From IMG/VR virus record IMGVR_UViG_3300042554_000610, positions 1-22,718 of that record: a stretch of 22,718 bases of DNA. The stretch is one strand, 5' to 3'. The notes beneath the pieces are model-generated. The model was not told the origin of the DNA and did no database searches. It worked only from the letters and a program-made list of their open reading frames with translations. Of this stretch, positions 1 through 22,718 are shown in pieces (the stretch's first letter is position 1; every line of letters begins with the position of its first letter). The translations under genes and the position numbers were made by a program. This DNA is from a virus.

Positions 1-370
1 CTGGTAGTTGTTCTACCTGCATCTTGCTAACTTTTTCAACCATGTCCTGGATGCTGTCCACCATGTCTTTGGCTGCGAGTATCGCTTCGCTCTTGCCCAT
101 CTCGCTTTCCATAAGATGCTGGTTTTCACGCATCCATTTACCTAGGCTTTCACGCACCATGAGTAACTCCATGTACTTGGGATTACGTTCAGCAGTGTGT
201 ACGCCATAGCTACGACGGATACGAGCAATGTTTTCTGAAACTAGATTGTTAAGCTGTTGAGCTTTAGAGAATGTTAGACGATTGTAGTCTAAGCTAAATC
301 CGAAACGGCTTTGCATAAGTGAATTCATCCTTTTAGAAGAAGCTGCGGGATTAATATCAGATAGGTTCAT
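1..370 (-). CDS. Putative virion-assembly (prohead-core-like) protein, C-terminus cut by window edge
   Basis: The reading frame starts at an ATG at 370 and stays open to the left edge, so only about 123 N-terminal residues are visible. The ATG follows an AGGA Shine-Dalgarno (TTTAGGAATACC). The protein is charged and helical, with no membrane segment. Recognisable stretches are RFGFSLDYNRLTFSKAQ near residue 22 and AAKDMVDSIQDMVEKV near residue 103. From memory, proteins with this AKDMVDS-Q motif recur in T4-like cyanophages and have been linked to prohead core or scaffold. I cannot confirm that. A CTAAATA element 23 nt upstream fits late expression. It is the last visible gene of the leftmost late cluster, 10 nt after its neighbour. 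Confidence 0.6.
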   Translation of the reverse strand, partial: MNLSDINPAASSKRMNSLMQSRFGFSLDYNRLTFSKAQQLNNLVSENIARIRRSYGVHTAERNPKYMELLMVRESLGKWMRENQHLMESEMGKSEAILAAKDMVDSIQDMVEKVSKMQVEQLP

Positions 371-380
371 AATGGTATTC

Positions 381-899
381 CTAAAGGTTATAGTATTTAG
401 CCATCTTCAAAGTTTTCGCCAATAACTGCTTGTGGTGCTGGAGCTGCATTTGAGTATGATTGTACCTACACAAATAGAGATCTTGCTGATGTGTGTTACG
501 ACGTTGAGAGGCCTGCTGATATCTAAGTTTAAATCTTTGGGTTTCTTGGGTTAATCGTGTGATGTTTTGATCATGTGTCAACAGCTGATCAGCAACTTCA
601 CTGCGTCCTATTTGCTGTAGTACAGCATACAACAATGCAGATTCCTGATCGGTGAATTCTAGTTCACGATCATTGTAGCGATAGATCATGCTCCATGAAT
701 CATGATTGCGCCTTACTGCATAATTGCCAATTAAAAATCCAGCATTACCCAGTGGAACAATTATGGGCTTTTGACGATCGGCGTTGGTTTTGTCTAATAG
801 AGCTTGCAGTTCTTTGCGTGTCCAGGTACGCACTCGGCGTACCTCTGCACGCACTGCTTGTTCAATGGTTGACTTGTTTGCGATAATGGATTTGTCCAT
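381..899 (-). CDS. Conserved phage protein of unknown function, coiled-coil C-terminal half
   Basis: A 172-aa protein starting at an ATG at 899 with only a weak purine-rich leader. The N-terminal third is basic and helical (VRRVRTWTRKELQALL). The middle has a compact beta-like stretch (PLGNAGFLIGNYAVRRNHDSW). The C-terminal half, from about residue 90, is Gln/Arg-rich and likely coiled coil, ending in LAKTLKMAKYYNL. There is no catalytic motif, signal peptide or membrane segment. Its start overlaps the end of the upstream gene by 38 nt, so translation may be coupled. From memory, T4-like marine phages carry a protein of similar size and ending beside the prohead-core-like gene. That position suggests a virion or assembly role, which is inference. 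Confidence 0.7.
   Translation of the reverse strand: MDKSIIANKSTIEQAVRAEVRRVRTWTRKELQALLDKTNADRQKPIIVPLGNAGFLIGNYAVRRNHDSWSMIYRYNDRELEFTDQESALLYAVLQQIGRSEVADQLLTHDQNITRLTQETQRFKLRYQQASQRRNTHQQDLYLCRYNHTQMQLQHHKQLLAKTLKMAKYYNL
394..400 (-). promoter_or_regulatory. Possible late promoter (CTAAATA)
   Basis: The minus strand reads CTAAATA 23 nt before the ATG at 370, inside the 3' end of the preceding gene. CTAAATA is a variant of the T4-type late element TATAAATA. The motif is short and AT-rich, so this is only a candidate. Confidence 0.3.
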
Positions 900-1077
900 C
901 TGTGTTTTTTCTTACTAAGACACCTTTGTTAACTAGTTGATTTGCCAGAACCTGTTCACGCTCGGTCAGGTCCTGTTTATTGATTGTGTGTTCAGCATTG
1001 TCAAAACGGGACAAAACATCCGACTCTTCATTAGTTATGGGCATTCTGAGCCCATTGATAAATTCTACTATTTTCAT
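862..1077 (-). CDS. Small conserved phage protein, unknown function
   Basis: A 71-aa acidic/basic mixed protein. Its ATG at 1077 overlaps the upstream stop as ATGA, the usual sign of translational coupling. The C-terminal half (LTEREQVLANQLVNKGVLVRK) looks like a helix-turn-helix followed by a short beta wing (GQIHYRK), so a small winged-helix-like fold is possible. No DNA-binding role can be claimed from this. Both neighbours overlap it (4 nt upstream, 38 nt downstream), so it belongs to the 1788-to-1 transcription unit. The function is unknown. Confidence 0.65.
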   Translation of the reverse strand: MKIVEFINGLRMPITNEESDVLSRFDNAEHTINKQDLTEREQVLANQLVNKGVLVRKNTDGQIHYRKQVNH

Positions 1078-1331
1078 CGACTAAGTGCTACTACCAGTGT
1101 AACAATAGCTCCGATCAGTACCACAATTAAACTGGTACCAATGGTAATCAATTGTTTATTGTGCTTGTCATTGGCATCTGCCAAACTGTTCTTGATTTCT
1201 GAAATCATACCTTCCATTGATGTTACTTTGCTGTCTAGAGTATCTAATTTCATGTTTAACTGACGATAACGCTCTGCACATAATTCCACGTGCGCCTCCA
1301 GATTTTCTTTTTCTATACTGCTTGTAGTCAT
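1074..1331 (-). CDS. Coiled-coil protein with C-terminal transmembrane anchor
   Basis: An 85-aa protein from the ATG at 1331; the frame also extends to a TTG at 1349, which I consider less likely. Residues 5-55 form a heptad-rich helix (ENLEAHVELCAERYRQLNMKL). They are followed by a polar linker (DANDKHNKQ) and one hydrophobic segment of about 20 residues (LITIGTSLIVVLIGAIVTL) ending in ALSR. This is a tail-anchored topology with the coiled coil on one face of the host inner membrane. Phage proteins of this shape are sometimes called holin-like or spanin-like, but a single C-terminal TM with a long N-terminal coil is not diagnostic. It couples by ATGA to the next gene. Confidence 0.65.
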   Translation of the reverse strand: MTTSSIEKENLEAHVELCAERYRQLNMKLDTLDSKVTSMEGMISEIKNSLADANDKHNKQLITIGTSLIVVLIGAIVTLVVALSR

Positions 1332-1386
1332 ATTTAGGTGTCCAGACAATAGGTAAGGCTAGACTTAAGCCGGCCATTGTTACTAT

Positions 1387-1788
1387 TTAATCCATTTGCC
1401 TAATATATAGGTTCTTTAATATACCATGACTACAAAATACCGAGTAAGGCAAGCTCACAGTTTCATTCAATCCCGTGATAACAGGTACATTGTCAAAGTC
1501 TTGATATAATTGTGTTACTGGATCTATACCAGCGTAGTCGGCTGAAAACATAAATTTCCAACATTGTTGCTGCCCACGATAATAACTACCAAAATCATGA
1601 GCAGACATTTGTACTAACTTGGGGTCACCGGGCACTGCTATGATCTGCACTTGTTGGCGTAGGCTGACTATTTGGTGAGCTGTTTCCCAATTACGTTGTT
1701 GATTTCTAGCAGGTTGATTTTCTGTGTTATTGTTTATTTCCCCGGTAGCAGTAATATCTATTAGTGTGTACACAGCATAGGTCTTCAT
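1387..1788 (-). CDS. Conserved T4-like phage protein, unknown function
   Basis: A 133-aa protein starting at ATG 1788 (MKTYAVYTLIDITATGE). The N-terminal beta strand leads into a Gln/Asn-rich stretch (residues 20-35), then VSLRQQVQIIAVPGDP and a C-terminal beta-rich part (KFMFSADY, DFDNVPVITGLNETV). From memory, marine T4-like phages carry proteins with the same frame: an opening K-Y-x-L-x-D, a central WxFxFS and a late D-F-D-xxPVIxGLNET. They are annotated as hypothetical. There is no signal or membrane segment. It is the first gene after the intrinsic terminator at 1821-1845, so it should have its own promoter; an AGTAAATA element lies 5 nt before the ATG. Confidence 0.7.
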   Translation of the reverse strand: MKTYAVYTLIDITATGEINNNTENQPARNQQRNWETAHQIVSLRQQVQIIAVPGDPKLVQMSAHDFGSYYRGQQQCWKFMFSADYAGIDPVTQLYQDFDNVPVITGLNETVSLPYSVFCSHGILKNLYIRQMD

Positions 1789-1793
1789 TACGA

Positions 1794-1801
1794 TATTTAC
1801 T
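1794..1801 (-). promoter_or_regulatory. Possible late promoter variant (AGTAAATA)
   Basis: The minus strand reads AGTAAATA, two mismatches from the T4 late consensus TATAAATA. It lies just downstream of an intrinsic terminator and 5 nt before the ATG at 1788. If used, the mRNA would be nearly leaderless. A new promoter is expected after the terminator, but the motif itself is weak. Confidence 0.3.
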
Positions 1802-1820
1802 AGCAGAAAACGCAGCCAAT

Positions 1821-1845
1821 AAAAAAGCCCTACTAAGTAGGGCTT
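1821..1845 (-). terminator. Intrinsic terminator after the 91-aa gene
   Basis: Positions 1825-1845 form a perfect 9-bp stem (AAGCCCTAC / GTAGGGCTT) with a 3-nt loop. On the minus strand the stem runs into a T-rich tail (TTTTATT). It starts about 22 nt after the stop codon at 1867 and insulates the 91-aa gene from the next unit. Confidence 0.9.
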
Positions 1846-1866
1846 AGAGTTGCAACTGATTCTAAC

Positions 1867-2142
1867 TTAGAATGTTAAGTTGCTGGTTGTGATGCCGGTT
1901 ACTGGTGTGTTAGCAGCATTGCTGATGTCTGCACCTTCAATAACCATGTTTACTGCTGTGCTGCTGGCTGCTGTAAATGCACCAATAGCTGTGATTGTGC
2001 TAGTAGACTGAATAGCTTGAACTAGAGCTTCTAGGTCTGCCTGGCTCATTGCTGTACCTTTTGTAAAGGTCTTGAAATATAGATCACGACCTACTTGCTC
2101 CATCGGAGCTGCTGCACCATTAACTCTTGCGAATACGGCCAT
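1867..2142 (-). CDS. Small, probably abundant late protein, unknown function
   Basis: A 91-aa protein, Ala/Thr/Ser-rich and hydrophobic but with no TM helix. It begins MAVFARVNGAAAPMEQVG and ends in a beta-like Ala/Thr/Val stretch (AIGAFTAASSTAVNMVIEG). The ATG has a strong AGGAAA Shine-Dalgarno. ATAAATA elements lie about 40 nt upstream and an intrinsic terminator directly downstream, so the gene can be expressed as its own short late mRNA. That arrangement, and the composition, suit a virion protein made in many copies, such as a head decoration or tail-associated protein; this is inference. No catalytic motif is visible. Confidence 0.75.
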   Translation of the reverse strand: MAVFARVNGAAAPMEQVGRDLYFKTFTKGTAMSQADLEALVQAIQSTSTITAIGAFTAASSTAVNMVIEGADISNAANTPVTGITTSNLTF

Positions 2143-2180
2143 TTTAATTTCCTTTCTAAATGTTTACGCTTTCACGTATG

Positions 2181-2192
2181 TATTTATTTATC
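2181..2192 (-). promoter_or_regulatory. Late promoter (overlapping ATAAATA elements)
   Basis: The minus strand reads GATAAATAAATA: two overlapping NATAAATA elements, each one base from TATAAATA, in the gap between two genes. The ATG at 2142, with a strong Shine-Dalgarno, follows 38 nt after the nearer element. Confidence 0.6.
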
Positions 2193-2199
2193 AAACTGG

Positions 2200-3270
2200 C
2201 TACTTTTTAGCAGCGAAACCACCAAAGTGAGCAGCACCAAAACCGCCTCGCTGTACCAACTTGACCAATCCGGCACGACTTGGTATTACAAAACCTTCGC
2301 CTTGCGGTTGTCCTGAGACATACTGCTGCATGCCTTGAACCTGTGATTCTAGCTGTTGAGCAAGGTTTTCCTTGAGTGCACTAATCGCATTCCAAATCTT
2401 AAACACAGCATCAAGTCCACGACGATTTGTCACCAAATACCCATCACCTTCACCAACCAGAAACTTGTACTGTTTGGCACTGACGTTAGAGCGTAGCCAA
2501 TCGGCTAAAGGTAAATTAGTTCTTTGTGTTTTAAATTGTCCCAGATACTTTTTCAATGCATCTCGGACTACATTTGGTGTGCCAGCTAGAAACTGATCTG
2601 CCAATGGTCCTAGTTTACTCACTGCCACCGTGGCTGCTTGTACCAACTGCACAGGATTTTTCAAAGCAAATTTCAAACCCATGTTAGGAGGTATCACAGT
2701 TACTTGTGCATTTGGTGTAAGCCCACGCCCATCCCAAGGCGCACCCTCGTATTGATGTACCACAATCAGTGCTCGACGCCCGGCAATTAACTTGCCTAGG
2801 TCGCTGTTGACTGGTACATGGTACTCTACTGTGACTGGTTTAAACACAAATTCATTGTTAACAGGTTGTAGTGGTCCTACAAACATGAGATCGCCCTTAA
2901 ACACGCCAGGTGTGGTACCTACCGCAGCCTCGAGACCAGGCCAGATTAGGTTAATTTTTCTGTATAAGTCTGCACGATTGGCTCCACGATCTTGGTCGTA
3001 TTTGATCCAGTCGGCTGGAGTTTTAGGATAGAAATTCTTAGCTGGCATATACTTGTCAGAGATGAAAAACTCTCCGCGCTGATCTCGGCCAAAATACAGT
3101 GCGATTTCGCCATCCCATTTAATAGTAGCAGATCCTGGATTGCCGACGATTTCCCTTAGTGCTTCTACATATCGGGCAGCACTGGCACTGCTGTCAAATA
3201 TGCTGTCTTCTGGGTGAGGGATTCTAGGTCCCTCAGCAGCTTCTACCAGGTAATCGGTATAGGTTTTCAT
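2200..3270 (-). CDS. Putative head-packaged KxDG nucleotidyltransferase (RNA/DNA-ligase-like)
   Basis: A 356-aa protein whose N-terminus MKTYTDYLVEAAEG closely resembles the capsid-targeting peptide of T4 internal proteins (MKTYQEFIAEA). It contains a prohead-protease type site LVE|A at residues 8-11. The body has the signature of covalent nucleotidyltransferases: motif I K51-W-D53-G54 (TIKWDGEIALYF), a motif III-like FKGDLMF around 124-130 with Asp in place of the usual Glu, a motif IV-like EGFVI at 325-329 and a possible motif V lysine near 337. From memory it belongs to a family of unknown function common in T4-like marine phages (KWDGAPA-type proteins). The ATG overlaps the upstream nucleotidyltransferase gene (ATGA), and the operon has a perfect late promoter. 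A packaged nucleic-acid ligase-like enzyme fits best; the substrate is unknown. Confidence 0.7.
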   Translation of the reverse strand: MKTYTDYLVEAAEGPRIPHPEDSIFDSSASAARYVEALREIVGNPGSATIKWDGEIALYFGRDQRGEFFISDKYMPAKNFYPKTPADWIKYDQDRGANRADLYRKINLIWPGLEAAVGTTPGVFKGDLMFVGPLQPVNNEFVFKPVTVEYHVPVNSDLGKLIAGRRALIVVHQYEGAPWDGRGLTPNAQVTVIPPNMGLKFALKNPVQLVQAATVAVSKLGPLADQFLAGTPNVVRDALKKYLGQFKTQRTNLPLADWLRSNVSAKQYKFLVGEGDGYLVTNRRGLDAVFKIWNAISALKENLAQQLESQVQGMQQYVSGQPQGEGFVIPSRAGLVKLVQRGGFGAAHFGGFAAKK

Positions 3271-4052
3271 GCTAATCGATCACTGATTTGTCTAAACCAA
3301 GCGGCTGTGCCTGGTTGTGCTGTTTCTGGTAAACGCAGTATGCCTTTGGCTACATCCTGACGTGCTTGAGCTAGTTTGCCTTCGCGATCTGGGTCTGTGG
3401 CCAAGGCCGACATTATGCTTTTAACCGAATCTAAATCTTTTTCCTTGGCTTTGGGGTTTAACAATATTTTGGCCACTTCTTTTCTAGTTCTACCAACTAC
3501 TTCATTAGTATCACGTGTTAGCAACTTGGCACCAAACGCATCAAACTTTAAATTTTTAAATTTAGCCAAACTGTTAAGTAGTATGAATACTTCACTGCCA
3601 CGGAATTCGGGGTCACCATAAGCACCACGCGGTCCATGTTGATGCCAAGGCGCTACCACAGCAGCATCAGGAATAACCATGACATCTACTTGTGCTAGCC
3701 CAGGTTCACCAGTGTGAGTTTTATAAGGAATACCTATGTGTACGTTACGTCCACTGACCACACTCTGAATGTTTTGTTTTTCAAAATGTTTGCGTAATAG
3801 TTGTTTAGCATCTTTAACTGGATCTCGACTTTGACCTGTGCTGAAATATTCAACCACAGCATCAGCATCTACCATGAGATCGATATCACCAGACTGTACT
3901 TTATAACCGGCACTGCCGATGTCGGTTTGCAATCCACGAACAAGTTCATTGGGCAATAGATTTTTAGCCTGTGCAACCACAGTGGCCACATCTTGTTTGG
4001 CCACAGGGCGACTGTTAGGGATTGCGTTTCCGCCTTCTTGAAGGGTAATCAT
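3267..4052 (-). CDS. Putative head-packaged nucleotidyltransferase-fold protein
   Basis: A 261-aa protein with the Pol-beta-type nucleotidyltransferase signature. It has G46-S47 followed by SGDIDLMVD, giving metal-binding Asp56 and Asp58, and a third Asp at 123 (QVDVMVIPD). The fold family includes tRNA nucleotidyltransferases, poly(A) polymerases and toxin/antitoxin NTases, which transfer NMPs to RNA or protein hydroxyls. The N-terminus MITLQEGG carries a possible gp21-type cleavage site LQE|G at residues 4-7, like its two operon neighbours. ATGA overlaps join it to the genes on both sides. The later part (GRTRKEVAKILLNPKAKEKD) is helical. A packaged NTase acting with the ligase-like neighbour is inferred. 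The target (tRNA end, other RNA or protein) cannot be read from the sequence. Confidence 0.7.
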   Translation of the reverse strand: MITLQEGGNAIPNSRPVAKQDVATVVAQAKNLLPNELVRGLQTDIGSAGYKVQSGDIDLMVDADAVVEYFSTGQSRDPVKDAKQLLRKHFEKQNIQSVVSGRNVHIGIPYKTHTGEPGLAQVDVMVIPDAAVVAPWHQHGPRGAYGDPEFRGSEVFILLNSLAKFKNLKFDAFGAKLLTRDTNEVVGRTRKEVAKILLNPKAKEKDLDSVKSIMSALATDPDREGKLAQARQDVAKGILRLPETAQPGTAAWFRQISDRLA

Positions 4053-4900
4053 CTAGTTTTTATTCCAACTGCATTTAAAAAGGCATCAATTTGTTGAACC
4101 CCTGTGCTACGAACTGTACTTTTTGTTTGTTGCACATACGGTAGTAAATACTGAGACAACCCTTTAATTTGACCTTGTGACAATAATTGTCTAAGATCTG
4201 TTTTAACTTGATTGACTACCTGCGAATCAACTCTTGCACTGGTCCCAGGAACAGCAGCAGCCTGTGGTGTTGCTGGGGGATTAGCGCCTGCTTGACTTGT
4301 AGGTTGTGCTGCCCTATGTACTACCCCGGTTGGAGTAGTTGTCATTGTGCCTCCGGTGCTAGTAGTCGATGTTTTAGGTTGATTGGTCGATGGCGTTGTT
4401 AATTGTTGTGTCATTTGTCCTAACGCTGCTGAACCAGGATTTTGTGGTGTATCATCCTGCGGTATCGTAGGTTCGATGGGTCCTCTTATGCCTGTTCCAT
4501 CAATGGTTTCGGGGCCTTGACCTGCACGAGCACGCCAATATTCCGCACTGCGATCCTGCAGATATTTGTACATCGAAGCATAATCTTTGGCATTTTGCAA
4601 TTGTGGTGGTGGAACTTGGCTAACCCCAGGAACTTTGTCTTTAAATTTTTGGTCACTCCAAGTCACTAATTGCTGTTTAATTTGGTCTGGAGTGGCACTT
4701 GGATTTATAGTACTTAAGACTCCAGTCCAATCATCGTAGGCATCTTTGGCAACAGCCTTTACATCTTTGGCAAATTTGCTTGCTGCCTGTGCCGCTGTTA
4801 CACCTTTAACTGCACCAGTGAGTCCACCAGTCTTTAATCCTTGCCAAGCACCTTTAATATTGTCCAACGGACCTTCAGTGATAACTTCATTGGTTTTCAT
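4049..4900 (-). CDS. Putative internal head protein with Pro/Thr/Gln-rich linker
   Basis: A 283-aa protein with no recognisable enzyme domain. It opens MKTNEVITEGPLDN, with a prohead-protease type site ITE|G at residues 7-10. Residues 10-60 are Gly/Ala/Lys-rich (GLKTGGLTGAVKGVTAAQAA) and then amphipathic. Residues about 130-225 are a low-complexity Pro/Thr/Ser/Gln linker, and the last 60 residues are helical (QVKTDLRQLLSQGQIKGLSQ). The start overlaps the upstream gene by 14 nt and the stop couples by ATGA to the NTase gene. Position in a late operon with two proteins carrying similar leader peptides suggests it is packaged in the head and possibly injected. A structural or carrier role is a guess. 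Confidence 0.65.
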   Translation of the reverse strand: MKTNEVITEGPLDNIKGAWQGLKTGGLTGAVKGVTAAQAASKFAKDVKAVAKDAYDDWTGVLSTINPSATPDQIKQQLVTWSDQKFKDKVPGVSQVPPPQLQNAKDYASMYKYLQDRSAEYWRARAGQGPETIDGTGIRGPIEPTIPQDDTPQNPGSAALGQMTQQLTTPSTNQPKTSTTSTGGTMTTTPTGVVHRAAQPTSQAGANPPATPQAAAVPGTSARVDSQVVNQVKTDLRQLLSQGQIKGLSQYLLPYVQQTKSTVRSTGVQQIDAFLNAVGIKTR

Positions 4901-5138
4901 CTTTTATGCGCCTTATGCCACGTGCGAATTTAGTTGAGTCGCCGCTGCGTATACTATTAATTAATCTACGCTCAAGCTCACCAGCAGTTTCCATATCATA
5001 GTTTTCTTTGATAAACTGCAACAGATGAATAGCACTTTGTATAACATTACTGGCGCGAGATTCCACAAAGTTTTCTTTGTCTCTGCTCAAGCCCATGGTG
5101 TCTAATTCTGTTAGTATGCTTCTGGTACGCCTCTGCAC
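4887..5138 (-). CDS. Conserved phage protein, unknown function (GTG start)
   Basis: An 83-aa basic, all-helical protein. The start is a GTG at 5138 chosen because a GGGGGA Shine-Dalgarno precedes it at good spacing and a perfect late promoter lies just beyond. The sequence begins MQRRTRSILTELDTMGLSRD and contains FVESRASNVIQSAIHLLQFI. From memory, T4-like marine phages carry short proteins with a similar opening (basic stretch, LLTEMD) and ESRA motif. It is the first gene of the late operon that encodes the internal-head-type proteins and overlaps the next gene by 14 nt. LTE occurs near the N-terminus, but the following Leu makes a protease site doubtful. Confidence 0.7.
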   Translation of the reverse strand: MQRRTRSILTELDTMGLSRDKENFVESRASNVIQSAIHLLQFIKENYDMETAGELERRLINSIRSGDSTKFARGIRRIKDENQ

Positions 5139-5157
5139 TAAAATTCCCCCAGTAGTA

Positions 5158-5165
5158 TATTTATA
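5158..5165 (-). promoter_or_regulatory. T4-type late promoter (TATAAATA)
   Basis: A perfect TATAAATA on the minus strand in the short gap after the helicase gene, 19 nt before the GTG start at 5138. It should drive the four-gene operon 5138-2200. In T4 this element is recognised by host RNA polymerase carrying gp55 and the gp45 clamp. Confidence 0.8.
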
Positions 5166-5177
5166 ATGATACCAAAG

Positions 5178-6575
5178 TTATACCTGCTGAGATTTCAACC
5201 CGGACAACATGGTACGCAATTTAGAGGATTCTACTTCTACACCACGCACCGGTGCTGCATCTGTTTTTTCTGCCACAGTGCTGGCACTCTTAATACGATC
5301 CATTACTGCGCTAGCTGTGCTCTTATAACCAGACTCACCAGAATCTGAAATGCCAGGGTCAGTGATACGCATGGTTTCTATGCTGTAGTCTAGATCAATC
5401 TTCATACCTACACCAGTACTGCTACGTGACTTCATGCACTGTATTTGATACTTGCCACGTTCACGCATGGCTCTACTGGTAAAGATACCAAACACATTAT
5501 CTGCTGTGTTAATTTTACTGATACCACCCGAAATATGACTATGATCAAACTCTACTTCTTCAACCGCCGACCGATTCAACTGCGATGCAGTGATCATGAG
5601 CATGCCTAATTCTTTGCTGAGGTTACGCAGTTCTTCTGATACATACTTGTCTTTGACAAATAAATCGTTAGGCGATACTTTAGCCGATACTGGCATTAAC
5701 AAGTCTAGGTAATCAATCATCACAAAGTCTACACGAGTATTGGTTTGAATTTGATATTCTTTCAAATAACTGCGTATGTCATTGATATTACTTTGTGCCG
5801 GCAAATATTTAATACGATAACTACCAGCCCGCTTACTGGCCATTCTGACTTTTAAAGCAGTGTCATCAATGCTTTTGCGAATTTCCTTGGTGCTCATGTC
5901 GTTTAACATGGCATCTGTACGCAAGCTGGTTAGTTCTTCACTGAGTTCCAAGGTAATATACACACCATGCAAGCCTTGCTGTAACCAGTTTAAGGCAATA
6001 TTCATCATAACCAAACTCTTACCAGATCCAGAACCACCAGCAAAGATATTGAGTTCGCCACGACTGAAACCACCATACATGATCTTGTCTAGTTGTGGCC
6101 AACCTGTGCTGACTTGTCCACCGGAATTAAAGTATCTGTTAATACGAGCAGCAGGATCGCCCCAGTAATCTGTGCCTAGGTCTTTGGTCAAACTGATTTG
6201 CACTGCATCCTTGATCATCTTTTCTACAGGATTGAAGTCACCTTTTTCGATCAAGTCTGCGGATTTTAAGATGGCACGCTCTAGCTCTTGTCTACGAGTA
6301 AAGTTTTCAAACTCCTCCATAAACCAGTCTAGGTGACCAGAATTCAATTCAGGAACTCTGTGCAGCTCGACGCCAGTTACTGCACTGATCTGTTCTATGT
6401 TGGGCAGTATACTATGTTTAACAGCATGGTCAATGATAAACTTAGCAGCTTCACGTATGCTGCGATCAAAGTTTTCTGCGTTGTAGATGTTTTGTACACG
6501 CACAAAACTCTGTGCATCCGTAAGCATGATTTCCAGAAACAGTTTCTGAATTTCTAGGTTATATTCTTTTTTCAT
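5178..6575 (-). CDS. 41: Replicative DNA helicase, DnaB family (T4 gp41-like)
   Basis: A 465-aa protein from ATG 6575, one base after the primase stop. The frame extends to a TTG at 6608 inside the primase gene, which I reject. The N-terminal helical domain (residues 1-130) precedes a RecA-like ATPase. Visible motifs are Walker A GGSGSGKS (180-187), YITLELSEE with the catalytic Glu near 210, Walker B FVMIDY (284-289), and a later HISGGISKINTADN segment as in DnaB motif H4. In T4, gp41 forms a hexamer that unwinds the fork 5'-3' and works with primase gp61. The primase is immediately upstream here, so both subunits of the primosome are co-transcribed. Length matches gp41 (about 475 aa). Confidence 0.95.
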   Translation of the reverse strand: MKKEYNLEIQKLFLEIMLTDAQSFVRVQNIYNAENFDRSIREAAKFIIDHAVKHSILPNIEQISAVTGVELHRVPELNSGHLDWFMEEFENFTRRQELERAILKSADLIEKGDFNPVEKMIKDAVQISLTKDLGTDYWGDPAARINRYFNSGGQVSTGWPQLDKIMYGGFSRGELNIFAGGSGSGKSLVMMNIALNWLQQGLHGVYITLELSEELTSLRTDAMLNDMSTKEIRKSIDDTALKVRMASKRAGSYRIKYLPAQSNINDIRSYLKEYQIQTNTRVDFVMIDYLDLLMPVSAKVSPNDLFVKDKYVSEELRNLSKELGMLMITASQLNRSAVEEVEFDHSHISGGISKINTADNVFGIFTSRAMRERGKYQIQCMKSRSSTGVGMKIDLDYSIETMRITDPGISDSGESGYKSTASAVMDRIKSASTVAEKTDAAPVRGVEVESSKLRTMLSGLKSQQV

Positions 6576-6576
6576 A

Positions 6577-7554
6577 CTAACTATATAGCTTTCTGCGTTT
6601 AAGTTCAATTTTAAGACGACTGGTTTCTCGACCTTCTAGAACAGCTTTGAGCACAAACAATTTTCCATAGCGTACTACTGCTTCGTTGATGTCTTTGCAG
6701 GTTTCATGCCACACAGGAAAACTCACTGTCCATGCGTACTCTTGTGCTCGTGTAATTAACTGTGCACCTGCGCGGTCACGGTCTGGTACCAGAATGATTT
6801 CTCTATTCAATGATTCTATTAGGTCTGCTTGTATAGAACTACAGTCATTGCTGAGCACTGCTACACCATCTATGCTCATGGCATCAAAAGGTCCTTCGGT
6901 TACTATGACAAATTGACTGTCGGCAGCTTGTTGATCCAAGTTATACACATAGTTGGCACTGTACTGGCTATAGTATTTGGGTTTGATTGTGGGTTCCCAG
7001 GTTCTGGCTGTGTAGCCAATAACATCATTGTTCCAGGTAAATGGTATGATCACACGTCTATTAAGGTTATGTTCGGTGCGAGCACTGACCAACAGTGGAT
7101 AACGATCCAAGTCGATGGCACGATCCTGGCAGTAAGCCAGTGCAGTTGCATCTGTTTGCACTAGATCAATGTCTGGAGGCAATGCTCTACTTTGAAATTC
7201 AACTTCAACAACTTCGGGTTCCGGTGCAGCAGCGCCTACTAAATCTCTAACACGCACTGATTCAATGGTTAGACGCCGTATTAAATTTTCATCGGCACCT
7301 AACCACGTTAGTAATCTTATGAACCTGTATCCTAGATAGGAACCAGGTCTATAACCAGTTTTATATTGACAGTTGAAACAGTGGTAGGTTACAGATCCGT
7401 CTGGTGCAGTAATTATACCACCACGACTTCGGGTATCAGCAGATTCGCCGCGATGTTGACAGCAAGGAGCATTAAAAGATATCCAGCCACTGGGACTACG
7501 CCGGCGTCGTGCAGGCAGTAATTGTAGGGTGGCATCTTGAACGGCAGTCAACAT
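6577..7554 (-). CDS. 61: DNA primase with zinc-binding and TOPRIM domains (T4 gp61-like)
   Basis: A 325-aa protein. The N-terminal zinc-binding region has C31-C32-x-H34 and later C59-x-x-C62 (HCFNCQYKTGY), as in gp61/DnaG-type primases. The TOPRIM domain shows VIVTEGPFDAMS with the acidic E220-G221 and ILVPDRDRAG with D258-x-D260, the metal-binding residues. The protein synthesises RNA primers for lagging-strand replication with the gp41 helicase encoded one base downstream. Length is close to T4 gp61 (342 aa). The ATG at 7554 lies 7 nt after the -10 box of a sigma70-type promoter and has no Shine-Dalgarno, so the mRNA may be leaderless. The promoter spans an 11-bp inverted repeat, a possible operator. 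Confidence 0.93.
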   Translation of the reverse strand: MLTAVQDATLQLLPARRRRSPSGWISFNAPCCQHRGESADTRSRGGIITAPDGSVTYHCFNCQYKTGYRPGSYLGYRFIRLLTWLGADENLIRRLTIESVRVRDLVGAAAPEPEVVEVEFQSRALPPDIDLVQTDATALAYCQDRAIDLDRYPLLVSARTEHNLNRRVIIPFTWNNDVIGYTARTWEPTIKPKYYSQYSANYVYNLDQQAADSQFVIVTEGPFDAMSIDGVAVLSNDCSSIQADLIESLNREIILVPDRDRAGAQLITRAQEYAWTVSFPVWHETCKDINEAVVRYGKLFVLKAVLEGRETSRLKIELKRRKLYS

Positions 7555-7555
7555 C

Positions 7556-7583
7556 TTTAGCAGTATATATGAATACTGCTAAA
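7556..7583 (-). repeat. 11-bp perfect inverted repeat over the primase promoter
   Basis: The arms TTTAGCAGTAT (7556-7566) and ATACTGCTAAA (7573-7583) are perfect complements with a 6-nt spacer. The repeat covers the -10 box and most of the spacer of the primase promoter and ends one base before the ATG. It could be a repressor operator, or an RNA hairpin on mRNA arriving from the fibre genes. No T-run follows, so a plain terminator is unlikely. Confidence 0.85.
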
Positions 7584-7590
7584 CAGTCAA
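7562..7590 (-). promoter_or_regulatory. Sigma70-type promoter of primase-helicase operon
   Basis: On the minus strand TTGACT (7590-7585), a 17-nt spacer, then TATACT (7567-7562), each one mismatch from consensus. The ATG follows 7 nt after the -10 box. It separates the early replication genes from the upstream late fibre genes. Confidence 0.75.
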
Positions 7591-7599
7591 CAAATTAGA

Positions 7600-8445
7600 C
7601 TACACAGGCGGTCTCATGGCTCCTAATGCTCTGGGCGCACTGGCTGGCGGAGCAGTAGTAGTAGTAGGAGCCACCGCAGGCCATATTTCAAATGAGATGT
7701 TAAGCATGGTATTAGAACTAGCAGCATACCAACCATTATGCCAAACCTGATATGTAGTTTGACTATTATTGTTAGTCAATGCTAATCTAAATCGCGTAGC
7801 ATCATAGGGCAATACCATGATCTGGTTAGTCCAATGTCCAGGCATAGCCATACCACCAGTAGCCGGAATAAAATAAATGGCCATATTTTGCACATCACCA
7901 GTCCATAAGTTATCTGTAAAAACAGGATGATATGTGGTATTAAAAGCCATGCCTGCGGGTAATGTCAGTAAGTATCCGCCGGTGCCTGCTTGCCCACCAG
8001 CAAAACCAAATTTATAAGTTATTCTGGCTTTGTCGCCTATGCGCTGTGTTTCTATACGTTGCACAGTCCTAGTCCCAGTAACTGGTTGATTATGTGTGGA
8101 TCCAAAAATAATAGTATTTTCTACTACAGTATTTGAAATACCAGAGCCAGCTGGTCCAGTGGCACCTGCAGGTCCTTGAACGCCAGCTGGTCCTTGCAAT
8201 CCAGTTGCTCCAGTAGCACCTGGTGCACCATTCTCTCCGGCTGGACCCGGAACACCTTGTGGCCCAGTGTCTCCTTTATCACCCTGTGGCCCTTGAGCCC
8301 CGGGCTCCCCATGGACAGCAGTTACTTGCGGTGTAGGTTGAGCAATAGTGCCTTTCCATTTAGTTCCATCAAATGTATACTTCACACCATTTGGTGTAGT
8401 GTGTGTATCACCGGATTGAGGGTTCAGTGGTAAGTTGTTAATCAT
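7600..8445 (-). CDS. Collagen-like tail fibre / virion surface protein
   Basis: A 281-aa protein from ATG 8445 with a good AGGAAA Shine-Dalgarno. Residues 1-35 form a short domain (NGVKYTFDGTKWKG), typical of phage fibre N-termini. Residues about 46-101 are Gly-X-Y collagen repeats (GEPGAQGPQGDKGDTGPQG and on), which should make a trimeric triple helix. The rest (102-255) is a beta-rich C-terminal domain with aromatic residues (WHNGWYAASS), followed by a Pro/Ala/Thr-rich tail. Such C-terminal domains in phage fibres usually trimerise or bind the host surface. It is the last gene of the fibre cluster, 18 nt after the preceding gene. The receptor is unknown. Confidence 0.8.
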   Translation of the reverse strand: MINNLPLNPQSGDTHTTPNGVKYTFDGTKWKGTIAQPTPQVTAVHGEPGAQGPQGDKGDTGPQGVPGPAGENGAPGATGATGLQGPAGVQGPAGATGPAGSGISNTVVENTIIFGSTHNQPVTGTRTVQRIETQRIGDKARITYKFGFAGGQAGTGGYLLTLPAGMAFNTTYHPVFTDNLWTGDVQNMAIYFIPATGGMAMPGHWTNQIMVLPYDATRFRLALTNNNSQTTYQVWHNGWYAASSNTMLNISFEIWPAVAPTTTTAPPASAPRALGAMRPPV

Positions 8446-8463
8446 GCGATTTCCTAAACATTG

Positions 8464-9150
8464 TTAAACTAGTGTAAATGTGATACCAAATGCTGGATTG
8501 TAATCGGCTCGTGTTGTATATCCGGCATCAGTTCCGCCTAATTGAGTAGGCAAGTTGGTGACTTGGTTAGTTACACTAGTGGAACTTCCAACTATGCTGT
8601 AACTTAATGTGGTAAAGGCGGGTAATCCGCCTACAGTGGCAGTTCTATTTGTGCCTCCATTGCCCGGCGATGCTGTACTGGCTGTGTACAATGGACCTGG
8701 GCTACGAATTACCAAGAAATACCGATAAGCTGGAACAACAAATTCAACGTCAGTGACTCCAGTATAAGTTTGGCCGCCAACCACTGAACTTTGTCCGATT
8801 AGTTGTGAGCCGAATATCGGTGCACTAAAACTACCAATGGTGTTTTCCAATGAACTAACTGAAAATTGCCAACGCCATGTACCACCAGTTTGCGAAGTTG
8901 AAATCCCTAGACTGGTTGTGGCTCCACTGGCGATTTTTATTGCGCGATGTGCGTACATGACTTGTATTATAGGACGAACTGATGCTGTAAAATTACCGCC
9001 AGGATTACTGGTTCCTGCTGTATACCATATGGTATTATCACTCCAAGCTACCTGTGTGCCCAACGATAATGCCGGATCACTGACACCTGCAGATATCAAA
9101 ATTCTGCGTCGTCGTCCAAAATTACTTACAGCAGTAAATGAACTAAACAC
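8464..9150 (-). CDS. Putative fibre-associated virion protein (GTG start)
   Basis: A 228-aa Ser/Thr/Gly-rich, beta-rich protein lying between two collagen-like fibre genes. The GTG at 9150 is chosen because AGGA precedes it by 8 nt and the upstream stop is one base away; no ATG lies near. Features are a basic patch FGRRRRILIS near residue 11, a central block WRWQFSVSSLENT and a C-terminal Ser/Thr/Asn block. There is no signal peptide, TM segment or catalytic motif. The composition and location suggest a tail-fibre component or fibre cap/adhesin. The sequence alone does not say which. Confidence 0.6.
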   Translation of the reverse strand: MFSSFTAVSNFGRRRRILISAGVSDPALSLGTQVAWSDNTIWYTAGTSNPGGNFTASVRPIIQVMYAHRAIKIASGATTSLGISTSQTGGTWRWQFSVSSLENTIGSFSAPIFGSQLIGQSSVVGGQTYTGVTDVEFVVPAYRYFLVIRSPGPLYTASTASPGNGGTNRTATVGGLPAFTTLSYSIVGSSTSVTNQVTNLPTQLGGTDAGYTTRADYNPAFGITFTLV

Positions 9151-9151
9151 T

Positions 9152-11695
9152 TTAGAATCCTGACAACTGGCCTAGTACCGTATAGGTCCCAGATGCATTA
9201 AGCACACTAAAAGTTAATGTATCAATTCTGTTAGCATTGGCTGTAGGCAAGGTATTGCCGGCCCAGTTTATGGTTTGTGCTACACCTCCAATCTGTACAG
9301 CATTGGCATAATAAGCAGTGGCACCTTGAACAATAACTAAGGTAATTGCAGTGGCATATCCGCTTGCTAAACTAAGATTGGCAAAGTTAGCTGTCCAATT
9401 AGCACTGGGCGTAGTGTGCCTAAAGATTTGGTTATTGGTACAATCATGTGTAACAACACCAGTGGCATTGGATAAACTAGTAAACGATTCATGAACACCG
9501 CTCATTTTACTAGTGCCGGTGAACGTAGGATTAGCAATAGTAGGGGAAGGTCCTACCGCTGGATTACTATCTACCCAAGCCGAACCAGTCCAAATGTATG
9601 TGTTACCATCATCAGTGTCATAGTAAAGTTGACCAGTTACCGGACTGGAGGGTGGTACGCTTTGAACTGCGGCTGCTGCTCGTGTCCATGCTGTATTTTG
9701 GAAGGTTCCGTCGCTGAATGTTATGCCGGGCCAACTAACAGGTGCCGGACTTACATCCATTGCAGTTGGTGGCAATTGTAAATTACCACCAATATCAAAA
9801 GTCCAAACTTTATTACCACCAGCATAACTCAGCGCAGAAATCTTAACATTGCCACTGTTCATCATGATGTTAAAGGCATCATTGAAGTCAGTGGCATTAG
9901 TGTCGGTACCTTGGATATAGATAAATCCAGAATTACCGCTTGTATGTGGGAACCCCAATGTAACTGCTTTATCTACTTCTGCTGAGGGCATTTCCATGCC
10001 AGATCTAACATAGTTACCGGTAATAGTATCTACTTTGAATAAAAATCTCTTGTCAATGTCTATGTCGGGTCTGAGCTGAATGGCATCACTTATACCGCCA
10101 ATGCTTGATCCGTAGATATTTCTACCAACTTGGATGTTGCCCGATTTCAACAAATTAGTATCGGAACGATAAGTTAAATCAACATCAGCTCTGGGATATT
10201 GAGCGGTAGTTCTGTTTTCGACAAATACCGGATAATAGGTAGTAGTTAAGCCATTGGTATCAACTATGTCGATCCTGTCAGTGGGTCCAGTAGCACCCAC
10301 ATTGCCAGTGATCCCAGTGGCACCTGTTAAACCAGTGGCTCCAATGGTGTATCCAGCATCTACAGAAATACCATCTGATCTTGTTAAGATTAGTCTTCCT
10401 GAACCGTTAATGCTAGCTGAGCTTAAGCCGACTCCGGTAGCTCCAGTAGTTCCTGTGGCTCCTTGTATGCCCTGTGCTCCTGGATTACCAGTAGCTCCAG
10501 TGGCACCACCTGGAGTTCCTGCAGGACCCACTGGTCCTGTTGCGCCCGTTGAACCAGCTCCAGTGGCTCCTGGCAGACCTTGCGGTCCTTGTATACCAGT
10601 GGCACCACGTTCTCCGGTAGCGCCAGTGGCTCCAGTAATGCCCTGCTGCCCTTGAGCACCAGTGGCACCTGTTAATCCTTGTAAACCAGCTGGTCCACTG
10701 GCACCAGTGGCGCCTGGTAATCCCGGTGATCCTTGTATACCAATGGGTCCGGTGCTGCCGGTAGCTCCAACAGGACCGCCTGGTCCTATGTTACCTTGTA
10801 TACCAGTGGCTCCAGTCAAACCGGTTGATCCTGTTAAGCCGGTGGCTCCTGTAGCCCCAATGTCACCAGTGGCACCTACTAGTCCAGAAGCACCTGTAGC
10901 TCCTTCTATACCTTGTGGTCCTACTATACCTTGTGCACCACTGAGGTCTGATACATATTGATAGCTGGTACCATTCCACAAATATAATCTACTGTTTTCA
11001 GGATCAGAAGCATAGTTGCCATTATCAATTATAGCAAACTGTCCTGCTGTGATATTGGCCGGCGATACATCTGCTGTAAGCGTGGCCACATTTACATAGG
11101 TTTTAGCAATACTGAATCCTAATCCAGTGGGTCCTGTAGCTCCAGTATTACCAGTCAAGCCAGTGGCACCTATGACTGTACCTGCATTGATACTGACATT
11201 ATCAGTCCTAGTCAATATCAAGTTACCCAACACAATATTAGCAGTGATGATATCTACACCACTTGCACCTACATTACCAGTGAGTCCGGTGGCTCCTACG
11301 TTACCAGTGAGTCCGGTGGCTCCTATGTTACCTGTTAGTCCGGTGGCACCAGTAGCACCACCAGGTGACCCAGGTAGTCCAGTGGCGCCTATATTTCCTG
11401 TTAGTCCAGTGGCACCAGTGGCACCACCAGGTGATCCAGCTGGACCAATGTTACCAGTGGCTCCAATTGGACCAATGTTACCTTGTAAGCCGGTAGCTCC
11501 AGCTGGCCCGGTAAGACCAGTGGCACCTGCCATGATAAGATTCCCACCGGGCGTAACACCATCATGTATACGCAGTGTACGATAAGTAGTATCTAAGGTG
11601 ATTTCACCTAAGGGACCAGTGTAGTTACTGCTTACCGCAGCATTGCCACGTTTTAACAGATATTGTTTGATCGTTACATTAGATATAGTAGCCAT
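9152..11695 (-). CDS. Large collagen-like tail fibre protein
   Basis: An 847-aa protein. The N-terminus ([20 protein letters not shown], then [17 protein letters not shown]) matches the short N-terminal domain shared by phage tropism-determinant-type fibres (LKRG...GE...L.IGDG pattern). Collagen-like Gly-X-Y segments, mostly GATGxTG, lie at about 57-150, 180-197, 256-430 and 458-475. They are broken by globular inserts, two of which are related ([20 protein letters not shown] and [20 protein letters not shown]). A beta-rich C-terminal region of roughly 370 residues includes [17 protein letters not shown], common in marine phage fibres. The ATG overlaps the upstream stop as TAATG, so the two are coupled. 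It is likely the main long fibre. The repeats make it prone to slippage and recombination. Confidence 0.85.
11271..11351 (-). repeat. 27-bp tandem repeat coding for G-x-y collagen units
   Basis: Three consecutive 27-bp units (11271-11297, 11298-11324, 11325-11351) encode NVGATGLTG / NIGATGLTG-type nonapeptides. The first two differ by one base, the third by several. Similar partial units recur downstream to about 11450. This recent duplication shows the collagen stalk changes length by unit gain or loss. Confidence 0.85.
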
Positions 11696-12186
11696 TATAT
11701 AGTCCCGCCGTCAATGCTAATACTTTCCTCAGTGCTAGGCGTAGTATCTGAATAATATGCCGGGCGAACATGCAGATCTAGTGGAACTCCAAAATTATCG
11801 TCAATGTAAACTGGAGTTTCTTGATCGGTGCTGATATTAATAGTACGGAAAGTTAATTTATATATCCTTTGATCCAGATTGTCTACTATGGACTTGGCAA
11901 TGGTAAAAGAGGCTCTACCTAAAGTCACGTTGCTTAGAGTCACTGCAAAACTTTGCACAGTAAGCTGATTAGCTGGATCCTGTATGTCTGCTTGCATGCT
12001 GTAACCAGCAAGATTGACCGGTTTCTGATCTTGGTTCTTGATAAGGACTTGAATAGGATTGTCCACTCCCTGATATATGGTTACTGGTTTAGCGTACACA
12101 ACACGATTCCTTGTAGTAAAGATAGCAGGGTCCCAAAATTGAACCTCCACGATATTCGGATATAAATATGTTTGGATTGTTGTCAT
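11695..12186 (-). CDS. Conserved phage virion-type protein upstream of fibres
   Basis: A 163-aa protein from ATG 12186; the frame extends to a TTG at 12207, rejected because it would place the late promoter inside the gene. It is beta-rich: [35 protein letters not shown] and [19 protein letters not shown] are the most recognisable parts. From memory, proteins with VTIYQGxDNPIQ and QDQKPVNL occur next to fibre or baseplate genes in T4-like cyanophages; the function is not established. The fold looks like a beta sandwich, possibly an adaptor linking fibres to the baseplate (inference). A perfect TATAAATA lies only 8 nt before the ATG, and the next gene starts by TAATG overlap. Confidence 0.7.
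12161..12168 (+). promoter_or_regulatory. T4-type late promoter on the plus strand
   Basis: A perfect TATAAATA on the plus strand, inside the first codons of the minus-strand gene that starts at 12186. It lies 40 nt before the GTG of the only plus-strand gene in the window. Confidence 0.65.
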
Positions 12187-12194
12187 TATTTTAC

Positions 12195-12202
12195 TATTTA
12201 TA
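12195..12202 (-). promoter_or_regulatory. T4-type late promoter of the fibre cluster
   Basis: A perfect TATAAATA on the minus strand, 8 nt before the ATG at 12186. It should drive the fibre cluster 12186-7600. Expected initiation falls almost on the ATG, so the mRNA would have little or no leader. Confidence 0.7.
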
Positions 12203-12208
12203 GACAAA

Positions 12209-12580
12209 GTGGAAGAAATAAAGCTGTTATTGAGTCAATACCCGTTCCTGACCTATCTAGTATATGGTGGCAACGAATACATAGGAATCATACAAAATTC
12301 CGACGAACAAATCACTACCATGTACGATTTTGGAAGTCTGCGCGACAGTGGTCAGAAACGCAAATTTCTAGACTTTGGTGAGCAGTGGTGGTGGGAATCA
12401 AATCGCATGATTCCCATTAATGTTTTTCTTAAATCAGATTGGGCTGAGTTCAAGTTTTGTGTTAAAACCATGAACAGCAAAGACGTTAACATACGCATGG
12501 GCCCGCATATTAACCTTAAGGAAATGGCCGCTAAACGCAGCAAACGCAGATCAATTACTTTAGTTAGAAAGATTCAGTAG
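12209..12580 (+). CDS. Conserved T4-like phage protein, the only plus-strand gene
   Basis: A 123-aa protein starting at GTG 12209 (MEEIKLLLSQYPFLTYLVYG). Conserved-looking parts are YGGNEYIGIIQNSDEQITTMY and EQWWWESNRMIPINVFL. The C-terminus is basic (KEMAAKRSKRRSITLVRKI). From memory, a protein with the same YGG-x-Y-x-GIIQN and WWWESNR-IPINIFL motifs is widespread in T4-like cyanophages and is annotated as hypothetical. No Shine-Dalgarno is visible before the GTG. A TATAAATA at 12161-12168 on the same strand supports late expression. The 3' end overlaps the convergent minus-strand gene by 21 nt. The function is unknown. Confidence 0.8.
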   Translation: MEEIKLLLSQYPFLTYLVYGGNEYIGIIQNSDEQITTMYDFGSLRDSGQKRKFLDFGEQWWWESNRMIPINVFLKSDWAEFKFCVKTMNSKDVNIRMGPHINLKEMAAKRSKRRSITLVRKIQ

Positions 12581-13138
12581 ATTCATATGCACCACCACTA
12601 GGTGCGAATAAGCTATGCCATGAGCCTTCTTAAAAGCATAACCATCGTTATCTGCACGATCCCACACAGACGCAGCTACTTCACGCCAGGTCTTACCAAT
12701 GAGATGTCGCTTGGCAGGCCTGATCACTGCTAGAAACATGGCCAACCTTGCAATGGTATCAACAGGTTCTGGCATGCGTTGTAAGGTATCATAATGATTA
12801 CCAATGTGAATTAACTGCTCACAGAACTCACGTTCTTGCAGTCTGGACCATGGTGGCTGTTGAGCTATGAGTTGATCTAAGTGAGCAGGATCACGCACTT
12901 GGCTGTAAACATGCACATTTAGCAAGTCCAACTTGATATAGCCGCGCTGTTCAGCAACACGATAGTCCAAGGCTGCGCGGCCAGTCACAGGATCTTGCGG
13001 TATACTGGTTACATAAACACCAGTATTATGTGCTTGACTGACACCGTTGTTGATGATGGTAGCTGGCACTGCACGTACATGCTTGAGTACATGAGTTCGA
13101 TCTGCGAAATCAATGTCTACGTCACTGGTAAATTTCAT
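12560..13138 (-). CDS. Miniature DnaE-like (C-family polymerase palm) protein
   Basis: A 192-aa protein; ATG 13138 overlaps the upstream stop as ATGA, which decides the start over a TTG at 13168. The sequence follows the order of bacterial replicase DnaE. DVDIDF (6-11) matches the PDxDxDF metal site, HNTGVYVTSI (37-46) matches HAGGVVI, YIKLDLLN (67-74) matches the KFDFLGL third catalytic Asp, and YAFKKAHGIAYSHL (167-180) matches the YGFNKSHAAAYA finger motif. All three catalytic Asp are kept (D8, D10, D71). DnaE is over 1,000 aa, so most of it is missing here. From memory, T4-like marine phages carry similar short proteins annotated as hypothetical. Whether it has polymerase activity is unknown. 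Confidence 0.75.
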   Translation of the reverse strand: MKFTSDVDIDFADRTHVLKHVRAVPATIINNGVSQAHNTGVYVTSIPQDPVTGRAALDYRVAEQRGYIKLDLLNVHVYSQVRDPAHLDQLIAQQPPWSRLQEREFCEQLIHIGNHYDTLQRMPEPVDTIARLAMFLAVIRPAKRHLIGKTWREVAASVWDRADNDGYAFKKAHGIAYSHLVVVHMNLLNLSN

Positions 13139-13833
13139 AAGCCAGCCAACTTCAACACTGTTTTGCAAAACTCTGCATCTTCAGGAAAATCACGAAAACG
13201 CGATTGCCAAAAGTCTGGATCAACCAAGTGCATGATTGTGGCCAGTTGATGCTGATTGAGTCTTTCTAGAAATTCTTGACCAGATGTACAATTATACACT
13301 GCCCACAGGCTAACTCTACCAGTGACAATGTGATAACACACACGGTTTTCATTGACCAGTCTAAAATAGTCTTGATAACCGTTGCGATACTCAGGATGTT
13401 CATGTGCATAATCCATCATGGTTTGTACACTGCGCTCTAAGGCATCTTTGACTGATTCTCTGCGTAGATAATCAAACAACCATTCTGAGTAGAGTTTTTC
13501 TGAGCACCATTGGTCAATCTTTTTATTGTTTTTCAAAAGCCAAGAGGTATAATTGGCAAAGTTAACACAATGAATGCTGTGACAATGCCTACCAAAACGC
13601 ACGAAAGCAGTGTAATAAGGGCTGTCCACAAAGTCCGCATAGGTTCTAGTCCTTCCTGTTTGTGTGGTTGAATAAAACAATAGATATGCTTGTAAACCCC
13701 AACGTACTCCAATTTCATGCTCTTGTTGAAATCTGCGTTTAGGTTCACATGAATGTGCTGTCAGTGTGCTTTCACGTTTGAACTCACGCTGACAATACTT
13801 ACACTGATAAGTCGCTTTTAATTTTTCTGTCAT
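13135..13833 (-). CDS. Zinc-finger protein, conserved in T4-like phages, unknown role
   Basis: A 232-aa protein taken from ATG 13833 (MTEKLKATYQCKYCQREF). A second ATG at 13854 would add seven residues. The N-terminus has a single C2H2/C2HC-type finger: C11-x-x-C14 and H27-x-C29, followed by basic residues EPKRR. The rest is helical and Trp/Tyr-rich (NYTSWLLKNNKKIDQWC, LWAVYNCTSGQEFLERL, FWQSRFRDFP). It resembles, from memory, zinc-finger proteins next to the DnaE-like gene in T4-like cyanophages. It overlaps the upstream gene by 35 nt and couples by ATGA to the mini-DnaE. The stable pairing suggests the two work on the same nucleic-acid substrate, which is inference. Confidence 0.75.
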   Translation of the reverse strand: MTEKLKATYQCKYCQREFKRESTLTAHSCEPKRRFQQEHEIGVRWGLQAYLLFYSTTQTGRTRTYADFVDSPYYTAFVRFGRHCHSIHCVNFANYTSWLLKNNKKIDQWCSEKLYSEWLFDYLRRESVKDALERSVQTMMDYAHEHPEYRNGYQDYFRLVNENRVCYHIVTGRVSLWAVYNCTSGQEFLERLNQHQLATIMHLVDPDFWQSRFRDFPEDAEFCKTVLKLAGL

Positions 13834-14266
13834 CCCAACCAAGGTCTCTTGCATATTGTTTTATCTGCTCTGGTGTTAGTACACTGATCAACAAGTCTAG
13901 TTCATCATCACGTATGCCAGGATTTTCCTGTTCAACGAAACGTCTTAGAGCTGCATTTGCGGTTTTCTTCTTGGCGCCAAGCCAATAGTGTCTTTGTGAA
14001 CCCATGCTGGGACTAACAGTGGTACACAGCAACCACTGTAGTTTAGGATGACGTCCGATGTCAAAGAAGTTTAAATTCACACGTTCATTGTGTGCTCTAA
14101 GATACCAAGCCTGTAGATCTGGATGACCTTCTACATTACCACCATACTTCATCATTAGAAAAGTACTGAACTTCTTGCGTTCCTCGTCGGTCAAGCTGTC
14201 ATAGAATTCACGATTTTTGCTGTCAAAGGCTTGCATTTCATTTTGTATACTGAGCTTGTCGGACAT
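13799..14266 (-). CDS. Conserved phage protein of the UvsW operon, unknown function
   Basis: A 155-aa protein whose ATG at 14266 overlaps the upstream stop as TAATG. It is mostly helical: FDSKNREFYDSLTDEERKKF near residue 14, NLNFFDIGRHPKLQWLLC in the middle, a basic part (YWLGAKKKTANAALRRFV) and a C-terminal acidic/helical tail (LTPEQIKQYARDLGWDDRKI). No metal-binding or nucleotide-binding motif is visible. The fixed location between the 169-aa gene and the zinc-finger gene, with overlaps on both sides, suggests a small factor in replication or recombination. I do not recognise a defined family beyond a memory of similar proteins in marine T4-like phages. Confidence 0.75.
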   Translation of the reverse strand: MSDKLSIQNEMQAFDSKNREFYDSLTDEERKKFSTFLMMKYGGNVEGHPDLQAWYLRAHNERVNLNFFDIGRHPKLQWLLCTTVSPSMGSQRHYWLGAKKKTANAALRRFVEQENPGIRDDELDLLISVLTPEQIKQYARDLGWDDRKIKSDLSV

Positions 14267-14775
14267 TACCAGGCTCTCCCAAAGTCAATGACTTCACTGA
14301 CACGACTGATGTCTTTGACAAAGTAAGCACACAAAGGTGCATCACTGTCACTGTCAATGGGCACTGCTAACAGTTGCCCCGGCTTGAGTTTAGGGAAATA
14401 CCATTTAACATCTTGATAGATGTCAATGATTTCCACTGGATGAAATTCTGGTCTGTAGCTTTTAAGCGGATTAAAACAAAAGGCCGAAAAGCCGCGATCA
14501 TTGATTGATGTAAGTGGTACCACTTCTAAGTCGCCGAGATCATTTTCACCGATCAACAACTGCCAATCCACTGGCATTTTAACTGTGTGCTCACCTATGC
14601 GTAGCACCAAAGCTGGTGAATTAAAACTTTCTAAAAATATCAGTGGAATGTAAAAGTAGTCGGGTGATTTGGGATCCGAGTTATCTAATACGCAAAAGCG
14701 TAAATCCTCAACTTCATCAGGAATTTCATTAAGGTCGTAGGCTCGATTGGTTTCTAGGTTAAGTATTCTGCTCAT
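14266..14775 (-). CDS. Conserved phage protein downstream of UvsW, unknown function
   Basis: A 169-aa beta-rich acidic protein from ATG 14775. Recognisable parts are YFYIPLIFLESFNSPALVLR, IGEHTVKMPVDWQLLIGEND, LEVVPLTSINDRGFSAFCFN and a C-terminal VKWYFPKLKPGQLLAVPID. From memory it has counterparts in T4-like cyanophages with MPLDW and PLTS-N-RGF motifs, unnamed. No catalytic residues can be picked out. A TATAAT box ends 6 nt before the ATG, with TTGACC 18 nt further up, so the gene may start a leaderless mRNA in addition to being read from UvsW (gap 7 nt). Confidence 0.75.
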   Translation of the reverse strand: MSRILNLETNRAYDLNEIPDEVEDLRFCVLDNSDPKSPDYFYIPLIFLESFNSPALVLRIGEHTVKMPVDWQLLIGENDLGDLEVVPLTSINDRGFSAFCFNPLKSYRPEFHPVEIIDIYQDVKWYFPKLKPGQLLAVPIDSDSDAPLCAYFVKDISRVSEVIDFGRAW

Positions 14776-14781
14776 GGTCTC

Positions 14782-14811
14782 ATTATATATAATTTACTCG
14801 CTCAAGGTCAA
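14782..14811 (-). promoter_or_regulatory. Possible sigma70-type promoter at the end of UvsW
   Basis: On the minus strand TTGACC (14811-14806), an 18-nt spacer, then TATAAT (14787-14782). The ATG at 14775 follows 6 nt after the -10 box. It overlaps the last UvsW codons. The -35 box has one mismatch and the spacer is one base longer than in the other promoters. Confidence 0.55.
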
Positions 14812-16240
14812 ATGGATAATTTGCCTCCTTGTAGAAATTCTTACGCTGTGTAAGATGCCGCTTGGCAAACTTACATGATGATGTTATGTCCCAGATTTGT
14901 ACAAAGTCTTTGTCTGACGCTTTTCTAATGCCGCGCCCAATGCTTTGTATGACCCGTACAAAACTCTTACCAGGCTCAATAAGAACCAAATTGAACAGAC
15001 GAGGCACATTAATCCCAACTGCCGCCACACCGTAGGTGGCGACAATGACTTTGTCTGATGCCGTTGCCACTTCGTCATATTCTTCCTGCCTATCAGTGCC
15101 TTTGGTAGCACCCGAAATAAATACTGCATCACGTATTCTAGCAACTAACTCTTTTCCTGCAGCCACTCGATCAATTAAAATAAGCGTGTTTCCAGATTCG
15201 CGCACACGCTCTATCACACTGGCTATATAATCAAGCCTGGCTGAGTTTTCTAATAGATACTTGAGTTCACTTTGGTAGTTGCTGAATTCTTTATGATCCT
15301 GTAATTGCACAACATTTACATGGCAATTGGCTAATACACCTTGGTCTTGTAGATCACTGGCACTTAATTGTCCAATAACTGGACCTAGTGTACACAGCAA
15401 AGCCTGTCGATTGTAGTCTTCCTTGGGCACTGTGCCAGTCAAACCCCAACGTATGGGCACATGACTCATCACACCTGTCAGCAAGGTTTTCAGTGCATCT
15501 GCTTTGGCCATGTGCACTTCATCAACAATCACACAGATTACACCTTCTATAAACTCAGCAATGCCAAGATCAGCATCACCAGACTTGGTATTCTTGAGCA
15601 AGACGTTTAGACTCTGCCAGGTACATATGGTATGCGTTTTGTCAAATTCTTTACGATCCCCATAGTATACACCTACATCCAATCCAAGGTTTCTATAGTC
15701 AGTTTCAGTTTGTGTGACCAGGCTTTTGTTAGGCACAATCACTATGCTACGACCATAAGGTTCCACTGTGGCACTGAGTGCTGCGGTCATAATAGTTTTG
15801 CCTGCACCAGTGGCCACTTCCTGTATGCACTGCGGATTGCTTAGAAATCTATTGATGATTTCACACTGATAGTCACGCAGATAGATAGGTGAGCCGGCTT
15901 GAGGATGTGTAGCGGGCCAGCTACGATCTTGAAATCTGTTTTCGGTAATAGTTTCAAAATCAAACTGAGTACGATACTGCCTGGCATCAGCAATTTCAAT
16001 ATCGTAGTTGTTTTCTTCTAGAAAAGGTATGATTTCGGGCAATAGGTTAATGTAGGTTGCACCAGCCAAGCTAAAATAGCTGACTTTGCCATCCCAACGC
16101 CCTAGTCGTACCGCAGGCAAGTACCTGGCACCGGGTACTTCGTATTTGAATCGATTGGTCAATATTCTGCGATCATTGACCGAAAGGCCTTCGATCTTGA
16201 CATTGACTTCATCACGTATTTGTAATATCGCTGTGGGCAT
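14783..16240 (-). CDS. uvsW: UvsW-like SF2 DNA helicase (recombination, fork repair)
   Basis: A 485-aa protein with an N-terminal domain (residues 1-110; NDRRILTNRFKYEVPGARYLP, AVRLGRWDGKVSYF) as in T4 UvsW, followed by an SF2 core. Motifs are LRDYQ before the core, Walker A EVATGAGKT (141-149), motif II VDEVH (239-243), motif III LTGT (267-270), IVATYGVAAVGINVP in motif V and QSIGRGIRK in motif VI. T4 UvsW unwinds R-loops and D-loops, branch-migrates forks and turns replication from origin-dependent to recombination-dependent. Length is close to T4 UvsW (about 500 aa). A sigma70-type promoter lies in the end of the upstream gene, and the two overlap by 29 nt. There is no Shine-Dalgarno. Confidence 0.93.
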   Translation of the reverse strand: MPTAILQIRDEVNVKIEGLSVNDRRILTNRFKYEVPGARYLPAVRLGRWDGKVSYFSLAGATYINLLPEIIPFLEENNYDIEIADARQYRTQFDFETITENRFQDRSWPATHPQAGSPIYLRDYQCEIINRFLSNPQCIQEVATGAGKTIMTAALSATVEPYGRSIVIVPNKSLVTQTETDYRNLGLDVGVYYGDRKEFDKTHTICTWQSLNVLLKNTKSGDADLGIAEFIEGVICVIVDEVHMAKADALKTLLTGVMSHVPIRWGLTGTVPKEDYNRQALLCTLGPVIGQLSASDLQDQGVLANCHVNVVQLQDHKEFSNYQSELKYLLENSARLDYIASVIERVRESGNTLILIDRVAAGKELVARIRDAVFISGATKGTDRQEEYDEVATASDKVIVATYGVAAVGINVPRLFNLVLIEPGKSFVRVIQSIGRGIRKASDKDFVQIWDITSSCKFAKRHLTQRKNFYKEANYPFDLERVNYI

Positions 16241-17309
16241 TTGGTTGATGTGTAAAGTATACTATCTTTTCTGCGGTTTGTCTAAGTTGCTGTCTACGAT
16301 GCCCAATGGCCAATGTATGTGAAGTGATCAACAATGGCATGTGTTCTGGCGCTTGTTTCCAATTGGTAAAGTACACACAGCGCACTGTAGGCGGTATGGG
16401 TCTATGTAGTCCTGCGGTTAACATTTCTTCTGCTGTAAACAATTGTTGCAATTTTTCTTTAATACTGTTACTGCCAGACTCGTAAACATAAATGGGCCAA
16501 CGCTGTGTCAGGGTTGCGTATTCAATGACTGGCGCTAGATCTGGTTCGACTTCATAGGTTTCATTGTGTTCTGAAGCATAAAACAATGCATGACCTTGAA
16601 CTTGATCACGCACTCGAGCATTTATGGAATAAGCTAATGTACTACCAGCATCAACTAGTCGAACCAAGTTATTGATATCTAGGCCTATGCGTTCATTGAC
16701 ATAGTCAAGCAAGGTCGTTTCGGCATTGCGTATGATCACTTGGTCCTGATCGATGTCTAGCTCAATGGCATAGTCTGGTGTGGCTAATAATTCTGTAATA
16801 CGTTGGTCAAATTCCACACCAAATTCAAAATTATATTTAGCACCAAACTCCTTGGCCCAGATCAGTCTGGGCTCAACAGCCGGACAGGTCCATAGTCGAC
16901 GTTGACTATCAAACATTAAGCGTCCTGGTATGGTTTCTACGCAGGAGCGTAGAGCACTGATTAGATCTTGATTGTAAGGAAAGCGTATAAGTATTTCTCG
17001 ATCTTGTAAATCAATGCGTTGACTGCGATCAACAATTCTACAGGGCAATCGGTATGCAGGAGTGTTTTCTAAATGAGCTACATCGTAGCCTGCTACTAGC
17101 CATTGCTTGCGATATTTGATAACGATCTTATGTGCCAATGCAGCCTGCTTGTCAGTGAAACCTTGTGACCTAGCAATCTGTTCACTCATGCTGGTTACTA
17201 TGGGCTCATCGTACCTAGCCATTTTGATCACAGGATCCATCATTGGCCAACTTAGATAATGCCGGGCCATGAGTTCTATATAGTCTTCGATATGTGGCAG
17301 TGTCTTCAT
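16212..17309 (-). CDS. Unknown protein with HARP-like region, partner of UvsW
   Basis: A 365-aa protein from ATG 17309; longer frames run through a terminator and promoter and are rejected. Residues 1-75 are helical (HYLSWPMMDPVIKMARYDEP). Residues about 106-162 (LIRFPYNQDLISALRSC, IPGRLMFDSQRRLWTCP, then FGAKYNFEFG) follow the pattern of the HARP domain of annealing helicases: a Phe-Pro-Tyr strand, a helix, a Gly-Arg-x-(F/Y)-(D) turn and an R-x-W. The C-terminal part (VRCVYFTNWKQAPEHMPLLI, AIGHRRQQLRQTAEKIVYF) is ATPase-like in shape but has no Walker A or DExH. It overlaps uvsW by 29 nt. A UvsW cofactor or DNA-structure sensor is inferred. Confidence 0.7.
   Translation of the reverse strand: MKTLPHIEDYIELMARHYLSWPMMDPVIKMARYDEPIVTSMSEQIARSQGFTDKQAALAHKIVIKYRKQWLVAGYDVAHLENTPAYRLPCRIVDRSQRIDLQDREILIRFPYNQDLISALRSCVETIPGRLMFDSQRRLWTCPAVEPRLIWAKEFGAKYNFEFGVEFDQRITELLATPDYAIELDIDQDQVIIRNAETTLLDYVNERIGLDINNLVRLVDAGSTLAYSINARVRDQVQGHALFYASEHNETYEVEPDLAPVIEYATLTQRWPIYVYESGSNSIKEKLQQLFTAEEMLTAGLHRPIPPTVRCVYFTNWKQAPEHMPLLITSHTLAIGHRRQQLRQTAEKIVYFTHQPNAHSDITNT
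16256..16284 (-). promoter_or_regulatory. Possible sigma70-type promoter of uvsW
   Basis: On the minus strand TAGACA (16284-16279), a 17-nt spacer and TATACT (16261-16256), one mismatch in each box. It lies inside the 3' end of the upstream gene, 15 nt before the uvsW ATG. Confidence 0.5.
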
Positions 17310-17315
17310 TGTGCT

Positions 17316-17344
17316 ATTATAACAGCCTGTGATAGTAAAGTCAA
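17316..17344 (-). promoter_or_regulatory. Strong sigma70-type promoter of the UvsW operon
   Basis: On the minus strand TTGACT (17344-17339), a 17-nt spacer and a perfect TATAAT (17321-17316). The ATG at 17309 follows after 6 nt. Its -35 box shares two bases with the T-run of the terminator just upstream. Confidence 0.85.
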
Positions 17345-17365
17345 AAAAAGTGCCCCTAGGGGCAC
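17343..17365 (-). terminator. Intrinsic terminator of the AAA+ operon
   Basis: Positions 17350-17365 are a perfect GC-rich palindrome, GTGCCCCTAGGGGCAC, followed on the minus strand by seven Ts. It lies 29 nt after the stop at 17394 and ends the seven-gene operon starting at 20819. Confidence 0.93.
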
Positions 17366-17393
17366 CAATGGCTGCGAGGCCGGAGCGCAATGA

Positions 17394-17927
17394 TTAAACG
17401 GCTGCGTTGGCTTTCTCTTGTAGGGCACGATCAATATGTTCACGCAAGATATGTTCTACCATTTGGTTAAAGGTGATGTCCCGATCATGTGCCATGCGAG
17501 CGATTGAGGCAAATTCTTCATCTGTGATGTCTACGGGTACAGTAACTCGCTCGTCATAATCTCGGCCATCACGAATGGCTTCGGCCTTGGCAATGAAGTC
17601 ATCTAATACTTCGAGTTCGGTGAAGTTAACATCATCCCAGGCTTGACGATAGTTCTCACAATGTGCTGGTGCTGCTTTGATATAGGCTTCACGAGCACCA
17701 GTCGCAGGGTTGAACCAACGATAAGCACGATTGGCTGCATAGTCGCACACTTCAACAACCTCGACGATCATGCCGTCGAGACGCACAATGGTATTGATAC
17801 TGAACCCATCATGGTCCTCATTCCAATAACTGAAGTTATGAGCGTTGTCACCATAGCAAGGCCACAGAAAGCGGCTGACTTCAGTTAAGTTATGACCAGT
17901 CAATTCACAAAATCTAGCAAAGTTCAC
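17394..17927 (-). CDS. Unknown protein with C-terminal ribbon-helix-helix-like segment
   Basis: A 177-aa protein. The GTG at 17927 is preceded by AGGAG at 5 nt, which fixes the start. The N-terminal two thirds (FCELTGHNLTEVSRFLWPCY, YWNEDHDGFSINTIVRLDG, VCDYAANRAYRWFNPATG) are an aromatic-rich alpha/beta domain that I do not recognise. The last 50 residues (VTVPVDITDEEFASIARMAH, then DITFNQMVEHILREHID) have the strand-helix-helix pattern of Arc/CopG-type ribbon-helix-helix proteins, so DNA binding as a dimer is possible. It is the last gene of the operon before the terminator and could act as a regulator; this is inference. Confidence 0.75.
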   Translation of the reverse strand: MNFARFCELTGHNLTEVSRFLWPCYGDNAHNFSYWNEDHDGFSINTIVRLDGMIVEVVEVCDYAANRAYRWFNPATGAREAYIKAAPAHCENYRQAWDDVNFTELEVLDDFIAKAEAIRDGRDYDERVTVPVDITDEEFASIARMAHDRDITFNQMVEHILREHIDRALQEKANAAV

Positions 17928-17935
17928 GGCGACTC

Positions 17936-18316
17936 CTAAGCAATAATAAAACCAAGTTGTTGAAACGTATATGTGCTGACTTCAGCACCACCCTGTAATT
18001 CTAACACAACTTTACGGCCTTGAGCAAGCTCATTGAGCTGATCCATGGCCTCTATGATCCCGCAACCAGTAAGGCGTCGTATTTCTCGCACACATCCAAC
18101 TCGGTCATGAGGATCAGCTAAACCACGCACAGTGACTCTACCGCGTGTTTGCCCTTCAAGCATTTTGAAAAACACTCTCTGGCCAAGTTCGGGGCAGACA
18201 TTTTCGCATAGGTGTGTAAACATCTCTATGCCTTTCTCTGCACCATAAACTTCTGTGATACTCACATAGAAGTTCATGGCATCACGCAGTAGTAGTTCTT
18301 CGGCTTGGGTTGACAC
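17936..18316 (-). CDS. Protein with ribosomal bL12 C-terminal-domain-like region
   Basis: A 126-aa protein. I take the GTG at 18316, 4 nt after the upstream stop and 9 nt after GGAG; a TTG at 18376 would extend it. The N-terminal half (LLLRDAMNFYVSITEVYGAE) is helical and unrecognised. The C-terminal half (VGCVREIRRLTGCGIIEAMD, residues about 74-95, then GRKVVLELQ) follows the bL12 pattern K-x-x-V-I-R-x-(V/I)-R-x-(I/L)-TG-x-G-(L/I)-x-EA. That surface binds translation factors on the ribosome stalk. bL12-like genes are known in phages. Here the usual linker is absent and several lysines are replaced. A role at the host ribosome is possible, not shown. Confidence 0.6.
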   Translation of the reverse strand: MSTQAEELLLRDAMNFYVSITEVYGAEKGIEMFTHLCENVCPELGQRVFFKMLEGQTRGRVTVRGLADPHDRVGCVREIRRLTGCGIIEAMDQLNELAQGRKVVLELQGGAEVSTYTFQQLGFIIA

Positions 18317-18320
18317 TGCG

Positions 18321-18692
18321 CTAGGCTCCGTTGGGACTACCGAATTCGACGCCCGGCTCTGCTTTGCCGGTTTCAATCTGTTTCAACAATCGCTGATTCC
18401 TGAGGTCTTGTTCTCGACGATCTCTACGAGCATCGTGTGCCTTACCCATAACCATGCTGTCATACTTGCGAGCGAATTGGAAACCCTGTATCCAACGCTC
18501 CAGGTCTTCAATGGTGCCCACAAACAATTCAGCATCTCTGCTGTAGATGGGTAGGCACTCGTCCCTAGCCTTGAGTGCTACAACATCGCCAAAATCATTC
18601 ATATGGTATTGAGCATGGCCGAGCTGGAAACCTAGTTTATAGCATTCTTCCTCAAGGTATCGTATCTTGCGTATAAGGTTATACCCGCTCAT
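18321..18692 (-). CDS. Conserved phage protein of the AAA+ operon, unknown function
   Basis: A 123-aa helical, charged protein with ATG at 18692, overlapping the upstream gene by 14 nt. It starts MSGYNLIRKIRYLEEECYKL, contains a mixed middle (YSRDAELFVGTIEDLERWI) and ends with a very basic helix (KAHDARRDRREQDLRNQRLL) and a Gly/Pro tail. The basic helix could contact nucleic acid. There is no metal or nucleotide motif. I do not recognise the family. Confidence 0.75.
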   Translation of the reverse strand: MSGYNLIRKIRYLEEECYKLGFQLGHAQYHMNDFGDVVALKARDECLPIYSRDAELFVGTIEDLERWIQGFQFARKYDSMVMGKAHDARRDRREQDLRNQRLLKQIETGKAEPGVEFGSPNGA

Positions 18693-19152
18693 CGTAGTTC
18701 TCCACTAATTTAGACATAGTGATAAAATGTTCATATGCTGAACGCACTGAGGGATGAGTCAATAAGCGTTCTGCTTCTGCCATCATGGCATCAACGCCGG
18801 CTTGCGTGACTTCAGCAATGCTAGGCCATGTGAGTTGACGGGCTGCTGGACCAAATACTGCTATCAAGTTCTCCCATGCATCTCTCTGCTCTCGGGTCAT
18901 AGGCTTACGGTCGCCGCTCAACCGTAGTTCACTAGCCGAAATCATTACATCGCTCATGGCTTCACGAGCCACAATGCCAGCCGCAATCATAGGAGCGTAT
19001 GCCGGGTCAACTGCCCACCTTTGCACACTTACGCCAGGCCTGACCACAGTGACATAACTGCCATGTGGTAGTGCATTTTGCAACATGGCATCATACTCAC
19101 GCACCGGAACGTAGCGACGACCCCGTTTGATATAAAAAGTTTCAGTTACCAT
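18679..19152 (-). CDS. Conserved myovirus protein, unknown function
   Basis: A 157-aa protein starting at ATG 19152, overlapping the upstream stop by 7 nt. The N-terminal third (FYIKRGRRYVPVREYDAML, YVTVVRPGVSVQRWAVDP) is beta-rich and is followed by AYAPMIAAGIVAREAMSD and KPMTREQRDAWENLIAVFG. From memory, proteins with the same RGRRYVPV-EYD opening and DPAYAPMIAAG are common in large myoviruses and remain hypothetical. No catalytic motif is evident. The gene sits in the middle of the AAA+ operon. Confidence 0.75.
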   Translation of the reverse strand: MVTETFYIKRGRRYVPVREYDAMLQNALPHGSYVTVVRPGVSVQRWAVDPAYAPMIAAGIVAREAMSDVMISASELRLSGDRKPMTREQRDAWENLIAVFGPAARQLTWPSIAEVTQAGVDAMMAEAERLLTHPSVRSAYEHFITMSKLVENYDERV

Positions 19153-19571
19153 GATGAGTTATAAAATACTTTTAAGCCCATAAACAATTCTGCTTTGGCA
19201 CGACGGCAAAACTCTAGATCTTGTTGTCTATAGTACTCGTCGCTGTTGCTGCCAAAGAAGAAACCCTGTGTAGGTGGTAAACGCCCGGCTAGTATATCCT
19301 GCTCTAGTTGATCTATGTCTTCCCAAGTGAGTTCAACTTCAACACCATTGAAGGTGTCACATTTGCCACCTTTGTTGGCAAATAACTGCTCCATCCAACC
19401 TTGGAGGTTTGGATGTTTACGCCAGTATGCGATTTCTACAGGTTCTGGCACACTTGGGTTCTCATAGTGTAGTTCACCCAAGCCGGTGTCTTTGCGTGGC
19501 ACAACACCGTCCCAATAGTCGGCACGTTGCTGTTTACGAGCTGCAATATAAGCGTATTGATCTAGTCCCAT
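19146..19571 (-). CDS. Conserved MGLDQYAY-type protein, unknown function
   Basis: A 141-aa protein. I choose ATG 19571, preceded by GAGG and 4 nt after the upstream stop, over longer starts up to 19646. The opening MGLDQYAYIAAR is a signature of short phage and bacterial proteins that begin MGLDxY. The middle (AYWRKHPNLQGWMEQLFAN) and the end (LEFCRRAKAELFMGLKVFYN) are typical of the same group. Between them lies a Trp/Glu-rich stretch (VELTWEDIDQLEQDILAGRL). Similar phage genes carry varied annotations, none of which I would trust here. No active site can be assigned. Confidence 0.75.
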   Translation of the reverse strand: MGLDQYAYIAARKQQRADYWDGVVPRKDTGLGELHYENPSVPEPVEIAYWRKHPNLQGWMEQLFANKGGKCDTFNGVEVELTWEDIDQLEQDILAGRLPPTQGFFFGSNSDEYYRQQDLEFCRRAKAELFMGLKVFYNSSW

Positions 19572-19575
19572 GTCC

Positions 19576-19788
19576 TCATCCCAAAAACCGTTTTTTAATG
19601 TCCGCCTGAATAGCTTTGACTGCTTGATTCCACCCATCGTCATCACTAACCCATTTCAACTTGTTTAATTCTAACACATAGTCTTCAACAAGTCTACGAA
19701 TAATGGCATTTGGATAAGCATCCCCGGGATATGTTAAATCCACATCCCGGGCTGCTTGTTGAGCTATACGTCTTGTTAAATCGTTCAT
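19576..19788 (-). CDS. Small protein downstream of the AAA+ gene, unknown function
   Basis: A 70-aa protein starting at ATG 19788, which overlaps the AAA+ stop as ATGA. This coupling decides the start over a frame extending to 19827. The sequence (MNDLTRRIAQQAARDVDLTY, then YVLELNKLKWVSDDDG) is helical and ends with a basic tail DIKKRFLG. Strict coupling to the ATPase suggests a small partner subunit, which is inference. No family is recognised. Confidence 0.7.
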   Translation of the reverse strand: MNDLTRRIAQQAARDVDLTYPGDAYPNAIIRRLVEDYVLELNKLKWVSDDDGWNQAVKAIQADIKKRFLG

Positions 19789-20819
19789 GCTGCCTTCATG
19801 CAAGTTGACTGAGCCAGTGCCTGCCACTTAGCAGGAAAGCTCTTACGTAAGTCTGCAATCTTAGTAGCCATACGCAAGCTCATTTCACGTAAACGACTTT
19901 GATGACGCTCCATGAACGCAATAACTTCTTGGTCCTCGCCCGCCTCAAAATCGTAGTCTGCAAACAAGTCGCCAGTACTGGCAATCTGTTTAATACGCAA
20001 TAGCTTGTCACGCATGGTGTCAAGTGTCAAGTCCAAGTAGTGACAGCGACTCTGTAAAGCGTCTAAGTGATCACGCAGTTTCTGCGACTTCATAGCATCA
20101 AACTTCAAATTGGTAATAAAAATTACCGAGCCATGAAAGTTAAAACTATCGGGAATACCTTCACGCTTGAGAGCTGCACTCTCACTAAGCCACGAAATCT
20201 TACGCTTCTTGCCAGAGTCAAGGGCACCCTTAAGTAAGTTGAGACTGACATCGTCTAACAAGATGCTGTCGCAGTCATCAAACACCAGCACACAGTTCTT
20301 GTCTGAGTACTTGTACAGAGTTTGGTAGAGACCAATTGGGGTAGCTGAACCCTTAACAACTTCTGCGCGAAGCCTCTTGCCAGCAATTTGATCCAAGAGT
20401 TGAGCCTTCTCAACTTCACGCTCAACGGTAAAGCTCTTGCCTACTCCCGGAGGGCCACTAACGATCATAGCACGAATGTCGCCTGAGATACATGCCTTAG
20501 CCATGTCATTGAGTATGTCAAAGCGTTCTGCAATTTCTGCAATACGCTCTTCATCAGTTTGAGTAAGGGCTTGAGCTTGAGCCACTACTTCACTCACAGC
20601 AGGAGCAGCGTCCTCACCAACGAACTCGTAGTCAGTGAATGCTGAGACTTTGATACGAATAATCTCGGGCATACCTGCAAAAGTACCACCATTCTTAACA
20701 GTAACATAACCACCAACATTGGGATTACCACTGGGTTGAAACTGCTTGACTAGTTCAAACACCTTGCCATCAGCTACAAAGTTACGATAGCTACCTGACT
20801 TAATACGTACTTGACTCAT
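19785..20819 (-). CDS. AAA+ ATPase heading a seven-gene operon
   Basis: A 344-aa protein from ATG 20819 (MSQVRIKSGSYRNFVADGKV), with GGAG 9 nt before it. Longer frames run through the promoter and are rejected. Residues 1-85 are a beta-rich domain. The AAA+ core has Walker A GPPGVGKS (122-129), Walker B VLVFDDCD (177-184) and a sensor 1-like VIFITN near 232-237. Arg and helical elements follow in the lid part (LDALQSRCHYLDLTLDTMRD). AAA+ proteins of this kind remodel proteins or load factors. It is not a T4 clamp loader (gp44) by length and motif order that I can see. The target is unknown; the small coupled gene downstream may be a partner. Confidence 0.85.
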   Translation of the reverse strand: MSQVRIKSGSYRNFVADGKVFELVKQFQPSGNPNVGGYVTVKNGGTFAGMPEIIRIKVSAFTDYEFVGEDAAPAVSEVVAQAQALTQTDEERIAEIAERFDILNDMAKACISGDIRAMIVSGPPGVGKSFTVEREVEKAQLLDQIAGKRLRAEVVKGSATPIGLYQTLYKYSDKNCVLVFDDCDSILLDDVSLNLLKGALDSGKKRKISWLSESAALKREGIPDSFNFHGSVIFITNLKFDAMKSQKLRDHLDALQSRCHYLDLTLDTMRDKLLRIKQIASTGDLFADYDFEAGEDQEVIAFMERHQSRLREMSLRMATKIADLRKSFPAKWQALAQSTCMKAA

Positions 20820-20852
20820 TGTGTGTCGCTCCGTGTTGTTTACTGTACCACT

Positions 20853-20881
20853 ATTATAGCTGAAATCAATAACCCAGTCAA
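20853..20881 (-). promoter_or_regulatory. Strong sigma70-type promoter of the AAA+ operon
   Basis: On the minus strand TTGACT (20881-20876), a 17-nt spacer and a perfect TATAAT (20858-20853). The ATG at 20819 follows 33 nt after the -10 box, with GGAG in the leader. The -35, spacer length and TATAATAG match the promoter at 17316-17344. Confidence 0.87.
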
Positions 20882-20900
20882 CTGGCGGGTTATTCCACAG

Positions 20901-20978
20901 TGTTGCTCGAATACAACTGCTTATTTTTTCAGCATTTTTCTTACTAGACTGCGGATCTTTTGTTGTATTCGAGCAACA
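20901..20978 (-). repeat. 17-bp perfect inverted repeat around the end of the 50-aa gene
   Basis: The arms TGTTGCTCGAATACAAC (20901-20917) and GTTGTATTCGAGCAACA (20962-20978) are exact complements separated by 44 nt. One arm lies in the coding end of the zinc-ribbon gene; the other follows its stop, 20 nt before the -35 box of the AAA+ operon. No T-run follows, so a simple terminator is unlikely. Confidence 0.9.
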
Positions 20979-21073
20979 TCTATCAAGGGCGGGTGTCCAG
21001 GACACCGTCCCTGTTGCCAGTCACATGCTGGGCTGTAGGGCTTATTGCACTGTGGGCATTTTGCTGTCTGCAT
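20921..21073 (-). CDS. Small zinc-ribbon-like protein (50 aa)
   Basis: A short frame of 50 codons, ATG 21073 to TAA 20921, overlapping the end of the SWIM-domain gene by 32 nt. It encodes MQTAKCPQCNKPYSPACDW followed by QQGRCPGHPP and a basic helix QKIRSLVRKMLKK. The Cys/His spacing (C6-P-Q-C9, C17, C24-P-G-H27) is typical of a small zinc ribbon. From memory, small proteins with CPxCxxxYSPxCDxQQGRCPxHPP occur in marine T4-like phages. An AGGGGA lies about 12 nt before the ATG. The cysteine pattern and Lys/Arg-rich end make a real gene much more likely than a chance frame. It could bind nucleic acid or protein; the function is unknown. Confidence 0.75.
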   Translation of the reverse strand: MQTAKCPQCNKPYSPACDWQQGRCPGHPPLIDVARIQQKIRSLVRKMLKK

Positions 21074-21380
21074 GACGGCATTTTCCCCTATAAGTATAGC
21101 CTGGACAACTACATGCCCAAGTGCCGTTGGCGCGAGTAAGGGTATATCGTTGCCCTTTTGAGCCTTCTACCATCACAGTATTGGGATCATTTTCTGCTAT
21201 TTCGCGCAGGATCGTGAATGTACGCCCACGTGAATCCCAGCGAATTGGCTTGCGAAAACGCTGAGCTACACTGGCACCCTCAGGCACATAAGCAATGATA
21301 TACTCCATGTTGTCGCTGACAAGATAGAGATTGTTAGCAGTGCTATCTGCCCACTTAGTTGTTTCGTGTACAATTTTCAT
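21042..21380 (-). CDS. SWIM zinc-finger protein
   Basis: A 112-aa protein with the SWIM motif CxC-x8-CxH at C90, C92, C101 and H103 (WACSCPGYTYRGKCRHA). The N-terminal part (VHETTKWADSTANNLYLVSD, YIIAYVPEGASVAQRF, RTFTILREIAEND) is beta-rich. SWIM fingers bind DNA or proteins and occur in recombination factors such as Shu2-type proteins and in some helicases. The ATG at 21380 lies 6 nt after a -10 box in a near-perfect sigma70 promoter, with no Shine-Dalgarno, so a leaderless mRNA is predicted. The end overlaps the 50-aa zinc-ribbon gene. Confidence 0.8.
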   Translation of the reverse strand: MKIVHETTKWADSTANNLYLVSDNMEYIIAYVPEGASVAQRFRKPIRWDSRGRTFTILREIAENDPNTVMVEGSKGQRYTLTRANGTWACSCPGYTYRGKCRHADSKMPTVQ

Positions 21381-21386
21381 GCTCTG

Positions 21387-21415
21387 AGTATAGCGAAAAT
21401 CGCCGCCGCTGTCAA
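21387..21415 (-). promoter_or_regulatory. Strong sigma70-type promoter of the SWIM gene
   Basis: On the minus strand a perfect TTGACA (21415-21410), a 17-nt spacer and TATACT (21392-21387). The ATG at 21380 follows after 6 nt. The spacer is unusually GC-rich compared with the rest of the window. Confidence 0.85.
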
Positions 21416-21425
21416 GCTGTGGGTT

Positions 21426-21878
21426 TTATGCAACTACTTCAAATAGTGGGTTGTCGTTCAAGTATACTGGGCGTCCAAAACTGTAATCATATGTAAGTGC
21501 ATCATGACATACTATGTTTTGTTCTACTATATGGCGCAGATCTTCTCTGCCACATAATAAACGTTCACGACATAGTGCTACATTATCTGGCATAAGGTCC
21601 ACACCAAATATGGTACTGAGTGCTGTTTCAAAATCATGTCCATTTTCCAGTTTACGTATCAAAACTTCTCCTAGAAATTGGCCATCACCACAACTGTTAT
21701 CCAGAAAAGTTTTAGCAGGATCTGTAAACAGTTCCTCAGGTAACTGTTCGAGTATTTCCTGCACCAGTGGTGTGGGTGTAAACACTTCGCCAGTGGCCTT
21801 GACTCGCAATCGGTCACGGTCAATACCGCTCATGTAACTGCGATTGCGAATGTGGCTAATACACTTGTTAATGTCCAT
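21426..21878 (-). CDS. AdoMet-binding half of a putative N6-adenine methyltransferase
   Basis: A 150-aa protein from ATG 21878 (MDINKCISHIRNRSYMSGID); a TTG at 21896 is rejected. It has the pre-motif-I segment ATGEVFTPTPLVQEILEQL, motif I FLDNSCGDGQFLGEVLIRKL (AdoMet-binding) and the following acidic strand FGVDLMPDNVALCRERLL. The chain then ends at VYLNDNPLFEVVA with no (D/N)PPY catalytic motif. From memory, marine T4-like phages carry a protein of this sequence type and length (IRNRSYM-G-DRDRLRVKATGEVFTP). It overlaps the NPPY-containing upstream gene by 11 nt. It may be a non-catalytic partner, or the two may form one active enzyme. Confidence 0.8.
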   Translation of the reverse strand: MDINKCISHIRNRSYMSGIDRDRLRVKATGEVFTPTPLVQEILEQLPEELFTDPAKTFLDNSCGDGQFLGEVLIRKLENGHDFETALSTIFGVDLMPDNVALCRERLLCGREDLRHIVEQNIVCHDALTYDYSFGRPVYLNDNPLFEVVA

Positions 21879-22718
21879 AAGTAGGAAGACGCTCAATAAT
21901 AGCTTTACTGATTGTATGCTGATTATTCCTGGCTGTCAACATCTTTCTAACTTCTGCAACAATTTCATCTGATTGTAACCAATTTTTTAACGCCTGGGCT
22001 TCGTCTTTGGTTTGGCACTCAAAAGCAAATGTCCACATACTCCAAGGTTTCCCGGTATTAGCCAATATTGCACAGTTAAATTTACCAAGACTTGGTGTGT
22101 GATTCACTACTACAATATAAGGAGCTGTGGATTTCTTTCTGCTTTTATTGACTTTCTTTGCATTAACTTTCTTAAAGATAACTTGGTCATTCTTATGTAC
22201 TTTGAAAATAACTTCAAGACCATTGGGATCTTCTGCTCCCATGGCAATGGCTCCATCTCCTTTGATGGTTTGTAATCGTGGTCTTTCCGGATACAACAAT
22301 GGCATAGAATCCAATGGGTCAATGATGTCATCAACTTGATTATTAGTTGACTTACTTGCTAAGACATAATGTAAATTATCATAGGAAACACGAAAATGGT
22401 CACTGATATTTTCACTGATAAATGAACTGTGTTTACGAACACGAGAATTATGAAACTTTAATTTATTATGTGCACTTTCTAAATCCAATGGCATAACACA
22501 AGCCACTAGGTTACCCAGGTCCAGTGCTCGCTCGAAAAACTTGGCATACAACATGACCTGTCCATCTGTATACGGAGGATTCATCACCACACCATCAAAT
22601 TTCATATCTTCCTCAATTTCTGTAATAACATGACATCCAAGACTGTTGGCAATGTCTGTTTTATGTGCATGATCTGAGTACAGAGTAATCTGTTCAGGAT
22701 CAACTTGGTATGTGTGTA
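21868..22718 (-). CDS. Putative N6-adenine DNA methyltransferase (NPPY), N-terminus beyond window
   Basis: The frame is open to the right edge. At least 282 residues are visible, so the ATG at 22605 is internal. Motif IV MNPPYTDG, with the catalytic NPPY of amino-methyltransferases, lies about 45 residues into the visible part. It is preceded by a strand with ITLYSDHAHKTDIANSLGC, as in motif II-III regions. The C-terminal half (YIVVVNHTPSLGKFNCAILA, KPWSMWTFAFECQTKDEAQA) resembles the target-recognition part of Type IIG/Mod-like enzymes. The protein likely methylates adenine in phage DNA, perhaps to evade host restriction. Motif I must lie beyond the edge or be supplied by the partner gene downstream. 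Confidence 0.8.
   Translation of the reverse strand, partial: HTYQVDPEQITLYSDHAHKTDIANSLGCHVITEIEEDMKFDGVVMNPPYTDGQVMLYAKFFERALDLGNLVACVMPLDLESAHNKLKFHNSRVRKHSSFISENISDHFRVSYDNLHYVLASKSTNNQVDDIIDPLDSMPLLYPERPRLQTIKGDGAIAMGAEDPNGLEVIFKVHKNDQVIFKKVNAKKVNKSRKKSTAPYIVVVNHTPSLGKFNCAILANTGKPWSMWTFAFECQTKDEAQALKNWLQSDEIVAEVRKMLTARNNQHTISKAIIERLPTYGH

Follow-up and report, generated by a model that had tools for sequence, protein, structure and literature searches.

The stretch of DNA analysed here (the window, 22,718 nt, positions 1 to 22,718 of the IMG/VR record IMGVR_UViG_3300042554_000610) comes from an uncultured T4-related phage and raises the question of whether three of its adjacent genes code for proteins that are packed into the head, trimmed there, and delivered with the genome. 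In T4, the prohead protease gp21 cuts after (L/I)xE and before a small residue; the earlier note had read such a site near the start of three proteins, here named P3, P2, and P1. The three ORFs are present, all on the minus strand, at 4049-4900 (P3, 283 aa), 3267-4052 (P2, 261 aa), and 2200-3270 (P1, 356 aa), and they do begin with MKTNEVITE/GP, MITLQE/GG, and MKTYTDYLVE/AA, respectively (the slash marks the predicted cut). Neighbouring ORFs overlap by 4 nt, and the nearest in-frame stop lies 1 codon (P3), 0 codons (P2), and 3 codons (P1) upstream of the start, so that none of the three starts can lie further upstream. On balance, and with slightly better than even confidence, we read P2 and P1 as a late-made, head-targeted, protease-trimmed, and genome-delivered polymerase-ligase pair of a T4-superfamily phage; targeting, cleavage, delivery, enzymatic activity, and a DNA rather than an RNA substrate are what we infer from the data below.

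Organization of the locus and its late-promoter-like element

The phage is nearer to the PA5oct-like jumbo phages, with a helicase 49% identical to theirs, than to the marine T4-like phages (the best 80 matches were kept in the helicase scan for relatives; L001, L002, and L027, copies of the window or of L003, were left out of the list of relatives). The first gene of the operon (4887-5138, minus strand) has a GTG start, codes for 83 aa, and matches PHROG 11854, "virion structural protein" (E 2e-15). According to the earlier note, a perfect late promoter controls the three genes; the late-promoter-like octamer TATAAATA is there (5158-5165, minus strand), but it begins 27 nt before this fourth gene and does not directly precede the three. 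The octamer has three copies in the window versus 0.97 expected, and at least three copies were obtained in 6 of 100 shuffles; taken alone, the perfect octamer is not beyond chance. Its core TAAATA occupies that place in all 19 distinct regions upstream of the 83-aa gene (distinct sequences, 19 out of 28 rows) and in 0.7% of the background windows, while the full octamer is found in 6 of the 19. The promoter core at a fixed place suggests that the operon would be expressed late.

The 83-aa gene stands directly before P2 in some relatives, with no P3 in between, and P3-like starts adjoin P2 in several relatives' loci. The PA5oct island keeps the order of the window, the P2 homologue EST35_0231 lying behind the helicase and an 83-aa-type gene (EST35_0225, just behind the helicase, matches PHROG 11854 too and carries no MS note), but this homologue is leaderless and its ligase-like partner is strongly diverged.

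Conservation of the predicted cleavage sites

The pattern ^M.{2,14}[LI]xE[AGS] is found in 3 of the 31 called genes of the window, exactly P1, P2, and P3, versus 0.51 expected by shuffling. Elsewhere in the relatives, the bare motif likewise exceeds the shuffled expectation, by a factor of 2 to 4 (6/92 genes versus 2.1, 4/48 versus 1.1, 4/91 versus 1.8, and 7/152 versus 3.1), also on genes without a reason for head targeting; the statistics of a single window are therefore suggestive, and as sole proof three genes versus 0.51 expected are too weak. It is the conservation across relatives that, at the sequence level, puts the sites far beyond chance. P1 and P3 appear to carry short propeptides ending in the gp21-type rule, and P2 probably does likewise. 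The comparison of the N-termini of the homologues, proposed in the earlier note, revealed that the sites are kept, with [LI]xEGG in 57 of the 59 distinct P2-family frames and [LI]xE[AGS] within the 45 residues preceding the domain in 46 of the 51 distinct P1-family frames; both counts refer to distinct sequences, some frames ending at contig ends. Several gene starts given by the crude gene caller were wrong (for example, L070, L052, and about eight rows of the third family that begin inside the domain).

The putative P2 leader, MITLQE (4035-4052, minus strand), would be cut before GG; it has 6 residues, most leaders of the family having 5-9, and residues E6, G7, and G8 are invariant in all 32 aligned members. 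The two exceptions to EGG belong to the jumbo phages PA5oct (MSGNAF) and Phosso (MGGAAF), whose proteins start at the predicted cut and have no in-frame start codon upstream of M(S/G)GxAF. The homologue from Atu_ph07, missed by the search pattern used for the 59-frame count, starts with MGGRAF; the short open stretch upstream of it contains two TTG codons and no [LI]xE. The glutamate before GG is invariant in the leader-bearing proteins and gone where the protein begins at GG.

The putative P1 leader, MKTYTDYLVE (3241-3270, minus strand), would be cut before AA and is indeed close to the T4 internal-protein leader, MKTYQEFIAE/A of IPII and IPIII in the T4 record. Random 45-aa stretches of the same P1-family proteins contain the motif in 3.4% of cases, these proteins being related and not independent. 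The site is kept in 23 of 25 separate frames and in 23 of 26 fused ones, and in the remaining 5 of the 51 the residue after [LI]xE is E, D, or N. In the AlphaFold2 models, the leaders of P2 and P1 fall in low-confidence, probably disordered stretches (pLDDT below 50 for residues 1-7 and 4-14, respectively). The absence of the leader from homologues, which the earlier note had named as evidence against its reading, was observed in part: 7 of the 9 DUF6267 proteins of named phages inspected (8 cyanophages and 1 methylophage) start at the domain and are leaderless, one bears a leader, and that of S-WAM2 was counted in neither class because its annotated start is internal.

P3 has a Pro/Thr/Gln-rich tail and no known family. 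Its predicted leader, MKTNEVITE (4874-4900, minus strand), would be cut before GPLD and resembles the T4 targeting sequence only partly. The strict motif is present in 5 of 8 distinct P3-family N-termini and the loose [LIV]xE in all 8 (matches from residue 1 with E <=1e-5, which excluded L008, L012, and L021), so that site conservation appears weaker than in the P2 and P1 families. No P3 relatives were confirmed by the direct scan of viral contigs, and none was found among the named phages.

The T4-like targeting leader that had been attributed to all three proteins thus holds for P1, while P3 has a related leader of 9 residues and P2 shows little beyond the cleavage rule. IPII and IPIII share with the operon the late-promoter core and the [LI]xE-small residue site, but their mature parts are unrelated to P1, P2, and P3 by length and family. 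Leaders of T4 are given as 10-20 residues long in the accessible text of PMC5694885, so that of P2, which lacks the targeting part, is shorter. Moreover, the relatives of the window phage, unlike T4 with IPII and IPIII, have sites inside fused proteins too: P2 and P1 are in one ORF in 13 of the 16 larger records, P3 and P2 are in one ORF in L022-L025, L050, and probably L052, and [LI]xE sites are retained at both the P3-P2 and the P2-P1 junctions.

A gp21-family protease was found in all nine named phages tested (T4 included) and in 1 of the 16 larger metagenomic records; none was found in 17 fragments, including the window, itself a fragment, and neither gp21 nor gp23 was found in the 215-kb record G025. 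In the gp23 alignment, five cyanophage or methylophage records have LTE, LAE, LSE, INE, and LNE at the T4 cut column, where G030, G031, and PA5oct have a gap; candidate cuts named by eye are YLKE/NA in both G030 and G031 and FLVE/NA in PA5oct. No gp23 of Phosso or Atu_ph07 turned up in the genome stretches examined.

Predicted enzymatic nature of P2 and P1

The earlier note overlooked the enzyme identity of P2 and P1. P2 is predicted to be a family-X-DNA-polymerase-like nucleotidyltransferase. Its AlphaFold2 model (mean pLDDT 83.5) retrieved pol lambda as the best Foldseek match in the PDB (E 1.2e-6, prob 1.00), and family-X polymerases accounted for all of the best 50 of 1108 Foldseek matches and for all of the 50 VIA matches listed, among them AsfvPolX (159/176 residues aligned, Z 8.8). 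Residues G46, S47, S54, G55, D56, D58, and D123 are invariant in the 32 aligned members; the codons of G46-D58 (GS...SGDID, 3879-3917, minus strand) would include the first and second Asp of the pol-beta-type active site, and those of D123 (3684-3686, minus strand) the third. The predicted fold and the invariant residues thus give a pol-beta palm with the GS...DxD...D triad, and P2 models as a minimal (palm and thumb) family-X-type DNA polymerase.

The link at the sequence level failed: P2 did not match the sequences of solved family-X structures up to E 10, it had no significant match in Pfam or PHROG, and no family-X-type Pfam match was found among the 32 aligned members, one fused member touching DNA_pol_B_thumb at E 0.22. 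P2 of the window retrieved no match among the named phages, a query from the fused clade retrieved 14 records, and the scan of genome contigs with the P2 alignment found nothing. The possibility that P2 is RlaP was rejected, the PF10127 model matching no P2 relative in 13 records; among 14 control genomes it matched in 4, and in Atu_ph07 it matched away from the P2 homologue.

P1 matches PF19782 (DUF6267; E 7e-25, 88.6 bits versus a curated cut-off of 27), a domain for which no mention was found in the literature searched. Its AlphaFold2 model (mean pLDDT 88.7) suggests a ligase-like (covalent nucleotidyltransferase) fold: the 50 VIA matches listed are RNA or DNA ligases or ligase-holding complexes, RNA ligases being the best (Z 7.5, middling according to the tool) and DNA ligases tied (6.8). 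Foldseek against the PDB was weak (best E 0.65), and the search against BFVD recovered, with poor superposition, the ligase-like neighbours from PA5oct (TM 0.36) and Atu_ph07 ("RNA ligase", E 8e-4, TM 0.23), both assigned by phage and length. The Atu_ph07 protein is "hypothetical" in its own record, and its best Pfam match is RNA_ligase (E 0.002, below the cut-off). Residues K51, D53, G54, E325, G326, V328, and K337 are invariant in all 29 aligned P1 sequences. We take them to be candidate ligase motifs of a covalent nucleotidyltransferase: motif I KxDG (K51-G54, KWDG, with the candidate AMP-accepting lysine, 3109-3120), motif IV EGxV (E325-V328, EGFV, 2287-2298), and the lysine of motif V (K337, 2260-2262), all on the minus strand. 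A protein with KxDG, EG, and Lys adjoins the P2 homologue in Phosso and Atu_ph07 and lies three genes away in PA5oct.

P1 is thus, less securely, predicted to be a polynucleotide ligase. A sequence link to ligases failed; in hhalign against the jumbo-phage ligases the KxDG motifs align, but with a probability of 1.5% and E 0.035. An ordinary ATP-dependent DNA ligase is present in all six large relatives tested and in PA5oct, so P1 cannot be their sole ligase, and that role was rejected for the six. The RNA_ligase matches in G024, G031, and G025 overlap the DNA ligase matches and therefore do not represent additional RNA ligases. The cyanophage DUF6267 proteins (PHROG 455) are homologous to P1 and likewise lie behind gp41, but those inspected are mostly leaderless, and no P2 partner was found among the named cyanophages.

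Proposed packaging, alternative readings, and biological meaning

According to the reading we prefer, P3, P2, and P1 would be made late and enter the scaffold core through their N-terminal leaders; a gp21-type prohead protease would then cleave behind [LI]xE, leaving the mature enzymes with the DNA. Since the site is kept at the fusion junctions, the protease would also free separate enzymes out of one precursor in fused P3-P2 or P2-P1 proteins. P2 and P1 would then arrive with the genome and could repair gaps or broken ends by filling and sealing them immediately, ahead of phage gene expression. The fuller proposal of a polyprotein system, in which N-termini and junctions are both cut and polymerase and ligase are freed in the head and injected for end repair within the first minute, is put forward tentatively.

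PA5oct EST35_0231 is annotated as "structural protein, ESI-MS/MS" without having a leader, which implies that the leader is not needed in PA5oct; the same structural annotation is borne by 12 of the 18 genes in that stretch, and the ligase-like gene EST35_0228 has no MS note. Pseudomonas aeruginosa PAO1, a laboratory host, is the listed host for 5 of the 11 matching records of the PA5oct group. The virion proteome of PA5oct was reportedly described by Lood et al. in 2020. The MS identifications in the accessible text of the MIJ3 paper are limited to four proteins from major bands and speak neither for nor against packaging.

It seems improbable that P1, P2, and P3 are simply late cytoplasmic enzymes with ordinary conserved N-termini, neither packaged nor cut. 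The leaderless DUF6267 proteins (7/9) and the mild enrichment of the bare motif elsewhere would fit this idea, but it is opposed by the loss of the otherwise invariant Glu exactly in proteins beginning at GG, by the probably disordered leaders of the models, by the ESI-MS/MS note on PA5oct EST35_0231, and by the late-promoter core. If the proteins are packaged, RNA might still be their substrate, which we consider rather unlikely: P2 would restore nucleotides and P1, as an RNA ligase, would mend tRNAs cut by host anticodon nucleases. This resembles the RlaP and RNA ligase proposal for jumbo phages, in which a Pol-beta-type nucleotidyltransferase likewise works with RNA ligases (PMC7824862), except that P2 and P1 would be delivered with the genome and not made after infection; the accessible text of that source does not describe packaging of the pair. 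The RNA ligases heading the structural matches of P1, the BFVD name of the Atu_ph07 neighbour, and the DNA ligase already present in the large relatives agree with it. Against it, PF10127 matches no P2 relative and the RlaP of Atu_ph07 is separate and encoded elsewhere; the listed structure matches of P2, all family-X, include no RlaP structure and are thus not decisive. Least probable, in our judgement, is an effector role, in which packaged P2 and P1 would take no part in repair and would instead alter host proteins or RNA (by nucleotidylation or a capping-like transfer), even though, according to the accessible part of PMC5512222, polyvalent proteins, which are presumed to be injected, include Pol-beta-type nucleotidyltransferases among their domains, and T4 packages and injects the host-modifying enzyme Alt. 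The recurrence of a polymerase-like protein with a strongly diverged ligase-like one in PA5oct, Phosso, and Atu_ph07 argues against such effectors, as it suggests that the two act together on the ends of nucleic acids.

For PgVPolX of the Phaeocystis globosa virus we know of no head-protease site. Its repair activity was shown biochemically, and it differs from P2 and P1 in its NAD+-dependent ligase domain, its dRP lyase activity, and its origin from a eukaryotic giant virus (PMC5537341, accessible part). Among the matches listed in our literature search (titles and abstract beginnings), no phage example of a polymerase X accompanied by a packaged ligase was found.

If the polyprotein proposal is true, the phage would carry its own means of end repair to counter damage or host nucleases; the accessible text of PMC3012670 describes T4 IPI as the inhibitor of a host nuclease, while a packaged polymerase and ligase would repair, acting ahead of any transcription. 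This, in turn, would give a biochemical class to DUF6267, whose domain matched 373 phage records in one search, a name to the nucleotidyltransferase family of P2, whose window member is without a significant Pfam or PHROG match, and a sequence rule, that of [LI]xE sites surviving gene fusion, for finding further packaged proteins.

Operon organization and conservation of the predicted cleavage sites

The window is a virus record of 22,718 bases, probably a fragment. Its minus strand encodes a replicative helicase (5178-6608) and, after it, an operon that opens with an 83-aa gene (4887-5138) and continues with the three leader-bearing genes, i.e., P3 (4049-4900), P2 (3267-4052), and P1 (2200-3270); P3/P2 and P2/P1 overlap by 4 nt each, and all three starts are bounded upstream by in-frame stops no more than three codons before the annotated ones. 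Re-reading the sequence confirmed the N-termini described in the earlier note, namely MKTNEVITE/GP (P3), MITLQE/GG (P2), and MKTYTDYLVE/AA (P1), the slash marking the predicted cut. The perfect late promoter that it assigned to the operon is present as the late-promoter-like octamer TATAAATA (5158-5165), which stands ahead of the 83-aa gene and not directly before the trio. All 19 distinct upstream regions from relatives have the core TAAATA at that place, compared to 0.7% of background windows, and six of the 19 have the full octamer.

Directly behind P1, a 91-aa gene (1867-2142, minus strand; MAVFARVNG...) resembles, by eye, the small proteins EST35_0233 and EST35_0234 of the jumbo phage PA5oct (annotated as structural by ESI-MS/MS) and Phosso 450, in similar positions, and perhaps encodes another virion protein. 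The window also encodes a protein of 847 aa (9152-11695, minus strand) that contains long collagen-like repeats (Gly-x-y) and is probably a tail fibre, and a second collagen-like repeat protein at 7600-8445.

The motif was counted in 3 of 31 called genes of the window versus 0.51 expected, a figure that is indecisive since the bare motif is likewise enriched two- to four-fold over shuffles in other stretches of relatives; thus, it is the relatives that decide. Viral-contig scans retrieved 24 loci for P2, six for P1, and none for P3, while the best 80 loci were kept from the helicase scan. The frames are related, and the resulting counts are therefore not independent: [LI]xEGG is present in 57 of 59 distinct P2-family frames, whose alignment reveals variable preceding residues and x with constant E, G, and G; in the P1 family, [LI]xE[AGS] lies ahead of the domain in 46 of 51 distinct frames and [LI]xE in all 51, the strict site occurring in 3.4% of 45-aa stretches taken at random from these proteins; the P3 family is weaker (strict site in five out of eight, loose in all eight). 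According to these data, the proposed sites are real and conserved among relatives.

P3 and P2 form one reading frame in L022-L025 and L050, and probably in L052, whose called start is doubtful; the L022-L025 fusions retain IKEGG or LKEGG mid-protein. Thirteen of the 16 larger metagenomic records encode P2 and P1 as a single frame of 621-673 aa, and all 26 distinct P2-P1 fusions have [LI]xE within 45 residues before the P1 domain, followed by A or G in 23. Hence, the site is kept where a role as N-terminal tag is impossible. Moreover, the leaderless P2 homologues of PA5oct (MSGNAF), Phosso (MGGAAF), and Atu_ph07 (MGGRAF) begin exactly at the predicted cut, which implies that the fold does not need the Glu. 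Together, these two aspects represent the best sequence argument for a putative protease site. In L172, an extra leader-bearing protein (MKIRDIILEGGWDTTLTQGT...; 9863-10906, within a slightly longer called ORF) lies between P2 and P1 in the operon; it matched no significant family in Pfam or PHROG.

Virion proteins, prohead protease, and T4 leaders

The closest named phage, judged by helicase (49%), is PA5oct, in which the helicase gene is likewise followed by an 83-aa-type gene, further genes, and then the P2 homologue. The latter, EST35_0231, carries the annotation "structural protein, ESI-MS/MS", likewise given for 12 of the 18 genes of that stretch; EST35_0228 (ligase-like) and EST35_0225 (83-aa-type) bear no MS annotation, and the MS-annotated EST35_0227 contains an internal INEGPLD resembling the P3 start. 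This virion-annotated P2 homologue lacks a leader, which makes a requirement for leaders less likely. Four tandem genes of Atu_ph07 (L179, 7676-10426) start with MRW(H/D)QL(I/T/N)E, share a YRG motif, and by eye resemble leader-bearing ADP-ribosyltransferase-type effectors; the one scanned had no Pfam match.

The family of gp21, the T4 prohead protease (PF03420), was found in all nine named phages tested (T4 as positive control, PA5oct, Phosso, Atu_ph07, Melnitz, and four cyanophages), in one of the 16 larger metagenomic records, which also harbors gp23, and in none of 17 fragments. Since record G030 begins just before gp23, its gp21 may lie beyond the record end; G025 (215 kb) yielded neither gp21 nor gp23. 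The T4 gp23 cut column reads LTE, LAE, LSE, INE, and LNE in five cyanophage/methylophage proteins and is a gap in the nearest clade (G030, G031, and PA5oct, the gp23 of the last being 66% identical to that of G031), where candidate cuts, by eye only, are YLKE/NATAG, YLKE/NASAG, and FLVE/NASAG, respectively.

The T4 internal-protein leader attributed to the third protein was borne out, IPII and IPIII of the T4 record starting with MKTYQEFIAE/A and P1 with MKTYTDYLVE/AA. PMC9958956 describes a targeting sequence of about 10 residues common to exactly T4 IPII and IPIII; judged by resemblance, the P2 leader is too short to count as a putative one.

P2 and P1 as polymerase-like and ligase-like proteins

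Neither Pfam nor PHROG yielded a significant match for P2, and its 32 aligned family members gave only scattered single matches in profile searches. The P2 model (mean pLDDT 83.5; residues 1-7 below 50) matched family X DNA polymerases in Foldseek (best E 1.2e-6, probability 1.00), the best 50 of 1108 matches all being pol lambda; with VIA, the 50 matches listed were all family X (best Z 8.8) and included AsfvPolX, with 159 of 176 residues aligned. D56, D58, and D123 are invariant in all 32 members.

P1 belongs to DUF6267 (Pfam). Its model (pLDDT 88.7) had no strong Foldseek match in the PDB (best E 0.65, a capping enzyme); the 50 VIA matches listed were all RNA/DNA ligases or ligase-holding complexes (best Z 7.5, rated middling by the tool). 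Against viral predictions, it matched DUF6267 relatives and, with good E-values and poor superposition, a 446-aa PA5oct protein (E 3e-5, TM 0.36) and a 324-aa Atu_ph07 "RNA ligase" (E 8e-4, TM 0.23). Identified by phage and length, these two are genes near the P2 homologue, three genes upstream of it in PA5oct and directly upstream in Atu_ph07; the closeness of polymerase-like and ligase-like genes in two separate arrangements supports a shared job. The ligase-like neighbours in PA5oct, Atu_ph07, and Phosso have EKxDG, EGxV, and a Lys further on in common, and the residues invariant in P1 include K51xDG, E325G, and K337. A further DNA ligase is encoded by PA5oct and by the six large relatives tested, so a special role is probable for P1.

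According to the earlier note, homologues without the leader would count against packaging; seven of nine DUF6267 proteins inspected in named phages (eight cyanophages and one methylophage) do start at the domain without it. The leader is thus a gained or lost module rather than a family trait. Among the nine, Melnitz alone has one (ITE/D), and S-WAM2, whose annotated start is internal, was not assignable. Among named phages, the P2 partner is found in 14 jumbo-phage records only. Cytidyltransferase-like genes follow the DUF6267 genes in the cyanophage loci L155, L156, L157, L160, L161, and L163 (apparently fused in S-PM2), another nucleotidyl-transfer link for this family. S-PM2, Melnitz, and P-HM1 (records behind L155, L159, and L161), which harbor DUF6267, matched neither of the DNA ligase families; DUF6267 might be their ligase.

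Substrate and possible role

The P2/P1 pair may act on DNA or on RNA. The resemblance of P1 to RNA ligases, together with the RlaP-RNA ligase pairs already described in PMC7824862, points to RNA, but the RlaP model did not match P2 relatives, and the family X fold predicted for P2 favours DNA. PMC5537341 describes a polymerase X-ligase fusion from a eukaryotic giant virus.

In the most likely mechanism, the operon genes would be transcribed late and their products would enter the head core, be cut by the protease after [LI]xE, remain with the DNA in mature form, and be delivered with it, then filling gaps and finally sealing them. The first steps would follow from sequence conservation and from what PMC5694885 and PMC3012670 report on T4, the last ones from fold and motifs. 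Packaging of the three proteins is likely; the stronger result concerns two of them, enzymes that resemble a polymerase and a ligase and that in many relatives form a single protein, which retains the site at the junction.

Follow-up and report, generated by a model that had tools for sequence, protein, structure and literature searches.

Do two overlapping genes at the end of a viral contig, one with the catalytic motif of an amino-methyltransferase and the other with its AdoMet-binding motifs, encode the two halves of a single enzyme? The question is posed by the IMG/VR record IMGVR_UViG_3300042554_000610, whose whole 22718-base contig was analysed (hereafter the window) and beyond whose right edge the 5' end of the upstream gene falls. 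We consider it probable that the two genes together make up one gamma-type DNA amino-methyltransferase of two subunits, split between motifs III and IV, and the methylated base is probably N6-adenine.

Gene pair at the right end of the contig

The pair and its motifs are located as follows.

22716-21868, minus strand: upstream gene, NPPY and putative target recognition; 282 aa visible, 5' end open
22581-22570, minus strand: motif IV NPPY of the upstream gene; NP invariant in alignment A1
21896-21426, minus strand: downstream gene, AdoMet-motif protein (X, I, II, III only); 156 aa from the first TTG
21774..21791, minus strand: motif X GEVFTP of the downstream gene; E37, F39, T40 invariant
21675..21701, minus strand: motif I DNSCGDGQF of the downstream gene; D66, G70, G72 invariant
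21591..21605, minus strand: motif II GVDLM of the downstream gene, from the homologue alignment
21495..21518, minus strand: motif III NIVCHDAL of the downstream gene; coding stops soon after, no NPPY

The original prediction had placed NPPY in the upstream gene and motif I, with no NPPY, in the downstream gene, and both assignments were confirmed by Pfam matches and conservation. The downstream protein matched Pfam N6_Mtase (E = 5e-5, above the cut-off) and PHROG 4376 (E = 4e-23), and the upstream protein matched Pfam Eco57I (E = 2.6e-4, below the Pfam cut-off). Because of these matches, and because the AdoMet-motif residues vary little or not at all among 25 diverse homologues, the division of motifs across the two genes is not a matter of chance. 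The downstream protein carries the gamma-class motif I (D/E-x-x-x-G-x-G-x-F) together with X, II and III, and the upstream protein carries the NPPY/F motif IV of the same class. The visible motifs occupy two chains, with the gene order inverted relative to the gamma-class order X-I-II-III-IV-TRD (the upstream start lying outside the record), and the beta-class order IV-TRD-X-I in one chain is found only in an Aeromonas phage fusion described below, not in the window. The original prediction had also regarded motif I before NPPY as the normal order, which holds for the alpha and gamma classes but not for the beta class, where the order is IV-I (PMC8868631).

The whole downstream ORF was read, and no NPPY follows motif III; the C-terminal end reads ...YDYSFGRPVYLNDNPLFEVVA. 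The downstream gene likely starts at the ATG at 21878 (150 aa) rather than at the first TTG, because the homologue in L012 begins at MSQDLPNIIDHIRNR, and the overlap between the two genes is probably 11 nt, not 29. A programmed frameshift between them was not supported, as the overlaps in close relatives (clade A, below) use more than one frame.

Conservation of the downstream protein and its NPPY neighbours

A single scan of IMG/VR with the downstream protein yielded 139 related loci, and 80 of them were retained for analysis. These fall into clade A (L002-L048), 46-86% identical to the window protein, and clade B (L049-L081), with an identity of about 40% and a resemblance to cyanophage proteins from cultured isolates (ACG-2014f, S-SKS1 and P-SSM2 among them). 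Besides the residues of motifs X and I listed above, V99, M102, D104 and N105 of the motif II region and L134 of motif III are invariant over the 25 diverse members, with A133 nearly so and Y136, Y138 and F140 following. The family profile aligned with the gamma-class enzyme CamA (7lni; E = 3e-8); the match begins at residue 23 and ends at F161, with which strand 4 (FDYIVGNPPY) opens. As the match to CamA extends only up to strand 4, the family corresponds to the portion of a gamma-type enzyme before motif IV. Pairwise alignments can also place the tail YDYSFGRPVY over FDVIVGNPPF, and the tail can accordingly be read as a degenerate motif IV instead of an end before strand 4; against this, many family members terminate at YSFE or diverge there. 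The C-terminal DNPLF of the downstream protein was likewise considered as a degenerate NPPY and rejected, since many clade A members show an LFE-type tail at this place. Such tails (NPLFEVVA, NGLFEFE; window 21426-21455) recall, by their appearance, sliding-clamp binding peptides.

The downstream protein is also matched by PHROG 11371 and 21201. In PHROG 11371 (383 positions), it matches the C-terminal end and the upstream protein weakly matches the N-terminal end, an architecture as in the Aeromonas fusion. These PHROGs (4376, 11371, 21201) are annotated as unknown function or plain DNA methyltransferase, whereas we propose a subunit of a split enzyme.

An NPPY-type gene was scored adjacent to the motif-I gene in 59 of the 80 loci; four more (L011, L014, L054, L060) have one that the scoring pattern missed, six (L058, L061, L063, L070, L074, L078) have a single gene in between, and 11 of the 80 begin too near a contig edge to show the neighbour. 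Wherever the flank is long enough, the motif-I gene thus nearly always adjoins an NPPY gene. In seven loci (L003, L023, L191, L051, L053, L056, L059), two or three tandem NPPY genes precede a single motif-I gene. The intervening gene of about 188 aa in six cyanophage-type loci (e.g., L061:2975-3544 and L074:3151-3717) reads 'GIDGRGIS...VIQCKFK', which by eye resembles a PD-(D/E)xK nuclease core, with no Pfam match. In L026 (2910-4010), the partner reads NPAF for NPPY and lacks motif I, beside an intact motif-I gene. This partner, and the fact that phages do carry gene fragments, could speak for a single methyltransferase gene that has decayed or been mis-assembled. Yet more than 100 contigs as well as sequenced phages share the architecture with the overlapping frames intact, and these conserved pairs already contradict such an explanation, to which we give hardly any credence.

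The neighbours differ in what precedes strand 4. Upstream genes of group i (L003, L005, L008, L012) hold an intact motif I, DPAIGGGQF; those of group ii have a Rossmann-like stretch with no motif I (VMFNVEF in L010, VLFNLEF in L039, NALNG in L018, GDPSGLH in L052); and those of group iii have nothing before strand 4 and start M-K-F-D-x-x-x-x-N-P-P-Y (L031, L042, L045, L048, P-SSM2). In the window, the 37 visible residues before MKFD resemble group ii L010 and L039, not group i. The upstream gene closest to that of the window is L010 (45% identity over 76 aa, E = 5e-18), which has kept motif X (FTPRPLIEEIL) and lost motif I. Because the visible residues match L010 and L039, the window upstream gene likely lacks motif I as well. 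The original prediction of an AdoMet-binding partner or a permuted enzyme is partly supported; the loss in L010 counts for it, although the upstream N-terminus of the window gene itself lies outside the record. If a split means that each protein lacks the motifs of the other, the downstream protein has no NPPY and the nearest upstream homologue no motif I. A plain scan of viral contigs found no relatives of the window upstream protein, and phage records gave no match to it at E 1e-5.

The four group i genes count against a split, because an intact upstream motif I would make the short protein redundant, and the original prediction had named, as its refutation, a complete motif I in the part of the upstream gene past the window edge, with homologues active alone; these relatives present the refuting case within the family. 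The upstream gene of the window could encode a conventional gamma-class methyltransferase, complete with a motif I that lies just past the record end, in which case the downstream gene would be an accessory or a relic. L012 favours this, since its short protein is 86% identical to that of the window and its upstream gene has DPAIGGGQF. However, the visible residues of the window align with group ii, conservation is stronger in the short protein than in its neighbour, and nearly all flanked loci retain the short protein beside an NPPY gene; we regard an ordinary enzyme as quite improbable here.

The N-terminal half of group i proteins is a paralogue of the motif-I protein (E about 1e-14 by profile; 32% identity), which fits another explanation, namely a heterodimer in which the upstream protein forms a fold by itself, with an altered N-terminal half as its AdoMet-binding part, and the short protein is a degenerate paralogue that aids stability or the binding of DNA, much as METTL14 supports METTL3. 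The full motif set of group i upstream genes, and a short-protein tail (GRPVY/GEPVG) that can be aligned with GNPPY, are consistent with it. In the usual pairs of this pseudo-enzyme type, the catalytic subunit retains both the AdoMet and the catalytic motifs. Unlike in such pairs, the short protein keeps motifs I-III and has no NPPY, and the minimal pairs described next offer no second AdoMet site; we consider the heterodimer unlikely.

Minimal pairs, a natural fusion and a conserved methionine

We also assembled a marine set with a cyanophage NPPY protein (A9) as the sole query, the motif-I gene not being used, and fetched 80 loci. The motif-I gene lies directly downstream in 79 of these, and the remaining locus (L282) is ended by the contig edge; 78 of the 79 pairs overlap in the +1 frame, the exception (L247) having a spacer. 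The marine NPPY genes begin directly before beta-strand 4, and the minimal partners start M-K/R-F. The distance from the previous in-frame stop to NPPY is at most 16 residues in 57 and at most 28 in 73 of the 79 genes, whereas in single-chain relatives (L008, L012, L108) motif I stands roughly 60-70 residues before NPPY. Minimal NPPY genes therefore have no room for a motif I, and it is in these marine pairs that each protein most clearly lacks the motifs of the other. Apart from the group iii loci, which are minimal pairs too, a search on the Aeromonas and gut side added L095, L180, L189, L191, L192 and L193, and in L182 and L187 the motif-I gene comes first. The split thus extends over several groups of phages, with either gene first.

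A permuted chain exists as well. In Aeromonas phages 65 and avDM6 and their relatives, a single chain has the motif order IV-TRD-X-I-II-III: it starts MIEDRSFDYVIMNPPY, has a putative recognition domain in the middle and closes with EVFTP...DPACGDGN...FGFDIVESN...CKDFLK. Both parts of this fusion occur as separate neighbouring genes in L095. The original prediction had offered an AdoMet-binding partner and a circularly permuted enzyme as alternatives, and among relatives each has a counterpart, the former in 79 of the 80 marine loci and the latter in the Aeromonas phages. AlphaFold2 gave a pLDDT of 47 for the fused chain when the alignment held few NPPY rows; with a better alignment, block-mean pLDDT was 84-92 for residues 1-40, 44-69 for residues 41-90 and 90-98 for residues 300-384. 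The model has strands 4-7 from the N-terminal part and strands 1-3 from the C-terminal part, i.e. the complement of a class I fold, at a pTM of 0.53; it is only partly confident, and its target-recognition part is unreliable. The fusion linker of Aeromonas phage 65 (L092:3001-4161) is wholly unlike those of L093 and L094, with both flanks matching, and looks like the product of two compensating frameshifts.

Minimal proteins begin at a methionine that also occurs, in frame, within longer upstream genes. In the window, this site comprises two features.

22605-22603, minus strand: in-frame ATG, Met38 of the visible fragment, before strand 4 'EEDMKFDGVVMNPPY'; putative internal start
22608..22614, minus strand: GAGGAAG, Shine-Dalgarno-like; GAGG to ATG 5 nt, duplex energy -5.6

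Among 36 directly paired genes, mostly non-minimal, a Met lies within 3 residues of strand 4 in 28 and within 10 residues in 35, compared with 3 and 12, respectively, of 43 bacterial Eco57I-type control genes (Fisher p about 5e-11, not to be taken literally as the sequences are related). The register of this Met shifts (MKFD, MKKQFD). Across the family, raw Shine-Dalgarno energies were -3.1, compared with -1.4 at other internal ATGs, and the signal was weak against synonymous shuffles (p = 0.016, on related sequences). We hypothesize that translation may also initiate internally at this Met.

Proposed enzyme, known systems and role in phages

In the two-subunit enzyme that we favour, strands 1-3 and, with motifs X, I, II and III, the AdoMet site would come from the downstream protein, and strands 4-7, the NPPY of strand 4 and the target-recognition domain from the upstream protein, so that the two could assemble into one class I fold and rebuild a single active site. 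For the minimal pairs, this reading is hard to avoid. It is less clear for groups i and ii, where strands 1-3 are, or may be, present in the upstream protein as well; that of the window would bear an N-terminal Rossmann-like remnant, predicted to lack motif I like L010. Two ways out may be envisaged for these groups, a heterodimer of the pseudo-enzyme type or a shorter upstream product, and translation from the conserved in-frame Met would be one way to make room for the downstream subunit. A more elaborate version, possible though doubtful, is a modular system in which one AdoMet subunit is common to swappable NPPY/recognition subunits, full-length and internally initiated minimal forms dock with it, and the series of forms reflects a route of duplication, fission and fusion.

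The N-terminal half of group i is, as noted, a paralogue of the motif-I protein. All four forms would be explained if, after a duplication, the upstream copy had its motif I eroded and then lost its N-terminal half, and the parts later re-fused in a new order; the inferred direction would run from intact through eroded and absent to re-fused. A review counts independent halves in related species as evidence for fission and fusion and refers to DNA methyltransferases for duplication, the rival model (PMC3320104). The series of intact, eroded, absent and re-fused forms makes a fission-and-fusion origin of permuted methyltransferases testable.

Split and permuted DNA methyltransferases are known already. 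The N-terminal parts of the gamma-class enzymes CamA and M.BseCI (7qw5) align with downstream motifs X, I, II and III, and the NPPY half has its weak match to the gamma-type Eco57I family; CamA and M.BseCI are single chains, whereas the window pair consists of two polypeptides, cut between III and IV, in inverted gene order. With METTL3/METTL14, the pair shares two methyltransferase-related subunits with degenerate motifs, but there one subunit holds both the AdoMet and the catalytic motifs, which the minimal pairs divide. The permuted order itself is not new, because beta-class amino-methyltransferases such as CcrM have the order IV-I (PMC8868631). The window gene pair and the Aeromonas fusion resemble that class in running IV-TRD-X-I-II-III, and differ from it in that both halves are akin to the gamma-type N6_Mtase/Eco57I families and that the window order is spread over two genes. 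M.AquI is a naturally split C5-methyltransferase cut between motif VIII and the TRD (cited in PMC5944983). The proposed pair resembles it in dividing one DNA methyltransferase into complementary parts over two genes, and differs in being of the amino-methyltransferase type and cut between III and IV. The open-access literature searched contained no description of an amino-methyltransferase split between III and IV, which does not prove absence, nor did we find a widespread phage amino-methyltransferase family with divided motifs described. If the two-subunit reading is true, 'hypothetical proteins' of cyanophages and of Aeromonas, Vibrio and gut phages would be subunits of modification enzymes, and an AdoMet subunit common to interchangeable recognition subunits would amount to a modular enzyme ready for use.

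The likely role is modification of phage DNA against host restriction. Some relatives may be restriction-modification enzymes carried by phages, because their NPPY chain is fused to a helicase or nuclease or is type IIG-like. L006, L018 and L064 have a ResIII helicase fused to the NPPY chain; in these three and L095, an NPPY domain forms the C-terminal end of a ResIII protein of 1000-1300 aa, followed by the motif-I gene, and in L095 (PADLOC type IIG) a minimal NPPY gene stands between the two. The partners in a Klebsiella phage (L083:990-2135) and a Vibrio phage (L088:798-2456), the latter also matching PADLOC PD-T4-3, have an N-terminal GIY-YIG (LEM-3-like) domain, GIY-YIG being listed for P0003 and P0007. 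No nuclease or helicase part of a type IIG/ISP-like enzyme was seen in the window, where the start of the upstream chain lies outside the record.

Other genes of the window were also annotated. Beside the methyltransferase pair, a small gene (21042-21380) has a near-threshold SWIM zinc-finger match (E = 8e-4), and an AAA ATPase gene (19785-21005) matches PHROG 1250 (function unknown; E = 1.5e-83). A collagen-repeat tail fibre of 847 aa is encoded at 9152-11695, with an N-terminal Mtd_N match just below the cut-off.
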